Position numbers and translations under genes: made by a program. 64,000 bases of DNA from an uncultured Bacteroidota bacterium (lineage in GTDB: Bacteria; Bacteroidota; Bacteroidia; B-17B0; Aurantibacillaceae). Below, piece after piece: positions 1 to 64,000 of this stretch; position 1 is the stretch's first letter, and each line of letters starts with the position of its first letter. The stretch lies in NCBI GenBank assembly GCA_937873155.1, contig CALMVZ010000010.1, positions 310,001-374,000 on the forward strand. The letters are read 5' to 3'. The notes under the pieces were generated by a model. It was not told where the DNA came from and searched no databases. It saw only the letters and a program-made list of their open reading frames with translations.

Positions 1-118
1 GAACATTACGTACAACTTCACCGTTCTCCATAACCAAAACTTTATTGTCGGTAAATACACCGTCAATATCAAAGATCAATGTTGTTATTTTATTTAATTT
101 CTCTTTAAAGTTTTGCAT
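1..118 (-). CDS. KdsC-like HAD phosphatase, N-terminal fragment
   Basis: The first 39 codons of a gene that runs off the left end of the window. The start is the ATG at 118-116. The HAD motif I signature Asp-Ile-Asp-Gly-Val-Phe-Thr-Asp appears at about residues 17-24, with the Phe-Thr-Asp-Asn pattern typical of 3-deoxy-D-manno-octulosonate 8-phosphate phosphatase (KdsC, lipopolysaccharide core synthesis) and its relatives. The start overlaps the 3' end of the DUF2520 gene by 14 bp, so it is probably translated from the same messenger. Only the first motif is visible, so another HAD family member (for example an N-acylneuraminate cytidylyltransferase-like phosphatase) cannot be excluded. Confidence 0.75.
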   Translation of the reverse strand, partial: MQNFKEKLNKITTLIFDIDGVFTDNKVLVMENGEVVRNV

Positions 119-923
119 TGCCTTTTTGTTGTTTCTCTATGAGTTTGCTTAGCGATTTATAGATCTTTTTCAGGTCGGGATATTTTTTCAACAATTGTAA
201 ATGTTGCTTCTGTGTTTTTTTATCGCCTCTTACTGCCGGACCTGTTTGTGCTTTAACAGGAGAAACCGATCTTGTTTTTTTGGCGGTTTTCACAATGAGC
301 GGGATCAAATATTTAAAATAATCTTTTCCTAATTCTTTATCGGCGAAGTTATTGGCTGCAGAATACATCGCATTGCTGAAATTACCGGCGATAACTGCTG
401 CTAAATGTAATTTAAGGCGTTGTTCTGAATTTAATTTCACTACAGTATTGGAGAATAGTTTCGCGAAGCTCTCCATGAAATATAAAGCTTGTTTATCACT
501 GGCCTCAATGAAGATCGGAACTTCCGGCCACAATACACTTTGCCCGAAAGTGAAGGTTTGTAAAGGATAGAATACACCTGTATTTTTTGATGCAGTAGAA
601 ATGGCTTTTAATGGAACAGTACCTGATGTATGTAAAACAAATCCTTTCGCTTTTGATTTTTTTATTTTTGAAGCGAACGATGGAATGGCTGAGTCAGAAG
701 TGCAGACAAAAAAAAGATCTGTGTCCTTATCGACTTTACTCCAATCTGTAATGATCGAAGCTTTAAATTCTTTTTGTAGCTGTTTTAAGTTCGGTGTCAG
801 AGTCCGGTTGTAAACTGTAATTTCAAAGCGTTTAAAGAAAGATAAATGCGATACAATGTGCCAGGCTAGATTTCCACTGCCTATCACCAATACTTTTATT
901 TTAACGATCTTTTTACGAGTCAT
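105..923 (-). CDS. DUF2520 Rossmann-fold protein (reductase-like)
   Basis: 272 residues. The N-terminus has a nucleotide-binding Rossmann pattern (Val-Leu-Val-Ile-Gly-Ser-Gly-Asn-Leu-Ala at about residues 11-20). The C-terminal half is helical and matches the DUF2520 domain of proteins distantly related to pyrroline-5-carboxylate reductase and F420-dependent oxidoreductases. Substrate and reaction are unknown. It overlaps the end of ccmF by 11 bp and the start of the HAD gene by 14 bp, so it sits in one transcription unit with them. DUF2520 beside a KdsC-like phosphatase is an arrangement I recall from other Bacteroidota. No function in heme handling should be inferred from position alone. 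Confidence 0.8.
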   Translation of the reverse strand: MTRKKIVKIKVLVIGSGNLAWHIVSHLSFFKRFEITVYNRTLTPNLKQLQKEFKASIITDWSKVDKDTDLFFVCTSDSAIPSFASKIKKSKAKGFVLHTSGTVPLKAISTASKNTGVFYPLQTFTFGQSVLWPEVPIFIEASDKQALYFMESFAKLFSNTVVKLNSEQRLKLHLAAVIAGNFSNAMYSAANNFADKELGKDYFKYLIPLIVKTAKKTRSVSPVKAQTGPAVRGDKKTQKQHLQLLKKYPDLKKIYKSLSKLIEKQQKGNAKL

Positions 924-3522
924 GATTCGCTTTCGAAATTTTTAATTTCCGGACCCTTTCTATCATAGCAATAAAAGTACCGAACGCCATGGTTATACAA
1001 CCGATCCATAACACATTTATATAAGGGAACATCACTGCTTTCATAACAATGAAATCTTTAGAATTATTTACTTTTTCAGCCATGCTGATCTCAATGCTGC
1101 CTTCTTCAGGATTGATCCTCCAGAAAGAGAATTTTAAACCTAGTGCTTCAATTTTATCCGTTTCCGGGATCACCGTGTTTTTTTTGATGATGTATCTTGG
1201 CCTGGCTTTGAAAATTTCTCCGTTCGAATTATAAACTTTTAAAACCGCGGTCACTTCTAATAAAGAGTCATTCTTTTCATACTCAGCCTGGCTTAAATTT
1301 GATACGATAGAATCAATTACAATTATGGCGTTCGACGCGAATATTGTGTCGCCTAAATGACGGATGTAATTTTCAGGTGTATTGTATTTATTCTTATTGG
1401 TAGAATCAATCACCGTTCTCATATCAGCTGCAGTGATGTGAGTGTAAATATCACGGTTCAAAAAATGTTTCGTATCCGGATCAGCAGCTCTTCCCATTCG
1501 TGGATTATCCTGGATCTTCGGTTGTAATTGAAATGCGAATTCAGGCTTTCCATTGGGGTTCTTTGTAAAATAATTCACCTTGAAGTAAAAATCAATGCCT
1601 TTGACTTCTTTCCCTTCATAGGTAACTAAATAGGGTCCCATTGGTAAAGTATCGCCTTGCTCTAAAAAAATATTTTCCTGCCCGCTGAAACCTTCCCCTA
1701 AACTTTCAACTTGTTTAGCGGCTGTATTCTTAGAAAGTATGGCTTTTTTAGAAGTAGAAACCAGAGCCCCGATAATGATCAAAGCAAAACCAATATGGGC
1801 AATAGAAGCCCCCGACTTTGATATTTTTCCTTTAAGAACTCTCAGCCAATAATCTGCATTGGCAAGAACGGCGAAAATCCCCACTGTAAATAAAATACTA
1901 TAGGAAATGATCTCCCATTTGTGGATACCGCTTGCAGCAGAAAGATTCTTCTGAAAATAAAGTGGAATGGAGCAGGTGATTCCAAATGCAATGGAAATAA
2001 TAAATGACACGGCAAGTTTCTTATAAAACTCTTTTGCATTATTCTTTTTGAATTTCAGAAATTGTGCAGCCGCAATTAAAATTAAGATCACGATGGCAAA
2101 CGGAACGGCCCATAAATTATAATCCTCAACTTTTAATGGTGCTTTTTTAATGCTGAATAATTTATTCAATACAGGAACAGAAGTAAAGTAAGTGATCACT
2201 AAAGCGGATAGCAATAGAACAAAAGATCCGAGGAACATCCAGAATTCACGGGAGTATAATTCTTCTTCATCTTTTTCTTTCGGAAAATATTTATTGTAAC
2301 TATAAGCTGTTAATCCGATACTCGACAAAACCCAGGTATAAAATAAAATAGTTTTATATCCATACATCATTCCGAAGAACATCAGTAAGCAAGAACCCAT
2401 GATGTATGATACTCTTAATAGTGAATTTTCAATTAATAGGGCAACACATAAAAGAACAAAAGCTAAAACGTAAATCACTAATTGCCCCTGCATGCCAAGA
2501 TCTGTGAAGGCGTGAACGGAAGCTTCTCCTAAAATGCCGCTTCGTGTCAGGAAAGTGGAATACAGAACTAAAAGGAAAGAACCAATCGCTAAAAGATGCG
2601 TTGTAAATAAAGAACCGCCTTTATGTTTATTCACGATCATCACGTGTCCTGCACCGACTAAAACCAACCATGGCACCAATGAAGAATTCTCAACCGGATC
2701 CCACGCCCAGAAACCTCCGAAACTTAATGCTTCGTAAGCCCAGGCACCTCCCATTAAAATGCCAACGCCTAAAATTAAAATTCCGAAGTAGGTCCATGGT
2801 AAGGCAATTTGTTGCCACTCGTTGTGTTTTCTTCTCCATAATCCGGCCATCGCAAATGCAAAAGGAGGAAGTGTTGAAGCAAAGCCTAAAAATAATGTTG
2901 GCGGATGGATCGTCATCCAGTAATTCATTAATAACGGATTTAATCCGCGCGGTGTGATCTTTGCTAAATAATTTGGATCGGAAATATAACCCTGCACGAA
3001 TGGTAAATTAAAATAATCAGGATGTTCACGCAATAATAAGAAAGGAGAACTTCCTATTTTATGATCACCGATATAAATTCCTAAGATCATACTTGCTAAA
3101 AACACTTGTGCTAAAGAAAACACGGCCATTACGGGAGCTTCCCAATCATTTTTTAACGAGCGTTGCAAAATAATTCCCAATACAATATTCCAGAAGGTCC
3201 AGAGTAAGAAACTGCCTTCCTGTCCTTCCCAAAAACAAGAAAGGATATAGCGCATCGGCATTTCGTTATTACTGTGCTGCCATGCGTATTGGTATTCGTA
3301 ATAATGATTGACCAGCATGAAGAACATGGTGCCGATAATTCCAGTCACAGCAAACGCGTGGGTATAAAATGCATTGCGCGCGAATTTCAGATATTCTTTA
3401 TTTTTCGTGGAAAGATAAAAACCAACCAACGCTATCAGTGAAGCAACAAAAGATAGGATAAGAAAAAAGTTTCCGAGTTTGCCGAGCCAGAGATGTTCAC
3501 CTATGTATTCTATTTCTTTCAT
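913..3522 (-). CDS. ccmF: Cytochrome c heme lyase CcmF
   Basis: 869 residues, a polytopic inner-membrane protein of about 14 or more segments. It carries the tryptophan-rich periplasmic WWD signature of heme-handling proteins (Gly-Gly-Phe-Trp-Ala-Trp-Asp-Pro-Val-Glu-Asn, with the Asp at residue 275) and the early Trp-Glu-Gly-Gln-Glu-Gly-Ser stretch of CcmF. Near the C-terminus is a large periplasmic region before the last membrane segment, as in the family. CcmF takes heme from CcmE and attaches it to the Cys pair of apocytochromes. It is the fifth gene of the ccmB-C-D-E-F order. No CcmG or CcmH is visible nearby. Confidence 0.93.
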   Translation of the reverse strand: MKEIEYIGEHLWLGKLGNFFLILSFVASLIALVGFYLSTKNKEYLKFARNAFYTHAFAVTGIIGTMFFMLVNHYYEYQYAWQHSNNEMPMRYILSCFWEGQEGSFLLWTFWNIVLGIILQRSLKNDWEAPVMAVFSLAQVFLASMILGIYIGDHKIGSSPFLLLREHPDYFNLPFVQGYISDPNYLAKITPRGLNPLLMNYWMTIHPPTLFLGFASTLPPFAFAMAGLWRRKHNEWQQIALPWTYFGILILGVGILMGGAWAYEALSFGGFWAWDPVENSSLVPWLVLVGAGHVMIVNKHKGGSLFTTHLLAIGSFLLVLYSTFLTRSGILGEASVHAFTDLGMQGQLVIYVLAFVLLCVALLIENSLLRVSYIMGSCLLMFFGMMYGYKTILFYTWVLSSIGLTAYSYNKYFPKEKDEEELYSREFWMFLGSFVLLLSALVITYFTSVPVLNKLFSIKKAPLKVEDYNLWAVPFAIVILILIAAAQFLKFKKNNAKEFYKKLAVSFIISIAFGITCSIPLYFQKNLSAASGIHKWEIISYSILFTVGIFAVLANADYWLRVLKGKISKSGASIAHIGFALIIIGALVSTSKKAILSKNTAAKQVESLGEGFSGQENIFLEQGDTLPMGPYLVTYEGKEVKGIDFYFKVNYFTKNPNGKPEFAFQLQPKIQDNPRMGRAADPDTKHFLNRDIYTHITAADMRTVIDSTNKNKYNTPENYIRHLGDTIFASNAIIVIDSIVSNLSQAEYEKNDSLLEVTAVLKVYNSNGEIFKARPRYIIKKNTVIPETDKIEALGLKFSFWRINPEEGSIEISMAEKVNNSKDFIVMKAVMFPYINVLWIGCITMAFGTFIAMIERVRKLKISKANHDS

Positions 3523-3525
3523 AAA

Positions 3526-3599
3526 AGTTGGTAGTTCGTAGTTGGTAGTTCGTAGAGTAAAGTGTATTTCTACGAACTCCGAACTCTCAACTCCGAACT
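3526..3599. repeat. Inverted repeat built of AGTTnnn heptamers (copy A)
   Basis: Left arm 3526-3555 and right arm 3570-3599 are imperfect reverse complements (22 of 30 positions). Each is made of four tandem 7-bp units of the form AGTTnnn, so the RNA can form a long hairpin with a loop of about 14 nt. It fills the ccmE-ccmF gap, and its right arm contains the TAG stop codon of ccmE (3598-3600). Related copies lie at 4902-4979 and, as a half element, inside a gene at 52315-52340. Confidence 0.8.
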
Positions 3600-3981
3600 A
3601 GCTCTGTGGTTTCGCGTCGTTGTATTTAGATGGGCACTTCATTAAAATGTCGTTGGCGTGAAATTCCTCGCCATGCATTTTTCCGATCACAACAATTTGT
3701 TCGCTGCGTTCGAAATCCTGTGGTTTGCTTTTATGTAATACAACCCGTTTTTCCACACCTTTATTATCTACCAATGTAAAAGTGAATTCATCAGCGTTTA
3801 CTTTCGGATCATAAACTGTAGGTTCGTTCTTATTCAATTTTCCTACAACATGATATTCCTGGTCCGGATTGGCTAATGCTTCATTGAAATCAGCATAAGT
3901 ACTGGTGTTCTTAAGGGAGGTTAAGATCACGCCGATCGCAACTGCAATGACAATGATACCTACTATGTGAATTTTTTTCAT
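3598..3981 (-). CDS. ccmE: Heme chaperone CcmE, Cys-type
   Basis: 127 residues: one N-terminal membrane anchor (residues about 5-24), then the periplasmic OB-fold domain. In well-studied proteobacterial CcmE the heme is held through His in an HxxxY motif. Here the same place reads Cys-Pro-Ser-Lys-Tyr (Cys116, Tyr120), the CxxxY variant known from some archaea and deltaproteobacteria and common in Bacteroidota. The C-terminal tail after the motif is very short. It would receive heme from CcmC and pass it to CcmF. Its stop codon lies in the adjacent heptamer repeat. Confidence 0.92.
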   Translation of the reverse strand: MKKIHIVGIIVIAVAIGVILTSLKNTSTYADFNEALANPDQEYHVVGKLNKNEPTVYDPKVNADEFTFTLVDNKGVEKRVVLHKSKPQDFERSEQIVVIGKMHGEEFHANDILMKCPSKYNDAKPQS

Positions 3982-4028
3982 TTTGTTTCAATTTTTAATG
4001 ATCATGAAGTGTGTTGTAAGACTCTACT

Positions 4029-4244
4029 TCATGACTTTTTGTTCTTAATTTCTTCTTCCAGTTTTTTTACTTTTCTGTCGATCACAATTAAATAAGCTGC
4101 TACACAAACAAAAACAGTCGCCATTACAGCGATCACCACATATATTTTTCCTTCAGCACGCATACCGTCGGCCATAGGTGGTTCCTGTGCATTCACCAAA
4201 AGCGAGGTGAACAAAAAGATAAATAAGAGCAGTTTATTGATCAT
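4029..4244 (-). CDS. CcmD-like small membrane protein
   Basis: 71 residues: a signal-peptide-like N-terminus ending near Val-Asn-Ala-Gln-Glu, one membrane helix (about residues 34-54) and a charged cytoplasmic tail rich in Lys and Glu. Size, position between ccmC and ccmE, and a basic/acidic tail fit the small CcmD-type protein that helps release heme-loaded CcmE from the CcmABC complex. Proteobacterial CcmD lacks the N-terminal signal, so the match rests on context. It overlaps the end of ccmC by 11 bp, which supports translational coupling. Confidence 0.75.
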   Translation of the reverse strand: MINKLLLFIFLFTSLLVNAQEPPMADGMRAEGKIYVVIAVMATVFVCVAAYLIVIDRKVKKLEEEIKNKKS

Positions 4245-4896
4245 TTAATATCGAATTTAATTGTGCAATGCGGTTCTTAATTTCAAATACCCAGCAGCTG
4301 AATAATATCCAGCCAATAATTGCAGGATAAAAAACCATTCGCATATTGTTGTCAAGATCATATTTTCCGAAAGCCGGATTTCCGCCGTTTCCGGGATGCA
4401 GTGAATCCGTTAACCGCGGCAAGATCATAATGAACACGATCAGCATCACATAAGCAAAAATGTTATACACCGCTGAAATGCGAGCGCGTTTTAATTCATC
4501 AGGAATAGAATTTCTTAAAATAAAATAAGCGAGGTAAATTAAGATCCCGATAGCAACGCCATTCAGTTTCGGATCCTGGAAGGTCCAATAAGTTCCCCAC
4601 GTATATTTCGCCCAAAAACAACCGGTTATAATGCCGGGAATAGAAAAGAAGAAACCAACTTTAGCGGCGTTAAAACTTTTTGTTTCGAAAACAGTATCTG
4701 AAGATAATAAATAACGGATCGCATACCAAATGGAAACACTCATCATGAATAACATCGCGAACCAGATCGGCACATGATAATAAACATTTCTAATGGTCTC
4801 ATTCAAAATATCCAAACGCGGTACTGGTCCCATTAATCCCCAAAATATAGTGTAAAGGATAAGCAGGACGGAGAGTATTTTGTACCAGTTTTTCAT
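4234..4896 (-). CDS. ccmC: Heme exporter/handling protein CcmC
   Basis: 220 residues from the ATG at 4896. An in-frame upstream extension to 4977 is open but is made of the heptamer repeat, so I reject it. Six membrane segments are visible. The WWD-type heme loop reads Trp-Gly-Thr-Tyr-Trp-Thr-Phe-Gln-Asp-Pro-Lys, one residue longer and less Trp-rich than the proteobacterial form but in the right place. The His in Tyr-Tyr-His-Val-Pro matches a heme axial ligand of the family. CcmC presents heme to CcmE. It is preceded by ccmB with the repeat between them. Confidence 0.9.
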   Translation of the reverse strand: MKNWYKILSVLLILYTIFWGLMGPVPRLDILNETIRNVYYHVPIWFAMLFMMSVSIWYAIRYLLSSDTVFETKSFNAAKVGFFFSIPGIITGCFWAKYTWGTYWTFQDPKLNGVAIGILIYLAYFILRNSIPDELKRARISAVYNIFAYVMLIVFIMILPRLTDSLHPGNGGNPAFGKYDLDNNMRMVFYPAIIGWILFSCWVFEIKNRIAQLNSILNDQ

Positions 4897-4901
4897 GTGA
4901 C

Positions 4902-4979
4902 AGTTCGTAGTCGGTTGTTCGTAGTTCGGAGAGTTTTTTGGAGGGTTTTCTGTGAACTCCGAACTCTCAACTCCCAACT
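4902..4979. repeat. Inverted repeat of AGTTnnn heptamers (copy B)
   Basis: Left part 4902-4935 and right arm 4954-4979 are imperfect reverse complements, 19 of 26 positions when the first 26 bases are aligned. The array is the same AGTTnnn type as 3526-3599. It occupies the whole ccmB-ccmC gap within a presumed operon, so transcripts would carry a hairpin just before the ccmC start. Confidence 0.75.
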
Positions 4980-4983
4980 AATT

Positions 4984-5643
4984 TTAATCGTTCCAAAGAT
5001 ACGGAAATAAGAGATTAGCGAGCATGATTATAAGCACATTTAGGGCAGCTAATATTAACAAAAAATCATAACTGACGCCCCAGCTTAAACCGTCGATAGC
5101 CTGTTTGCTTAAACGGATGGAAACTAATACCATTGGCATAAGTACAGGAAAGCTTAAAATGCTCATCAAAGCGAAATTATTATTGGCTTTTGCCGCAATG
5201 GCGCTCATCAGGCTTAAAACCCCGGCAAATCCTGTGGAAGACAGCGCCAAAGTGATAAAAAACAGGCTGAAATTCTTGATATTTCCTCCAATGAACCAGA
5301 TATAAAAGAACAAGGTAATAAGGCTTATAATTAGCATCAAAACCATGTTAAAAATGATCTTGGAAAGGATAAATGATCTTGGCGAATAATAAGAGTAATT
5401 AAACAGCCCTAAACCCTTAGTTTCCTTTAAAAAACTCTTAGAACTTACCGTTACTGATGCGAATAATAAGATCACCCAAAAAAGGGCGTTCCATTCGTGG
5501 GTATGAATTTTACCGGTGAAAGAAAGGGCGCTTATAAATACGGTGGCCGCCACGTAAACCAAAATCCCGCCGAGGCTTGCTTTTTGCCTGAATTCCAAGA
5601 GAAATTCCTTTTTCAGGAGCGTGTTTATTTGGCTTAAGCTCAT
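4984..5643 (-). CDS. ccmB: Heme exporter permease CcmB
   Basis: 219 residues with six predicted membrane helices, the length and layout of CcmB, the permease subunit of the CcmAB transporter that powers release of heme-loaded CcmE. The N-terminus contains the family's Lys-Glu-Phe-Leu-Leu-Glu-Phe-Arg-Gln-Lys stretch, and the middle has Phe-Leu-Lys-Glu-Thr-Lys-Gly-Leu-Gly. The ATPase CcmA is not next to it and must be encoded elsewhere. Its ATG shares one base with the stop codon of the upstream toxin gene, so it may depend on that promoter. Confidence 0.9.
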   Translation of the reverse strand: MSLSQINTLLKKEFLLEFRQKASLGGILVYVAATVFISALSFTGKIHTHEWNALFWVILLFASVTVSSKSFLKETKGLGLFNYSYYSPRSFILSKIIFNMVLMLIISLITLFFYIWFIGGNIKNFSLFFITLALSSTGFAGVLSLMSAIAAKANNNFALMSILSFPVLMPMVLVSIRLSKQAIDGLSWGVSYDFLLILAALNVLIIMLANLLFPYLWND

Positions 5644-5900
5644 TATTTATAAATATCTTTTCTGTGACCAACCCTTCGAGCTTCTACGATTTTAACTTCT
5701 TCGGCAATTAAATAAACAACCTTATAATCTCCAATACGGATGAGCCAAATATTCTCTTTACTTCCATGTAGTTTCTTTGATCCTATGAGCCTTGGATTTA
5801 TAGATAAACCTTCAATTCCAGGTACTATTTTCAGAATAACAGATGAAGGTGATTTTTGAATCTCTTTTTCGGCAGATTTCTTAAATGTAATTTTGTACAT
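5643..5900 (-). CDS. RelE/ParE-family toxin
   Basis: 85 residues with the RelE-fold pattern: Tyr-Lys-Ile-Thr-Phe-Lys-Lys-Ser-Ala at the N-terminus, a Lys-Leu-His-Gly-Ser strand, Trp-Leu-Ile-Arg-Ile-Gly-Asp-Tyr-Lys-Val-Val-Tyr, and a C-terminal Arg-Arg-Val-Gly-His-Arg-Lys-Asp-Ile-Tyr. This is the usual layout of mRNA-cleaving RelE toxins, with the basic/His residues at the end. It lies 1 bp behind its antitoxin, and its stop overlaps the ccmB start by 1 bp, placing a toxin module in line with the cytochrome maturation genes. Confidence 0.85.
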   Translation of the reverse strand: MYKITFKKSAEKEIQKSPSSVILKIVPGIEGLSINPRLIGSKKLHGSKENIWLIRIGDYKVVYLIAEEVKIVEARRVGHRKDIYK

Positions 5901-5901
5901 G

Positions 5902-6096
5902 CTATAATTTGCCTTTTTTCCTGAGGTTTTTCTTTATGGTTTCCCATGAAACAGATGCTTCCTCAGTCCTTGATTCAGCAATAACCACATCAAAAAGGTC
6001 TTCCAACTGTTCCTCGTATTTTTTAAGGAGTTTTAGATCGATAACAACAGCCGTTTTCTGATTTTTATTATTGGTAATATAACTCACACCTTTCAT
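5902..6096 (-). CDS. Antitoxin of the RelE-type pair (Phd/RelB-like)
   Basis: 64 residues. The N-terminus (Val-Ser-Tyr-Ile-Thr-Asn-Asn) followed by Thr-Ala-Val-Val-Ile-Asp-Leu resembles the short DNA-binding beta-alpha start of Phd/YefM-like antitoxins. The C-terminal half is acidic then basic, as in toxin-binding tails. It comes first in the pair, as usual for autoregulation. A box TAACTTTA (6101-6108 on the minus strand), close to the TAnnTTTG promoter element, ends only 4 nt before the ATG, so the transcript may be leaderless. Confidence 0.75.
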   Translation of the reverse strand: MKGVSYITNNKNQKTAVVIDLKLLKKYEEQLEDLFDVVIAESRTEEASVSWETIKKNLRKKGKL

Positions 6097-6146
6097 GGTA
6101 TAAAGTTACGAAAAACTCTTAAATTTGAATACCAAAATCTCATAAA

Positions 6147-6707
6147 ATGTGTGATTGGCCAATAGGCGATAAATTAATGGAGAAGTACCACGATGAAGAG
6201 TGGGGTGTTCCGGTTTTGAACGATAAGATCCATTTTGAGTATATGGTTTTGGATAGTTTCCAGGCGGGTTTAAGCTGGAAAACTATATTGCATCGCCGCA
6301 AAGGTTTTAAAAAAGCATTCGCGAATTTCAACTATAAAAAAGTGGCGGCGTTCACTAAAAAAGATGTAGCCAAACTAATGAAAGATGATGGGATTATTAA
6401 GAACCGTCAAAAAATCGAAGCTTCCATTAATAACGCAAAGTTATTTATGGATGTGCAAAAAGAATTCGGAAGTTTTAACCGTTACATTTGGCAATTTGTA
6501 GGATACAAACCAATTCACAATAAGCATAAACACGGTTACGAAGTTCCTGCCACTTCTCCTGAATCTGATAAAATGGCCGCAGATCTTAAAAAACGAGGAT
6601 TTAAATTTTGCGGATCGACAATTTGTTACGCATATATGCAGGCAGCCGGAATGGTAAATGATCATTTGGTTTCTTGTCCAAGATATTCAGCATTGGCTAA
6701 AAAATAA
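6147..6707 (+). CDS. tag: DNA-3-methyladenine glycosylase I
   Basis: 186 residues, full length for Tag. It removes 3-methyladenine from alkylated DNA in base excision repair. The zinc-binding set of the family is present: Cys2 in Met-Cys-Asp-Trp-Pro, His15 in Tyr-His-Asp-Glu-Glu-Trp-Gly, and the C-terminal His and Cys in Asn-Asp-His-Leu-Val-Ser-Cys. The lesion-pocket region Ser-Phe-Gln-Ala-Gly-Leu-Ser-Trp is also intact. A minus-seven-like box TAAATTTG lies at 6120-6127. Divergent from the antitoxin gene. A weak hairpin with a T-run (6754-6770) follows. Confidence 0.95.
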   Translation: MCDWPIGDKLMEKYHDEEWGVPVLNDKIHFEYMVLDSFQAGLSWKTILHRRKGFKKAFANFNYKKVAAFTKKDVAKLMKDDGIIKNRQKIEASINNAKLFMDVQKEFGSFNRYIWQFVGYKPIHNKHKHGYEVPATSPESDKMAADLKKRGFKFCGSTICYAYMQAAGMVNDHLVSCPRYSALAKK

Positions 6708-6833
6708 TTTTTGTTTCAATTGCAATATTATTGAGGAATTTGAATAAGCAAATGCCTTAAAAAAGGCTTTTCTGTGGATAAATGAATTTCCTTTTAACAG
6801 GTAATTTGCTAAATTTACCGGTAAATACTGATT

Positions 6834-8510
6834 ATGAAGAAACTGATCGAATGCGTGCCTAATTTCAGTGAAGGACGCGATCTTAATATCATCAAACAAA
6901 TCACTCACGAGATCGAAAGTGTAGAAGGCGTTAAATTATTGAACGTTGATCCGGGTAAAGCAACCAACCGTACTGTAGTCACTTTTGTAGGAGAGCCTGA
7001 TGCTGTGATTCAGGCGGCATTTTTGGCAATTCGCAAAGCGGGGGAATTAATTGATATGAGCAAACACAAAGGTGAGCATCCCCGCATGGGAGCAACCGAT
7101 GTTTGTCCGCTTATTCCAATTGCAAATATCAGCATGGAAGAAACTGCTGAGTTCGCAAAGAAATTAGCAAAACGTGTTGGTGAAGAATTAAAGCTGCCAA
7201 TTTATTTATACGAATCAGCACAAGCTGATAAAAAGAGAAGCAATCTTTCGGTGATCCGTGCAGGCGAATACGAAGGCTTCTTTAAGAAGATTAAATTGCC
7301 GGAATGGAAACCGGATTTTGGTCCTGCTGAATTTGATGCAAAACGCGGTGCAACTGTTATTGGCGCACGGGATTTCCTTGTGGCATATAATGTGAATTTA
7401 AATACAACTTCAACACGCCGCGCTAATGCAATTGCATTCGATGTACGTGAAGCAGGGCGAGTAGTATTGGAAGGAGGAAAACCGGTTAAAAATGCAGACG
7501 GAACTTCTAAAACAATTCCCGGCACTTTAAAAAGTGTAAAAGCTATAGGTTGGTTCATTGAGGAATACGGTGTTGCACAGATATCCATGAATTTAACCAA
7601 TATCAATATTACACCAGTACATATCGCATTTGATGAAGTTTGTAAGAAGGCACAGGACCGAGGTATTCGTGTGACGGGTTCTGAATTAGTGGGGTTGATC
7701 CCATTGAAATCTTTATTGGATGCAGGAAAATATTTCTTAAAGAAACAGCAACGCAGTATTGGTGTAAGCGAAAAGGAATTAATTAAGATCGCTGTTAAAT
7801 CAATGGGATTGGATGAATTAGGTCCATTCAAACCGGAAGAACGCATCATAGAATATTTATTGAAAGAAAAGGCAAATACAAAATTGATCAGCATGACGCT
7901 GACTGATTTTGCTGATGAAACGGCGAGTGAGAGTCCTGCGCCGGGTGGAGGTTCCATTGCAGCCTATGTTGGAAGTTTGGGTGCTTCATTGGCGACGATG
8001 GTTGCGAATTTAAGTTCACACAAAAAAGGTTGGGACGACAGATGGGAAGAATTCAGTGGTTGGGCAGAGAAGGGTGAGAAATACAAGAATGAATTATTGT
8101 ATTTAGTGGATAAAGATACCGCCGCCTTCAATATGATCATGGCAGCATTCGGTTTACCGAAAGCAACTGATGAAGAAAAGAAGATCAGGACACAGGCGAT
8201 ACAGGACGCTACAAAATTCGCAATAGAAATTCCTTTCAAAGTGATGCAGGTGTCACTCGAAAGCATGGCATTGATAAAGGCAATGGCAGATATTGGAAAT
8301 CCAAATTCAGTAAGTGATGCGGGTGTTGGCGCTTTATGTGCGCGTAGCGCTGTGATGGGCGCATTCATGAACGTCCGTATCAACGCTGCAGGATATGAGG
8401 ATAAGAATTTTGTGAATGATATTGTTGCAAAGGGAAAGAAAATTGAAAATGATACTGTCGCTCTCGAAAAAGAGATATTGGAGATCGTCAATAAGAAAAT
8501 AGGAATTTAA
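6834..8510 (+). CDS. ftcD: Bifunctional formimidoyltransferase-cyclodeaminase
   Basis: 558 residues. Residues 1 to about 330 form the glutamate formimidoyltransferase part (start Ile-Glu-Cys-Val-Pro-Asn-Phe-Ser-Glu-Gly, and Gly-Glu-His-Pro-Arg-Met-Gly-Ala with the catalytic His near residue 81). Residues from about 350 are the formimidoyltetrahydrofolate cyclodeaminase (Ser-Pro-Ala-Pro-Gly-Gly-Gly-Ser). It moves the formimino group from histidine breakdown to folate and deaminates it to methenyl-THF. The fused form is the animal-type arrangement and also occurs in Bacteroidota. No other hut gene is adjacent. A short imperfect palindrome (about 6801-6820) precedes the start and could be an operator. 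Confidence 0.94.
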   Translation: MKKLIECVPNFSEGRDLNIIKQITHEIESVEGVKLLNVDPGKATNRTVVTFVGEPDAVIQAAFLAIRKAGELIDMSKHKGEHPRMGATDVCPLIPIANISMEETAEFAKKLAKRVGEELKLPIYLYESAQADKKRSNLSVIRAGEYEGFFKKIKLPEWKPDFGPAEFDAKRGATVIGARDFLVAYNVNLNTTSTRRANAIAFDVREAGRVVLEGGKPVKNADGTSKTIPGTLKSVKAIGWFIEEYGVAQISMNLTNINITPVHIAFDEVCKKAQDRGIRVTGSELVGLIPLKSLLDAGKYFLKKQQRSIGVSEKELIKIAVKSMGLDELGPFKPEERIIEYLLKEKANTKLISMTLTDFADETASESPAPGGGSIAAYVGSLGASLATMVANLSSHKKGWDDRWEEFSGWAEKGEKYKNELLYLVDKDTAAFNMIMAAFGLPKATDEEKKIRTQAIQDATKFAIEIPFKVMQVSLESMALIKAMADIGNPNSVSDAGVGALCARSAVMGAFMNVRINAAGYEDKNFVNDIVAKGKKIENDTVALEKEILEIVNKKIGI

Positions 8511-8549
8511 TACTTCGGCAAGCTTAGTAACCAATATTAAAACCAGAAA

Positions 8550-9392
8550 ATGAAGAAGATTATAAATTTATTGTTATTCGTTGTGTGTTTAAATAGTAAC
8601 GCGCAGGAAAGAGATCCAAGCAAGATCGGAAGAGTAGAAAAGGATACAATGGCAACACCAACGTATACTTATGATCTGAATGATCCTTTGGTAGCACATT
8701 ATGAATATGCAAAACCTAAACCAAAAGAAAATCTAATTGCAAGAACGCAGGCCGATTCAACGTTTGATCTTAAAGGTGTGATAAAAATCCATTTAACATC
8801 TTTGTTGGCAAATAAAGCATCGCTTTCTTTCGAAAGAACTTTTAAAGATAAATTCTCTTGGGAGATCCAAGGTGCATACATTTTCGCTAATCCGGGTTAT
8901 GATGGTCCTTCACAAGCTTTGTGGCCGAATATCTCATTTAAAAATGTGGGTGCTGAAGTGCGTTTCGGTTTGAATCTGTTGAATGTGATACCTTACCGTG
9001 AACAAAAGGAAAAACTGCGTTCGAAAGGATTGTATTTGGCGTATCGTTACCAGCACGCGTCTAATGTTGAATTCTCGACTGATGGTCAGGGCGGAAAAGG
9101 ATATCATTACAATTACAGGGTATCGCAAACAAAGAATCTTGTAGGTTTATTCTACCGTAACCGTTTTTTTACCTCCGATAAAGCAGTTTCAGGTGAAACA
9201 TTTTATGAAGTTGGATTTTACACGGGTATGGCGAGGACAGTTTGTTTTTCTTACGTTGGCGCTTATGGTGATGACAGAGGCGAGCCAATGGCTGTTCGGA
9301 ACGTTGGCATGCCATTTGAGAACGGCTTTGTATTCTGTCCTGTTATAAGAGTAGGCTTCGCTCTCCGCTACAATACAAAATATAAGAACTAA
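8550..9392 (+). CDS. Predicted outer-membrane protein, unknown function
   Basis: 280 residues with a signal peptide ending at Ser-Asn-Ala-Gln (about residue 19). The body from about residue 75 alternates polar and hydrophobic residues with many aromatic positions and ends in a strand-like segment, as in small beta-barrel outer-membrane proteins. No family is recognised and no catalytic motif is seen. It lies 39 bp after ftcD and 18 bp before asnB on the same strand, so it may be cotranscribed with either. Neither position suggests a role. Confidence 0.7.
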   Translation: MKKIINLLLFVVCLNSNAQERDPSKIGRVEKDTMATPTYTYDLNDPLVAHYEYAKPKPKENLIARTQADSTFDLKGVIKIHLTSLLANKASLSFERTFKDKFSWEIQGAYIFANPGYDGPSQALWPNISFKNVGAEVRFGLNLLNVIPYREQKEKLRSKGLYLAYRYQHASNVEFSTDGQGGKGYHYNYRVSQTKNLVGLFYRNRFFTSDKAVSGETFYEVGFYTGMARTVCFSYVGAYGDDRGEPMAVRNVGMPFENGFVFCPVIRVGFALRYNTKYKN

Positions 9393-9410
9393 TTTTTCGT
9401 TTTAGCATCT

Positions 9411-11318
9411 ATGTGCGGAATTGCAGGCCTTGTGCTAAAAAATAAAAATGCCCTTAATTTAAAGGAAACCATCTTTAAAGCTTCCCAGGCTATCAAACAC
9501 CGCGGCCCTGACGGCGAAGGTTTTTTATTGGTAGGAGATTCGGCAACCCCGTGTTCATCAAAAGATACTGAAGAGTTAAAGCCCGGACTAAATTATATCC
9601 CACAAAAAAATATTTCAGAGGCTAATGGAGATTTCCATTTAGCATTAGCCCATCGCCGTTTAGCCATCTTAGACCTTAGCGAATCCGGTCACCAGCCAAT
9701 GGCTTTAGAGGATGGAAAATTATGGATCACTTATAATGGGGAGATCTATAACTACCTGGAATTAAAAAAGGAACTAGAAGCGGAAGGTGCAAAATTTGTT
9801 TCCACAAGCGATACGGAAGTAATTTTGAACGCTTATAAGCATTGGGGAACAGATTGTCTCGATAAATTCAACGGCATGTGGTCATTTTGCATTTATGATG
9901 AGGAAAAACAAGAATTTTTTTGTTCGCGTGATCGTTTCGGTGTAAAACCATTTTACTATTTAGATAATGATAATGCATTTGCATTTGCAAGTGAGCAAAA
10001 GGCACTTGTGAAAAGTGGATTGGTAAAAGCAGAAGCAGGTCCGAAAGCGCTGCATGATTATTTGGTGAATGGTAGGATGGAGCAGGAGGAAAATAATTTT
10101 TTCGAAGGGATACAAGAATTATGGCCCGGATATTATTTAAAGTATAATTTAAAGAGTCATTCTTTCAATACAGCTTGTTACTTCAAACTGCAACCGGATT
10201 ACGATTACGGTACCGATCTTCAAAGTAATGAAGAGTTGGTCAATGAGGTAAAAGAAAAGTTAACTAATGCCGTTAATTTACGATTAAGAAGTGATGTTCC
10301 AGTCGGCTCATGTTTGAGTGGAGGGATCGATAGTTCGGCGTTGGCTGTCCTGATGGAACAGAAAGATCCGGTGTATTTATTCACTTCCGTTTTCAAGAAC
10401 GAAAGTATCGATGAAAGTAAGTATGCTGAACTGATCGCTAAAAAAGTTAACTCCATTCATAAAACAATAGAACCAACCCAGGAAGGCTTATTTAAGGAAC
10501 TGGAAACTTTGGTGTATTCGCAGGATGTTCCGATATGGGACACTAGTACTTATGCCCAATACAAGGTAATGGAGCTGGCGAAGCAAAATAATATTAAAGT
10601 GGTGTTGGATGGGCAGGGGGCAGACGAATTATTTGCAGGCTATTACCATCATTTTGTGGCGAAATGGAATTACCTGTTGAGTTATGGAAATGTTTTAGGA
10701 TTCGTTCGTGAATTGACTCAAAGTAAAAGGACGATTGATGCGCCATTCACATTATTCATAAAGGAAAAAATAAAAAGGCATTATAATTCGCACCTGAAAG
10801 GAATTGAAAATTATTTTGATAGTTCGTTTGTCAATTCATTCAAGATCCATAATCCGACCCAATACAAGGATAAAGTAAATGATCAGTTAGCTTACGATAT
10901 CACAACGGCGAGGTTAAAAGCATTTTTAAAATGTGAGGATCGTTGCGGCATGTGGCATAGCGTGGAAAGCAGAACGCCTTTCAGTGATGATATTGAATTG
11001 ATCAACCTTATGTTTTCTATCAATGGCACCCGTAAGATACAGAATGGCGTATCTAAATACTTTTTGCGTGAAGCGGTGAAAGATAAGCTGCCCAACGAAA
11101 TATATTCGCGTTATGATAAAAAAGGTTTTGAAACGCCAATGAATAAATGGATCGGAGGGAACTATAAAATGATCTTTGATTCATTGAACAAGAACGATAT
11201 CCCTTTCATAAAATTGGATGTTTTTAAACATCAATTCAATTCCGGCAAGGCGGGAACTAATGAAGTAAAGTTGTTGTACAAACTTTATATTTTTACTCTT
11301 TGGAAGAAGGTGTTTTGA
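9411..11318 (+). CDS. asnB: Asparagine synthase, glutamine-hydrolysing
   Basis: 635 residues. The start Met-Cys-Gly-Ile-Ala-Gly leaves Cys2 as the N-terminal nucleophile of the class II glutaminase domain. The Arg-Gly-Pro-Asp-Gly-Glu-Gly and Tyr-Asn-Gly-Glu-Ile-Tyr-Asn motifs follow. The synthase half carries the ATP pyrophosphatase loop Ser-Gly-Gly-Ile-Asp-Ser-Ser near residue 301. It makes Asn from Asp with Gln as nitrogen donor. Related enzymes amidate cell-surface sugars in polysaccharide clusters, but no such cluster adjoins, so the housekeeping role is likelier. It is somewhat longer than E. coli AsnB because of an insert at residues about 45-75. Confidence 0.93.
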   Translation: MCGIAGLVLKNKNALNLKETIFKASQAIKHRGPDGEGFLLVGDSATPCSSKDTEELKPGLNYIPQKNISEANGDFHLALAHRRLAILDLSESGHQPMALEDGKLWITYNGEIYNYLELKKELEAEGAKFVSTSDTEVILNAYKHWGTDCLDKFNGMWSFCIYDEEKQEFFCSRDRFGVKPFYYLDNDNAFAFASEQKALVKSGLVKAEAGPKALHDYLVNGRMEQEENNFFEGIQELWPGYYLKYNLKSHSFNTACYFKLQPDYDYGTDLQSNEELVNEVKEKLTNAVNLRLRSDVPVGSCLSGGIDSSALAVLMEQKDPVYLFTSVFKNESIDESKYAELIAKKVNSIHKTIEPTQEGLFKELETLVYSQDVPIWDTSTYAQYKVMELAKQNNIKVVLDGQGADELFAGYYHHFVAKWNYLLSYGNVLGFVRELTQSKRTIDAPFTLFIKEKIKRHYNSHLKGIENYFDSSFVNSFKIHNPTQYKDKVNDQLAYDITTARLKAFLKCEDRCGMWHSVESRTPFSDDIELINLMFSINGTRKIQNGVSKYFLREAVKDKLPNEIYSRYDKKGFETPMNKWIGGNYKMIFDSLNKNDIPFIKLDVFKHQFNSGKAGTNEVKLLYKLYIFTLWKKVF

Positions 11319-11451
11319 TTAACATTTCCGTATCTTCAGTTGTGTTGATTCCTGATCTTAAGTTAATATCCGTCTGGAGATTAAATTTGCAAAAGCCTGG
11401 GTAAATGGGTAAAAACTGATGTTAAACTTCGGAATTTTCTGTTATTTTGAT

Positions 11452-11459
11452 TATATTTG
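11452..11459 (+). promoter_or_regulatory. Candidate minus-seven box
   Basis: TATATTTG matches the Bacteroidota TAnnTTTG element in the 228-bp gap before the VCBS gene. No clear TTTG lies 17-23 bp upstream, so support is partial. Confidence 0.4.
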
Positions 11460-11487
11460 GGTTAGCTGAATTCATTCGAATTACCTT

Positions 11488-11550
11488 ATGAAATTGACCT
11501 TTAAGAACAATCCCCGAGTATTAGAAAAGAAATTAATCATTGAAGGATGA
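11488..11550 (+). CDS. Possible 20-codon upstream ORF
   Basis: A short reading frame from ATG 11488 ends with TGA at 11548-11550, overlapping the ATG of the 748-residue gene in an ATGA arrangement. The peptide is basic (several Lys) and has no recognised family. Position behind the TATATTTG box and the exact stop/start overlap suggest translational coupling, but chance is possible at this length. Confidence 0.3.
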   Translation: MKLTFKNNPRVLEKKLIIEG

Positions 11551-13793
11551 ATAAAAAACTAAACATACTCTTGATCTTCCTGATCAGTTTTACTGTAGTG
11601 AAAGCCCAATTACCGATTGGCAGAGATACTATCACCGTAATGGAAGGTGGCACCGTTTTGAAATCGGCATGGGCAGGAGGATTAAATTTTTGCATGGTCT
11701 CACAGGTCGATCTTGACCTTGATACAAAATTAGATCTTGTGTTGTTCGATAAAGTTGATCTCTTCGCTTATGGAATTTTCAGGTGTTTCCTCAATAAAGG
11801 AGGGGTAGGCCAGGTAAAATATGTTTACGATCCGCAATACACTGCAAAAATGCCACAGGTTCAGCAATGGGCTACTTTTTTCGATCATGATAATGATGGG
11901 AAAGCTGATCTGTTCACTTATACTCTAGGCGGAATAAAAGCTTACCGTAACATCTCTACTCCCGGTAATTTAGCATTCCAGTTAAAAAAATCAGCGGTAC
12001 TCACAAATATAACACCAACCTCCACCCCATTATATACACTGATCTATTCGAGTCCTGTTTCTATTCCGGGTTTTTCTGATATCGATAATGATGGTGACAT
12101 GGATATATTAACTTTCAGTTCGTCGGGTGTTAATATGGAATATCATAAGAACAAGAGTATGGAAACATACGGCATTCCTGATAGTTTACTTTACGAATTA
12201 AATGAATATACCTGGGGTGATGTAAGTGAAAGCAGTTGTCTTGTAACGCTGAATCAATTCGCAAACAACCCCGCACCTGATGCTCTCACTGCAAAAATAT
12301 ATCATTCCGGTTCGTGTTTAATGTGTATGGACAGGGAGGGTGATGGTGATAAAGATATTATCATGGGTGATATTTCATGTTCAACAATTCATTATTGTGA
12401 GAATACAGGAACAACTTTAACGGCACACATCAGCGATACAACAAAATTATATCCTAATTACCCGAACAAAGCGACCGGGGGTCCGGTTATTCGAATGAAT
12501 TCTTTTCCTTGTACTTATAACCTCGATATTGATAATGACGGAAAAAAAGATCTCGTGGCCAGTCCAAATGTTTCGAACAGCCAGAACTATAATAGTGTTT
12601 GGTATTACAGGAATGCAAGCAGCACACCAACGGTTGATTTTCAGTTTGTAAAAAATAATTTATTGCAGGACGAAATGATAGAAGTTGGTGAAGGTGCTTA
12701 TCCTGCGATGATAGATGTGGATAATGACGGATTACTGGACATGATCATTGGAAACCAGGGTTACTATACCAACACAACTAAAGAAAGCAAAATAGCATAT
12801 TATAGAAATATTGGAACTCTCACACAACCAAGTTATTCTCTGATCACTCGCGATTTTGCAAATGTTTCTTCTTATGTTAACACCTATACGTTGGGTGGAC
12901 TGGTGCCTGCTGTCGGAGACATTGATGGCGATGGCGATGTTGATATTATTTTAGCTGAACAATACGGTAAATTCCACAAACTCGAGAATACGGCTGGTCC
13001 TGGTAATCCTTGCAACTTTTCTGTGTTCGCATTTAATTCATTTAGTATAACTCCAACGCAAGCGAGACCGTATCCACAGGTAATTGATATCGACCGTGAT
13101 GGTGACCTTGATTTTTTAGTTGGATTGAAAAATGGAAGATTAGCTTATTATAAGAATATTGGTACACCAACAACTCCATCTTTCACAATGATCACTAATA
13201 ATTTTGGTAATGTGAATGTAAAAGGTGATCCGGGAATTTATTCTTCTGACGGAAGTTGTGCGCCCTTCATGTATGATGAAGCCGGTTCTTATAAATTATT
13301 ATGCGGAAGTATAAGTGGTCGAATTTTTCTGTATGATAATATTGATGGAAATCTCACGGGAAATTTCACCCGTTTGGATACGAATGTGAATATGATAAAT
13401 GATGGCCCTGGTAGCAGTTTACAATATATTGATATCAACGCTGATTCAAAACGTGATCTTATTATTGGGAATTACGCAGGAGGATTATCGTATTATTCTT
13501 CAAAAGCATTAGGTATTGGAGTAAACGAATTGAATAATTCAGAAAGTGAAGTTCTGGTGTACCCTAATCCTGCAAGCGATAAGATCGAATTCAGGTCAAT
13601 GAATAATTTTACTGATAAGATCAGTGTAGAATTATTTGATGTGATCGGGAAGAAGGTCTTATCTCAAAATGCTTTTTCAAATAGTATCAGAATGAGTTGC
13701 GGATCACTACAAAGCGGGATCTATACTGCGCGCATAACAATTGGCGTTAATAAAGCATCAAAGGCCATAGTTAAAAAGGTGATCATAGAGTAA
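11547..13793 (+). CDS. T9SS-sorted VCBS/FG-GAP repeat protein
   Basis: 748 residues: signal peptide ending near Val-Lys-Ala-Gln (residue 21), then at least eight calcium-binding-like repeats of the form Asp-x-Asp-x-Asp-Gly-x-x-Asp-hydrophobic (for example Asp-Ile-Asp-Gly-Asp-Gly-Asp-Val-Asp), as in FG-GAP/VCBS beta-propellers. It ends in a type A T9SS sorting domain beginning Val-Tyr-Pro-Asn-Pro-Ala-Ser-Asp and closing with Lys-Lys-Val-Ile-Ile-Glu. It should be exported across the outer membrane and anchored or released. The function is unknown. Its stop overlaps the next start by one base (TAATG), so the two are made together. Confidence 0.85.
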   Translation: MNKKLNILLIFLISFTVVKAQLPIGRDTITVMEGGTVLKSAWAGGLNFCMVSQVDLDLDTKLDLVLFDKVDLFAYGIFRCFLNKGGVGQVKYVYDPQYTAKMPQVQQWATFFDHDNDGKADLFTYTLGGIKAYRNISTPGNLAFQLKKSAVLTNITPTSTPLYTLIYSSPVSIPGFSDIDNDGDMDILTFSSSGVNMEYHKNKSMETYGIPDSLLYELNEYTWGDVSESSCLVTLNQFANNPAPDALTAKIYHSGSCLMCMDREGDGDKDIIMGDISCSTIHYCENTGTTLTAHISDTTKLYPNYPNKATGGPVIRMNSFPCTYNLDIDNDGKKDLVASPNVSNSQNYNSVWYYRNASSTPTVDFQFVKNNLLQDEMIEVGEGAYPAMIDVDNDGLLDMIIGNQGYYTNTTKESKIAYYRNIGTLTQPSYSLITRDFANVSSYVNTYTLGGLVPAVGDIDGDGDVDIILAEQYGKFHKLENTAGPGNPCNFSVFAFNSFSITPTQARPYPQVIDIDRDGDLDFLVGLKNGRLAYYKNIGTPTTPSFTMITNNFGNVNVKGDPGIYSSDGSCAPFMYDEAGSYKLLCGSISGRIFLYDNIDGNLTGNFTRLDTNVNMINDGPGSSLQYIDINADSKRDLIIGNYAGGLSYYSSKALGIGVNELNNSESEVLVYPNPASDKIEFRSMNNFTDKISVELFDVIGKKVLSQNAFSNSIRMSCGSLQSGIYTARITIGVNKASKAIVKKVIIE

Positions 13794-15238
13794 TGCGGAT
13801 CTGTTCATACATAATTGTTCTTTTGTTTGCTGTTCTGTTCTTATCAGATTGCAAAAAGGATAAAGCACTGGCAAATTTGGGAGGATATCCAAATGAGATC
13901 GGAAAGATCATGACGCTAAAATGCGCAACGGCAGGATGTCATAATACTGCAAGTTATCTTGCTTCAGCAGGATTAGATCTCTCAACCTGGGAAACAATGT
14001 TCAAAGGAAGTAGTACTGGTTCCCCGGTTATTCCGTTCAGGAGTGATTTTTCTTCACTTTGTTATTTTATTAATAGCTATCCGGAACTTGGGGCTATCGC
14101 TTATCCAAGTATGCCTTACAATGGTGATAAATTAAGTAAAGAAGAAGTATCTCTAATAAAAAATTGGATCAATGATGGTGCACCGGATCTGAATGGAAAT
14201 ATTAAATGGGCTGATAACCCTAACCGAAGAAAAGTTTACGTAACTAATCAGGGTTGTGATGTGGTAACTGTATTTGATGCGGAAACTCAATTGCCGATCC
14301 GTTATATTACTGTTGGAAAGGATCCAAATACAATGGAGATCCCGCATATGATAAAAGTTTCTGCAGACGGACAGTTTTGGTATGTTGTGTTTGTGAATTC
14401 AAATATTTTGCAGAAGTTCCGTTGTAGTGATGATGCGTTAGTTGGTGAGGCAAATCTTGGACTCTATTATGATTGGAATGCTTTAACACTAAGTGATGAT
14501 GGAAAGAAAGCGTATTGCGTATCCTGGGTAAGTAACGGACGTATTGCATCGGTTGATCTTACTCAAATGAAAGTCATCAATAATTATGGCGGTTATTTCT
14601 TCCCGCACGGTGTTGCTCTTAATGAAACGAATGATACTTTATATGTCACAGGACAGACGGGAAATTATATAATGAAAATAGACACTTCTTTAGCCACCAC
14701 GCAAACTATAAGTATTCAGCCCGGTTTTCCACCATCTACTGCAAGTACACTTGATCCTCATGAAGTTATGTTGTCGAAGGATAAAAAAGATCTTTATATC
14801 ACCTGTATTAAAAGTAATGATGTGCGTGTATATAATATTCCATCCAATACAGTTACTCATATAATTCCTGTTGGAACTTATCCTGTTGAAATGGCTATGT
14901 CAGCAACAAAAAATAAATTATATGTTACATGCATGGAAGATGTGACCAGTTTTGCTGGTGCACATGGAACAGTCTCTGAAATTTTATTAGGAGGATCTTA
15001 CCCGGAAAAAAGAATTGCTGTTGGTTTTATGCCGCATGGTATTGTTGTGGACGATGCGAAAGGATTGGTTTATGTTGCTAGCAGAAATTTATTGACCGCA
15101 GGTCCGGCACCGCATCACTCTGCAGTATGTGTAGGAAGAAATGGTTTTCTAAGTTATATCGATATAAATACGTTCACGCTTAAAACAAGAAGAACTGAAA
15201 TATCCGTTGATCCTTACGGAGCGGCAATAAGGAAATAA
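13793..15238 (+). CDS. Lipoprotein: cytochrome c-like domain plus YVTN beta-propeller
   Basis: 481 residues. A lipobox Leu-Ser-Asp-Cys (Cys20) marks a lipoprotein. Residues about 33-125 look like a small cytochrome c domain: the heme site reads Cys44-Ala-Thr-Ala-Gly-Cys49-His50, a CX4CH spacing instead of CXXCH, and Tyr-Pro-Ser-Met-Pro supplies a possible axial Met. Residues from about 145 are YVTN-type propeller blades (Arg-Lys-Val-Tyr-Val-Thr-Asn, repeated Leu-Tyr-Val-Thr). Electron transfer or surface redox is a guess. Heme attachment would need the Ccm system encoded at 913-5643. It is translationally coupled to the VCBS protein. Confidence 0.82.
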   Translation: MRICSYIIVLLFAVLFLSDCKKDKALANLGGYPNEIGKIMTLKCATAGCHNTASYLASAGLDLSTWETMFKGSSTGSPVIPFRSDFSSLCYFINSYPELGAIAYPSMPYNGDKLSKEEVSLIKNWINDGAPDLNGNIKWADNPNRRKVYVTNQGCDVVTVFDAETQLPIRYITVGKDPNTMEIPHMIKVSADGQFWYVVFVNSNILQKFRCSDDALVGEANLGLYYDWNALTLSDDGKKAYCVSWVSNGRIASVDLTQMKVINNYGGYFFPHGVALNETNDTLYVTGQTGNYIMKIDTSLATTQTISIQPGFPPSTASTLDPHEVMLSKDKKDLYITCIKSNDVRVYNIPSNTVTHIIPVGTYPVEMAMSATKNKLYVTCMEDVTSFAGAHGTVSEILLGGSYPEKRIAVGFMPHGIVVDDAKGLVYVASRNLLTAGPAPHHSAVCVGRNGFLSYIDINTFTLKTRRTEISVDPYGAAIRK

Positions 15239-15239
15239 G

Positions 15240-15542
15240 TTACTTACGTTTTTTCTTTTTTGGGTCTTTTCTCGTGTCAAAAAAAGATAATAGTTCAACT
15301 CTTTTATTACGTTTGGAAACTTGATAAATAAGAAGGTTATGTTTTGTAATTAACACTTCATGAATGTTCTGCTTTTCCGAACCTCTGAAAATAAATGGAT
15401 TTTGAACGAGTAGACGAATTACTCTTTCAGTTTCATTAATTAAATGTCTGATTTCTTTTTCGGTCCAGTGCTTTTCCAAATATGAAATGACTTTATCGAA
15501 AGTTTGCTCAGATTTTGGCGACCAAATTACTTTGAACCCCAT
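15240..15542 (-). CDS. ParE/RelE-family toxin
   Basis: 100 residues with the ParE pattern: Val-Ile-Trp-Ser-Pro-Lys-Ser-Glu-Gln-Thr-Phe-Asp at the start, a long helix with Trp and Glu, Pro-Phe-Ile-Phe-Arg-Gly strand, His-Glu-Val-Leu-Ile-Thr-Lys-His-Asn and a C-terminal Phe-Phe-Asp-Thr-Arg-Lys-Asp-Pro. ParE toxins poison gyrase, while RelE relatives cut mRNA. The sequence alone does not decide which, although the Asp-Thr-Arg end is ParE-like. It overlaps its antitoxin by 16 bp and converges 1 bp from the propeller lipoprotein gene. Confidence 0.85.
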   Translation of the reverse strand: MGFKVIWSPKSEQTFDKVISYLEKHWTEKEIRHLINETERVIRLLVQNPFIFRGSEKQNIHEVLITKHNLLIYQVSKRNKRVELLSFFDTRKDPKKKKRK

Positions 15543-15760
15543 TTTTTATACTTTTTCATGACTTCACTATGCGATTTACCTTTGCCTGCCTTAAATTCAG
15601 CTTTTGCTTCTTTCACGCATGATCTTTGATAATCACTTAATTCATCCCATAAATCGGTGTCATAAGCACTCAAGACTGCTTTAATTTGTTTAATTAAAGC
15701 TTCGCTTTTTGTATCTAAAAGCGTCTTTGCAATTTCTATTTTTTCTGACTGTAAACTCAT
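15527..15760 (-). CDS. Antitoxin of the ParE-type pair
   Basis: 77 residues, charged, predicted helical. The N-terminal helix (residues 1-30) is followed by a Trp-Asp-Glu-Leu-Ser-Asp-Tyr-Gln-Arg segment and a Gly-Lys-Gly-Lys-Ser-His-Ser-Glu-Val-Met-Lys-Lys-Tyr tail. This design is common for small Bacteroidota antitoxins that precede ParE/RelE toxins. No DNA-binding domain is obvious. Minus-seven-like boxes (TAAATTTG, TACATTTG) lie just upstream at about 15777-15807. Confidence 0.8.
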   Translation of the reverse strand: MSLQSEKIEIAKTLLDTKSEALIKQIKAVLSAYDTDLWDELSDYQRSCVKEAKAEFKAGKGKSHSEVMKKYKKWGSK

Positions 15761-15813
15761 TTCAAAATATCTATATCAAATTTATAAAAAATAAACCAAA
15801 TGTAAGATTACTC

Positions 15814-16737
15814 TCATTGACGGCCTGCAAGTAAGAACATAACAGCCATTCTGACTGCAACTCCATTCTCAACCTGTTCAAGTATTATTGATTGATCCGA
15901 ATCGGCTACATCACTTGTGATCTCCACGCCGCGGTTAATCGGTCCGGGGTGCATGATGACGATTTTCTTTTTGATGCTGTCGAGTAATTCTTTATTCAAC
16001 CCGTACATCATGGAGTATTCGCGGAGAGTAGGGAAGTATTTTATGTCTTGTCGTTCTAATTGGATACGGAGCATGTTCGCTACATCGCACCATTCTAAAG
16101 CTTTTCTCAGGTCTGTTTCTACTTCTACCCCAAGTGAAGTGATATATTTTGGAATCAATGTAGCAGGACCGCAAACTTTTACTTTAGCGCCCAGTTTTTG
16201 TAAGCAGAAGATATTTGAAAGTGCAACGCGTGAGTGAAGAATGTCGCCTACGATAACAATTTTCTTTCCTTTTAAGTCACCTAATTTTTCCTGCATCGAG
16301 AAAGCATCAAGTAAAGCTTGTGTCGGATGTTCGTGAGCACCATCACCCGCATTTACAATTTTTGCTTTTACTTTTTTAGCTAAGAATACAGCCGCTCCCG
16401 GGTTGGCATGACGCATCACCACCATATCCACTTTCATGGCTAAGATGTTGTTCACTGTGTCGACTAAGGTCTCGCCTTTTTTAACTGACGAATTAGAGGC
16501 TGAAAAATTTACTATATCAGCGCTTAAACGTTTTTGAGCAAGTTCAAAGGATAAGCGGGTTCGGGTTGAGTTCTCGAAGAATAAATTAGCAACGGTTATA
16601 TCGCGTAACGATGGTACTTTTTTGATCGGGCGATTGATAACTTCTTTGAAATTCTGAGCGGTGTTTAAAATTAATTCAATGTCGTTCTTGGTGATGTTCT
16701 TGATTCCGAGGAGGTGGTTGACACTGAGATGGCTCAT
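15814..16737 (-). CDS. pyrB: Aspartate carbamoyltransferase catalytic subunit
   Basis: 307 residues from the ATG at 16737. A longer frame to 16764 begins with TTG and adds nine unlikely residues just behind a promoter-like box, so I prefer the ATG. It condenses carbamoyl phosphate with aspartate in pyrimidine synthesis. Family motifs are all present: the carbamoyl-phosphate loop Phe-Glu-Asn-Ser-Thr-Arg-Thr-Arg, His-Pro-Thr-Gln-Ala-Leu-Leu-Asp-Ala-Phe, and His-Pro-Gly-Pro-Ile-Asn-Arg-Gly. A box TATATTTG on the minus strand (16769-16776) could start its own transcript. pyrR lies two genes upstream. Confidence 0.95.
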   Translation of the reverse strand: MSHLSVNHLLGIKNITKNDIELILNTAQNFKEVINRPIKKVPSLRDITVANLFFENSTRTRLSFELAQKRLSADIVNFSASNSSVKKGETLVDTVNNILAMKVDMVVMRHANPGAAVFLAKKVKAKIVNAGDGAHEHPTQALLDAFSMQEKLGDLKGKKIVIVGDILHSRVALSNIFCLQKLGAKVKVCGPATLIPKYITSLGVEVETDLRKALEWCDVANMLRIQLERQDIKYFPTLREYSMMYGLNKELLDSIKKKIVIMHPGPINRGVEITSDVADSDQSIILEQVENGVAVRMAVMFLLAGRQ

Positions 16738-16806
16738 TCTTTCTGAAACAATGTGATGTTTCAAAAGTCAAATATAGCTAAAATAACTGAACCTGAAAAT
16801 TAAATT

Positions 16807-16967
16807 TGACCCCACAGTTATATTGACCGGGCGGATATAACGTCTCCCTTCTGGGGGAGAAAAAATATCGTTTTAAGAGAATCAGAAGTGATCCTGAATT
16901 TCTATAGAGCGCCCGAATCACTCTCCCCTTTAGGGGAGATTCCGCCTTTAGGTGAAAGTGGGGTCAT
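16807..16967. repeat. Hairpin repeat element with 9-bp inverted ends
   Basis: The segment opens with TGACCCCAC (16807-16815) and closes with its exact reverse complement (16959-16967). Inside are hairpins 16843-16860 (TCTCCC/GGGAGA) and 16921-16940 (CTCTCCCC/GGGGAGA) and a CCGCCTTTAGG motif. The right end supplies the TGA stop codon of the DinB gene. Read on the minus strand, its right half resembles 62787-62836 and 60571-60617. Confidence 0.7.
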
Positions 16968-17470
16968 AAATATCTCTCTTTCGCAACCCCAACATGATGC
17001 GCAGCGTGTCCGCATATCGCGAAACCAATAGTATTTACGCTTACTTCGCCCATTTTTGTATTTCCTTTCAGAGATAAGGTCTCTTCAGAAAAACTCTCAA
17101 ATAAAAGGGTAGTGGCTTTTCTGACCGCCAGTAATTCTTCAATAACTGAGGCTAAAGTGCGTTTATCGGCGTTCGAATTCTTTGCATAATCATTTTCCTC
17201 AAAAGGTAAAACTTGCTGTGCATCGCCTCTTCCAAAACGTAAAGCTCTGTATGAAAAAATCCTCTCTGCATCCGAAATATGCAGGATCAGTTGTTTGATA
17301 GTCCATTTACCTGGTGCGTAAGCGTAATCGCCTTTATCTCGGGGAATGGATTTTAAAAAGGCTTCCAATAATTGGGTATTAGCTTTTAAGGCGGCGAAGA
17401 TGTTGTCTTCTATTGCTTTCGAGATATAGGTCTCTAAAAACGGGGGATAAGTTCCTTGTACGGGGCGCAT
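16964..17470 (-). CDS. DinB-family protein
   Basis: 168 residues, a four-helix DinB/YfiT-like fold. The three-His metal site is visible: Leu-His-Ile-Ser-Asp near residue 63 and Gly-His-Ala-Ala-His-His-Val near the C-terminus. Relatives are metal-dependent thiol S-transferases or of unknown function. It lies 1 bp downstream of pyrR and upstream of pyrB, inside a pyrimidine operon, with no clear reason for being there. Its stop codon is the first three bases of the hairpin repeat end. Confidence 0.85.
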   Translation of the reverse strand: MRPVQGTYPPFLETYISKAIEDNIFAALKANTQLLEAFLKSIPRDKGDYAYAPGKWTIKQLILHISDAERIFSYRALRFGRGDAQQVLPFEENDYAKNSNADKRTLASVIEELLAVRKATTLLFESFSEETLSLKGNTKMGEVSVNTIGFAICGHAAHHVGVAKERYL

Positions 17471-17471
17471 A

Positions 17472-18011
17472 TTATTTGCTTAATAAAGTGATGCGGTCTT
17501 TGCCTTCCAATTCTTTCCAGTCCACTTTCACATTCTGACTTTCAATAGAATCGATCACCATTCCTGTATATTTAGCCTGGATGGGAACATTACGGGAAAA
17601 ACGGCGGTCTACCAATACCAACAACTCCACATCTTTCGGACGTCCAAAAGCTAACATGGCATCTAAGCCTGCACGGATGGTACGGCCGGTAAAAAGAACA
17701 TCATCTACCATGATTACATTTTTGTCTTCAATGGTAAAATCTATAGTGGTGCTGTTCGGTATTAATTCTTTCCTGCGGAAATCATCGCGGTAAAAGGTAA
17801 TATCGAGGTTGCCGCAATTGACCTTTTTGTTCTTTAAGATCTTTCGCAATTCAGCAGAAATGCGGTTTGCTAAATAAACACCGCGTGGCTGCAGTCCAAT
17901 AATAACCGAATCCTTGAAATCATCATGGATCTCAATCAACTGGTGGCATAACCTTAAAATGGTTACCTCAAATTGTTTGCCTTCTAATATTACTTTGGGT
18001 TGTATGGCCAT
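17472..18011 (-). CDS. pyrR: PyrR: pyr regulator/uracil phosphoribosyltransferase
   Basis: 179 residues with the phosphoribosyltransferase fold. The PRPP loop reads Val-Ile-Met-Val-Asp-Asp-Val-Leu-Phe-Thr-Gly-Arg-Thr, typical of PyrR. In Firmicutes PyrR binds pyr mRNA when UMP is high and causes termination, and it also has weak UPRTase activity. Here it heads pyrR-dinB-pyrB. I see no canonical PyrR RNA-binding loop upstream. A promoter lies at 18025-18054. Whether it regulates or only salvages uracil is open. Confidence 0.93.
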   Translation of the reverse strand: MAIQPKVILEGKQFEVTILRLCHQLIEIHDDFKDSVIIGLQPRGVYLANRISAELRKILKNKKVNCGNLDITFYRDDFRRKELIPNSTTIDFTIEDKNVIMVDDVLFTGRTIRAGLDAMLAFGRPKDVELLVLVDRRFSRNVPIQAKYTGMVIDSIESQNVKVDWKELEGKDRITLLSK

Positions 18012-18024
18012 TGTTTTACGACTT

Positions 18025-18054
18025 TAAAGGTAATAAATTCTGTGTGTTTCCAAA
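18025..18054 (-). promoter_or_regulatory. Promoter of pyrR-dinB-pyrB
   Basis: On the minus strand TTTG (18054-18051), an 18-nt spacer, then TACCTTTA (18032-18025), one base off TAnnTTTG. The pyrR ATG follows 13 nt later. Confidence 0.5.
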
Positions 18055-18136
18055 CAACGTCAATTTAAAATTCAATATGTAAGAAAAGTCCGAAAGACTG
18101 ACATTATTATAGAAGCGTAAAGGCGAAATGTATAAA

Positions 18137-18243
18137 ACCCCGATGGGGTGACATTAAACCTGTTGCTGAGGTTCATATCACCCCTTCGGGGTTGAAATTC
18201 GTAATGATCGGATTATTCTATAATCATATCATCCCTTCGGGAT
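18137..18243. repeat. Cluster of three short palindromes
   Basis: Perfect or near-perfect palindromes ACCCC-GAT-GGGGT (18137-18149), ACCCC-TTC-GGGGT (18180-18192) and ATCCC-TTC-GGGAT (18231-18243). The same kind of core (GACCCC-TTC-GGGGTC, TATCCC-GAA-GGGATA) flanks the transposase at 49395-49886. This fills part of the 452-bp gap between pyrR and the ABC exporter. The rest holds the gene remnant at 18254-18427 and nothing else I can name. Confidence 0.75.
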
Positions 18244-18253
18244 TAAATGAATG

Positions 18254-18427
18254 TTACTGAACTATAATAGTTTCTTCAGGTTTTACCTTCTTCTGATTTG
18301 ATCAGTCCTTTTGCTTCTTTGGTGTTAACCTTTGCTTTAACATCAAAATAGCAGGCAATTTAAATACGAAGCTCACTTTTCCGTTCTCATCTGTAACGCC
18401 GTGTGCTTTTATATTACCATCTGCGTT
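18254..18427 (-). pseudogene. Decayed 3' end of a lipoprotein-like gene
   Basis: Reading from 18427 gives an Ig-like tail (Val-Thr-Asp-Glu-Asn-Gly-Lys-Val-Ser-Phe, then Phe-Lys-Leu-Pro-Ala-Ile). A one-base loss near 18350 shifts the frame, which continues Asp-Val-Lys-Ala-Lys-Val and Leu-Ile-Lys-Ser-Glu-Glu-Gly-Lys-Thr. An extra T then restores the frame to end Thr-Ile-Ile-Val-Gln and TAA (18256-18254). The pattern matches C-termini of Bacteroidota lipoproteins with a carboxypeptidase-regulatory-like fold. Nothing of the rest of the gene is visible. Confidence 0.5.
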
Positions 18428-18463
18428 TCAGTTATGGATTATACTTATAAGTGTTTTCAAAGT

Positions 18464-20227
18464 CTAAACAATTATCTCCTTCTTCCGCTCCCCGATCTGC
18501 TGTCTCCACATCGCATAGTAAAGCCCTTTTTCGTTCAGGAGATCTTCATGCTTGCCTTGTTCTATCATTTTGCCTTGTTCTAAAACAAAGATCCTGTCGG
18601 CATGCATGATGGTGGAGAGACGGTGGGCAATAAGAATAGTGATCTGGTCTTGTTTTGAGGAAATGTTCTTTATGGTCTTTGTCACTTCTTCTTCAGTCAA
18701 TGAATCCAATGCAGAAGTCGCTTCATCAAAAATAACAAGTTTAGGATTTCTTAATAAAGCACGGGCTATTGATAAACGTTGCTTTTCTCCACCGGATACT
18801 TTTATACCGCCTTCACCGATAGTGGTGTCAATCCCTTTGTCAGCGCGTCTCAATAAATTCTGGCAAGCTGCTTTTTGTAATACATCATTTATTTCTTCGT
18901 CAGTAGCATTTGGTTTTACAAAGAGTAAATTGTCTTTTATTGTGCCTGAGAATAATTGAGCGTCCTGGGTAACAAACCCTAATTGTTTCCGTACTTCATC
19001 TAAATTCACATTATTCACACTAATGTTATTATAAAATACAGAACCTTCAACCGGGCGATATAATCCTACCAATAATTTCACTAAAGTTGTTTTACCGCTT
19101 CCGCTTGGGCCAACGAAGGCGATAGTTTCTCCTGCTTTTATTTTAAATGAGATATCGTTGACAGCGTAACCGGAAGTCGTTTGATGTTTAAAGGTTACAT
19201 TCTTGAATTCGAGATGATTGATAGTACCAATAGGATTCGGATGTGACGGCACTTGTTCTGAAGGCGAGTTGATGAGTTTCTCAAAATTATCCATACTCAC
19301 TTTTGTTTCATTGTAAACGGTGATCACGTTACCTAATTCCTGCATAGGATTGAAAATAAAAAATGAGAAGAACATCAAAGTGATCAGGTCTCCGACTTTA
19401 ATGATATCATTGAATACAAAACAATACAAAGCAAATATTAAACAGGTTCGCATTAAATGAACGGTTGTTCCCTGTATAAATCCTAAACTCCGGATGAAAC
19501 GAACTTTTTTTAATTCGAGCCCAAGAATTTTTACTGTGGTATCGTTAAGGCGTTTTACTTCCTGGTCAGTCAATCCTAAACTTTTCACTAATTCAATATT
19601 GCGTAACGATTCGGTTGTAGCACCCGCAAGTTGAGTGGTCTCTTTTAAAATGTTTTTAGAAACTTCTTTTATCTTTTTTCCTAAAAAGGAGGATATTATA
19701 CCGATCACCGGAACGGTTGCAATGAATACCGGTCCTAATAACCAATGAATATTCACAGCGTAAATAACAACGAACGTAACACCAACGATAGATTGAAATA
19801 CCAATGAAATAAAAAGCGTTATGAATTTTTCAGTATCTGTTTTTACTTTTTGAAGTTTGCCTAATGTTTCACCGCTGCGTTGGTCCTCAAAATCCTGGAA
19901 GGGTAGGGAGAGCGCTTTTTTAATCCCATCAGTGTACATGTTTGTTCCGGAACGCTGGATAACAATATTCGTAAAATAGTCCTGGAAGTTCTTGGCGATC
20001 CGCGATACCATGGCGGCACCGATAGATAGGCCTAAGAAATACAAAATATCTTTAGTGAATTGTTCAAAATTGCCATTATATCTTGTATGTGCATCGCCAA
20101 AATTATTGATGAGCTTACCGGTAATGATAGAGTCACATAAAGAAAAACACTGATTGATCGCAGCCAGGAACAGGGCAAGTATCAATAATGCCTTATGTTT
20201 TTTTACGTACTGAAGGAGAAGTTTCAT
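18464..20227 (-). CDS. ABC exporter, fused permease and ATPase (MsbA-like)
   Basis: 587 residues: six membrane helices (residues about 10-300), then the nucleotide-binding domain with Walker A Gly-Pro-Ser-Gly-Ser-Gly-Lys-Thr-Thr, signature Val-Ser-Gly-Gly-Glu-Lys-Gln-Arg and Walker B Leu-Val-Ile-Phe-Asp-Glu-Ala. It is a half-transporter that works as a dimer. Substrate unknown: lipid, peptide and drug exporters share this layout. It starts 14 bp after the 3-hydroxybutyrate dehydrogenase stop, so the two are probably cotranscribed. Confidence 0.9.
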   Translation of the reverse strand: MKLLLQYVKKHKALLILALFLAAINQCFSLCDSIITGKLINNFGDAHTRYNGNFEQFTKDILYFLGLSIGAAMVSRIAKNFQDYFTNIVIQRSGTNMYTDGIKKALSLPFQDFEDQRSGETLGKLQKVKTDTEKFITLFISLVFQSIVGVTFVVIYAVNIHWLLGPVFIATVPVIGIISSFLGKKIKEVSKNILKETTQLAGATTESLRNIELVKSLGLTDQEVKRLNDTTVKILGLELKKVRFIRSLGFIQGTTVHLMRTCLIFALYCFVFNDIIKVGDLITLMFFSFFIFNPMQELGNVITVYNETKVSMDNFEKLINSPSEQVPSHPNPIGTINHLEFKNVTFKHQTTSGYAVNDISFKIKAGETIAFVGPSGSGKTTLVKLLVGLYRPVEGSVFYNNISVNNVNLDEVRKQLGFVTQDAQLFSGTIKDNLLFVKPNATDEEINDVLQKAACQNLLRRADKGIDTTIGEGGIKVSGGEKQRLSIARALLRNPKLVIFDEATSALDSLTEEEVTKTIKNISSKQDQITILIAHRLSTIMHADRIFVLEQGKMIEQGKHEDLLNEKGLYYAMWRQQIGERKKEIIV

Positions 20228-20241
20228 TAGAGGCCTTTATG

Positions 20242-21012
20242 TTATTGAGCGTTCCAACCGCCATCAACAGGAATTGCTGTTCCGGTAATTGTATTCGCGT
20301 GATCAGATGCCAGCAATAAAGCGGTTTGTCCTAATGTTTCAAGAGACACGAAATCTTTCACCGCTTGTTTGTATAACATCACTTTATTCACAACGTCAGC
20401 AGGACTCATATTATGAGCTTTCGCCTGGTCAGCAATTTGTTTTTCTACTAAAGGCGTTTTAACATAACCGGGACAAATAGCGTTGGCGCTGATATTGAAT
20501 GGCGCACCTTCTAAAGCAATAGTTTTTGTAAAACCTACAATGCCATGCTTACTTGCTACATATGCAGATTTAAACTCAGATGCAACTAACCCGTGAGCAG
20601 AAGCAATATTGATGATCCGTCCGAATTTACGTTCTTTCATACCTTTCCAAACAGCTTTAGTTAAATGAAAGGCAGAAGTTAAGTTGATCGCGATGATCGC
20701 ATTCCATTTTTCTTCAGGAAAATCTTCAACAGGTGAAACGAATTGAATCCCAGCGTTATTAATTAGCACATCTATCTTACCGAATTTTGCTGTGGCATCG
20801 TCCACCATTTTACGGAGTTCTTCCGGTTTCATCATGTTTGCATTCGAGAACATAACGCCGATACCAAATTCTTTTCCGATACCATCCGCAATTTCTTGTC
20901 CGTTCGTTTCTAATCCGTTAAATACGATGTTGTATTGTTTGGTCTTTGCAAATTCGCGTGCAATGCCTAAGCCAATGCCACTGGTGCTACCTGTAATTAA
21001 TGCTGTTTTCAT
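20242..21012 (-). CDS. D-3-hydroxybutyrate dehydrogenase (SDR family)
   Basis: 256 residues, a classical short-chain dehydrogenase. Cofactor loop Thr-Gly-Ser-Thr-Ser-Gly-Ile-Gly, Asn-Asn-Ala-Gly, catalytic Ser in Ile-Ala-Ser-Ala-His-Gly, and Tyr-Val-Ala-Ser-Lys. The residues Gly-Ile-Gln-Phe-Val-Ser-Pro-Val and the His in Ser-Ala-His-Gly fit bacterial 3-hydroxybutyrate dehydrogenases, where Gln, His and Lys bind the carboxylate. It interconverts 3-hydroxybutyrate and acetoacetate with NAD. No polyhydroxybutyrate genes adjoin. First gene of a pair with the ABC exporter. Confidence 0.88.
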   Translation of the reverse strand: MKTALITGSTSGIGLGIAREFAKTKQYNIVFNGLETNGQEIADGIGKEFGIGVMFSNANMMKPEELRKMVDDATAKFGKIDVLINNAGIQFVSPVEDFPEEKWNAIIAINLTSAFHLTKAVWKGMKERKFGRIINIASAHGLVASEFKSAYVASKHGIVGFTKTIALEGAPFNISANAICPGYVKTPLVEKQIADQAKAHNMSPADVVNKVMLYKQAVKDFVSLETLGQTALLLASDHANTITGTAIPVDGGWNAQ

Positions 21013-21065
21013 GGTATAAAAATTAGACTATAAATATAACCATTATTTCAGAGAGGAAAGAGGAC

Positions 21066-22634
21066 TTATTTTTTGAGAGGAAGGGTGAAATTCTTCTCTA
21101 ATTCCACCGTAAAGTCCGACTTATCGTAAACCGTGATATTTTCTTTGAAATCCGCGTGTCCCTTACTTTGGATCTCAATTTTATATTCACCCGGTTCTAC
21201 TATAAAAATGTAACGTCCTGTTTCTTTATTTACGTCTTTTGATTCGATCAAAGTATTTGATTTGACATCTGTAATAGAGATCTCGGCAATAATCCCCGCT
21301 TTTGTACTGTCTGCACTTCTAACATTTCCTACAAGCGCTGTTAATGGTTTTTCTGCATCCAGGAAGATAACTTTATAAATATCAAGATCACCGAATCCGC
21401 CGGGACGGTATGCTGAAAGGTAACCATCACGGTTATTGGCAGCTAATGAGAACATCATATCATCATCCGGTGTGTTCAAAGGATAGCCAACGTTTACAGC
21501 TTCCCCCCATTCTTGTTTGGCTTCATCCCATTTCGATTTAAAAATATCAAAACCTCCCATGCCCGTATGGCCTTGCGATGCGAATGAGAGTACTTTCCCA
21601 TCCGCAGAAATTAAAGGAAACCCTTCGTTATATGGTGTATTAATATTCGGCCCGAGGTTTTGAGGAACGCCCCATTCACCGTTAGGTAATTTTTTTGTGA
21701 CGTAAATATCAGCTTCCCCTAAACCTTTTTTTCTTGAAGAAACAAAGTACAATGTATTTCCGTCTTCACTGTAACTGCCTTCGCGTTCCTGCGCCAATCC
21801 TGTATTAATTGGTTCGTTAAAGAAAACCGGTTTCCCCCAATTCTTATTTTTCTGCATTTCACTATGCATTAACGCGCTTCCGTATTCTGCATTGCCAACA
21901 TAAAGGACCATCTCTTTTCCTGAATGACTTAATCCGACAACTTCATCATCTTCGCCTGTATTGATCGGGCCCGTGATGGTTTTAGCTTTTTGCCATTCTC
22001 CTTTTTGAACCTTAGAAACAAAAACATCAGAAGAAAAATAACCGGCCATTGTTCTTAAACTGCCCATACATTCTTCCCTGCGCGTAGTGAAATATAAAGT
22101 GCCTTGATCTTTTGTCACGAACGGATAATAATCCGCATATTTCCCATTTACATTCGGGCCAAGGTTCTCGAATTTTATATTGACAGGTTTTTTGATGAGA
22201 GCTTTTGCGTTCTCACAGCTTTCAATGTAATGATCAACTAACGGATAAAGATTTGGTTTTACTTTTTCACGGTATTTCCCGTACAGAGCAATAGCACTAT
22301 CAAACTGATAAATAGTCTGGCAGATCGTTGCATAATCTAAATAAAATTTATCATCTAAATTAGGGGTACCATCAAGAACCTTCAGATATGGTAAAGCAAG
22401 GCTTTTGTCGCCATGGATGTTCAGAATGCAAGTAACGATATTACGTTTTAAAAGAAGATCGTACGGAAACTTACCTTCCAGTTTTTTATATTTCTCGAAT
22501 GCCTGAACGTAATTAAAAGCCATGAAATCTTCATCTGCTTTTGCTAATGCAATTTCGCTGCCTGTTTGTGAAAATAAAAAGGACGGAACTAAAAAGATGA
22601 AAAAACAAAGGATATAAACCCGAAATCGGCTCAT
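21066..22634 (-). CDS. PD40 beta-propeller protein with TPR and CRD domains
   Basis: 522 residues: signal peptide to about residue 22 (Leu-Phe-Ser-Gln), TPR-like helices (residues 25-150), PD40/WD40-like blades (Gly-Thr-Leu-Tyr-Phe-Thr-Thr, Asp-Gly-Asn-Thr-Leu-Tyr-Phe-Val, repeated Gly-Gly-Phe/Gly-Asp-Ile) from about 165 to 420, and a carboxypeptidase-regulatory-like domain at the end. The order matches PorE of the T9SS outer-membrane complex, but the C-terminal OmpA-like peptidoglycan-binding domain is missing. It is therefore a PorE-like paralogue rather than PorE. A TACATTTG box lies at 22654-22661 (minus). Confidence 0.8.
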   Translation of the reverse strand: MSRFRVYILCFFIFLVPSFLFSQTGSEIALAKADEDFMAFNYVQAFEKYKKLEGKFPYDLLLKRNIVTCILNIHGDKSLALPYLKVLDGTPNLDDKFYLDYATICQTIYQFDSAIALYGKYREKVKPNLYPLVDHYIESCENAKALIKKPVNIKFENLGPNVNGKYADYYPFVTKDQGTLYFTTRREECMGSLRTMAGYFSSDVFVSKVQKGEWQKAKTITGPINTGEDDEVVGLSHSGKEMVLYVGNAEYGSALMHSEMQKNKNWGKPVFFNEPINTGLAQEREGSYSEDGNTLYFVSSRKKGLGEADIYVTKKLPNGEWGVPQNLGPNINTPYNEGFPLISADGKVLSFASQGHTGMGGFDIFKSKWDEAKQEWGEAVNVGYPLNTPDDDMMFSLAANNRDGYLSAYRPGGFGDLDIYKVIFLDAEKPLTALVGNVRSADSTKAGIIAEISITDVKSNTLIESKDVNKETGRYIFIVEPGEYKIEIQSKGHADFKENITVYDKSDFTVELEKNFTLPLKK

Positions 22635-22699
22635 GGATGATAAAGCGTTTAATCAAATGTAAAAAACGAAATTGTAATTCCTAAACTATTTTAGGAAAA

Positions 22700-23119
22700 T
22701 TATGAGAATACTCTTAGTGAATTCCCGTTAAGAGAAGTTTTATAATCTTCCAAACCTTTAGTTGCAGGCCCTTGCAGAACATTACCATTAGCATCGTACC
22801 TGGCGCCATGGTTTGGACAAAGGAAAGAATTAGTAGAGGAAACATAATTGATAGTGGTGCCCTGATGTGTGCATGCTGAAGCGATAGCAATAAATGAACC
22901 ATCCATTGTCCGCGCTACAATCACACCATCATTAACTAAAGCTCCGCCATTGGTTGCTAAAGGGCCGGATGAAATATCAAGAGTAAAATCAATACTGCGA
23001 GGTTCTATCGCGTCCTTTTTTTTCTTTTTACACGAACTTAATCCTGTTGTCAAACATGCAGGAAGCAATAGAATAGCAGCGCCTGTTCCAACCTGTGATA
23101 TGAATTCTTTGCGTGTCAT
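22700..23119 (-). CDS. Rieske [2Fe-2S] lipoprotein
   Basis: 139 residues from the ATG at 23119. A start nine bases upstream would fall in the terminator stem, so I reject it. The N-terminus is lipoprotein-like (Cys in Leu-Leu-Pro-Ala-Cys or Leu-Ser-Ser-Cys) with a Lys-rich stretch after it. The Rieske ligands are clear: Cys-Thr-His and Cys-Pro-Asn-His, with Gly-Ala-Arg-Tyr-Asp. It resembles small Rieske electron carriers rather than oxygenase subunits. Partner unknown. It follows the carbonic anhydrase gene behind a terminator. Confidence 0.88.
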   Translation of the reverse strand: MTRKEFISQVGTGAAILLLPACLTTGLSSCKKKKKDAIEPRSIDFTLDISSGPLATNGGALVNDGVIVARTMDGSFIAIASACTHQGTTINYVSSTNSFLCPNHGARYDANGNVLQGPATKGLEDYKTSLNGNSLRVFS

Positions 23120-23127
23120 AAAAAACA

Positions 23128-23150
23128 AGAGACGGAAATTGTCCGTCTCT
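23128..23150 (-). terminator. Intrinsic terminator after the carbonic anhydrase gene
   Basis: A perfect 9-bp stem (AGAGACGGA/TCCGTCTCT) with a 5-nt loop. On the minus strand it is followed by TTGTTTTTT. It separates the carbonic anhydrase-SulP unit from the Rieske gene, whose ATG lies within a few bases of the T-run. Confidence 0.8.
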
Positions 23151-23169
23151 TAAATATACAAATTAAAAT

Positions 23170-23802
23170 TTAAAGCTCAAACCTGTAAATAGTATCAATA
23201 TCTTCTTTCTCATCCACTATACAACAGAGGTCGGTGATCAAGCCACTATTGATACCATATACCCAACCGTGAATGTGCAGAGGGCGTTTTTTCCAGGCGT
23301 TTTGAACGATAGTCGTTTTAGCAACATTACGAACCTGTTCAATCACATTTAATTCTACTAAAGTATTTTCGCGTTTATCTTTATCGGTGATTGCAAGAAG
23401 TTCTTTTTCGTGTTTATTGTAGACATCTTTAATGTTACGAAGCCAATTGTCAACCAGGCCATATGATTTATTTGACATCGCTGCCATCACGCCACCGCAA
23501 CCGTAATGGCCGCATACTATGATGTGCTTAACACCCAAATAATTTACCGCATATTCAAGCACACTCAATAAATTTACATCTGTATGTACAGCTAAATTGG
23601 CAATATTGCGGTGAACAAATATTTCTCCGCTCTTAGTGCCGGTGATCTCATTGGCAGGCACACGGCTGTCACTGCAACCGATCCATAAATACTCAGGACT
23701 TTGCCCTAATGATAATTTTTTAAAATATTCGGGATCGGCTAATTTCCTGGTGTCGGAAAATCTTCTGTTCCCTTCCAGCAGTCTGCTATAACTATTCTCC
23801 AT
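23170..23802 (-). CDS. Beta-carbonic anhydrase (second copy)
   Basis: 210 residues. Zinc ligands in Cys-Ser-Asp-Ser-Arg-Val and Gly-His-Tyr-Gly-Cys-Gly-Gly are intact, as is the Asp-Arg dyad. It hydrates CO2 to bicarbonate. It lies 54 bp after the SulP gene and is very similar to the other copy at 25442-26092 over the whole length (for example Val-Glu-Leu-Asn-Val-Ile-Glu-Gln-Val in both), so the two look like paralogues from one duplication. No signal peptide is seen, so it is cytoplasmic. Confidence 0.95.
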   Translation of the reverse strand: MENSYSRLLEGNRRFSDTRKLADPEYFKKLSLGQSPEYLWIGCSDSRVPANEITGTKSGEIFVHRNIANLAVHTDVNLLSVLEYAVNYLGVKHIIVCGHYGCGGVMAAMSNKSYGLVDNWLRNIKDVYNKHEKELLAITDKDKRENTLVELNVIEQVRNVAKTTIVQNAWKKRPLHIHGWVYGINSGLITDLCCIVDEKEDIDTIYRFEL

Positions 23803-23856
23803 TCTAAATACTTTTATATAGCTCTAAATATCCGGTTATTTTTTTAATAATAAAAT

Positions 23857-25428
23857 TTAATGTTTCGCTGTCTGAATTACTTCCGGGATATTAATTGTTT
23901 CAACGTGTATATGTTTTAACTTAGAAGCATGTGTTTTAAAATCATGGATGATCTCTAACACATCATAATCTATATTCTTTGATTTCGAACCGTCAATGAT
24001 AACTGTAGACCTGTCTTTTAAATTAATTAGGGCTTCATTAAGGCTCACTTTGTTCAGGAACGTCACTTCTTCAGCTAAAGTAAGTGTAACGGTTTCTTTC
24101 GAATGGTCTTTAACTTTGGTGTAATGAAATGAGTTCTTGTAGCTTTTGCGCAAAATGAAATAGATCGAAACGATCATCCCAACACCGATACCTTTTAAAA
24201 GATCGGATGATAGAATAGCAATTATAGTTACTATGAAAGGTAAAAATTGTTCCCATCCCAATTTAAACATTGATCTGTATAAAGAAACCCTTGATAATTT
24301 GTACCCTACCATCAACAGTATAGCAGCTAAACTTGCCAGGGGAATATAATTCAGGTAGGCAGGAATTAAAATGGCTGATAACAATAGAATGGTACCGTGT
24401 GTGATCGTTGCGAGTTTTGTTTTTCCTCCTGCACCAATGTTAGCAGAACTTCGTACAATAACCTGCGTAATAGGTAAACCACCGATCAATCCGGATACAA
24501 TGTTCCCGATACCCTGTGCTTTTAGCTCCCTGTTGGTTGGAGTGGTACGTTTATAAGGGTCGAGTTTATCGGTAGCTTCCACGCACAATAAGGTTTCTAA
24601 ACTGGCAACAATCGCAAGTGTAAAGGCGGTAATGTATACTTGCGGATTTGAAATAGCACTGAAATCAGGAAATTTAAAGAAACCGAAGAATTCTTCAGCA
24701 TTACTTGCTACAGGTAACTGAACAAGATGTTCACCTGATAGAACAAATTGCGGAACCGATTGCATAAACAAATAATTGAGCAAAGCTCCTATCAGAACCA
24801 CAAATAACGCACCCGGTAAAAATTTGAACAGGGCGATTTTCTTCATAAAAGGCATTTCAAAAAGGATCAACAGGCCTAAAGAAACCGCACAAATAATAAT
24901 GGCGCCCGGACTATTATAAATGAAAGCATAATATATTTCCGTGAACGTATTGTGTCCGTCCATTTGAACAAGATCAGTTTCATCACCCATAAAATCCTTG
25001 TCATAACCTAAGGCATGTGGAATTTCTTTTAAGATGAGTGTGATGCCGATAGCGGCCAACATTCCTTTGATCACAGATGAGGGAAAGTAATAACCGATCA
25101 CACCCGCTTTAAGATATCCGGCCGTTAACTGGATCACTCCTGCTAACATAATGGCGAGTAATAATGCTTCAAATGATCCTAAAGTTTTAAGAGCAGTTAA
25201 TACAATTACTACTAAACCTGCAGCCGGACCTGAAACACCCAATGGGGAGCCACTGAAACCACCAACAACAATTCCGCCGATCATCCCGGCGATAATACCG
25301 GAAAATAAAAGGTCTGGCCTGCCTGTAGAGGCTAATGCAATACCCAAACATAATGGCAGGGCTACCAGATAAACCACCAGTCCTGCCGGGCCATCATATT
25401 TAAAATTGCTGAAAAAGGATTTTTTCAT
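23857..25428 (-). CDS. SulP-family anion (probably bicarbonate) transporter
   Basis: 523 residues from the ATG at 25428. An open extension to 25497 overlaps the upstream gene and is rejected. About ten or more membrane helices with SulP motifs (Gly-Pro-Ala-Gly-Leu-Val-Val-Tyr, Gly-Val-Ser-Gly-Pro-Ala-Ala-Gly) are followed by a C-terminal STAS domain (residues about 430-520, Ser-Thr-Val-Ile-Ile-Asp-Gly). SulP proteins carry sulfate, bicarbonate or other anions. Two flanking carbonic anhydrases argue for bicarbonate. It begins 13 bp after the first carbonic anhydrase, so they are one operon. Confidence 0.9.
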   Translation of the reverse strand: MKKSFFSNFKYDGPAGLVVYLVALPLCLGIALASTGRPDLLFSGIIAGMIGGIVVGGFSGSPLGVSGPAAGLVVIVLTALKTLGSFEALLLAIMLAGVIQLTAGYLKAGVIGYYFPSSVIKGMLAAIGITLILKEIPHALGYDKDFMGDETDLVQMDGHNTFTEIYYAFIYNSPGAIIICAVSLGLLILFEMPFMKKIALFKFLPGALFVVLIGALLNYLFMQSVPQFVLSGEHLVQLPVASNAEEFFGFFKFPDFSAISNPQVYITAFTLAIVASLETLLCVEATDKLDPYKRTTPTNRELKAQGIGNIVSGLIGGLPITQVIVRSSANIGAGGKTKLATITHGTILLLSAILIPAYLNYIPLASLAAILLMVGYKLSRVSLYRSMFKLGWEQFLPFIVTIIAILSSDLLKGIGVGMIVSIYFILRKSYKNSFHYTKVKDHSKETVTLTLAEEVTFLNKVSLNEALINLKDRSTVIIDGSKSKNIDYDVLEIIHDFKTHASKLKHIHVETINIPEVIQTAKH

Positions 25429-25441
25429 AAAAGAGTAATGC

Positions 25442-26092
25442 TTATTTATTAATGAATGACTGATCAAGTAGATAATATTTCGGAAGTTCGTCACCATTTT
25501 CTATGGTCACATCCAGGTCTTTTAAATAACCATTATTAATATCATACACTAAACCATGTACAAAAAGTTTGCGTTTATTTCTCCATGCGTTTTGTACAAT
25601 TGATGTTTTTGAAAGATCGAACACCTGTTCAATAACATTTAATTCAACGAATCTGTTCTCACGTTCTTTCATGTCAGCTATTGCTTCCAGTTCTTTTTGG
25701 TGAATCCGGTAAACATCTTTAATATGGCGTAACCAATTGTCGATTATTCCCACTTGCTGACTTCCCATTGCAGTGATAACACCTCCGCAGCCATAATGTC
25801 CGCAAACAATGACGTGAGTGACATTTAAAACATTTACAGCGTAATCCAGTACACTGAGCATGCTCATATCAGTATGTACTACCATGTTTGCAATATTCCG
25901 GTGTACGAATACCTGACCGGGTTTCATTCCGGTAATATCATTCGCAGGCACGCGGCTGTCACTGCAGCCGATCCATAAGATAGGAGGTGTTTGTCCTTTA
26001 GCAAGATCTTTAAAGAACTCGGGGTCTTTTTTCAGGGTATCAGCAACCCATTTTTTATTATTCTCAAATAGTTGTTCAAATAGTTGTGGCAT
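25442..26092 (-). CDS. Beta-carbonic anhydrase (first copy)
   Basis: 216 residues with intact zinc ligands (Cys-Ser-Asp-Ser-Arg and His-Tyr-Gly-Cys) and no signal peptide. It is the first gene of carbonic anhydrase-SulP-carbonic anhydrase. Gene order suggests that the enzyme and transporter together control the inorganic carbon pool, for carboxylases or pH. The C-terminal tail differs from that of the downstream copy. Confidence 0.95.
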   Translation of the reverse strand: MPQLFEQLFENNKKWVADTLKKDPEFFKDLAKGQTPPILWIGCSDSRVPANDITGMKPGQVFVHRNIANMVVHTDMSMLSVLDYAVNVLNVTHVIVCGHYGCGGVITAMGSQQVGIIDNWLRHIKDVYRIHQKELEAIADMKERENRFVELNVIEQVFDLSKTSIVQNAWRNKRKLFVHGLVYDINNGYLKDLDVTIENGDELPKYYLLDQSFINK

Positions 26093-26148
26093 AAAAATAA
26101 ATTCAATGGACCATAGGTCCGGTTTATAAATAAATTAAAAGAGGCGGT

Positions 26149-26484
26149 TTATGCTAAAACTAATTTCGGAGGAGGTGTGCTGATATTGAAAACCAGATTG
26201 AGATGGTTTTCATGGAGGGAATTGAATTTTGAGTTGGAAGTCAATAAATGGAACTTGTGGGAATTAGAATGATGAAAGAATTCTGCGCTGTCATCTTCGT
26301 CACCTTCATCATCATTTGCGTCATCATCAGCACTATTATTTTCACTTGATGGAGCATTGGATTTTTTACTCATGGTCTTAGAAGCGTGAATCTCTTCTTC
26401 CAAAATAGGAACGTACTGAAATACTGTGAAGAGCATACTTCCCAAAAAGAGAACAATAAAGAAATATTGATACTTTTTTAACAC
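26149..26484 (-). CDS. Small acidic membrane-anchored protein, unknown
   Basis: 111 residues starting from GTG at 26484. One membrane segment (residues about 7-25), then a Lys/Ser linker, a run of Asp and Glu (about 52-67), a His-containing patch (Phe-Phe-His-His-Ser-Asn-Ser-His-Lys) and a C-terminal Ile-Ser-Thr-Pro-Pro-Pro-Lys. The acidic run and His residues could bind metal, which is a guess. I do not recognise a family. TAGATTTG (26497-26490, minus) ends 5 nt before the start. It lies 56 bp upstream of the carbonic anhydrase operon on the same strand. Confidence 0.6.
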   Translation of the reverse strand: MLKKYQYFFIVLFLGSMLFTVFQYVPILEEEIHASKTMSKKSNAPSSENNSADDDANDDEGDEDDSAEFFHHSNSHKFHLLTSNSKFNSLHENHLNLVFNISTPPPKLVLA

Positions 26485-26580
26485 CTTTACAAATCTAAAC
26501 TTTTTTTCGAATAGACCATGTGTTAATTAGTCTTAAAGAGACCAAAGTTGTAATTATACAACAGTTTGATTCACTGTGAT

Positions 26581-27813
26581 TTAAAAGCTTAGTATAGTTT
26601 CCCTTATAATACGGGCGCAATCTAATATTTGCTCTTTTGTGATCACTAAAGGTGGTGCAAATCTTATAATATCACCATGGGTTGGTTTTGCCAAAAGCCC
26701 GTTCTCAGCCATTTTAATACAAACATCCCATGCTGTTTTACCATTCTTTTCTTTTATTACAATAGCATTGAATAAACCTTTTCCTCGAACCAAAGTGATC
26801 ATGTCAGATTTGATGGCTCTTAATTCTTTACGTAAGAGTTCACCTAAGATCTCTGAATTCTCAGCCATCTTTTCATCTACAACAACATTTAATGCAGCAA
26901 TAGCAACTTTACAGGCCAGAGGATTTCCACCATAAGTTGAACCATGTTGTCCGGGTTTAATGCAAAGCATGATCTCATCATTTGCTAATACAGCAGAAAC
27001 AGGATATAAACCGCCGCTTAATGCTTTTCCTAAGATCAGGATATCAGCTTTTACATTTTCATGATCGCAAGCTAACATTTTACCTGTGCGAGCTATCCCC
27101 GATTGAATTTCATCTGCAATAAAAAGAACATTTGCAGCTTTACACATTTCAGCACAAGCCCTTAAATAACCTTCATCAGGCACAACAACTCCGGCTTCAC
27201 CCTGGATAGGCTCAACTAAAAATCCAACAACGTTCTTATCTTTTAAAGCTTCTGCTAAAGCAGAAGTATCGTTATAAGGAATCTTTATGTAACCAGGAGT
27301 AAAAGGACCAAAATTCCCATAAGAATCAGGATCTGTACTCGCAGAGATGATACTGATGGTACGGCCATGGAAATTATTTTCACAAACAATTATTTTCGCA
27401 GCGTTCTCGGCAACTTTCTTTTTTTCATAACCCCAGCGGCGTGCTAATTTCATCGCAGTTTCAACACCTTCAGCACCTGTATTCATTGGAAGAACTTTAT
27501 CGTATCCAAAGAATTCGGTTATGAATTTTTCATATTCACCTAATACGTTATTATAAAATGCGCGTGAAGTAAGAGCTAATTTCTGAACCTGTTCAATTAA
27601 AGCAGCTGTGATCTTCGGATGATTATGTCCCTGGTTAACGGCACTGTAAGCAGCAAGAAAATCGTAATACTTTTTCCCTTCTACATCCCAAACAAATACA
27701 CCGTCACCACGTTCTAGAACAACAGGTAACGGATGATAATTATGAGCACCATATTTATCTTCAAGATCTATTAAATATTGACTTTTTGTAAGGGTATGCA
27801 TGTCCGTGATCAT
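26581..27813 (-). CDS. rocD: Ornithine aminotransferase
   Basis: 410 residues, the class III PLP aminotransferase of ornithine type. It converts ornithine and 2-oxoglutarate to glutamate semialdehyde and glutamate. The PLP lysine lies in Ile-Leu-Gly-Lys-Ala-Leu-Ser-Gly-Gly, with Ala-Asp-Glu-Ile-Gln-Ser-Gly before it and Asn-Thr-Gly-Ala-Glu-Gly-Val-Glu-Thr near residue 100. The phrase Asn-Gln-Gly-His-Asn-His-Pro-Lys is typical of this enzyme. TATCTTTG at 27838-27831 (minus) is a likely minus-seven element. Confidence 0.94.
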
Positions 27814-27871
27814 TGGTAAATGAGTTTACACAAAGATACGACAAAAGGGCTTATTAAAAAAGGGGGTCGGG

Positions 27872-28546
27872 CTACTCAATAGACTTCTTGCCCTCTTCTT
27901 TTTTCTTTAAAAAACGATACTGGACACCCATTCCTATACTATAACCGAGGCCTTTCCATTTGGTCAATGCGTTATTATTAAAGGCATCGTTATTGGTAGT
28001 CATTTTAGTATAGTTTACAAAAGGCATTCCCAGGTCTAACTGAAAACCAAACCTTCCCATATAAACCCTCGGTGAAATATGAACGTCAAAATACAGACCG
28101 CTCCCGTAAATTCTGTCGTCGTTGATATTATTCGTGATCACATTCAGTTTTGAATAACCGATGTTGAGGCCCCCCAATAAATTAAAAACTTTCCCATTCA
28201 CCATATGGTAATTCACTTGTAAACTAATGTTGTTGGAATGAACGTCAGGCATTCTTTTTGTGCTATCATCCGCATCAACAAAATATTTTGAACGGTTGTA
28301 TCGGATACCAACACCTAATTTATCAAGAACGCCATACTCCAAGCCAAGTGCAATGTTACGGTTAGCAGCTCTGTCTGTTTGTACAATAGTTGTGTCGAAA
28401 TTCGGGTTGGTTGATTTGAAAGTATAAGTCGTATTGTAAATGTCAATAGCACCTTTCACATCAAATACCAAAGCTCCTTTATGAAATTGAGCTGATAGAA
28501 TGATCGCGTAAAGAATAAAAAATAATATAAAAAGTAATTTTTTCAT
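27872..28546 (-). CDS. Outer-membrane beta-barrel protein
   Basis: 224 residues: signal peptide (cleavage near Leu-Ser-Ala-Gln, residue 20), then alternating strands with Tyr, Asn and Gly typical of an eight-stranded OmpA/OmpX-like barrel, ending in strand Val-Gln-Tyr-Arg-Phe and a short charged tail. Function unknown. It lies 9 bp downstream of dnaB, so it may be cotranscribed, but I see no functional link. Confidence 0.75.
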   Translation of the reverse strand: MKKLLFILFFILYAIILSAQFHKGALVFDVKGAIDIYNTTYTFKSTNPNFDTTIVQTDRAANRNIALGLEYGVLDKLGVGIRYNRSKYFVDADDSTKRMPDVHSNNISLQVNYHMVNGKVFNLLGGLNIGYSKLNVITNNINDDRIYGSGLYFDVHISPRVYMGRFGFQLDLGMPFVNYTKMTTNNDAFNNNALTKWKGLGYSIGMGVQYRFLKKKEEGKKSIE

Positions 28547-28555
28547 AGTTGGATG

Positions 28556-30136
28556 CTAGAAAGGATTGTTTACGTCATCAATATCATTACGTTTGATGAT
28601 ATCATTGTTATTGTCTTCTGGTTTATCCCAATTCTTAGATTGAACGGTTTTAGTTCCTGATGCAAGGAAATCTGTATTCTGCTCTAAACTTTGCGGCGTG
28701 TTTGAACTATAAATAGAATCCTGCCCTTCGTTATAATCCAAATCAGCAAATTTCGCATACTGTCCTATGAAACGAAGCTTAACTGTTTCCAAAGCGCCAT
28801 GACGGTTCTTTGCAATGATAATCTCAGCTTTACCACGTGTTGGTTCGTTGTTCTCATCCACTTCTAATCCATAATATTCCGGACGGTAAATGAACATTAC
28901 CATATCCGCATCCTGCTCGATAGCTCCCGATTCACGGAGGTCACTTAACTGAGGACGTTTACTTCCACCCGGACGATTTTCCACTTGTCGGCTTAACTGT
29001 GATAAAGCGATGATAGGAATTTCTAATTCTTTTGATAAGCTTTTTAATCCGCGTGAGATTTGCGAGATCTCCTGTTCACGGTTTCCTTTTCCGTCAGGGC
29101 CGCCGCTCATTAATTGTAAATAATCGATAATGATCAATTCAATTTTCTGGTTCTCTTTTAAACGGCGGGCTTTGGCACGCAATTCGAAAATTGAAAGGGC
29201 CGGTGTATCATCAATATATAAAGGAGCCGTTGATAATTTTTTTATACGCTCGTGTAATTGCTGGTATTCGTAAGGTTCTAAATTTCCTTTTAAGATCTTA
29301 TCTTGCGGTAATTCAGTTTCAGAAGAGATCAAACGTTTTACTAACTGAACTGACGACATCTCTAAAGAGAAAATAGCGCAAGGTTTATTGAATTCAACGG
29401 CGGCATTCTTTGCCATGGTAACAACAAATGCCGTTTTACCCATACCAGGGCGTGCTGCAAGAATTAAAAGATCCGATTTCTGCCATCCGCCGGTAATGCG
29501 GTCTAATGCCGTAAATCCTGAAGGAACACCCAGTAATCCGTCTTTTTGATTTGCAGCGGCATCAATTTCATCGAGCGCTTTTACGATGAGCGTACTCATT
29601 TTATCGTGTTGTTTACGCACGTTATTATCGAGTATCTCAAAAATATTTTGTGTGGTGTGATCCAACAATTCAAAAACGTCAGTGCTGTCTTCGTAAGCTG
29701 TTTTAATAGTTTCAGTACCGATACGGATCAATTCACGCTGTAAGAATTTTTGTGCTACTACACGGGCATGGAATTCAATATTCGCTGAAGATGCGATACG
29801 GTTTGTAAGAGCAGAAACGTAATACGATCCGCCAACGAATTCTAATTCGCCGCTGCGTTTTAATTCCTGTGTTACAGTTAAAATATCTACGGGTTCAGAG
29901 CGGTTGAACAGATTAACTATAGCATTAAAAACCTTTCCGTTCTGTTCTTTATAAAAACTTGCAGGAGATAAAATATCGATCACGGTACTCAGCGCTTCTT
30001 TCTCAAGTAGCATGGCACCCAGTACAGCTTCTTCTAATTCTACAGATTGCGGAGGTAATTTACCTATTTCGTTTACCGGAAGTCCGGTGCTTGTTACAAT
30101 ACGTTTACGGGTTTTATTTTGGTTGTCCTGGTTCAT
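28556..30136 (-). CDS. dnaB: Replicative DNA helicase DnaB
   Basis: 526 residues. The N-terminal domain begins with Pro-Pro-Gln-Ser-Val-Glu-Leu-Glu-Glu-Ala-Val-Leu-Gly-Ala. The RecA-like ATPase has Walker A Ala-Arg-Pro-Gly-Met-Gly-Lys-Thr-Ala and the DnaB motifs Leu-Ser-Gln-Leu-Ser-Arg and Ser-Gly-Ala-Ile-Glu-Gln-Asp-Ala-Asp. The tail after residue 470 is Asn/Asp-rich, as in other Bacteroidota. No intein is present. It unwinds DNA at the replication fork. Confidence 0.96.
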   Translation of the reverse strand: MNQDNQNKTRKRIVTSTGLPVNEIGKLPPQSVELEEAVLGAMLLEKEALSTVIDILSPASFYKEQNGKVFNAIVNLFNRSEPVDILTVTQELKRSGELEFVGGSYYVSALTNRIASSANIEFHARVVAQKFLQRELIRIGTETIKTAYEDSTDVFELLDHTTQNIFEILDNNVRKQHDKMSTLIVKALDEIDAAANQKDGLLGVPSGFTALDRITGGWQKSDLLILAARPGMGKTAFVVTMAKNAAVEFNKPCAIFSLEMSSVQLVKRLISSETELPQDKILKGNLEPYEYQQLHERIKKLSTAPLYIDDTPALSIFELRAKARRLKENQKIELIIIDYLQLMSGGPDGKGNREQEISQISRGLKSLSKELEIPIIALSQLSRQVENRPGGSKRPQLSDLRESGAIEQDADMVMFIYRPEYYGLEVDENNEPTRGKAEIIIAKNRHGALETVKLRFIGQYAKFADLDYNEGQDSIYSSNTPQSLEQNTDFLASGTKTVQSKNWDKPEDNNNDIIKRNDIDDVNNPF

Positions 30137-30391
30137 AATTTAAAGGGAGGCAAATGTGCAATTATTAGTTCAAGTTACGAAAAAAGCGCCATGAACACGA
30201 TAAGAACAAGCTATTAACAGTGAATTTTAATATACTGACAGTTAATGCTATTTTTGTTGATAACCCTGCTTTAAGCTCCGTGGAACATTGTTAATATCCA
30301 TCGGTTATCTTATAAACAGGCGATGTGCCAATTTTCTGATAAAAAAACTTTTTAAAATCCATTTCAATTTAGTAATGCTTAATTTTAGCCG

Positions 30392-31333
30392 ATGAAAAAA
30401 ATCCTCTTTGCAGATTCGAATCATGATGTGCTTCACGAAACACTTCGTGCGGCCGGATTTCAGTGCGATCTGTTCTGGGATAAGCCGGTTGAAGAGTTAA
30501 AAGCATTGATACCTGGATATGATGGACTCGTTCTGCGAAGCAGGTTCAAGATCACTAAAGACATTCTTGATGCGGCAAAAAATCTTAAGTGTATCGGAAG
30601 GGCCGGGGCAGGAATGGAAAATATTGATGTAAAGTATGCAGAATCGAAAGGAATAAAATGTGTAAGTGCAGCAGAAGGGAACCGCGATGCAGTTGCTGAA
30701 CATACAATTGGGATGTTGTTGATGTTGTTCAATAATTTAAAACGTGCGGATGATGAAGTACGTAAAGGAATTTGGTTACGTGCAGAGAACAGGGGTGTAG
30801 AAATAGGAGGGAAGACCATTGGTATAATTGGTTATGGTAACATGGGTTCTGCTTTCGCTAAGCGTTTATCAGGATTCGGCTGTAAGATCTTAGTTTACGA
30901 TAAATACAAGAAAGGTTTCGGTACTGATCAGGTCATTGAATCAACAATGGAACAATTGTACGATGAATGTGATGTTGTAAGTATTCATGTTCCATTGACA
31001 GAAGAGACCAATTACCTCATCAATACAGATTTTATCAAACGTTTCAAAAAGAATATTTATATCATTAACACTTCACGCGGAAAATGTTTAAATACTTCTG
31101 ATCTGATGTCGGCGATCTCATCCGGAAAAGTTTTAGGTGCATGTTTGGATGTATTGGAATACGAATCTGTTTCGTTCGAGAAGTTGGATTCAGCAAAATT
31201 ACCCGAACCCATGCAGCAACTTATTAAAAGCGATAAAGTGATACTAAGTCCGCATATTGCAGGATGGACACACGAATCGAATTACAGGATCAGTAAGATC
31301 ATAGCGGAAAAAATGATCGAAGTTCTGAAGTGA
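30392..31333 (+). CDS. D-2-hydroxyacid dehydrogenase (SerA-like)
   Basis: 313 residues. NAD-binding motif Gly-Ile-Ile-Gly-Tyr-Gly-Asn-Met-Gly with the Asp about 20 residues on (Val-Tyr-Asp-Lys-Tyr). Catalytic Arg near Asn-Thr-Ser-Arg-Gly, and the His in Leu-Ser-Pro-His-Ile-Ala-Gly-Trp. The short form lacks the ACT domain of long 3-phosphoglycerate dehydrogenases. The Gly-Arg-Ala-Gly-Ala-Gly-Met-Glu-Asn-Ile-Asp segment fits SerA-type enzymes, but other 2-ketoacids are possible. The 255-bp gap before it shows no feature I can name. Confidence 0.8.
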   Translation: MKKILFADSNHDVLHETLRAAGFQCDLFWDKPVEELKALIPGYDGLVLRSRFKITKDILDAAKNLKCIGRAGAGMENIDVKYAESKGIKCVSAAEGNRDAVAEHTIGMLLMLFNNLKRADDEVRKGIWLRAENRGVEIGGKTIGIIGYGNMGSAFAKRLSGFGCKILVYDKYKKGFGTDQVIESTMEQLYDECDVVSIHVPLTEETNYLINTDFIKRFKKNIYIINTSRGKCLNTSDLMSAISSGKVLGACLDVLEYESVSFEKLDSAKLPEPMQQLIKSDKVILSPHIAGWTHESNYRISKIIAEKMIEVLK

Positions 31334-31334
31334 T

Positions 31335-33089
31335 CTATTCACCTGTAGCTTTAACGAATTCCACGTACATATTATCAATTTCCCCGACTGTATTTCCCTG
31401 GGGTTCCCAGAAAAATACTTTTAATTTACATCCGGGAGGAAGGTTATTTGGTATAGTAAATCCGCTTTCCAGTTTTTCCCATTTATCAATTAAAGGAAAG
31501 AAAATGGTGTTGGTCTGATTCCAGATAATTATACTGTCTTTGGCATCGGATACGGATACACATAACAGAATGCCATTGTTAAGGTCTTTCACTTTAAGAT
31601 CAGCGCCATAACGGATAGCCGTATATTTATCCCATTTAAGATGATCATCCAGGTTAAGAAGAATGCCTTTCGAGAATGGGATCTTATCACTTACTTCAGC
31701 GTATGGTTTGTTTTTATCATCATTAAAATCTTCTCTTATAAATACACTCGACTTAATTGTCTTTGCAGAAATGGGATATTCAAGGATAGGACGCATCCTG
31801 AAAAAATTCTTGATGGTATATTCCATCCCCTGACTCGTCCCGCTAATGATCCCCATTAAGAATTGTTTTGATAAATGAAGGTTTATCCATGAGCTGAGTA
31901 CGCACAAGAACATGAGTATATAAAAGAATATTTTTCTCTCTAATGCATATTGAATAAGAAAGCCCAGGCCCAAAGCAACGATCAGGTACCAATCGATATA
32001 CGCACGCATTGAAAAGCCGGTTCCGTAATCCCAGCAGCCCCATGAAGAAGTTATATAGATAACAAGAGCTAACATCGCTAATAAATTCAGTGAAAGTTTC
32101 CTTGGCATGAAAAACAATCCTGTTAGCGCGATCAGGGCGAGCGGGGTGTAAATGAACCAGCCTTTATGGGCAGAGAATAGGCTTTTAAAGATCTGGGGAT
32201 GCCCCCAATTAAAATGTTCATCGGGGTACGAATCGATCAGCCAATAGCCGGTTTGCAATTTCCATAACAACAACATCGAAAAGATCAGCCAAAGAGAAAA
32301 TAAAAACCCGCTTAATGCTATTTTGTTTTTGAGGATACGGAAATACTTAAAAGTATCTTTCAGTTTGTATCCCATGCACGGCAACAGTAGAATAGCAATA
32401 CCATTAATATTGCGTGTAATGATTGCGAGTCCTAAACCGATCGCCATCCATGCAAAATATTTTGAACTTTTCTGATCAGGAAATAAGGCAAAGAATTTTG
32501 TTCCGGCATAAAAGAATAAACTTACGGATATCAGTGTATACAAATGCGAATAGCAACCGAAGATCTGTGTATAGAAATAAAGATTACTTCCAAAACTTAG
32601 TAACGGAACGGTAAGGGCAAATGTAGTCAGCGATAAATTAAAATGATTGAAGATACGCCGGAGCAGAAGAAAAAAAACGTACTGCCAGAATACGGATCCA
32701 AAACACATGAACCACATGTAGATATCGGCATACCCGTTAGGTTCTGAGAATAAGTACGCAAAGCCATGTGCCATAAAAAAGAACGGCGCCTGGAAATAAG
32801 TGACGCCTGGCGGATATTTATTTACTTCCTGTCCTTTGAACTTAACAACAAAGCCAGCTTTAAAATCATTATCGCCCGATACATCTTCATTGTGTTTTAA
32901 CCAGGGTTGTTCAAGGCAATCGTAATTAAGATCATGATAAATAAAAATGGCTGGCAGGTAACCGTAATATCCCATCGCATCATTCACAATACAGCGCTGC
33001 CACCAAATTTTCATATCGTGGTTAACGGGAATTAAAAAAACATTTATCACGAAAACTAATTCGCAAATGTATTTTTTAAGAAAGTTCAT
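31335..33089 (-). CDS. Polytopic membrane protein, possible GT-C-like glycosyltransferase
   Basis: 584 residues with about ten or more membrane helices in residues 1-400 and a soluble C-terminal domain (about 400-584) that looks beta-rich. The layout (short N-terminal helix, loop with Tyr-Tyr-Gly-Tyr-Leu-Pro-Ala and Tyr-Pro-Pro-Gly, many helices, extracytoplasmic tail) recalls GT-C fold enzymes that use lipid-linked sugars, but no catalytic Asp motif is certain. It lies 17 bp behind a lipoprotein gene on the same strand and converges, 1 bp apart, with the hydroxyacid dehydrogenase. Confidence 0.65.
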   Translation of the reverse strand: MNFLKKYICELVFVINVFLIPVNHDMKIWWQRCIVNDAMGYYGYLPAIFIYHDLNYDCLEQPWLKHNEDVSGDNDFKAGFVVKFKGQEVNKYPPGVTYFQAPFFFMAHGFAYLFSEPNGYADIYMWFMCFGSVFWQYVFFLLLRRIFNHFNLSLTTFALTVPLLSFGSNLYFYTQIFGCYSHLYTLISVSLFFYAGTKFFALFPDQKSSKYFAWMAIGLGLAIITRNINGIAILLLPCMGYKLKDTFKYFRILKNKIALSGFLFSLWLIFSMLLLWKLQTGYWLIDSYPDEHFNWGHPQIFKSLFSAHKGWFIYTPLALIALTGLFFMPRKLSLNLLAMLALVIYITSSWGCWDYGTGFSMRAYIDWYLIVALGLGFLIQYALERKIFFYILMFLCVLSSWINLHLSKQFLMGIISGTSQGMEYTIKNFFRMRPILEYPISAKTIKSSVFIREDFNDDKNKPYAEVSDKIPFSKGILLNLDDHLKWDKYTAIRYGADLKVKDLNNGILLCVSVSDAKDSIIIWNQTNTIFFPLIDKWEKLESGFTIPNNLPPGCKLKVFFWEPQGNTVGEIDNMYVEFVKATGE

Positions 33090-33106
33090 TCAGGAAAAAG
33101 GAATGT

Positions 33107-33589
33107 TTACGGCACTTGTAATTCCGGTGTAACAAGTATATTGCTTTGATGGCCCGCGTTATCGTTCATGTAAATAACATACTTTATCCGTTTGCGTGTT
33201 TTAGAACCCCTGTAGCCATTCATCTTTATTGAAACTTCACCGCTGATAGATTTACCTTCGTAGTCATCAACAGGTTTACGGATAGTATAAGGAACCCTCA
33301 AGGTATCAAGTGCAGCAGGAATGTAAAGAGCTGTGAATTTATTAGCAACTGTATCGAAGTAGTAGAATGTTGTGAAAAGATTATAGGTCTTATCTTCTTT
33401 TTCTTTTCCGATATCTCCATCCCCGTCTGAGAAACCTATCACCATATCAGCAGTATCTGTAAGCCCGTATGGGTGAAAGCTGATGAACGAAATTTCGGGA
33501 CTTTGCGAATAGGTCTTCTTTTTAACACATGCAAAAAAGAAAGCAGCTAAGCCCGCGATGATCAAAAAGTATTTTATTTTGCCTAACAT
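33107..33589 (-). CDS. Lipoprotein of unknown function
   Basis: 160 residues with lipobox Ala-Phe-Phe-Phe-Ala-Cys (Cys21), followed by a Lys-rich segment. The middle holds Gly-Phe-Ser-Asp-Gly-Asp-Gly-Asp-Ile-Gly, a calcium-loop-like turn. The family is not recognised with certainty. Similar small lipoproteins with an Asp-Gly-Asp-Gly turn occur across Bacteroidota. It is first in a two-gene unit with the membrane protein and is divergent from the LuxE-like gene. Confidence 0.7.
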   Translation of the reverse strand: MLGKIKYFLIIAGLAAFFFACVKKKTYSQSPEISFISFHPYGLTDTADMVIGFSDGDGDIGKEKEDKTYNLFTTFYYFDTVANKFTALYIPAALDTLRVPYTIRKPVDDYEGKSISGEVSIKMNGYRGSKTRKRIKYVIYMNDNAGHQSNILVTPELQVP

Positions 33590-33624
33590 ATTATACCTAT
33601 AAAATTAAGCATAATTTTGCAATT

Positions 33625-34611
33625 ATGCATCCGCTTCAAACTAACAGTATTTTCAGGGTTCTCAGTGAGCTGGAATTTAACAATTTGGCTCTTTCTGTGT
33701 TCAAATATCAGTACGAAAGCAACAAAACTTACAAGCTTTTCGTTCAGTCGCTGAATGCTAATGTTGAGACCGTAAAGCACTATACTGAAATTCCTTTCCT
33801 GCCTATTGAATTGTTCAAAGCGCGGGATGTAATATGTAACGGAAAGAAGGATGATTTTATTGTGTTCACCAGCAGTTCAACTTCCTCACAAACGCCGTCA
33901 AAGCACATTGTCTCAGATATCAGGGTATATGAACAAAGTTTTATGAAAGGCTTTGAGCTGGTTTACGGAAAACCTTCTGATCTTGTTATACTGGCCCTTT
34001 TGCCAAATTACCTGGAGAGGCAAGGGTCTTCTTTAGTTTATATGTTCGATAAGCTGATAAAAGCTTCAAATAAACCGGAAAGTGGTTTTTTTCTTGAAGA
34101 TGATTCATTGATAGGTAAACTACAAACATTAAAGGAATCAAACACCAGAACTCTATTGATCGGAGTTACTTATGCTTTATTGGACCTGGCTGAAAAAGGA
34201 ATTACTTTGAACGATAATTTTATAGTGATGGAAACAGGCGGCATGAAGGGAAGAAGAGAGGAACTGCTGAAAGAAGAATTGCATAAGATCTTAAAAAGTA
34301 AATTCGAAGTATCTTCCATTCACAGTGAATACGGCATGACGGAATTATTATCACAGGCTTATTCAAAAGGAGAAGGTGTTTTTGATTGTCCGCCCTGGAT
34401 GAAAGTTTTGATCCGGGATATCGATGACCCTTTGAGTTATGTGAAAGAAAACAGAACAGGTGGTATAAATGTGATCGACCTTGCTAATATTAATTCGTGT
34501 TCCTTTATTGCTACTCAAGACCTCGGGCGTTTAAAAAGCAACGGACAATTTGAATTAATGGGGCGTTTTGATAACAGTGATGTCCGCGGTTGTAACCTGA
34601 TGATTATTTAA
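33625..34611 (+). CDS. LuxE/PaaK-family acyl-protein synthetase-like enzyme
   Basis: 328 residues. The N-terminal half has Ile-Pro-Phe-Leu-Pro-Ile-Glu-Leu-Phe-Lys and the phosphate-binding-like stretch Phe-Thr-Ser-Ser-Ser-Thr-Ser-Ser-Gln-Thr-Pro-Ser, as in LuxE. The Glu-Tyr-Gly-Met-Thr-Glu-Leu motif matches adenylate-forming enzymes. LuxE activates fatty acids and loads them on itself. Standalone relatives in polysaccharide and lipid loci probably activate acyl groups. No lux genes adjoin. A TAATTTTG box (33612-33619) ends 5 nt before the ATG, suggesting a near-leaderless transcript. Confidence 0.8.
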   Translation: MHPLQTNSIFRVLSELEFNNLALSVFKYQYESNKTYKLFVQSLNANVETVKHYTEIPFLPIELFKARDVICNGKKDDFIVFTSSSTSSQTPSKHIVSDIRVYEQSFMKGFELVYGKPSDLVILALLPNYLERQGSSLVYMFDKLIKASNKPESGFFLEDDSLIGKLQTLKESNTRTLLIGVTYALLDLAEKGITLNDNFIVMETGGMKGRREELLKEELHKILKSKFEVSSIHSEYGMTELLSQAYSKGEGVFDCPPWMKVLIRDIDDPLSYVKENRTGGINVIDLANINSCSFIATQDLGRLKSNGQFELMGRFDNSDVRGCNLMII

Positions 34612-34612
34612 A

Positions 34613-34644
34613 TTTGCATTATACGTATACATTAATTATTTTTG
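34613..34644 (+). promoter_or_regulatory. Promoter of the PIN toxin-antitoxin unit
   Basis: TTTG (34613-34616), a 20-nt spacer and TATTTTTG (34637-34644) match the Bacteroidota promoter consensus. The antitoxin ATG begins only 4 nt later, so the transcript would be leaderless or nearly so. Confidence 0.65.
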
Positions 34645-34648
34645 TCGT

Positions 34649-34906
34649 ATGGATGCAAAGATCACACTTTCTTTCGATGAAAGAGTCATAAAAAAAGCCA
34701 AGCAATACGCCGAAAGGCAAAATATAAGCCTTTCAAGGTTAATGGAAATGCTTTTAGATAAAATAACCGCCAATAATTATGAAACCCTTGAAGAGATGCC
34801 TATCGCCGATTGGGTAAACGAAATAGCAGAAGGGAAATCCCGGTATGTTATTAAGCAAAAAAAACGTTCAGTATTAAAAAAAGAGTTTTTTGAGAAGCGC
34901 AAATGA
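34649..34906 (+). CDS. DUF6364-like antitoxin
   Basis: 85 residues. The N-terminus (Lys-Ile-Thr-Leu-Ser-Phe-Asp-Glu, then Lys-Lys-Ala-Lys-Gln-Tyr-Ala and Ser-Leu-Ser-Arg-Leu) is a ribbon-helix-helix DNA-binding pattern, followed by a toxin-binding tail with Pro-Ile-Ala-Asp-Trp-Val. This is the usual antitoxin partner of PIN toxins in Bacteroidota. It overlaps the PIN gene by 4 bp (ATGA). Confidence 0.85.
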   Translation: MDAKITLSFDERVIKKAKQYAERQNISLSRLMEMLLDKITANNYETLEEMPIADWVNEIAEGKSRYVIKQKKRSVLKKEFFEKRK

Positions 34907-35319
34907 AAGTATTTTTAGATGCTAATATCCTGATCTCTGTTTTGAACAAAGAATACCCTGTTTTTTCCTATAGCTCACGTATTTTAAGCAGTGATCATAG
35001 AGCATTTAGCTTTTACACTTCACCGCTTTGTCTTGCCATTGCTTTTTATTTTAGCGAGAAAAAAAGCGGCAGGACATTGGCAAAAGCTAAAATTAATACT
35101 TTAACTAAACACATTGGAATTACGGACTTGAACAAGGCTATTGTTTTTAGTGCATTGGAAAATAAGAAAATATTGGATTTTGAAGATGGATTGGAGTATT
35201 ATTCAGCTATAAAAAGTGATTGCAAATGTATAATAACAGAGGACTTGAGTGATTTTTATTTTTCCGGTATTGAGGTGTTGGATAGCAGATCCTTCTTTGA
35301 AAAACATTGTAAGAAATAA
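34903..35319 (+). CDS. PIN-domain (VapC-like) toxin
   Basis: 138 residues. PIN-domain acidic residues are visible: Asp6 in Val-Phe-Leu-Asp-Ala-Asn, then acidic positions in Leu-Asp-Phe-Glu-Asp-Gly-Leu-Glu and Ile-Ile-Thr-Glu-Asp. VapC-type PIN proteins are Mg-dependent RNases that cut tRNA or rRNA. The last Asp is preceded by Glu rather than Asn (Thr-Glu-Asp-Leu), which is a minor variant. Its stop codon abuts the ATG of the alkyltransferase-like gene. Confidence 0.87.
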   Translation: MKVFLDANILISVLNKEYPVFSYSSRILSSDHRAFSFYTSPLCLAIAFYFSEKKSGRTLAKAKINTLTKHIGITDLNKAIVFSALENKKILDFEDGLEYYSAIKSDCKCIITEDLSDFYFSGIEVLDSRSFFEKHCKK

Positions 35320-35652
35320 ATGGAAAAGGATTTTTTTGATTCAGTTTACAAGGTAGTGCGTTTAATTCCGAAAGGCAGAGTGACAAGTTACGGAGCTATT
35401 GCAAAGTATTTAGGAGCGGCAGGTTCTTCACGTATTGTTGGATATGCCATGAATGCGGCACATTCTCAAAAACCAAAAGTTCCCGCACATAGAGTAGTGA
35501 ACCGCAATGGCGAGTTAACAGGAAAGCATCATTTCGCTACACCATACCAAATGCAGGAATTACTGGAGAAAGAAAAAATAAAAGTGAAGAATGATAAGAT
35601 AGTGGACTTTAAAAAACTATACTGGGATCCGACCGAGAACCTGAAATTATAA
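35320..35652 (+). CDS. Alkyltransferase-like protein (MGMT family, no catalytic Cys)
   Basis: 110 residues matching the C-terminal DNA-binding domain of O6-alkylguanine-DNA alkyltransferases (Ile-Pro-Lys-Gly-Arg-Val-Thr-Ser-Tyr-Gly-Ala-Ile-Ala). The active-site Pro-Cys-His-Arg is Pro-Ala-His-Arg here, so it cannot accept the alkyl group. Such ATL proteins bind O6-alkylguanine and flag it for nucleotide excision repair. It follows the PIN gene with no gap, so it is in the toxin-antitoxin transcript. It converges with the T9SS gene with no space between the two stop codons. Confidence 0.9.
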   Translation: MEKDFFDSVYKVVRLIPKGRVTSYGAIAKYLGAAGSSRIVGYAMNAAHSQKPKVPAHRVVNRNGELTGKHHFATPYQMQELLEKEKIKVKNDKIVDFKKLYWDPTENLKL

Positions 35653-36846
35653 TTATTGTTTCACAAGCACCTTCTTCATTACAATATCACCTGAAGGATC
35701 CATTACTTTTACAAAGTAAGTTCCTTTTTCAAGTGAACTAATATCGAAAGATTGTTTGGTATTATCCTCGGATATTACAGATTCAGAATGCATCACTTCT
35801 TTTCCGTAATTATCATATACGCCGAACGAAAGTGTTTTTCCAACCAAAATATCAGGTAAAACAATTGAAAGATCAGTATTACCCGGATTCGGATACATAT
35901 CAAAACCTACATTCTTATCATTGAGGAATAAGGTAATTGTCTGTGAAAAATTCGGATCAGATTTATTCTTATCAAATTGTTTCAGGCGGTAATAAACGAT
36001 CCTGTTCTTTATTACCTCTTTATCTGTAGCCGAATAGGTTTGAACAGTATGGCTTGTACCGGTAGCAGGTGTTTTTGAAACAAGTTCGAAATTCTCATTA
36101 TCATAACTCCTCTCCAATGTAAAATGATCTGAATTCTCTTCAGTAGCAGTACCCCAGAACAGCCTTGCTTCTTTATTCCTGAATTCACCGTCAAACGAAA
36201 CCAGTTCCACAGGTAAAGCGCTGCAGTTGGCGTTGTAGAACATAATATAATCCTGAGTTTCCCCATAACTATAATTGTTACATGGATCGATCAGACCGCC
36301 AGTAGTAACATATGCACAACGTGCACGCAACCTATAGGCAGCGATTGGCATTGCAGGTACTACCCAGGTACAAGAAGTCCATGTCGCTGCTGTAGGAAGT
36401 CCCGTTACGGCAGAAACTCTTTCACCGGGAAGATCAAAGAGAGTGTTCTGATTCAAGTCAATAAATACTGCAAACCCCTGATCGAAAATGATTCCAGACC
36501 TGAAATTGAAAGTAATAGTTTGACCTGCAACAACCCTTAAATAAACCGGGCAACCTTTGTAAAAATAATTCTGTTGCTGCGCCGAAAGAACCTGGGTCTG
36601 GCAACCGTTATTGTTATCTGTAATATTTTGTGTACCGCCTGTTGTATTGAAACTATCAATAAAATCATTAATGGTGTTACCTGCATTATTCGAAGCTCCG
36701 GGCTGGTTACAAGGGATGCTGGTCGCATTATAGGTCGGCATGCAATATGGAGCAGGTCCGATTCCAGCTTGAGCTAAAGCTATAGCATGAGTTAATAAAC
36801 CTAACCCAAGACAAACTGATTTTATTATTGAATGATTGTTTTTCAT
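35653..36846 (-). CDS. T9SS-sorted protein with GEVED domain
   Basis: 397 residues: signal peptide (Ala-Leu-Ala-Gln, residue about 26), a GEVED-type beta domain (residues about 90-210, ending Tyr-Gly-Glu-Thr-Gln-Asp-Tyr-Ile-Met), a Cys-Ser-Ala-Leu-Pro-Val-Glu-Leu-Val-Ser-Phe linker that often precedes the sorting region, and a type A T9SS domain (Met-Tyr-Pro-Asn-Pro-Gly-Asn-Thr to Lys-Lys-Val-Leu-Val-Lys). It is secreted. Ligand unknown. It follows the gene upstream by 11 bp. Confidence 0.85.
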   Translation of the reverse strand: MKNNHSIIKSVCLGLGLLTHAIALAQAGIGPAPYCMPTYNATSIPCNQPGASNNAGNTINDFIDSFNTTGGTQNITDNNNGCQTQVLSAQQQNYFYKGCPVYLRVVAGQTITFNFRSGIIFDQGFAVFIDLNQNTLFDLPGERVSAVTGLPTAATWTSCTWVVPAMPIAAYRLRARCAYVTTGGLIDPCNNYSYGETQDYIMFYNANCSALPVELVSFDGEFRNKEARLFWGTATEENSDHFTLERSYDNENFELVSKTPATGTSHTVQTYSATDKEVIKNRIVYYRLKQFDKNKSDPNFSQTITLFLNDKNVGFDMYPNPGNTDLSIVLPDILVGKTLSFGVYDNYGKEVMHSESVISEDNTKQSFDISSLEKGTYFVKVMDPSGDIVMKKVLVKQ

Positions 36847-36857
36847 GTTATAATAAG

Positions 36858-37268
36858 TTATGGTTTATAGATCAGATCTTTTCCGGGTATCAACACCAAC
36901 ACATCTTTAAATCCGGGTAATGTTACTATGGTTTCAAAATTAGCTTGCCTGTGTGATTCGAACCTGGTAATATCGATTGATGATTCCGGAAGAGTGATGC
37001 CATCCGGTAAATAATCGCGTTTTACGTAAAAAGATTCAGTGTAATACCACATCTCTTTCAGATAAAGAGCGGGATGTTCAGCCTTCCATTGATAAAAGCC
37101 ACCTGAATAAACGTCATGTTTGAACTGAGGGTATTTTATAAAGATCTTTACCTTATTAGAATCAAGAATGATCGGTTTTTCTACTTTAGAATTCCCGTTT
37201 TGAGAAAATAAGACTGAAGAAATTATCAGGAAAAAACCAATAAAAAGTAGTTTGTAATTTGTCTTCAT
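36858..37268 (-). CDS. Secreted protein of unknown function
   Basis: 136 residues with a signal peptide ending at Val-Leu-Phe-Ser-Gln (residue about 23). The mature part is short, aromatic and charged, with Tyr-Ser-Gly-Gly-Phe-Tyr-Gln-Trp and Met-Trp-Tyr-Tyr-Thr-Glu-Ser. No family recognised. It is first in a two-gene unit with the T9SS protein, so it may act with it at the cell surface. Confidence 0.7.
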   Translation of the reverse strand: MKTNYKLLFIGFFLIISSVLFSQNGNSKVEKPIILDSNKVKIFIKYPQFKHDVYSGGFYQWKAEHPALYLKEMWYYTESFYVKRDYLPDGITLPESSIDITRFESHRQANFETIVTLPGFKDVLVLIPGKDLIYKP

Positions 37269-37446
37269 GCTTTGTAATTGATTGATTTATAGCACTACTA
37301 ACATAATATTTTAATCATTGAAATTAAAATCCTTCAATCATTAATAGTGGCATTTCACCCAGATTAAATAATAATTGACCCAAGAAAGAACTAATTTTTG
37401 ATTTTAAGTAAACAAATTGTTAAAATGTAAAGAACCAGGGAATTCT

Positions 37447-39135
37447 TTAAAATGGGACAAAAGTTAAGCCTATCATCATATTGAAACGCTGGGTAGGATA
37501 TTTCTCCCAACGCATATAACGCATGTTTGCAATGTTATTGAAATTAACAAAGAAACTCAGCATTTTACTGTAACGGTATTCGGCTCCCAAATTACAATCT
37601 ACTAATCCTTTTAAAAGAAGTGGCTTGAATGTGATACTGTCTCCTGTCTCCACATCTTTCGTAAGTGCCCATTGACTACCAATCGCAAAAATATCTGCTT
37701 TGATAATGATCTTGCTTTTCAGATTATAAAATCCTGACAAAGTAAGATCGTAATTAGGTTTATGAAATGCTTTATTGCTATAACCAAGAATTGTAGATTG
37801 ATAAGAATAATAATTCCCTTTTGCTAAAAAATGAATTTTCTCTTTGTATTGATATTTTACTGAGCCGCTAATAGTGAGTAACGTAGCATTTGCATAAACA
37901 GTTTTAAATTTATTATCTAATTGATTCTGGTCCGAATCATAATCGATCAGGAAGAAATGCATATTATCGTGCATACCCCACTTCACACCGGCATCATAAC
38001 TTGTAGATGAACTTAAATTCCCTCGTAAACCAGCAAACACATTGAATTTATTATGTGTATTCACCAATTGCGCATCCGGACGTAAGAACGGATTTTCATT
38101 GGTCAAACTACGGTAAGAATTCTTTTGTAAACCACCGGTAACGCCTGCATACGGAATAATTACATTATCGTACACATTAAAGTGTGCGTTGATCTGTGGA
38201 TAGAAATAAAATTTTGTGTCATTATAAATATCAGCAGTAGCAGTTAAACCGATATCAGCATGCCATTTCTTTCCGTTTGCTTCGAAGTATGGGTTCAACG
38301 AGAAAATAAAATCACCGGTTGTATCAGAGGGTTGTTTATGATTATAATAATCCGCTAATACATTTACATGGAAACTTTCTTTATTTATATAAGTACTGAG
38401 GTCAGTTTTTAACCTCACATTATTCTCATTGGCATAGTAAAGATCTGTAAGATTATAATATGACAACTTGATCATATGGTTGATCTTGCTGCTATCTGTA
38501 TAATGGCTCTGTAACGTAACACTTGGTTCAAACAATTGGAAACGTTGTTTTGTGAAGTCTTTATCTTTTATTTTATTGATCGTATCGAAACCGTAATAAT
38601 GCACCACATTACGTTTATAATTGAGATCTCCACTCAGGGTATGTTTCTTGTAGAATTTTTTTCCGAATAATTCTGCTTCATTATCACTGAATCCGCTGTA
38701 ACCTACATCCTGTAACTGCGACATCGAAGAGAAATGTTTATAATGTACCCCGTAAGCCATATCACGTGAGCGTGTACTATTGAACCAGGCTTCTCCGTAA
38801 GGCATATTATAGATCGGGCCGTAACCAACTTTTAAAAGAGAATGATAAAGTTTAGTTAAAGGTTCATTCTGCATTTTCGCAGGAGCTATCGGTGCTACTG
38901 CATATTTAGGGAATAAAGGATTTGAAACGATAGAGTAGTTGGCGTTTTTAATCCGGATAACTGTATCACGGATCTCAGGTAATTCTGTGAATTTAACTGC
39001 ATCTTTAATAGTTGGCTGGAATTCACTTTCCGCCTGGAAATTAATATCGTTCATGTTTGTTTGTGAACGCATCATTGTAATACTGCAGAAAAACAGGATC
39101 AAAACAAAGCTCTTATATATGTCTATTCTGTTCAT
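37447..39135 (-). CDS. Outer-membrane beta-barrel protein, partner of the TPR protein
   Basis: 562 residues from the ATG at 39135. The frame is open to 39222 but that part overlaps the TPR gene, so I take the ATG. The signal peptide ends near Met-Arg-Ser-Gln. The body is a long series of amphipathic strands with Tyr/Asn/Lys turns, ending in strand Met-Ile-Gly-Leu-Thr-Phe-Val-Pro-Phe. It resembles TonB-receptor-like barrels without a plug domain. The start lies 1 bp after the TPR gene stop. I recall the pair recurring in Bacteroidota, but the function is not known to me. Confidence 0.75.
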   Translation of the reverse strand: MNRIDIYKSFVLILFFCSITMMRSQTNMNDINFQAESEFQPTIKDAVKFTELPEIRDTVIRIKNANYSIVSNPLFPKYAVAPIAPAKMQNEPLTKLYHSLLKVGYGPIYNMPYGEAWFNSTRSRDMAYGVHYKHFSSMSQLQDVGYSGFSDNEAELFGKKFYKKHTLSGDLNYKRNVVHYYGFDTINKIKDKDFTKQRFQLFEPSVTLQSHYTDSSKINHMIKLSYYNLTDLYYANENNVRLKTDLSTYINKESFHVNVLADYYNHKQPSDTTGDFIFSLNPYFEANGKKWHADIGLTATADIYNDTKFYFYPQINAHFNVYDNVIIPYAGVTGGLQKNSYRSLTNENPFLRPDAQLVNTHNKFNVFAGLRGNLSSSTSYDAGVKWGMHDNMHFFLIDYDSDQNQLDNKFKTVYANATLLTISGSVKYQYKEKIHFLAKGNYYSYQSTILGYSNKAFHKPNYDLTLSGFYNLKSKIIIKADIFAIGSQWALTKDVETGDSITFKPLLLKGLVDCNLGAEYRYSKMLSFFVNFNNIANMRYMRWEKYPTQRFNMMIGLTFVPF

Positions 39136-39136
39136 C

Positions 39137-42100
39137 TTAATTTGGAATAGTTGCCGGTTGTATTTTAGTACTGTCCGCAGGAACGGTAGCCGGCTGATTA
39201 AATAATTTACTGTCACCACCACTGGAATTGAATTCTACCTTCATTTCAGTTTGTGCAGGTTGTTGTACTGCTTTTGCAGCTTGTAATTGTTTTATCTTTT
39301 CAAGACGGGAATTCACTTCATCCACATATTCCTGCTTCAGTTTCCCGTCTAAAATCGTTTGTAAAATGATCTTCGCGTCTTCTAATTCATTTTTAGCAGT
39401 ATAACAGTCAGCTATTAATATCATACCTTTTGCGTTCCAGTCATCGTTGGTATAAGGAAAACTGATGAGGTTGTTAATGGTCTTCTCAGCTTCTTTGTAA
39501 TCACCTTTATTGTAATAGATCTTCCCGATATGATAATAAGCTTCTGCACCACTGGCATTCTTCGAAGATTTCGCGATCGCTTTGAATTCTGTTAAAGCAT
39601 CATCGTAACGCTGCGTTTCAAATAATGATTTTGCCTTAATATATTTTCCTTCGCTGGTTTGTTGCGGACTTAATTTCTCAGTCCCTAACACTTTATTACT
39701 TTCATTTAGCGCCAATTCAAACTGATTCAAATAAAATGCACAACGCATAGCGCCCACCTTAGCGGTTAATTTGTTAGCCGGTGTTTCAGCTATCTCCTGC
39801 ATTTGCTGGTATAATGGCAAAGCCTCTTCGTATTTCTTGTCCTTGAATAACAAGTAAGATGCTTTGTTCAAAGATGTTTCAGTATAGATACTTCTTGTTT
39901 TCGAAAGAACATATTTATAAGCAGGTAAAGCTTTGTCGAATATACCTTTGCTGTAAGCACACTCACCGTAACAGAATTGAGCTTCGGTTATATATTTCCC
40001 ATCAGGAAATTTTGCAATGTAGCTTTCGAATTTAGGCATTGCATCATCACAATTCGTTTTATCGTAATAAGCTTCTTTCGCTGATTCATAAAGCGCTTTC
40101 TCAACTTCGTTAACTGATAAAGGATTCCCGATAGAAGCAAAATATTTTTCCATCTCATCAATTTTACCTTTTGCTTCAAATGTTTTCTTGATCATCGGTA
40201 AAACTTCCCGGGCATCATCGCCTTTCGGGTCTTTCTGAACTATCTGGTCAAAATACTTAAAGGCTTTATCATCTTCTTTCTTATTGTAATAGATCAAACC
40301 AAGTCCTGCTAAAGATGGATTTACAAATGAAGATTTTGGATAATTGGCAAGGATTTTTTCATAATATACCACCGCATCATCCCCGCTATTCAGGTCCTTT
40401 AAATAAGTTTCAGCCATTTCAAAAGTTGCTGCGCTTAAATAATTTGATTTCGGATAATTCTTTTCTAAATATTTAAGGTCGTTTATTTTTTCTTTATGGT
40501 TCTTCAGTAATCCGTTACACAAAGCTTTTTGATAATAACTGTAATCAACATCCACTTTATTCAAAGCGATAGCTGTCTCATAATAATCAGCAGCCTGGTG
40601 AAAATCCCTGTTCATGAAATAACAATCGGCCGCTCTTACGTTTGCATCAGATGTTTTATTCAGATCATCTCCGCTTTTGTTCATGATGTATTTCCTGAAT
40701 TCAATATTTGCAGCCGCATAATCCCCTTTTTCTTTCCGCTGGAAATAAGCGTACGCTAAATTGTAATGTGTTTTTTCAAATTCATTCAAGTTCACGTTGT
40801 TCGGTTGCAATAAGAAGTTTTTCCATATTTCAATCGCAGTGCTGTAATCTTTACGCTGGTAAGAGATCTCACCTAACCAATACGATGATAAAGAGTTATA
40901 TAATTTATCGGCATTGATCGCCATTGCTTTTTTAAATTGTGCTTCAGCGTTATTCAGATCACCATTATTAAAATATTCGATAGCCCTGAAGAAAACGAGT
41001 TTCTCATAAGTGCCTTTTAATATCGGGTCCTGGCTATCTAAACTTTCTATGCTTTTGATCGCGCGTTCGTAATTTTTAGTAGTAGAATAAACGTTGATGA
41101 GGTATTTATAAGCTTCATCTTTACGTGGTGAAGCAGGATACTCTTTTATATATTTTGAGAAAGCACGAACTGTTTCGTTAAAAGGACTAAAATCCAGTTC
41201 ATAACTCAATTTCGCGAAACTGTATAAAGCATCTTCAGTTATCTTCTTGTCAAAATTAGTTGAGTAGGCAGAGTAGAAAGAGTTCTTCGCTTTGGTTCTG
41301 TTATTTGTTTTGATGTAACAATCTGCTAAGTGATAATGTGAATTCTGGCCTAAACTATCCTCAACACCTTCCACAACTTTTTCCAAATAAGTGATGGCAT
41401 TATTACAATCATTCAGTTTGTAATAACAATAACCGATAGCATAATTTCCTTCCCTGTTCAATGAAGAACCTAATTCAGTTTTTTTCAGGTATTCTAAAGC
41501 ATTCGAATAATCTTTTAAATTATAATAAGATTCACCGATCATCCTGTTGATCTCGCTCTTCTTTTGTACCTGGTTACTATCATTTAAAAGATCCGGGCCG
41601 CTTTTCACCACTTTGTCATACTTCCCCTGCACGAAATAGATCTGTGTGATATAATAAGGAACAACTGAACCAAACGTTTCGTTCCCCACCAGTTTATTGA
41701 AGCCATCTAATGCGATCTCATATTTCTTCTCGAGGTAGCTTAAGTGCGAATAGTAATAAAGAGCCGGGTAAATGTATTTGTTGTCTACATCTTTTATTTC
41801 GTACAGGTCAGCTTTTGCTTTCTCGGCATCCTTGCTCTCTATATAACTGTAACCGCGTTTAAAATATAATTCCGCGAGATCTTCTTTCGACATTACGTAA
41901 ATATCAACCTTCTCGAAATTCCTGATCGTCTCTTCGTATTTCTTTTTCCTGAAACTCGATTTTCCTAAATAAAACCATGCGCCATTGATCTTATTACTTT
42001 CGGGATGTTTGGTAATGAATTCACGCATCCTCCATTCGCCGTCTTTATGAAATAATTCAATAGCGGAAGCGGCAGCATAATATTCCGCGTCCACTTTCAA

Positions 42101-42295
42101 AAGAGGAATGCTCGTATTCAGATTCAAATAATCTGTGAAGTTTTTTTGCGCCGCTACAAATTGTTTTTTATCAAACAGATCGAGTCCTTGTTTGTAGAGT
42201 AGGTCTTTATCAATGTATGCCGTTGTTTTTTGAGAGCTTGCTACAACGTAAAACAAGCACAAAACAACACAAACACCATACTTTCGTAGCATCAT
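39137..42295 (-). CDS. Large TPR-repeat protein
   Basis: 1052 residues: signal peptide (Val-Val-Ala-Ser-Ser-Gln, residue about 22) and then about 20 or more TPR-like units over residues 30-1010 (motifs such as Ala-Tyr-Tyr-His-Ile-Gly-Lys-Ile-Tyr-Tyr and Ala-Leu-Tyr-Ser-Phe-Ala-Lys). A short Gln/Pro-rich tail follows. Its export signal and the adjacent outer-membrane barrel suggest a periplasmic scaffold. Two starting Mets are adjacent and either may be used. Confidence 0.85.
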   Translation of the reverse strand: MMLRKYGVCVVLCLFYVVASSQKTTAYIDKDLLYKQGLDLFDKKQFVAAQKNFTDYLNLNTSIPLLKVDAEYYAAASAIELFHKDGEWRMREFITKHPESNKINGAWFYLGKSSFRKKKYEETIRNFEKVDIYVMSKEDLAELYFKRGYSYIESKDAEKAKADLYEIKDVDNKYIYPALYYYSHLSYLEKKYEIALDGFNKLVGNETFGSVVPYYITQIYFVQGKYDKVVKSGPDLLNDSNQVQKKSEINRMIGESYYNLKDYSNALEYLKKTELGSSLNREGNYAIGYCYYKLNDCNNAITYLEKVVEGVEDSLGQNSHYHLADCYIKTNNRTKAKNSFYSAYSTNFDKKITEDALYSFAKLSYELDFSPFNETVRAFSKYIKEYPASPRKDEAYKYLINVYSTTKNYERAIKSIESLDSQDPILKGTYEKLVFFRAIEYFNNGDLNNAEAQFKKAMAINADKLYNSLSSYWLGEISYQRKDYSTAIEIWKNFLLQPNNVNLNEFEKTHYNLAYAYFQRKEKGDYAAANIEFRKYIMNKSGDDLNKTSDANVRAADCYFMNRDFHQAADYYETAIALNKVDVDYSYYQKALCNGLLKNHKEKINDLKYLEKNYPKSNYLSAATFEMAETYLKDLNSGDDAVVYYEKILANYPKSSFVNPSLAGLGLIYYNKKEDDKAFKYFDQIVQKDPKGDDAREVLPMIKKTFEAKGKIDEMEKYFASIGNPLSVNEVEKALYESAKEAYYDKTNCDDAMPKFESYIAKFPDGKYITEAQFCYGECAYSKGIFDKALPAYKYVLSKTRSIYTETSLNKASYLLFKDKKYEEALPLYQQMQEIAETPANKLTAKVGAMRCAFYLNQFELALNESNKVLGTEKLSPQQTSEGKYIKAKSLFETQRYDDALTEFKAIAKSSKNASGAEAYYHIGKIYYNKGDYKEAEKTINNLISFPYTNDDWNAKGMILIADCYTAKNELEDAKIILQTILDGKLKQEYVDEVNSRLEKIKQLQAAKAVQQPAQTEMKVEFNSSGGDSKLFNQPATVPADSTKIQPATIPN

Positions 42296-42458
42296 GATGA
42301 ATTAAGATCAGCGTAAAAATTTTCAATAAAGTTAGGTTTGGTTTGTATGTCTTTTGTTACATGAAAACGCAGTTATTAACCCGCGTATGTTCATATTGGA
42401 TAACGCGATTTTCTTCAGGGGTTACATTTAAGCGTAATTTTATTGCTTTAGATGCAAA

Positions 42459-43130
42459 ATGAGTACTGTAATTAAATTTGAGAAAGCTATCATTTTTCAG
42501 GATGACCGTCCTGTGATAGGAAATCTTGATCTCGAAATAAAAAAAGGCGAGTTTGTTTATCTTTTAGGTAAGACCGGAAGTGGGAAAAGCAGTTTGTTAA
42601 AAACGATTTACGCTGATCTTCCTTTAATGAGCGGAACGGCAACAGTGGCCGGCTATTCGTTAAATAATCTAAAACGCAAAGAAATTCCGTATTTACGCCG
42701 CAAACTTGGCATCGTTTTCCAGGATTTTCAGTTGCTTGGCGATAGGAATTTATATAATAACCTGAAGTTTGTAATGAAAGCAACAGGTTGGGATAATGAG
42801 GATAAAATTAAAGCACGTATCTCTGAGGTTTTCAAAAAAGTTGGTTTAGAGGGTAAAGAACAAAAAATGCCTCACGAATTATCGGGCGGTGAACAACAGC
42901 GTGTGAGTATCGCCCGCGCTTTAGTGAATGACCCCGAATTGATCCTTGCCGATGAAGCTACAGGTAACTTAGATCCGGAAACATCAATAGAGATCCTGAA
43001 TTTATTGAAGCAGATAAGCGAAAGCGGCAGTTCCGTTCTCTTTGCCACCCACGATATGTTGGTTTACGAAAAATTCAAATCCCGTACCCTCGTTTGTGAG
43101 AATGGCGAATTGAAAGATAAGCAAGTATAA
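42459..43130 (+). CDS. ftsE: Cell-division ATP-binding protein FtsE
   Basis: 223 residues: Walker A Gly-Lys-Thr-Gly-Ser-Gly-Lys-Ser-Ser, Q-loop Val-Phe-Gln-Asp-Phe, signature Leu-Ser-Gly-Gly-Glu-Gln-Gln-Arg and Walker B [12 protein letters not shown]. The Asp-Glu-Ala-Thr-Gly-Asn-Leu-Asp form is typical of FtsE/LolD ATPases. FtsX is not adjacent, which is usual in Bacteroidota. LolD-like function is the main alternative. Divergent from the TPR gene. Confidence 0.85.
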
Positions 43131-43148
43131 CTTTAACTTCTCTTTTTT

Positions 43149-43292
43149 AAATCCCATGGGGATTTAATACCGGTAACAAAACAATCACCCTTCTTTTTCA
43201 AGAATCCCGTAGGGATTCAACATCGGTTTAATCCCTACGGGATAAAGAATGATTGTTGTGTGTAGTTTACCGATATTGAGTCCCTACGGGAC
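43149..43292. repeat. Cluster of four palindromes in an inverted arrangement
   Basis: Palindromes at 43149-43165 (AAATCCC-ATG-GGGATTT), 43202-43218 (GAATCCC-GTA-GGGATTC), 43231-43243 (ATCCC-TAC-GGGAT) and 43280-43292 (GTCCC-TAC-GGGAC). The segment after the first (ACCGGTAAC then AACAATCA, 43169-43187) recurs inverted before the last (43250-43274), so the whole block is a larger imperfect inverted repeat. It fills the ftsE-MBOAT gap. Cores are of the kind found near the transposase at 49395. Confidence 0.75.
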
Positions 43293-43387
43293 AATTAGTG
43301 TTTTCTTCGTATAGAAATTTGTTTATTATACTATGAAATAGAATTTTCAGAAACGATTTTTCTCTTAAATTTGTCTAACAATATAAG

Positions 43388-44800
43388 ATGGTATTCAGCA
43401 GCATAACTTTTTTGGTTTATTTTCTCCCGGTTTTTTTGCTGGCCTATCATTTAGTTCCCAATAAATTCAAGAACGCCTGTATTTTAATTTTTAGTATCCT
43501 TTTCTATGCCTGGGGCGGACCAAAATTCATCTTTGTGATCCTGGGAACCACATTCCTTGATTTTTATTTTGTCGAGGCAATGTATAAAGCCAAAACAAAA
43601 AGCGGGAAGAACCAATTTCTGATCATATCGCTTTTAATGAATGTTGGTCTCTTGTTCTATTTTAAATATTGCAACTTCTTTATCGATAATATCAATGCTT
43701 TAGCAGGAACGGAAATTCATTGGGCTAAAATTGTTCTGCCAATTGGAATTTCATTTTACACTTTTGAAAGTATTACTTATGTCGTGGACGTTTACAGGGG
43801 TATTCACAAACCATTAAAGAATTTCTGGCATTACCAGACCTACATTATTTTCTTCCCGAAATTAATTGCCGGACCGATAGTTCGTTACCACGATATCGCA
43901 GACCAGATCACCAACCGCGAAAAGAATTATACATCCGATATTAAACTCAGTGGCTTTTTTATTTTCTGTTTTGGCCTGGCAAAAAAAGTAATTATTGCCA
44001 ATACATTAGGGATGCAGGCCGATGCTGTTTTTAAATTACCGGCAGCTGAGATCGATACAGCCGCCGCCTGGGTAGGGGCGCTCGCGTATACATTCCAGAT
44101 CTATTTTGATTTTAGTGGTTACAGTGATATGGCAATCGGTCTTGGCAAAATTTGCGGGTTCAAATTGCCTGAGAATTTCAAAAACCCTTATCTCTCATTT
44201 TCCATTACTGAATTCTGGCGCCGTTGGCATATTACTTTAGGTGCCTGGATGAAAAATTATTTATACATTCCTTTAGGAGGGAATAAAGTAACACCGGCAA
44301 AGTTGTACCGCAATCTTGTTGTTGTTTTCTTACTTTCCGGTTTATGGCACGGTGCCAGTTGGAATTTTGTATTGTGGGGCGCATTTCACGGTATGTTCTT
44401 AGTTCTCGAAAGGTTATTCCTGGAAGATGCCTATAAAAAAATGCACAGGATCATTTCTACAGGTATGACATTCATGATCGTTGCTACCGGCTGGGTATTG
44501 TTCAGAAATGAAGATCTTGATTACGGATTGCACGTTATCAAAAAAATGTATGCTTTCGATTTCTTTGACGGTAAATTTGCTTTGAACAATGATTTTTGGT
44601 TCTCTTGTATTTTGGCTGTTATCTTTTCTTTCTTCGCTTTCACTAATAGAACGCAAGCCATTCAGGATAAAGTATACGGAGAGAAATTCACTGATAAAAC
44701 AAGGAATATATTACTTCTCACCAGTATTTGTTTATTTTATATCTCATTAACTTATATTTCAGCACTCGATTTTAACCCGTTTATTTATTTCAGGTTCTAA
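43388..44800 (+). CDS. MBOAT-family O-acyltransferase (AlgI-like)
   Basis: 470 residues with about ten membrane helices. MBOAT features: Phe-Trp-Arg-Arg-Trp-His-Ile-Thr-Leu in the middle and the conserved His in Leu-Trp-His-Gly-Ala-Ser-Trp-Asn-Phe. AlgI-type proteins bring acetyl groups across the inner membrane for O-acetylation of extracellular polysaccharides. The TAAATTTG box at 43366-43373 is a likely minus-seven element. The stop overlaps the next start by one base (TAATG), so it is coupled to its partner. Confidence 0.9.
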   Translation: MVFSSITFLVYFLPVFLLAYHLVPNKFKNACILIFSILFYAWGGPKFIFVILGTTFLDFYFVEAMYKAKTKSGKNQFLIISLLMNVGLLFYFKYCNFFIDNINALAGTEIHWAKIVLPIGISFYTFESITYVVDVYRGIHKPLKNFWHYQTYIIFFPKLIAGPIVRYHDIADQITNREKNYTSDIKLSGFFIFCFGLAKKVIIANTLGMQADAVFKLPAAEIDTAAAWVGALAYTFQIYFDFSGYSDMAIGLGKICGFKLPENFKNPYLSFSITEFWRRWHITLGAWMKNYLYIPLGGNKVTPAKLYRNLVVVFLLSGLWHGASWNFVLWGAFHGMFLVLERLFLEDAYKKMHRIISTGMTFMIVATGWVLFRNEDLDYGLHVIKKMYAFDFFDGKFALNNDFWFSCILAVIFSFFAFTNRTQAIQDKVYGEKFTDKTRNILLLTSICLFYISLTYISALDFNPFIYFRF

Positions 44801-46116
44801 TGGCAGCACCGAAAACTAAAATAATAACCCCTAAGATATGGATCGCCTTCCTTGCAATGGCTTTCCCGCTGCTGTATTCGTTCATGAAGAAGGATAACAA
44901 ACCGAATTTAACAGGATTAGTGATCAGCGATAAGAAACCGGAATTCAGCCAGGAGAATTGGTTCATGGGTCTTTATCAAACCGATATGGATGATTATAAC
45001 AATGATCACTGGTCGCTAAAAGAAATTTCGGTCCGACTGAACAATCAATTCTATTATAAAATGTTCAACCAGATCAGGGTAAACCGTTTTGTGATCGGGA
45101 AAGATGATTACGTTTTCAGTGAAAGTTATATTCATTCGGCTTACGGTGATGATTTTATCGGTGAAGAGAATATCAAAGAACTGATGCGGAAAGCGAAAGT
45201 GGTGCAGGATAGTTTAAAGCGTCATGGCGTTGACCTGCTTTGCGTTTATGCTCCCGGCAAAGGACAGCATTTACCCGAGTTCATTGAGGATAAGTATAAA
45301 CATCCAATAAAGAATACCAATCATAACGAGTTCGTTAAACAAAGCAAGGCCTTTGGCGTAAATTATCTCGATCTCCAAACATATTTCGATCTTTTGAAGC
45401 CAAACAGTAAATATCCTTTATTCCCGAAATTCGGTCACCACTGGAGTTATTACGGGGAAGTTTTAGCAATTGATACAATAATCCGTCACATAGAAGTATT
45501 GCATGGCAAGCAAATGCCGGAGATTGCCTGGGAAAATACGGTTGTGGTGGATACAGCTCAAAGTCGTGATGCGGATGTTCTCAAAAGCATGAATTTGTAT
45601 TCTCCTCCTGATCAGAATATGAAACTCGCTTACCAGGAAATTTTATTTGAGAATGATTCTACAAAGAATACCACAAGGGTTTTAAGTATTGGTGATAGTT
45701 ACTGGTATGGGGCGTTATTCAAAGCTATCCCGTACAATTGTATGGCGGGCGGACAATTCTGGTATTATAACAATAAAGTGATCCCTCCTCCTGTAAAAGG
45801 AGAAAATATCGAAGCCTGGGAATTGAATTTTAAAGAGGAGATCGAGAATAATAATGAAGTGATCATGATCATTTATTCTGATGGTAACCTTGGGGCTTTT
45901 GGAAATAACTTCATCCAGGATGCTTACGAGATGTATACATCACCTCAAACTTATTGGCCAAGAATGGAAAAGAATGCAGCTATCCAAACATACGCTAAGC
46001 AGATCCGTAACCAGCCCTTACTATTGAAAAAGGCTACTCAAAAGTCAAATGAACTTCAGATTCCTTTAGATTCGGCTATCAAGCTGGATGCGATTAAAAT
46101 GAGCGGGGCGAAGTAG
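44800..46116 (+). CDS. AlgX/AlgJ-like SGNH acetyltransferase partner
   Basis: 438 residues with an N-terminal membrane anchor (residues about 13-28) and an SGNH/GDSL-like domain: Ile-Gly-Asp-Ser-Tyr near residue 300, and Phe-Gly-His-His-Trp-Ser-Tyr-Tyr-Gly near residue 210, the DHH/His-Trp type motif of AlgX/AlgJ. It should transfer the acetyl group delivered by the MBOAT partner onto a cell-surface sugar polymer. The acceptor polymer is not indicated, since no glycan cluster adjoins. Confidence 0.85.
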   Translation: MAAPKTKIITPKIWIAFLAMAFPLLYSFMKKDNKPNLTGLVISDKKPEFSQENWFMGLYQTDMDDYNNDHWSLKEISVRLNNQFYYKMFNQIRVNRFVIGKDDYVFSESYIHSAYGDDFIGEENIKELMRKAKVVQDSLKRHGVDLLCVYAPGKGQHLPEFIEDKYKHPIKNTNHNEFVKQSKAFGVNYLDLQTYFDLLKPNSKYPLFPKFGHHWSYYGEVLAIDTIIRHIEVLHGKQMPEIAWENTVVVDTAQSRDADVLKSMNLYSPPDQNMKLAYQEILFENDSTKNTTRVLSIGDSYWYGALFKAIPYNCMAGGQFWYYNNKVIPPPVKGENIEAWELNFKEEIENNNEVIMIIYSDGNLGAFGNNFIQDAYEMYTSPQTYWPRMEKNAAIQTYAKQIRNQPLLLKKATQKSNELQIPLDSAIKLDAIKMSGAK

Positions 46117-46142
46117 TCATTTTTATTCCGTATATTTATTAT

Positions 46143-46967
46143 ATGTTCCGAGCGCATCTAAGTTTTGTTTTTATTTTCTTCACTGCATTTACATTTGGCC
46201 AGATAACATTTGTTGATGTTGTTCCTGATTCTTGTGTTTGTGTTACCGCTGTTCCATCTGTATCTAATGCTTTAACCAGCTATTGGGATTTAGATAATGA
46301 TGCCGTGAATGACTTTAGTATTGAAAGCTCAAGTAATTATTCTAATTGTAATCTTGGTTTTGAAACAACAGCTTTAAATGCACTAGGTAGTAATAGTGTG
46401 GCCGGCGATGCTCCAACAGCAGGAAACAATTCAGCTTTTATGTTAAATGCCGGAGATGCGATCAATACTCAGCCTTCATGGGTAAGCCAAACCTGGCTAA
46501 GACTCTTTTCTCACTTTACCGGTTTTTATGGTACATATTGGGCAATGGTTCCTGGAACTTATAAATATGCAGGTATAAAATTTTATTCAGGAACCACATT
46601 ATATTACGGTTGGATCCGATTAAATGTTGAAGTAAGCTGTGGAGTTGCTAAAGTTATAGTAACAGAATACGCTTATAGCACTTCATCAATTCAGGCAGGT
46701 CTAGGTTCAACAACATCAGTAAAAGAATATAATAAGGATAATGAATTCGAAGTATTTCCAAATCCCAATAACGGATCATTTAATATTAAATTCAAGGACA
46801 ACCATTTTATAAAAAGCTTAAGCATTAATAATGTAATGGGTCAAGAGGTTAAGTTGGTTGAAGCACCTTCAAGTGAATTGAATATAACAGGTTTAAGTAA
46901 AGGGGTTTACTTTGTAAAAGTAAATTACTCAGATAGAACCCGATTCCGTAAGATCGTTGTAGAGTAA
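46143..46967 (+). CDS. Short T9SS-sorted secreted protein
   Basis: 274 residues: signal peptide (Ala-Phe-Thr-Phe-Gly-Gln, residue about 19), a Cys-bearing domain of unknown type (residues 25-185) and a type A T9SS domain starting Val-Phe-Pro-Asn-Pro-Asn-Asn-Gly and ending Arg-Lys-Ile-Val-Val-Glu. The central domain contains Asp-Leu-Asp-Asn-Asp-Ala-Val-Asn-Asp, possibly a metal loop. No family recognised. It sits between the acetylation pair and the S46 peptidase, with no evident link to either. Confidence 0.75.
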   Translation: MFRAHLSFVFIFFTAFTFGQITFVDVVPDSCVCVTAVPSVSNALTSYWDLDNDAVNDFSIESSSNYSNCNLGFETTALNALGSNSVAGDAPTAGNNSAFMLNAGDAINTQPSWVSQTWLRLFSHFTGFYGTYWAMVPGTYKYAGIKFYSGTTLYYGWIRLNVEVSCGVAKVIVTEYAYSTSSIQAGLGSTTSVKEYNKDNEFEVFPNPNNGSFNIKFKDNHFIKSLSINNVMGQEVKLVEAPSSELNITGLSKGVYFVKVNYSDRTRFRKIVVE

Positions 46968-47043
46968 TTCCTAAAACTCCCCCAATTTTCGTTAGCGGAA
47001 TTGTCCTGAATATTGCTACATTTACTCTCCCAAATCACTTCAT

Positions 47044-49203
47044 ATGAACATCAAAAGATCACTCCTTATTTTTAGTTTAATTTTTGTAACGTTTATCAGC
47101 AGAGCCGATGAAGGCATGTGGCTGCCGCAATTATTGAACGCGCTTACCATTAAAGACATGCAAAAGAACGGCTGTAAACTAACAGCTGAACAAATTTACA
47201 GTGTAAACAAATCGAGTTTAAAAGATGCGATCGTACAGTTTGGCGGAGGTTGTACTGCTGAAATTATTTCAGGTGAAGGATTGATACTAACCAATCATCA
47301 CTGCGGTTATGGAGCTATCACGATGCACAGTACTGTAGAGAAGGATTACCTGAGAAATGGTTTCTGGGCAATGAATAAGCAAGAGGAAATTTATACGCCA
47401 AGTTTAACTGTAACATTTATCAATAGAATTGATGATGTGACCGCAAAAGTAATGGCGAATGTGAATGGTAGCTATTCCGAGATCCAAAAAGATTCAGTGA
47501 TCAAAGCAAATATAAAAGTGATTGAAGCTGCTGCAACAAAAGATACACACTATGGTGCCTTCGTTCGCCCGTTTTTTTATGGTAACGAATATTATTTGTT
47601 CATTACAGAAACATTCCGTGATGTGAGAATGGTTGGAGCGCCACCTGAACACATTGGTAAATTCGGAGGAGAAACTGATAACTGGATGTGGCCGCGACAT
47701 AATGCCGATTTTTCAATGTTCAGGATCTATGCCGGAAAAGATAACAAGCCTGCGGATTACTCGAAGGACAATGTTCCATACAAACCAAAGCATTTCTTAC
47801 CGATCAACATTAAAGGTGTAAATAAAGGTGATTTCACAATGGTCTATGGTTTTCCCGGCCGTACCCAAGAGTATTTAACTTCTTACGCAGTTGAGTTATT
47901 AGTTAACGAAACAAATCCGCGTCGAGTTGATCTCCGCGCGAAACGTTTAAGTATTTTAGAAGAGACCATGAAGAAGGGTCCGCAATACAAATTGATGTAC
48001 GCTAATGCATATGCCGGAATAGCTAACTATCACAAAAAGTGGTATGGTGAAATGTTAGGTTTGAAAAAGTATAATGCAATTGAAAAGAAAAAAGACTTTG
48101 AAAAGAAGTTCCTGGAGGCAGCCAATGCAAATCCTGCCTATAAAGAGAAATACAATAATATGTTCAGCCAGTTCCAGAAATTGTATAATGAGTATTCGGT
48201 GTTAAGTAAGCAAGTGGATTATTACAGCGAATGTTTATTAGGAATTGACGGCATCCGATATTGCATGAACTACATTAATGTTTTTGCAGAACTAAAAAAG
48301 AAACAGGCAGGTAAAGAAAATAAGTTTGATGGCTTATTAACTGCAATGAAAAAAACAATTCCACTCAAGAACATGGATAAAGAGACCGACAGGAAGCTTT
48401 GTATTGCTATGTTAGGGGAGTATATTAAAGAGGTGGATAAATCGACCCGTCCGTATTATTTAGATTCGTTGATCCAGGCACATAATAACAGCAGTGAATC
48501 TGTAGCTACATTCTTGTATGATAATTCGAGTTTCGTGGATAACGACAAAGCAAAAGTGATGTTAGAGAATTTTGAAAAGGATGCAGCAGTTTATGAACGT
48601 GATCCTTTCTACAAATTAACTTCGACTACTGTTAAACATTATCAGACAACAGTATTACCGCAGGCTAATTTCGATGAATTGCAGATTACCGAATTACAAA
48701 AAGAATATGTAAGGGCTATGCGGGAATTGATCAAGGATAAAAAATTCTATCCCGATGCCAATTCAACTTTACGTGTTGCATATGGAAAAGTGAATGACTA
48801 TATACCGAAAGACGGAGTGGAGAATAACTATTTCACTACATTGGATGGTATCATGGAAAAAGAGAATCCAAATGATGAAGAGTTTATTGTTCCTGCAAAA
48901 TTAAAGGAACTCTATGCTAAAAAAGATTATGGTCAGTATGCCGCTAAAGATGGAAAATTACATACTTGTTTTATAGCAAGTAATCATACAACAGGTGGAA
49001 ATAGCGGCAGTCCGGTTTTAAATGGCAAAGGAGAATTGATCGGAACTAACTTCGATAGGAACTGGGAAGGAACGATGAGTGATGTTATGTACAATCCTAA
49101 TCAATGCCGTAATATTGTTTTAGATGCACGTTACACTTTATTCTTAATTGACAAATTCGCCGGAGCGGGATATTTGTTGAACGAGATGAAGATTATAAAA
49201 TAA
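47044..49203 (+). CDS. S46-family dipeptidyl peptidase, DPP11-type
   Basis: 719 residues, with signal peptide to about residue 21. S46 exopeptidases remove N-terminal dipeptides and are important for growth on protein. The triad is visible: His in Thr-Asn-His-His-Cys-Gly-Tyr, Asp in the Trp-Pro-Arg-His-Asn-Ala-Asp-Phe region, and Ser654 in Gly-Asn-Ser-Gly-Ser-Pro. Eighteen residues after Ser654 is Arg672 in Asn-Phe-Asp-Arg-Asn-Trp, the place where DPP11 has Arg (Asp/Glu specificity) and DPP7 has Gly. I therefore expect acidic-residue specificity. Confidence 0.92.
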   Translation: MNIKRSLLIFSLIFVTFISRADEGMWLPQLLNALTIKDMQKNGCKLTAEQIYSVNKSSLKDAIVQFGGGCTAEIISGEGLILTNHHCGYGAITMHSTVEKDYLRNGFWAMNKQEEIYTPSLTVTFINRIDDVTAKVMANVNGSYSEIQKDSVIKANIKVIEAAATKDTHYGAFVRPFFYGNEYYLFITETFRDVRMVGAPPEHIGKFGGETDNWMWPRHNADFSMFRIYAGKDNKPADYSKDNVPYKPKHFLPINIKGVNKGDFTMVYGFPGRTQEYLTSYAVELLVNETNPRRVDLRAKRLSILEETMKKGPQYKLMYANAYAGIANYHKKWYGEMLGLKKYNAIEKKKDFEKKFLEAANANPAYKEKYNNMFSQFQKLYNEYSVLSKQVDYYSECLLGIDGIRYCMNYINVFAELKKKQAGKENKFDGLLTAMKKTIPLKNMDKETDRKLCIAMLGEYIKEVDKSTRPYYLDSLIQAHNNSSESVATFLYDNSSFVDNDKAKVMLENFEKDAAVYERDPFYKLTSTTVKHYQTTVLPQANFDELQITELQKEYVRAMRELIKDKKFYPDANSTLRVAYGKVNDYIPKDGVENNYFTTLDGIMEKENPNDEEFIVPAKLKELYAKKDYGQYAAKDGKLHTCFIASNHTTGGNSGSPVLNGKGELIGTNFDRNWEGTMSDVMYNPNQCRNIVLDARYTLFLIDKFAGAGYLLNEMKIIK

Positions 49204-49219
49204 ACGTTTTACTTCTAAT

Positions 49220-49421
49220 TTATCCCGAAAGGATAACAGGACGGGTTGCTATTTATAAACCTTTGATGCCTTCAGCATCGCAGCCACATCTACGTTTATT
49301 ATTTATCCCGAAGGGATAACAGGTTTCTAGAAAGAAATCCTACACGGACATCTACGACCCCTTCGGGGTCGAACCTATTGGGGACGGGACGGTTCTATAA
49401 ACCTTTGATGTCTTCAGCATC
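49220..49421. repeat. Palindrome array at the 3' end of the transposase gene
   Basis: Palindromes: TTATCC-CGAAA-GGATAA (49220-49236), GATGC-CTTCA-GCATC (49265-49279), TTATCCC-GAA-GGGATAA (49303-49319) and GACCCC-TTC-GGGGTC (49356-49370). A 26-bp segment at 49254-49279 recurs at 49396-49421 with one mismatch. The second copy encodes the last residues of the transposase. This is the expected setting of an IS200/REP-type element whose palindromic ends are recognised by the enzyme. Confidence 0.75.
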
Positions 49422-49886
49422 ATTATCAAGAACCCAATCGAAGAGATATTTTTCCTCGTATGAAACATTGAATTTTTTTAAAAACTCAAAATATTCTTGT
49501 TTGAACGTTTGTTTCTTGTGATGTTCTTTCTGACGCATTATATATTGAACAACATTATTTATCTGCGAATCGCTATACGAAAAGACGCCGTATCCTTCCT
49601 GCCAGTTGAATTTATATTTTGAAAGCTGTTTATCGCTGATAAATTCATTGGATGATTTCTTTATTTCGCGGACAAGATCACTAATCCGACAGCTTGGCTT
49701 TATCCCAATAAAAATATGAATATGGTCAGGCATTCCATTTATAGCTAACATTTTTTGACCTTGATTTTGAACTATCGCTGTAATATACTGGTAAAGCCGT
49801 TCTTCCCACGAAGAAAGGATCAAGGCATCCCGGTTTTGAACTGCAAAAACTATTTGAATGTATATTTGAGAATATGTTCCGGGCAT
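49395..49886 (-). CDS. IS200/IS605-type Y1 transposase (possibly REP-associated)
   Basis: 163 residues. HUH motif His55-Ile-His57 (Pro-Asp-His-Ile-His-Ile-Phe-Ile-Gly) and a Tyr115-Ile-Met-Arg-Gln (YxxxQ) catalytic motif. The protein is a single-stranded DNA transposase that recognises hairpins. No TnpB is present. The C-terminus (Asp-Ala-Glu-Asp-Ile-Lys-Gly-Leu) is encoded by the repeat at 49396-49421. A TAATTTTG box lies upstream on the minus strand. It could be an IS200 copy or a domesticated RAYT. The dispersed palindromes favour a link to repeats. Confidence 0.88.
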   Translation of the reverse strand: MPGTYSQIYIQIVFAVQNRDALILSSWEERLYQYITAIVQNQGQKMLAINGMPDHIHIFIGIKPSCRISDLVREIKKSSNEFISDKQLSKYKFNWQEGYGVFSYSDSQINNVVQYIMRQKEHHKKQTFKQEYFEFLKKFNVSYEEKYLFDWVLDNDAEDIKGL

Positions 49887-49958
49887 AATGTAGAATTTTG
49901 ATTTAAAGTCAAAATTACCACACCTTTATTCAAAGCCTTGCTACAATTTGTAGCTTTT

Positions 49959-51089
49959 TTATTTTTTATCCAGCAGCCCCAACAACTTCTCCATATTCCT
50001 TTTGTTGGAGAATTTATCTAATTGTGATTTCCGTTCGGCTATCAATTTGGAAGTGAAGTCCTTTTTCATCACAGCATCGGTCTGTGAAACAAAATCATTT
50101 CCGGAATTACAAATGATCAAACCTTCATTTCCTTTTAATCCGGTTCCTTCAAGCATTTTATCATTACAGATCACAAAGCGGCCCGAATGTAAAACATTAA
50201 GGAGTTTTAGCTTCAACCCCGTGGCTTGTTCGGTATAAAGAACATGTATATGTGCATTCTCGATAAGATCATTCATTTTCCTGTCATCAGGATTTGAGAC
50301 CAATTCAACATGTTTATGTTTTTGGATCTCAGAAATTAAGAAATCAGGCGGATTCATTCCTGCAATTGTTACCTTGTAGTTTAATTGACTAAATACATTA
50401 TGGATGAGCCAAATTACGGCAGAGTAGTTCTCTGATATACTTAGATTCCCGTTATATAAAATGTATTCGCCTTTTCCTTCATTAATGGTTACTTCATTAT
50501 TTGAGTGAAAACTCGGAAGGAATTCCGTTCTTACTTTAGGGTATTTATCTTTGAAATAACTAACATCACATTCATTAACGGCAAGGATCAGATCAGCATG
50601 ATTGATCACTTTCTCGAATTTTTTTAATTTACCCGCTTCAAGTTTCAGATAGATTTTTTTCAATAATCGCTTCTCCGACTTAGCTAAATGTTTGTAATAA
50701 TCGTGTTCAATATTGCTGTGACGGTAAACTTTCAAACGATTCAGTAAGCGAGGATCACTTAATAAATAACAAGTATGCAATACTTCAAATAAGATCGGGT
50801 GATCGTTACTCAACAGGTTTTTTGTGAGTTCAGCGGATATACGAGATTTCACATTATAAGGCAGCCCCGAAAAATTGTTCATGAAGCCTGTATGACGTTT
50901 ATAATAATAAACTTTCTCACATAAAGCTTCAAGTTCTTTTGATTGCGAGCGGCCATATTCGAAACAATGCAGGATAACTTTGATCCCTTTCGCTTTGAAT
51001 TCTTTTATTTTATAGAATACATCAATAACACCGCCATAATTGGCAGGGTAAGGGATATCAAAAGAAATAATATTTATAGCATTGATCAC
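49959..51089 (-). CDS. Glycosyltransferase, GT4-like (weak assignment)
   Basis: 376 residues from a GTG start at 51089. The N-terminus (Ile-Ser-Phe-Asp-Ile-Pro-Tyr-Pro-Ala-Asn-Tyr-Gly-Gly-Val) and C-terminal Rossmann half (Leu-Tyr-Asn-Gly-Asn-Leu-Ser, and Leu-Lys-Leu-Lys-Leu-Leu-Asn-Val-Leu) fit a GT-B glycosyltransferase. It starts 20 bp after the propeller lipoprotein gene in the same direction, so it may be at the tail of the cobalamin operon by readthrough. I see no functional link to B12. Confidence 0.7.
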   Translation of the reverse strand: MINAINIISFDIPYPANYGGVIDVFYKIKEFKAKGIKVILHCFEYGRSQSKELEALCEKVYYYKRHTGFMNNFSGLPYNVKSRISAELTKNLLSNDHPILFEVLHTCYLLSDPRLLNRLKVYRHSNIEHDYYKHLAKSEKRLLKKIYLKLEAGKLKKFEKVINHADLILAVNECDVSYFKDKYPKVRTEFLPSFHSNNEVTINEGKGEYILYNGNLSISENYSAVIWLIHNVFSQLNYKVTIAGMNPPDFLISEIQKHKHVELVSNPDDRKMNDLIENAHIHVLYTEQATGLKLKLLNVLHSGRFVICNDKMLEGTGLKGNEGLIICNSGNDFVSQTDAVMKKDFTSKLIAERKSQLDKFSNKRNMEKLLGLLDKK

Positions 51090-51109
51090 TACTGTAAAAG
51101 TGCGGAATT

Positions 51110-52150
51110 TTATTCGAAATAAAAATTCGAAGCATTAATACCTGCTTTGAAAGAGGTTTTTAAAGTGCCGTTGGGTGAATAGACAAGGATAGATGACTGC
51201 TGCGTATAATCAATGGCATCACTCAAATACACATTGTAGTCCTTATCACTTACCGCCAGTCCGTAAAATATATTTAATGCTGAACTGGTGATAAAAGCCG
51301 AGCCTGGTAAAGTAGTAGAATTAATAGGCAGACGGTAAACGTTTTTATTCAGGAAGTACAAGGTGTCTTTTGTCGCATTTATGCATAGACTCCCGGGAGA
51401 ATCTGTTGAACCAAATTGTAAGCTTGCTTCAACGTTTAAAGTAACCGGATCGATACGCGTTAAGGTTCCCACAATGCTATTCGGGCTATCTCCCGCACTT
51501 AACACCCATATTTTTGAATTTTTGTCTATCACAATGCTTCCTGCATATTTTCCTACATGGATGCTGTCTGTGATCTGATCAGTAATTGTGTTTATAACGT
51601 AAGCATAGCGGGAATAATTGTTCGTCACGAAAGCTTTATTATAAATTACTGCCATTTGTTCGGTCCAGCCGCTGCAGGGGATGCTTCCGGTCTTTGTATT
51701 GGTATTGAGATCAATTATTGAAATGGCATTCGCATACAGATCACTTACATAAGCTTTATTAAAAGTGACTGGTAAAATATAACGTGGAGATTGCAGGCCG
51801 GTAATGTTAGTTATCAATTTAAAATCCATTGAATTCAAAACGGCTATCTTTCCTGAATTATTCACTACAACATAATACTTGTTGTTTATTTTATTTATGC
51901 TTTGGCAAACATCTCCAAGAGCAGCATTGTTATTCTGCGATTTATAAATATCGCTCACTACATTTCCTGAAGCAGGTTCATACAAACTTACCGCGGCATT
52001 ATTGAGACCGAAAATTCCTTCTGATGTTACATACACTTTAGAACCACTGCCAATTGAAACTTCAGGGTGCATGATATCATTAGGCTTATCTTTTACACAA
52101 GCAAAGAAAAGCAATGAAACTGCCGGAAATATGTACTTAAAGTTTCTCAC
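51110..52150 (-). CDS. BtuG-like beta-propeller lipoprotein
   Basis: 346 residues from GTG (52150), overlapping the upstream gene's stop in a GTGA arrangement. The lipobox is Leu-Leu-Phe-Phe-Ala-Cys (Cys18). Six or seven propeller blades of YVTN/YncE type follow (Lys-Val-Tyr-Val-Thr-Ser, Lys-Ala-Tyr-Val-Ser-Asp, Lys-Ala-Phe-Val-Thr-Asn). BtuG of Bacteroides thetaiotaomicron is a surface propeller lipoprotein that binds B12 and works with BtuB. Position in a riboswitch-controlled btuB operon supports the same role here. Confidence 0.82.
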   Translation of the reverse strand: MRNFKYIFPAVSLLFFACVKDKPNDIMHPEVSIGSGSKVYVTSEGIFGLNNAAVSLYEPASGNVVSDIYKSQNNNAALGDVCQSINKINNKYYVVVNNSGKIAVLNSMDFKLITNITGLQSPRYILPVTFNKAYVSDLYANAISIIDLNTNTKTGSIPCSGWTEQMAVIYNKAFVTNNYSRYAYVINTITDQITDSIHVGKYAGSIVIDKNSKIWVLSAGDSPNSIVGTLTRIDPVTLNVEASLQFGSTDSPGSLCINATKDTLYFLNKNVYRLPINSTTLPGSAFITSSALNIFYGLAVSDKDYNVYLSDAIDYTQQSSILVYSPNGTLKTSFKAGINASNFYFE

Positions 52151-53118
52151 TCTTTAATCAATTTACTAATGTTTGTTCCTTTTTTCGTTTCGATACTGAT
52201 AAAATAAATTCCCGGATTCAAATGTGAAATATCAAAGCTTTGGTAATTGTGCTCTAAATTTCCATTTAATACTTCTTTACCAATAACATTCAACACTTTC
52301 AAACTTCCTTCTTCGAACTCCCAACTATGAACTACGAACTTGTCCAACGAAGGATTCGGATAAATTAAAAAAACAATATTCTTTCCTAATTCTTCAATTC
52401 CAACAGCAGCTTCATTGATCACTCCAATGGCATCAAGATCAAAACCCGAGGAAATAAAAGGTGTTGGCCATGGATCGTTGATCACATTATTATTCTTGTC
52501 GTAAGTAGCATATTGTGAATTGATACTGCCAACCACATCAACGATCCTCACATGTGTAACGGCATTGATATTTAATTGTGGTATCCCGGTCAATTCTTGC
52601 AGATCGAAAGGTGTTGCGTACTGGCTCCTGTATTTTCCGGCAAGATTATCAACTTTCGTTGCATCCATTGCTGCATCGTTTGTGTATTGAGGAGTAATTG
52701 GAAGGTTAGAAGTAGGAGGAAAGCGGAAATAATTTATTCCATCACTGCTCACTTCCACGAAAGCCAGCTCTAAAAAACTGTCATTAAAAGCATTTTCAAA
52801 AACAGCAAAGTCATAAGCCGGACCATTGGCAATAGGATTACTGAAGGTTACAACAGCAACGCCCCCATCACCTAAACTCACCACTCCGCCATCAGCTTTG
52901 GAAGGTACAGATGAACTGTCACCAACTGCCGGATAACCCAAAGAAGTATTACTGATATCCTGATAACCTCTCGTCACTTTACAGAGTTTAGCCCATGCAA
53001 CAAAAGCGCTGCTGTCTTTATGCATGGCAGTAGTTCCCAAAGTACCAACCGGACCCGGGAACTGCGCCGAAGCACAAGAGCCAATCAGCATAAATATGAA
53101 AATGAACGAGAGTTTCAT
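52147..53118 (-). CDS. T9SS-sorted protein in the B12 operon
   Basis: 323 residues: signal peptide (Ala-Ser-Ala-Gln, residue about 19), a jellyroll-like domain of cell-surface type (Val-Val-Ser-Leu-Gly-Asp-Gly-Gly, Asp-Phe-Ala-Val-Phe-Glu-Asn-Ala-Phe, Phe-Val-Glu-Val-Ser-Ser-Asp-Gly) and a type A sorting domain (Ile-Tyr-Pro-Asn-Pro-Ser, end Ile-Ser-Lys-Leu-Ile-Lys). The start of the sorting domain contains the heptamer repeat at 52315-52340. It follows the DUF4465 gene with no gap and overlaps the propeller gene by 4 bp. Confidence 0.82.
   Translation of the reverse strand: MKLSFIFIFMLIGSCASAQFPGPVGTLGTTAMHKDSSAFVAWAKLCKVTRGYQDISNTSLGYPAVGDSSSVPSKADGGVVSLGDGGVAVVTFSNPIANGPAYDFAVFENAFNDSFLELAFVEVSSDGINYFRFPPTSNLPITPQYTNDAAMDATKVDNLAGKYRSQYATPFDLQELTGIPQLNINAVTHVRIVDVVGSINSQYATYDKNNNVINDPWPTPFISSGFDLDAIGVINEAAVGIEELGKNIVFLIYPNPSLDKFVVHSWEFEEGSLKVLNVIGKEVLNGNLEHNYQSFDISHLNPGIYFISIETKKGTNISKLIKE
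52315..52340. repeat. AGTTnnn heptamer array inside a coding sequence
   Basis: Four heptamers (on the plus strand GAACTCC, CAACTAT, GAACTAC, GAACT) of the same kind as the arms at 3526-3599 and 4902-4979. In frame on the minus strand they encode Lys-Phe-Val-Val-His-Ser-Trp-Glu-Phe-Glu in the sorting-domain linker. It looks like half of an intergenic repeat tolerated as protein. Confidence 0.65.
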
Positions 53119-54081
53119 TTATTGCTTTATAAATTTAATAGTTTGTTTTCCATTATTACCTGTTAATTCAACAAAATATAGCCCGGAATTCAGTTGACTG
53201 ATATCTAACGGATAATTATTTTCTGCTGTGTTGAACTCAACAGTTTCTGTTCTGATCAAAGCACCTAAGGAATTATAAATGTTAATTGATCCGGTAAAAG
53301 ATTTTTCACTTACAAGCTTAACGGTTGTTGACCCTGTAGCCGGGTTTGGAAATAAATTAATATTTTGAAATATGGAATTTTCTGCAATGCCAACTCCTTG
53401 TCCTGTTGTAAAGTCATCAATGCTAAAGAAAGCGGGAGTGTTCATGCCCCACATTCCATTATCACTTGAAGTAAGTTTAAAATAAATACTGTCAACTGCC
53501 CCTAATTTAGTACAATTGACCCATTGCCATGTTTTCAAAATGTAATCAAGCGAATTGTTGCTTGAACGAAAATCAGCGAGATAGAATTTTACTGTGTCAG
53601 TTTTTTGGGCTCCGCCTGAATAACCAAATACTTCCATTAAGAACCAGTCAGGATCGTTTCCGGTAGCACCGCCAAATTTTTTCGCGAATGAATCCCCGTT
53701 TTTCATAGAGGTATAAGCATAGGTTGTATTAGTCACATAAAAACCAACAACACCAGTCGAAGGAGCTTTGACTCTCACAAATGCACCGGGCTGTCCTGTT
53801 ACATAGTAATTAGATAAATTGTAACCTTTTCCCGTAATACAATTGTATAAATGACGGTAATTCCCACTGTCAACATTGTTTTTATTAGTGTAAGCAAATC
53901 CACCGCCCCAAAAACCGGAATAATCATATTGAAATGAAGCGTTTGTTGTTTGCCAGTCTGCTCCGCCTGCATCATAATAAAATGAATCGGCAGGTAAGGA
54001 AAAACTTTCAAAATCAGTTACAGTTTGGGATCTTGAAATCCCAAAAATTAATAAAGCTAAAAGAGTAATTGTTTTTTTCAT
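53119..54081 (-). CDS. DUF4465 protein with T9SS sorting domain
   Basis: 320 residues: signal peptide (Ser-Arg-Ser-Gln, residue about 19), DUF4465 domain (residues about 20-230, with Gly-Phe-Trp-Gly-Gly-Gly-Phe-Ala-Tyr-Thr-Asn, Gly-Asp-Ser-Phe-Ala-Lys-Lys-Phe-Gly-Gly, and Tyr-Leu-Ala-Asp-Phe-Arg) and a type A T9SS domain from Leu-Phe-Pro-Asn-Pro-Ala to the end. DUF4465 proteins commonly accompany btuB in Bacteroidota and are candidates for B12 binding at the surface. It lies 25 bp after btuB and abuts the next gene. Confidence 0.85.
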   Translation of the reverse strand: MKKTITLLALLIFGISRSQTVTDFESFSLPADSFYYDAGGADWQTTNASFQYDYSGFWGGGFAYTNKNNVDSGNYRHLYNCITGKGYNLSNYYVTGQPGAFVRVKAPSTGVVGFYVTNTTYAYTSMKNGDSFAKKFGGATGNDPDWFLMEVFGYSGGAQKTDTVKFYLADFRSSNNSLDYILKTWQWVNCTKLGAVDSIYFKLTSSDNGMWGMNTPAFFSIDDFTTGQGVGIAENSIFQNINLFPNPATGSTTVKLVSEKSFTGSINIYNSLGALIRTETVEFNTAENNYPLDISQLNSGLYFVELTGNNGKQTIKFIKQ

Positions 54082-54106
54082 ATGGCTGTTTTTTTTGTTT
54101 TTAATT

Positions 54107-56047
54107 TTATAGTGAAGTGCGCTTGTTCTCCTTCGCTATTGGTTTATGATAAGTTAAAGTGAAGCTAATTTCGTAATTCCGCAAGGGCATTGGCCGTTGA
54201 GCGATAACCATATAATCTGCATTGTATAAATTATTAAAATGCAAGGCAGTCATAAAAGAAACTTTATTAAAAGTATGCTGATGGGAAATTTTCAAATTTG
54301 CATACTGATAAGGTTTCAACCATGAAGTATTATCGCTGGTGGTGAAACGGTAGCCGATATAATTATGATAATAAGAAATACCGAACTTATTGTACGCTAT
54401 CGAAAAACTTCCGCCGTAATTATAGCGTGGTGTATAAATAAGCTGCTTATTCACCGATGCGTCATTCTCTAAATGGGATTCAGTTGAAGTGGAAAGCACA
54501 TAAGCGCTGTTAAATCCGATCTGTGTTTTAAATTTATTTAAAGTGTAAGAAACACGGCTCGATGTTTCGGTACCACGACTATATACTTTCATTAAATTAA
54601 TAGGTGTTGGATTCCCTCCGGGTCCCGGAACCCAATAGATCCAGTTACTGATGTTCTTATTAAAGTAGGTCATTTCCGTTTCAACCAAAAAGCGTTTGTA
54701 TGGAAATTTAATTTCAAAACTTCCCTCATAAGTAAATCCTTCTTCAGGTTTAAGATCAGGATTTCCTCCCGGGTTCCAATAGAGGTCATTTAATGTTGGG
54801 AGACGGTAAACTTTAGCTGCATTTGCTTTTAATTTCACTTGTTTAAGTAGTTGATAAGAGATACCTGCGCCTCCTGTTAAAGGGATTTTTATTGCTTCAG
54901 AGAATTCCTGACGTAGATTTATATCGATTTGAAGTTTCTGTTCAAAGTAATTTAGGTTGTAGGCAAGCAAAAGAGCTTCTTTCGACATACTTTGGGAAGG
55001 TTTTAAATAATTAGGGGTTTCCGAAGTGTAATTCGTGTAATTGAAGCCGAAATATAATTTATGGTTTGTATTAATATAATAATTCACATCAGCTTCACTG
55101 ATCAATGTTTTTATTTTACTTTCTGAGAATATTTTAACAGCGCTGTCAGTATAATTCAATCCATCGTTAAAGTAAGCAAACCGGACGGCAGGAACTATTT
55201 TTTTTCCCTGGTAGATCCAATCGGCGCTAAGTTTTAAATTTTCATCAGTTTGTGATGCAGAGCTTTTCTTGTTCCACAAAGCAGGGGGAAGATTCCTGAA
55301 CGAAGAGTTATACCAGGCGCGGACAGTGATCTTATTATTCTTAAGGAACAAATAACTTAACTCCTGTAAAAAACCTTTAATGATAAAATCGGAATGCGTT
55401 TGACGCTTGATAATTGTATCAGAATATTCAAAATTGTTTTTCGAGCGGTTCAGGTATACTTTTGTGGTAAAGCTGAATTTACCGGATGAATAATGTATCA
55501 CGGAATTCATTTTTTTCGTCGAATAACTTCCGCCGCCAATATTGATCGAAGTGAAAACGCCTTTATTGAATTTTGCTTTATTGTTCAGATGGATGCTTCC
55601 GCCCATTGCACCGCTTCCCCAAACCGCAGCCGACCCTCCATATTCAATACCAATATCATCAAAAATAAAATTGGGTAATTGCGAAAGATCGTTTTGTCCT
55701 AGCATATTATTCTGAATATTAAAACCATTCCAGAGAATTGCAGTTTGGGAAGCATTTCCTCCCCTGAAACTGCTGGTGCTTAAATTACCAGGACCGTAAT
55801 TCTTAACGAACACCGGCGAATTCACAGATAATAATTCAGAAAAATTACTGTTGCTGAAATTTTGTTTGGTAAGAGAATCAAATTGCTGAACCTTTTTTCC
55901 TGCAATGAATTGTTTGGTTTGCACGCCAGTGATCTCTACTTCTTTTAAGGAGATCAAAGAACTGTCACTTGTTTGTGAAAAAGCGGTAGCCATTCCAAAA
56001 CAGGACAACAGGGACAAGGCATAACGGATATGTATATTATTGCACAA
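54107..56047 (-). CDS. btuB: TonB-dependent cobalamin receptor BtuB
   Basis: 646 residues. A signal peptide ending near Ala-Phe-Ser-Gln, a plug domain (residues about 35-155, Leu-Ser-Thr-Ser-Ser-Phe-Arg-Gly-Gly and Gly-Ala-Met-Gly-Gly-Ser-Ile) and a 22-stranded barrel. The function is inferred from the cobalamin riboswitch upstream and the BtuG-like gene. The first usable codon is TTG (56047), with TAA just before it. No ATG occurs before residue 19, so the start is unusual or the sequence has an error here. TonB uses proton force to drive transport. Confidence 0.87.
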   Translation of the reverse strand: MCNNIHIRYALSLLSCFGMATAFSQTSDSSLISLKEVEITGVQTKQFIAGKKVQQFDSLTKQNFSNSNFSELLSVNSPVFVKNYGPGNLSTSSFRGGNASQTAILWNGFNIQNNMLGQNDLSQLPNFIFDDIGIEYGGSAAVWGSGAMGGSIHLNNKAKFNKGVFTSINIGGGSYSTKKMNSVIHYSSGKFSFTTKVYLNRSKNNFEYSDTIIKRQTHSDFIIKGFLQELSYLFLKNNKITVRAWYNSSFRNLPPALWNKKSSASQTDENLKLSADWIYQGKKIVPAVRFAYFNDGLNYTDSAVKIFSESKIKTLISEADVNYYINTNHKLYFGFNYTNYTSETPNYLKPSQSMSKEALLLAYNLNYFEQKLQIDINLRQEFSEAIKIPLTGGAGISYQLLKQVKLKANAAKVYRLPTLNDLYWNPGGNPDLKPEEGFTYEGSFEIKFPYKRFLVETEMTYFNKNISNWIYWVPGPGGNPTPINLMKVYSRGTETSSRVSYTLNKFKTQIGFNSAYVLSTSTESHLENDASVNKQLIYTPRYNYGGSFSIAYNKFGISYYHNYIGYRFTTSDNTSWLKPYQYANLKISHQHTFNKVSFMTALHFNNLYNADYMVIAQRPMPLRNYEISFTLTYHKPIAKENKRTSL

Positions 56048-56148
56048 TTATCTTTTCAATAATTTGAGCAATACGGGAATAACAAAACAATTAAAATAAA
56101 TCGTTTTCGCTAGCTTTTCTTCCCGAAAGCTACAAACTATGTGTTATT

Positions 56149-56312
56149 GGCAGGTCTTCTGACTTATCTCCCTTTGATGGCCTTCCCGAAGTCATCCTGA
56201 ATTTTCCCGACAGCTATCGGGATCAGGATCTTTCAGTGGCTAAGAATGATCAAAGGCTGTTTTGAGAATCACAGCAGCGGGAACTGTTCGCGAATCACAC
56301 GCGTTTCCCTTT
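56149..56312 (-). ncRNA. Cobalamin riboswitch
   Basis: Read on the minus strand from 56312 the conserved elements appear in order: AAAGGGAA, GTGTGATTC, CAGTTCCCGCTGCTGT, GCCACTG, GGGAAGGC and the B12 box AGACCTGCC near 56149. Between GCCACTG and GGGAAGGC is an extra hairpin (stems TCCTGA/TCAGGA and TCCCGA/TCGGGA). It lies about 100 nt upstream of the btuB start and should repress it when adenosyl- or related cobalamin is abundant. Apart from riboswitch and repeat, the 416-bp gap holds nothing I can name. Confidence 0.92.
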
Positions 56313-56345
56313 TAATCTTTAACAATTAAAGAACCATTAACGACA

Positions 56346-56376
56346 CAAATGTACAAAAAATTCCTGCGCTTACAAA
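56346..56376 (-). promoter_or_regulatory. Promoter of the B12 operon
   Basis: On the minus strand TTTG (56376-56373), a 19-nt spacer and TACATTTG (56353-56346), an exact match to the Bacteroidota consensus. Transcription would start about 30 nt before the riboswitch core. Confidence 0.8.
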
Positions 56377-56378
56377 TT

Positions 56379-56472
56379 CAGGGCTAAAGCCTATGTAGTT
56401 GTGTGAGTTTTATAAACCCCGGCCTTAAGGCCGGGGTTATGGAAATGCGAAGAAGAAAAGGCTTTAGCCCTG
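56379..56472. repeat. Composite palindromic element, copy 1
   Basis: Outer 13-bp inverted repeats CAGGGCTAAAGCC (56379-56391) and GGCTTTAGCCCTG (56460-56472) surround a perfect 24-bp palindrome (56415-56438, centre CTTAAG). The right arm provides the last codons and the TAA stop of the phenylalanine hydroxylase gene. Copy 2 lies at 57414-57508, upstream of the same gene. Confidence 0.9.
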
Positions 56473-57222
56473 AAAGGAAATTGATGCTTCTCTCTTTACT
56501 ATGTGTTTGATCTTTTCGATCGAATCATACAATTCATCAAACGAAGCGATCACAAAATATTTATCCTGTATCTTATCATTCTCGAAACTTGTGTGCATTA
56601 TTTTCTCGACATCAAATGTTAAATGCGTGGGTTCTGAACTTACCGAGAATTTAGATTCACCATAAGATGATAAAATTCCTGCACCGTAAATTTTCAGTTT
56701 TCCGTCTTCTTTCATCAGGCCAAACTCAACAGTAAACCAGTACAATCTTCCTAACATGCTTAAGATCTCAGGATGTTGTTTGTTCTTCACACCAAGTTCT
56801 CCGATGGTTTTAAAGAAATCACAAAACTTTTGATTCGTTAACAAAGGGACGTGCGCAAATACATCATGGAACATATCCGGCTCCGGCAAATAATCCAATT
56901 CACTTAATTTCCGCAGCCATGTTGTGGCAGGGAATTTTTGCCGGGAAAGTAAATTGAAGAAATCTTCTTCGTTAATAATACCTTCAACAACCTCTAAACT
57001 CCATCCGGTTTCTTTTAGCAGAATTTCATTTACCTCTTTAAAGTCAGGAATCCGTTCAGCACTGAACTTTATGGTCTTGATACTCTTTAAATATTCCGAC
57101 GAGGCAAGTTCTTCCAAAAGGATCATCTGCCTTTCGAAAAGTGTTTTCCATACCAGGAAGTCTTCCGGTGTGTAAAGATCATAATCTTGTTTTAAGTTCT
57201 GTTTAAGCGCGTAAGTTTTCAT
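56464..57222 (-). CDS. phhA: Phenylalanine 4-monooxygenase
   Basis: 252 residues from the ATG at 57222. The frame is open to 57327 but that part holds an intrinsic terminator, so it is leader. Iron ligands: His119 and His124 in Met-Phe-His-Asp-Val-Phe-Ala-His-Val-Pro, and Glu166 in Leu-Tyr-Trp-Phe-Thr-Val-Glu-Phe-Gly. The small single-domain bacterial form oxidises Phe to Tyr with O2 and tetrahydropterin. The stop codon lies in the composite repeat. Upstream are a Tyr-rich leader ORF and a terminator, which together look like an attenuator. Confidence 0.94.
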   Translation of the reverse strand: MKTYALKQNLKQDYDLYTPEDFLVWKTLFERQMILLEELASSEYLKSIKTIKFSAERIPDFKEVNEILLKETGWSLEVVEGIINEEDFFNLLSRQKFPATTWLRKLSELDYLPEPDMFHDVFAHVPLLTNQKFCDFFKTIGELGVKNKQHPEILSMLGRLYWFTVEFGLMKEDGKLKIYGAGILSSYGESKFSVSSEPTHLTFDVEKIMHTSFENDKIQDKYFVIASFDELYDSIEKIKHIVKREASISFQG

Positions 57223-57251
57223 TTTGTTATGGTTTTGGTAATAAATTAAAA

Positions 57252-57276
57252 AGCCCTGTTCGGTTTGAACAGGGCT
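57252..57276 (-). terminator. Attenuator terminator before phhA
   Basis: Perfect 10-bp stem (AGCCCTGTTC/GAACAGGGCT) with a 5-nt loop, followed on the minus strand by TTTTTAATTTAT. It ends about 30 nt before the phhA ATG and lies 22 nt after the leader ORF stop. The sequence GAACAGG in its 3' arm also occurs in the leader ORF (57324-57318) and could pair there with the 5' arm. Confidence 0.85.
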
Positions 57277-57298
57277 CTGATTATAGTAAAAAATTAGT

Positions 57299-57370
57299 TT
57301 AATATATATAAAGCATACCTGTTCCAACTGTGCGCGGATACCAATAATAATATGCTTTTGATAGATTCAT
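57299..57370 (-). CDS. Leader peptide rich in Tyr, upstream of phhA
   Basis: A 23-codon ORF, ATG at 57370 to TAA at 57301-57299. Residues 7-11 are Tyr-Tyr-Tyr-Trp-Tyr and the peptide ends Leu-Tyr-Ile-Tyr: six Tyr and one Trp in 23. It begins 5 nt after a TACATTTG promoter box. Codons 15-18 contain the bases GAACAGG that can displace the terminator. Composition, position and pairing fit a ribosome-stalling leader peptide. Conservation has not been tested. Confidence 0.75.
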   Translation of the reverse strand: MNLSKAYYYWYPRTVGTGMLYIY

Positions 57371-57375
57371 CACAA

Positions 57376-57406
57376 CAAATGTATTAAATAAATCTAATTC
57401 AGCAAA
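57376..57406 (-). promoter_or_regulatory. Promoter of the phhA leader
   Basis: On the minus strand TTTG (57406-57403), a 19-nt spacer and TACATTTG (57383-57376). The leader ATG starts 5 nt after the box, so the leader peptide would be made from a leaderless or nearly leaderless RNA. Confidence 0.75.
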
Positions 57407-57413
57407 TGAAACC

Positions 57414-57508
57414 GTCAGGGCTAAAGCCCAATATTATTCTGTTTGTACAACCCCGGACTTAAGTCCGGGGTTTAAAATACTAAGTAAATTGCGGGCTTTA
57501 GCCCTGAC
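57414..57508. repeat. Composite palindromic element, copy 2
   Basis: Outer 16-bp inverted repeats GTCAGGGCTAAAGCCC (57414-57429) and its complement (57493-57508) surround a perfect 24-bp palindrome (57449-57472). Arm and palindrome order and spacing match copy 1 at 56379-56472. The central palindromes differ only by a compensating base pair. Confidence 0.9.
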
Positions 57509-57597
57509 TGAATCCCGATTTGATTAAAAAATCATTGTTAAAAACATTCCAAACCTGTAAAAGATGCGTTATTGGTATTGGGTAACTTTATAACCTG

Positions 57598-60546
57598 ATG
57601 AAACGACTGGTTCTCATAGTATCTTGTTTTGTCTTGTTTTTGAACTTTTCGTACGAGAAGCCTAAAGACAAGACGCCTGATTTTTTGGCGCTAGAGACCA
57701 AATGGGTGGATTCTGTTTTCAATGCTTTAACACCTGATGAACGCATCACCCAATTGTTCATGATCGCGGCTTATAGTAATAAAGACATCAAGCATGTCCG
57801 TGAAACACGCGAGATCATTCAGAAATATAATGTGGGTGGATTGATCATGATGCAGGGCGGACCGCTTCGTCATGCTAAATTGGTTAACTATTACCAGGAT
57901 AAAACAAAAACGCCTTTATTATTAAGTATTGATGGAGAGTGGGGATTGGCCATGCGTTTGGATAGTACGCCACGTTATCCTAAACAAATGGCACTCGGGG
58001 CAATTCAAAATGACTCGTTGATCTATTACATGGGAAAACAAATTGCAAAAGAATGCAAGCGTGTTGGCCTCCATGTGAATTTCGCGCCTGTTGTGGATGT
58101 AAATAATAATCCTGCCAATCCTGTGATCGGCATCCGGAGTTTTGGTGAGGATAAAAATAAAGTAGCTGTTAAAGCTTATATGTACATGAAAGGAATGCAG
58201 GACGAGAAAGTGATGGCAAATGCAAAACATTTTCCCGGTCACGGTGATACAGATGTGGATTCGCACAAGGGGTTGCCTTTGATTTCTCATCCCAAACAAA
58301 GATTAGACTCTTTAGAATTATATCCCTTCAAATATTTATTCGATCGCGGACTTGCCAGTGTCATGGTAGCGCATTTGAATGTTCCGGCTTTAGACACAAC
58401 AAAGAATTTGCCATCAACCTTATCGCCTAAGATCGTAACTGATCTCTTAAAAAAAGAAATGGGATTTGAAGGCCTGGTCTTTACTGATGCTCTCAACATG
58501 AAAGGCGCTTCTGATTATTTTACGCCCGGTGTTATTGATGTGAAAGCGTTGCAGGCAGGAAATGATGTACTCTTATTTTTGAATGAAGTGCCTAAAGCAT
58601 TAGAAGAAATTAAAAAAGCGATTGCGGCGGGAACGATCAAGCAGGAAGAGATCGATGCCCATTGTAAAAAAGTATTGAAAGCAAAATACTGGTGCGGTTT
58701 GAATGAGAAACATGGCGTCCGTACAAAGAATCTTTACGAAGACCTGAACACAAGGGAATCTGATGCCCTGAATACAAAACTCGCAGAAGCGACAATGACC
58801 TTGTTGAAGAACGATAAGAATTTATTGCCTTTAAAGAATCTTGCCGGCTTAAAGATCGCCGAAGTATCGATCGGAATGGAGGAGAAGAATACATTTAGTG
58901 AGGCAGCTTTGCATCATGCACCAATGGAACATTTCGGTATTGAGCACGACGCTAAGAAAAAAGATATCGATTCTTTATTCTCCAAATTAAAGAACTACAA
59001 TTTCGTGATCCTACAGGTAAACAAATCAACTTTAAAGCAGGAAAAGAATTACGGCGTAACAGATCAAAGCCTGAAGATCATCGATTCTATCTCTTCATGG
59101 AAACCAACAGTTGCTGTATTCTTCAATAATCCTTATGTGATGAATGCTTTAAAATGGCCAAGCCGTTTGGAGTCTATTATCATGGCTTATGAATTTACGC
59201 CGTTCACACAACGCGCTGCTGCAAATGTGATCTTTGGTGCTGTTAAAGTGAATGGCAGACTTCCTGTTTCAACACAGTATTTTAAACTGAATACAGGTCT
59301 CGATCTCGATAAGGTCATCCGGACCAAGTTTGTCGATCCCAGTTCAATGGGGATCCAAAAAAAAAACCTTGAGATAATCGATAGCATTGCTAATCTTGGC
59401 ATTACCGAAAAAGCTTACCCGGGTTGCCAGGTCGTTGCCATTAAAGACGGTAAATTATTCTTCCAAAAATCGTACGGAACTTATACTTACGACAGCGCTT
59501 CGCCAAAAATTACCGATCAAACCATTTATGATCTTGCTTCAATAACTAAGATCTCTTCTTCTTGTCTCGCCTTAATGAAGTTGAATTCAGAACAGAAATT
59601 TGATTACAAAAAAACCTTAGGTTATTATCTTCCTGAAGTCGCAGGTAGTGATAAAAGTGATCTTGTGATAGAAGATGTGTTAACACACCAGGCGGGATTA
59701 ATGGCATGGATCCCTTTCTATTTGAAAACAATGGATAAACAGGGGAATTATAAACCGGGTTATTATGATGATAAACGTTCTGCAAAATATCCTGTACAAG
59801 TCGCAAAGAATTTATATGCTGCGAAATGGGTGGCAGATACAATGTTCAGCAGAATTTTAAGAAGCAAGCCCGAAGAAAAAGGAAAATATCTTTACAGTGA
59901 TCTCGGTTACTATTTTATGCAGCGCATCATTGAACAATTAACTTCTACACCGCAGGAAATTTATGTAGAAGAAAATTTTTATAAACCAATGGGACTTGGA
60001 TTGACCTATCGTCCTCTGGATAAGTATAAATTAGAACAGATTGCCCCGACAGAAAATGACACTAAATTCAGAAAGCAAGTTGTGCACGGTTATGTGCATG
60101 ATCCCGGTGCGGCGATGCTCGGCGGGGTAGCAGGACATGCCGGATTATTCGGCACAGCAAAAGATCTGGCGTTGTTAATGCAAATGTATTTGGACAAAGG
60201 GGTATACGCCGGTGTTCGATACCTGGATAGTAATGTTGTTAAAGATTTCACAAACTATCATTTTCCGAATAACAGAAGAGGCTTATGTTTTGATAAACCC
60301 GAACCTGATCCGAAAAAAGATTCTCCTGTTACTGATCTTTGTTCTCCTGAAAGTTATGGTCACAGCGGTTTTACAGGAACATTCACATGGATAGATCCGA
60401 AGAATAAATTAATTGTAGTATTCTTATCAAACCGTGTTTATCCGGATGCCGAAGAGAATAAATTAGCTAAGCTGGGAATAAGAGGAAAAATTCACAGAGC
60501 CTTTTACGAAGCTGTTCAATCTGCTGAAGCAGTTCCTTATCAATAA
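57598..60546 (+). CDS. GH3 beta-N-acetylglucosaminidase fused to a beta-lactamase-family domain
   Basis: 982 residues: signal peptide (about 1-20), NagZ-type glycoside hydrolase 3 domain (about 30-390) with Lys210-His211-Phe-Pro-Gly-His-Gly-Asp-Thr-Asp and nucleophile Asp297 in Phe-Thr-Asp-Ala-Leu, a GH3 C-terminal domain (about 400-590), then a serine beta-lactamase/DD-peptidase-like domain with Ser-Ile-Thr-Lys (SxxK), Tyr-Ser-Asp and His-Ser-Gly. The Asp in place of Asn in the second motif is seen in esterase-like members. It probably processes cell-wall fragments. This fusion recurs in Bacteroidota. Confidence 0.9.
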   Translation: MKRLVLIVSCFVLFLNFSYEKPKDKTPDFLALETKWVDSVFNALTPDERITQLFMIAAYSNKDIKHVRETREIIQKYNVGGLIMMQGGPLRHAKLVNYYQDKTKTPLLLSIDGEWGLAMRLDSTPRYPKQMALGAIQNDSLIYYMGKQIAKECKRVGLHVNFAPVVDVNNNPANPVIGIRSFGEDKNKVAVKAYMYMKGMQDEKVMANAKHFPGHGDTDVDSHKGLPLISHPKQRLDSLELYPFKYLFDRGLASVMVAHLNVPALDTTKNLPSTLSPKIVTDLLKKEMGFEGLVFTDALNMKGASDYFTPGVIDVKALQAGNDVLLFLNEVPKALEEIKKAIAAGTIKQEEIDAHCKKVLKAKYWCGLNEKHGVRTKNLYEDLNTRESDALNTKLAEATMTLLKNDKNLLPLKNLAGLKIAEVSIGMEEKNTFSEAALHHAPMEHFGIEHDAKKKDIDSLFSKLKNYNFVILQVNKSTLKQEKNYGVTDQSLKIIDSISSWKPTVAVFFNNPYVMNALKWPSRLESIIMAYEFTPFTQRAAANVIFGAVKVNGRLPVSTQYFKLNTGLDLDKVIRTKFVDPSSMGIQKKNLEIIDSIANLGITEKAYPGCQVVAIKDGKLFFQKSYGTYTYDSASPKITDQTIYDLASITKISSSCLALMKLNSEQKFDYKKTLGYYLPEVAGSDKSDLVIEDVLTHQAGLMAWIPFYLKTMDKQGNYKPGYYDDKRSAKYPVQVAKNLYAAKWVADTMFSRILRSKPEEKGKYLYSDLGYYFMQRIIEQLTSTPQEIYVEENFYKPMGLGLTYRPLDKYKLEQIAPTENDTKFRKQVVHGYVHDPGAAMLGGVAGHAGLFGTAKDLALLMQMYLDKGVYAGVRYLDSNVVKDFTNYHFPNNRRGLCFDKPEPDPKKDSPVTDLCSPESYGHSGFTGTFTWIDPKNKLIVVFLSNRVYPDAEENKLAKLGIRGKIHRAFYEAVQSAEAVPYQ

Positions 60547-60570
60547 CTGATTCAAAGCAACTACCTGTAA

Positions 60571-60617
60571 GACCCCCTCCCGGCTAAAGCCGTACTCCCC
60601 CTTGAAAAAAGGGGGAG
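60571..60617. repeat. Hairpin repeat (GACCYC family)
   Basis: Starts GACCCCCTCC and holds hairpins CGGCT-AA-AGCCG (60581-60592) and CTCCCCCTT/AAGGGGGAG (60595-60617). The order (GACC start, G/C hairpin, CTCC hairpin) is the same as at 62787-62836. It lies between two convergent genes and could also stop transcription on the plus strand. Confidence 0.6.
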
Positions 60618-60630
60618 AAAGATTCGTTTT

Positions 60631-62730
60631 TTAATTAATTGCAGGAAGCAATCCGTAATTCTTACCGTACTCCAACATTTGATTTAAGAAATCTGTTGGA
60701 TATTCGATCTTCACGTCAACGATCTTACCGTCTTTCATCACCGGTGTTAATTTAGGCTGAATGAATCCCGAATAAGATGCGATCTTTAATTTGCCGTAAC
60801 GGTCTAATACTTCTTTATGTAAAGCCGGATCTATTTTTACGCCGTAGTTTTCTATCAGATCACGCCCTGCCTTATAATCACCTTGCGATTTAACGCGCTG
60901 TATCTCCTTTAATAACTCACCAAACAGAACGCGCAGTTTGTTATAATCGTTAACAACGAAATAAGTTTTGCCGTCTTTCACGATCTTTTCGATCACATTT
61001 TCTTTTTGTCCTTTTTCATACACCCATCCTGCTACCATTTGGCGGTTACGCATGTGTGATTCCTGGATATTGTCGCCTAATTTTATACGGTTGGTTTGCA
61101 GCATTAAACCATTGGTGATATAATCATCATACGCTGCTTTTCCGCAATCCAATGATGGCATTACACCAAGGTCAATTAGTTTTTGATCCATCAAATAATA
61201 AAGAGCTACTAAGTCCGCACGACCTTCTTCTAAAGCACTCGCATAATTCTTCAGGGTTTCGTGAGAAGCTCCAACACCATCTTCGATCTTTCCGCTGGCA
61301 TGGCCAATTACTTCGTGCATATCTGTGTGTAATTTATCGGCAAGAGCCCCGTATTTTTTTGCACGTTCTTTGATCTCATCATTATAATAAAATTCATTCC
61401 CTACAGTTTCTCCTCCTGAATTATCAAGCGCCTCAACAATGTTTCCAATGTTCACCGATTTAGAGCCATGCTCTTTACTTGAACGGATCCATTCATTGTT
61501 TGGTAAATTGATCCCTATTGCTGAAGCAGGACCCGCGTCTCCGGTTTCAATCACTGCGTTAATTACTTTTGCGGAAATACCTTTTACAGAATCCTTTTTA
61601 TGCTGTTTCAGGATCGGCGAATTATCTTCGAACCATTGTGCGTTTTCCCCGATGGTAGAAATACGTTTACTGGCTTCAAAATCCTTTACTGAGACAACTG
61701 ATTCAAATGAACCTTTGCGCCCTAAAGGATCCTGGTACATTTCAATAAAACCATTTACTACATCCACGGCAGCTTCCGTATCTTTTACCCATGCGCAGCA
61801 GTAGTCGTCAAAATCTTTAAGATCGCCGGTCTGATAATATTTAATTAATTTTTCTAAGGATACTTTCTGTGCAGGAGTTTCTGCAACCGTAACGGCTTTA
61901 CTTAACCAATACACTATCTTTTCGATAGCGGGTGAATACATACCGCCCACTTTCCAGACTTTCTCAACCAGCTGACCGTTCTCTTTCACTACTTTGCTGT
62001 TCAGACCGATCATCACCGGTGTTTTCGAATTCTTATCATTTTTCTTTTCGTAGAATGCTGTCACTTCTTTTTCATTAACACCTTCGTAAAAATTAACAGC
62101 GGACGATGTTACCAGGTCTTGTTTTGGATCAAGCTGAACTTTTTTAGGCGCCACTTTTTCGTTGAACATAATGTCAATAATAAAATCTGAAAAAGCGGCT
62201 GCAGTTTGCCCTGCTGCAATAGGTAATTTAGTTGAATCGGTATGATGGATCAATTCGCTTACTAATCCTTTTGAGGATTCAGGAATTATTTTATCGCTGC
62301 TGTAATGATGATGGATACCATTACTGAAGAATACACGTTTAGCATACACCATGAATTTCTTGAATTCAGGATCATTCTGGTCAATATGCTCATCCACATC
62401 AGAAAGGATAGCTTCTAATGTTTTCCTTACTGTTAAATTGTATTTATAGTTTTGGTCCCATGTTATATCTCTTCCGCAAAGTGCAGCTTCGTATAAATAA
62501 TAAAGAAGTTCTTTTGTTTGGGCAGGAAGTTTTTCAAAATCCTTTACTTCGTAACGTAATACGCGCAGATCAGCGAACTGTTCAGATACATACTCAAATT
62601 TTTCTTCAGGTTTTACTGAATCAACAGCTGCGATCTTCGATTCGATCTGTGCTAATTCGTTAGAATCCGATCTGCATGAGCTTAATGCAAGAGTAACAGC
62701 AGCCGCAGCCAGTAAATGTAAGCGCTTCAT
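60631..62730 (-). CDS. Dipeptidyl peptidase III (M49)
   Basis: 699 residues with a lipoprotein-like start (Leu-Ser-Ser-Cys, Cys19). The zinc motif reads His472-Glu-Val-Ile-Gly-His477 (HExxGH, unique to M49) and the third ligand lies in Leu-Glu-Glu-Gly-Arg-Ala-Asp (about 500-506). The enzyme removes dipeptides from short peptides. Export as a lipoprotein differs from the cytosolic animal enzyme. A second dipeptidyl peptidase (S46) is in this window. Confidence 0.93.
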   Translation of the reverse strand: MKRLHLLAAAAVTLALSSCRSDSNELAQIESKIAAVDSVKPEEKFEYVSEQFADLRVLRYEVKDFEKLPAQTKELLYYLYEAALCGRDITWDQNYKYNLTVRKTLEAILSDVDEHIDQNDPEFKKFMVYAKRVFFSNGIHHHYSSDKIIPESSKGLVSELIHHTDSTKLPIAAGQTAAAFSDFIIDIMFNEKVAPKKVQLDPKQDLVTSSAVNFYEGVNEKEVTAFYEKKNDKNSKTPVMIGLNSKVVKENGQLVEKVWKVGGMYSPAIEKIVYWLSKAVTVAETPAQKVSLEKLIKYYQTGDLKDFDDYCCAWVKDTEAAVDVVNGFIEMYQDPLGRKGSFESVVSVKDFEASKRISTIGENAQWFEDNSPILKQHKKDSVKGISAKVINAVIETGDAGPASAIGINLPNNEWIRSSKEHGSKSVNIGNIVEALDNSGGETVGNEFYYNDEIKERAKKYGALADKLHTDMHEVIGHASGKIEDGVGASHETLKNYASALEEGRADLVALYYLMDQKLIDLGVMPSLDCGKAAYDDYITNGLMLQTNRIKLGDNIQESHMRNRQMVAGWVYEKGQKENVIEKIVKDGKTYFVVNDYNKLRVLFGELLKEIQRVKSQGDYKAGRDLIENYGVKIDPALHKEVLDRYGKLKIASYSGFIQPKLTPVMKDGKIVDVKIEYPTDFLNQMLEYGKNYGLLPAIN

Positions 62731-62786
62731 AAATGGTGATTTTTAGAGGTACAAGGATACGGTTTTATGGAGTTTTTTGCAAGTTT

Positions 62787-62836
62787 TGACCTCACCCTTC
62801 CGCCTGAAGGCGGACGTCCTCTCCTCAAAGGAGAGG
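62787..62836. repeat. Hairpin repeat (GACCYC family)
   Basis: Starts TGACCTCAC, then hairpins CCGCC-TGAA-GGCGG (62800-62813) and CCTCTCC-TCAAA-GGAGAGG (62818-62836). It matches the reverse complement of the right half of 16807-16967 in order and partly in sequence. Confidence 0.7.
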
Positions 62837-62860
62837 AATGAACACTGTTTTTACGGAATT

Positions 62861-64000
62861 TTATACACGTACCCCAATAACACACACATCATCCACCTGC
62901 TCAAGATTGCCTTTCCAGTTATTGAAGGCGTTGAGCAGGATCTCACATTGTTCTTTCATGCTTTTATTGGCATTGCTTACCAATAATTCTTTTAGCTGCT
63001 TGTATTTGAATTTCTTTCCTTTAGGGCCACCGAACTGATCGGCATAGCCATCTGTGAAAATATAAATGATATCGTTCTTGCTGAGTTGTATGGTATGAGT
63101 TGCGAATGGTTTAGGGTCATCAACTTTACCAATAGGTTGTTTGGTAGCAGTGACTTCTTTCGGTTCGCCTTTATGCAAATACCACAGCGGATTATTGGCA
63201 CCGCTCCAGGTAAGCTCTAATGTTTTTGTATTTAAACAACATAACGAAATATCCATTCCGTCCTGCACATTACTTTCGCTTTTCTCAAATGTTTCAAGGA
63301 CCAGTTCACGTACCTTGTCTAAGATCTGTCCTGTAACTTTTAATCCGAATTCTTTTACGGCGCGGTTAAGGGCGGTGCTGCAAATTACACTTACCATTGC
63401 GCCCGGTACACCATGGCCTGTACAATCGCAGGCAGCGAAATAGATACTGTCTTTTGTTTTCTCCATCCAGTAGAAATCACCGCTCAGTACATCTTTTGGT
63501 TTGTATAGTAAGAATGAATCCGTTAATGTTTTTTCCCAGAGATGGATAGGCGGCATGATCGCTTCCTGGATCCGTTTGGAGTATTGGATACTGTCTGTGA
63601 TATCCTTATGTTGTTCTTCAATGATATGATTCTTCTCGGCAAGTTCGGAGTTTACTTTTTGTTTGATCCTGTTCTGGCGGATAAGGATGAAAACAACAAA
63701 ACCAACGATCCCTAAAATTATAACGATAAGTACGATCGCGATTTGCTGGCGGCTGCTTTCTACATTCTTCAATTCTATTTGTTGATTCAATAATTTATTT
63801 TGCGCTTCTTTTTTCTCTGTGTCATATTTAGTTGACATTTCAATAAGCTGATTGTTTTGTGTTTGGCTTTGAAGAGAATCTTTAGCCTTCACGGAAAGAT
63901 CATAGTACTTTAAAGCCTTATCTAATTTATTTTGGTCACGATAGATCTCATGTAATGTGTGATAAGTTTCAACCAGATCACCGAAATCCCTGATCTTCTC
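62861..64000 (-). CDS. TPR-SpoIIE/PP2C-type phosphatase, N-terminus cut off
   Basis: The frame is open to the window end, so at least 380 codons and no start are seen. The first visible residues are TPR-like (Thr-Tyr-His-Thr-Leu, Leu-Asp-Lys-Ala-Leu-Lys-Tyr-Tyr), then a coiled stretch, one membrane helix (about 55-75 residues after the GTG at 63892) and a SpoIIE-type phosphatase domain with Asp-Val-Leu-Ser-Gly-Asp-Phe-Tyr-Trp and Asp-Cys-Thr-Gly-His-Gly-Val-Pro-Gly-Ala. Such proteins dephosphorylate anti-sigma antagonists or act as sensors. Target unknown. Confidence 0.88.
   Translation of the reverse strand, partial: EKIRDFGDLVETYHTLHEIYRDQNKLDKALKYYDLSVKAKDSLQSQTQNNQLIEMSTKYDTEKKEAQNKLLNQQIELKNVESSRQQIAIVLIVIILGIVGFVVFILIRQNRIKQKVNSELAEKNHIIEEQHKDITDSIQYSKRIQEAIMPPIHLWEKTLTDSFLLYKPKDVLSGDFYWMEKTKDSIYFAACDCTGHGVPGAMVSVICSTALNRAVKEFGLKVTGQILDKVRELVLETFEKSESNVQDGMDISLCCLNTKTLELTWSGANNPLWYLHKGEPKEVTATKQPIGKVDDPKPFATHTIQLSKNDIIYIFTDGYADQFGGPKGKKFKYKQLKELLVSNANKSMKEQCEILLNAFNNWKGNLEQVDDVCVIGVRV

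Follow-up and report, generated by a model that had tools for sequence, protein, structure and literature searches.

Introduction

The trp and pheA operons of Escherichia coli are controlled by leader-peptide attenuators, in which a run of codons for the regulated amino acid lies within a leader ORF, the leader RNA can form 1:2, 2:3 and 3:4 pairings, and a terminator precedes the gene. The same arrangement is found on the minus strand of the DNA described here, a 64,000-nucleotide stretch from an uncultured Bacteroidota bacterium (the window, by which we mean this whole stretch), although here the codons are for tyrosine, the target is a phenylalanine hydroxylase gene (phhA) rather than an operon for chorismate-derived synthesis, and transcription probably begins at the start codon of the leader itself. 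Within the same phylum, Bacteroid-trp RNA is a trp attenuator and likewise the leader of an aromatic amino-acid gene, but both the amino acid and the gene differ, and the window leader has no Rfam match at gathering score. This RNA appears as RF01692 in a table of PMC2864571. In the part of PMC9723704 that deals with Flavobacteriaceae, 'strong clues' are reported for leader-peptide attenuation at amino-acid biosynthesis operons, together with conserved structured 5' elements upstream of pheA and hisG, among others; these elements share the phylum of the window, and that section names neither phhA nor tyrosine. Leader peptides whose RNA begins at the leader start codon, as is predicted for the window, are described in passages on Streptomyces lividans (PMC8079986) and Sinorhizobium meliloti trpL (PMC7298713), in other phyla and for other amino acids.

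An earlier interpretation of the window from its letters (the sequence-only reading) proposed Tyr-codon attenuation of phhA and knew of no prior description. Our search of full-text literature, mostly non-subscription and without supplements, agrees, in that no description of a Tyr leader or of a phhA attenuator was found among the papers listed, as judged from titles, abstracts and selected passages. The mechanism is classical, and it is tyrosine as the sensed amino acid, phhA as the target, and the breadth of occurrence that appear to be new.

Results

A Tyr-codon leader and a terminator precede phhA

The phhA gene (57222–56464, minus strand) codes for a phenylalanine 4-monooxygenase of 252 aa by NCBIfam assignment, scores above the cut-offs of two models (NF008877, 286.3 bits against 247; TIGR01267, 273.6 against 264.75), and is the sole Biopterin_H match in the window's genome. 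Upstream of it on the same strand are a promoter of the Bacteroidota type, with a TTTG element (57406–57403) followed after 19 nt by a -7 box, TACATTTG (57383–57376), and then an ORF of 23 codons plus TAA encoding the putative leader peptide MNLSKAYYYWYPRTVGTGMLYIY (57370–57299). The peptide has six Tyr residues, four of them in a Tyr-Tyr-Tyr-Trp-Tyr cluster (57352–57338) that is the predicted stall site, with the two others following. A hairpin lies between the ORF and phhA, its 5' arm AGCCCTGTTC at 57276–57267 (region 3) and its 3' arm GAACAGGGCT at 57261–57252 running into the T run TTTTAATTTA (region 4, 57261–57248); the stem is a perfect 10 bp with the loop AAACC, or 12 pairs if the flanking bases are counted. 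The promoter elements, the Tyr ORF and the perfect terminator ahead of phhA are thus all present where the sequence-only reading had placed them. A consensus promoter scan, which targets sigma-70 sites of another type, left the promoter unmarked.

The gene upstream of the leader (57598–60546, plus strand) is divergent from phhA. The hairpin therefore cannot be the terminator of that gene, a role that we considered and rejected, and it belongs to the 5' region of phhA itself.

Several other elements were seen nearby. Two REP-like palindromes, facing each other, flank phhA and its leader (56406–56473 and 57415–57487); they have CCCCGGNCTTAAGNCCGGGG cores and GGCTTTAGCCC-type flanks, and these are the only two cores in the window at two mismatches or fewer. 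A cobalamin riboswitch (95 bits; 56132–56353, minus strand), which by eye includes a palindrome at about 56196–56227, lies ahead of a long ORF (54107–56047) that appears by eye to encode a TonB-dependent receptor.

Mutually exclusive pairings in the leader RNA

Within the ORF, the segment GAACAGG (region 2a, 57324–57318) begins 13 nt past the last clustered Tyr codon and is the candidate 5' strand of an antiterminator. It had been proposed to be identical to part of the 3' arm of the terminator and complementary to its 5' arm, and the sequence agrees, the partner being CCTGTTC (57273–57267) in region 3. That switch is nonetheless incomplete as first proposed, because a further helix is missing from it: AAAGCATA (region 1, 57358–57351), whose end falls within the first Tyr codon, is a perfect complement of TATGCTTT (region 2b, 57317–57310), which directly follows GAACAGG, and this helix is present in minimum-energy folds. 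With these as the strands of an anti-antiterminator, all four classical regions are found in the leader, as 1:2 (AAAGCATA/TATGCTTT), 2:3 (GAACAGG/CCTGTTC) and 3:4 (the terminator). Because the 1:2 helix crosses the antiterminator, the two cannot coexist as nested structures.

In the RNA folding that had been suggested as a check, the leader region folds better than all of 200 shuffles (200/200; z -3.63). The off state is not favoured in naked window RNA: at equilibrium the antiterminator has a probability of 0.99, and of 0.98 when a ribosome occupies the final Tyr codon of the cluster. The anti-antiterminator reaches the Tyr codons, although in the window it is not favoured once region 3 has been made. 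A plain equilibrium switch is therefore unsupported for this leader, and switching must depend on timing and ribosomes. To reach the off state, the window leader would have to form its 1:2 helix ahead of the antiterminator while the RNA is being made, or a ribosome would have to pass through. GAACAGG lies 17–23 nt upstream of the stop codon, and much of it would stay exposed if a ribosome stood there.

We also compared the window leader with described RNA families. No Rfam family matches it at gathering score, those found at E≤10 being far below their cut-offs, and the only amino-acid operon leader among these is Thr_leader, with 15.6 bits against 55. These scores rule out filing the leader under a known Rfam family, whether T-box, riboswitch or amino-acid operon leader.

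Tyr leaders recur upstream of phhA in other Bacteroidia

The comparative sample consists of 77 loci encoding short-type phhA (about 250 aa) with at least 250 nt of upstream sequence, drawn from two overlapping sets (100 relatives and 395 genomes of the class) with each locus counted once. Locus L102 was dropped before this count because of a contig end, as were L110–L112, L167–L176 and further weak matches; L110–L112 and L167–L176 are mostly enzymes of 583–628 aa, L172 being a weakly matching frame of 242 aa. A fixed rule was applied, namely an ORF of 8–40 codons in which some stretch of five has three or more Tyr, and an intrinsic terminator 15–110 nt after the cluster. This arrangement is present at 37 of the 77 loci, in none of the 77 reverse complements and in none of 770 dinucleotide shuffles, which excludes chance. 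The sample leans towards the window's own family, which contributes 21 positives of 22 loci, compared with 16 of 55 outside it. Inspection under a relaxed rule adds three loci (L123, L152, L156) with a Tyr leader and hairpin that the fixed rule missed, giving 40/77, and of the 27 family-level groups 14 have leaders of this kind. The comparative tests called for in the sequence-only reading are thus passed: many Bacteroidia have, ahead of phhA, an ORF rich in Tyr, a terminator and an antiterminator segment to match, with the qualification that 40 of the 77 loci fail the strict rule. These negatives include phhA genes close behind a same-strand open frame, for which a leader would be expected further upstream, and one genome (G316, L147) in which the sequence ahead of the gene is N. 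At seven loci (L095, L118, L126, L129 and L131–L133) phhA begins about 50 nt or less behind a same-strand open frame longer than 180 codons, and a leader, if present, would precede the whole unit.

Closer to the window, all seven testable genomes of its genus are positive, with G001 cut by a contig end. Among 80 named phhA loci, leaders are present in L001–L006 and L010, and no Tyr-rich ORF with a terminator was found in L007–L009, L011–L049 or L068 in a scan that omitted L050–L067 and L069–L080; L008, L009 and L011 have Tyr-containing open frames ahead of phhA with no terminator after them. Tyr makes up 173 of 824 leader residues, compared with 5.0% in window ORFs of at least 200 codons, and the cluster begins at codon 7–9 in 32 of the 37 strict-rule leaders. 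Outside the Tyr run, lineages differ widely in both the peptide and the RNA.

Model R1 was searched in 60 genomes for further copies. It recovers six phhA leaders of the genus at 107–150 bits, five of which were in the model, the sixth being that of G006, which resembles G007; the scores then drop to 46.7 bits, for a Tyr leader in G027 that lies at a contig end, and to 44.3 bits, for the leader ahead of phhA in G013. G005 also has a phhA leader, which is not among the matches listed, and a diverged leader would escape this model. The window's genome has 12 matches at E≤1, and among the matches listed there is no second target: besides the leader, six are terminator-like at gene ends and lack a Tyr-cluster ORF.

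The putative antiterminator keeps its distance from the Tyr codons

In each leader we took the best complement to the terminator 5' arm as the antiterminator segment. In 35 of the 37 this segment starts 10–17 nt past the final Tyr codon of the cluster, while its position relative to the stop codon ranges from -33 to +5. Ribosome footprints place the emergence of RNA from a ribosome stalled on the Tyr codons at this same distance, and the spacing fits the proposal that stalling on Tyr leaves GAACAGG free. Judged against shuffles of the same stretch, which were of single bases and not of pairs, the complementarity reaches p≤0.05 in 26 of the 37 leaders and fails to do so in 11. For 16 lineage representatives the leader scores 16.4 against its own terminator arm and 12.3 (sd 0.67) against permuted arms from other lineages, with the own-arm value reached in 0 of 20,000 permutations; for the 1:2 helix the corresponding scores are 16.75 and 12.8 (sd 0.70), again 0 of 20,000. 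Together with the controls for the fixed rule, this permutation test rules out a chance Tyr ORF or terminator. The 1:2 pairing is weak in the short leaders of L103–L107, and the antiterminator of G002 is in another register and pairs weakly.

Covariation was examined in an alignment (A1) of seven close relatives, five from genomes of the genus plus L003 and L005. The 1:2 helix and the terminator keep 95.8% of their pairs with compensatory changes, and the covariation score is reached by none of 500 shuffles; one A-T to C-G compensation is in the region 1 helix. In the antiterminator, three of the seven sequences have a single A-T to C-G exchange that the terminator arm also shows, which is not significant alone (55/500 shuffles). 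The column involved in the terminator arm changes in step with its two partners, except in G002, where the antiterminator side stays behind.

The 37 leaders were also modelled with and without a ribosome. When one is placed on the final Tyr codon of the cluster, the predicted probability of the antiterminator is at least 0.5 in 33 leaders, compared with 16 when no ribosome is included, and in 34 of the 37 the value is lower without the ribosome than with it.

Promoter geometry predicts RNA starts at or just before the leader ATG

The -7 box TAnnTTTG covers positions -12 to -5 in Flavobacterium psychrophilum, according to the relevant section of PMC9723704. If this geometry is valid here, the window RNA would start at the leader ATG or one base before it, with 57371 as the predicted start. 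Across the 37 leaders, 21 have a -7 box with no more than one mismatch that ends 4–5 nt ahead of an in-frame start codon, and these 21 RNAs are predicted to be 'leaderless'; in 15 of them the box is an exact TAnnTTTG. Of the remaining leaders, 13 have the box 6–22 nt from the start, and in three none was found. For 95 mechanically defined control ORFs of at least 100 aa there are 12 exact boxes no more than 60 nt away, of which two have the 4–5 nt spacing. In the portions of the published surveys that bear on this, leaderless transcripts are 5.5% of the mRNAs examined in F. psychrophilum (PMC9723704) and 5' UTRs shorter than 10 nt are about 3.7% in B. thetaiotaomicron (PMC7366714).

Tyr leaders and tyrA seldom occur together

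Phenylalanine hydroxylase is usually described as a catabolic enzyme in bacteria. The portions of PMC7311316 that concern mutant fitness attribute tyrosine supply to PhhA in Dyella japonica and, in the Bacteroidota species Echinicola vietnamensis, to PhhA acting redundantly with TyrA. We compared the occurrence of leaders with that of tyrA, scored as a PF02153 (prephenate dehydrogenase) match of at least 80 bits, in a tally that assumes the 395 genomes of the PF02153 search to be the 395 of the phhA search, those without a match being itemised only in part. Under the strict rule tyrA was found in none of the 37 genomes with a leader and in 17 of the other 40 (Fisher 2.1e-6), and under the relaxed rule in 1 of 40 (G221) and 16 of 37 (1.3e-5), p-values that overstate the evidence because the genomes are related and 12 of the 37 leader genomes are less than 90% complete. 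The contrast is also seen within families f1 and f15 under the strict rule. Prephenate dehydratase was found in two (G034 and G037) of 23 strict-rule leader genomes searched. Another 21 phhA genomes have neither leader nor tyrA, and hence phhA is not always under this control.

Some tyrA-bearing genomes have leader-like sequences of other kinds. Four in f15 are not leader-free but have mixed Tyr/His/Phe leaders; at L115, L116, L119 and L121 of this family, in tyrA-bearing genomes, the leaders mix Tyr, His and Phe or Leu (for example MNPTPRTYIHHSHYYLQ) and are followed by a terminator. G380, also in f15, has a Tyr-cluster leader and no tyrA match. In f49, the leader-like ORFs of L155 and L160, which end in VKCFDLTINRPAGNGVGLHCRYRN and AKCFCLNIRPVVDGVGLYCRYGS, lack a Tyr cluster; each is preceded by a -7 box and followed by a terminator whose 5' arm can pair with GGAGT(C/T)GGGC inside the ORF, and both genomes carry tyrA.

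In the window's genome, which is rated 100% complete, neither tyrA nor pheA was recognised in searches with PF02153 and PF00800. A weak PF02153 match (21.9 bits, below cut-off) was rejected as tyrA, the gene being proC, for pyrroline-5-carboxylate reductase, which is above the cut-off of TIGR00112. Chorismate synthase is present, and on gene content phenylalanine uptake and the formation of tyrosine by phhA would thus be required. The genome also has two 4-hydroxyphenylpyruvate dioxygenases above cut-off (460 and 451 bits) and a third match just below it (267 against 277), the three loci being G000:C27:55445-56524, C11:292929-293993 and C22:9392-10456; with the two genes, breakdown of phenylalanine by way of phhA is also possible.

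Discussion

The window leader has the features of an attenuator: clustered codons, a terminator ahead of the gene, an antiterminator segment just past the predicted stall site, and a 1:2 helix. By its family match, the regulated gene makes the amino acid whose codons are clustered. We propose, with a probability of roughly 0.86, that phhA is controlled by ribosome-mediated, leader-peptide attenuation of transcription, with charged tRNA-Tyr as the signal sensed, and it is from the arrangement of the DNA that we infer the RNA start, translation, stalling and the response to tyrosine. In the proposed mechanism RNA polymerase would start at the leader AUG or one base before it, and ribosomes would begin at the 5' end of the RNA; Bacteroidota are described as being without Shine-Dalgarno sequences. 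When tyrosine is ample the ribosome would clear the Tyr codons, and regions 1 and 2 would pair, such that GAACAGG is held, the 3:4 terminator forms and transcription ends before phhA. When tyrosine is short, the ribosome would stall in the Tyr cluster and cover region 1, leaving region 2 free to pair with region 3; this 2:3 pairing would block the terminator, phhA would be made, and phenylalanine would be converted to tyrosine.

The alternative with most to recommend it, which we nonetheless consider unlikely, is that the attenuator is real but tunes phhA for phenylalanine breakdown or for a general aromatic response, rather than for tyrosine supply. The two 4-hydroxyphenylpyruvate dioxygenase genes above cut-off in the window's genome and the 21 phhA genomes that have neither Tyr leader nor tyrA are compatible with this, but a Tyr-stalling leader would then turn breakdown on only when its product is scarce, and the rarity with which leader and tyrA co-occur (0/37 or 1/40) also argues against it. 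A switch that responds to tyrosine starvation would fit a role in tyrosine supply better than one in catabolism.

We give very little credence to either of two further explanations. One is an RNA switch that binds a protein or a metabolite (a T-box, a riboswitch or the target of an RNA-binding protein), with the Tyr ORF being incidental. Strong structures do form without a ribosome, as such a switch would have it, but the leader has no Rfam family at gathering score, and the sequence varies widely outside the Tyr run whereas the spacing from the Tyr codons is fixed. Just as improbable is that the leader is a small functional protein and the hairpin the ordinary terminator of a constitutive short RNA. 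The identity of AYYYWYP in the window and L001–L005 speaks for this; however, little besides the Tyr run is kept in other lineages or in G005 of the same genus, and this explanation gives no reason for the matched complementarity of the leaders to each terminator arm.

Beyond control of phhA by a Tyr-sensing attenuator in the window, a broader account is tentative, and we put it at somewhat under even odds. This is that Tyr-sensing attenuators with a 5'-terminal AUG form a family across the Bacteroidia, in lineages that would have lost the chorismate route (tyrA, often pheA) and in which phhA would be an attenuated biosynthetic enzyme, while some lineages with tyrA (f15, f49) may keep an attenuator-like phhA site with other codons.

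These observations offer a testable account, for a large bacterial group, of both the source of tyrosine and its control, and the biosynthetic role of a bacterial phenylalanine hydroxylase is supported by the proposed regulation, beyond gene presence. For annotation, a Tyr leader would flag a biosynthetic phhA. The leader is also a ready reporter for ribosome-polymerase coupling and for 5'-terminal initiation in Bacteroidota and, if such leaders function with no 5' UTR, these organisms must couple the ribosome closely to RNA polymerase.
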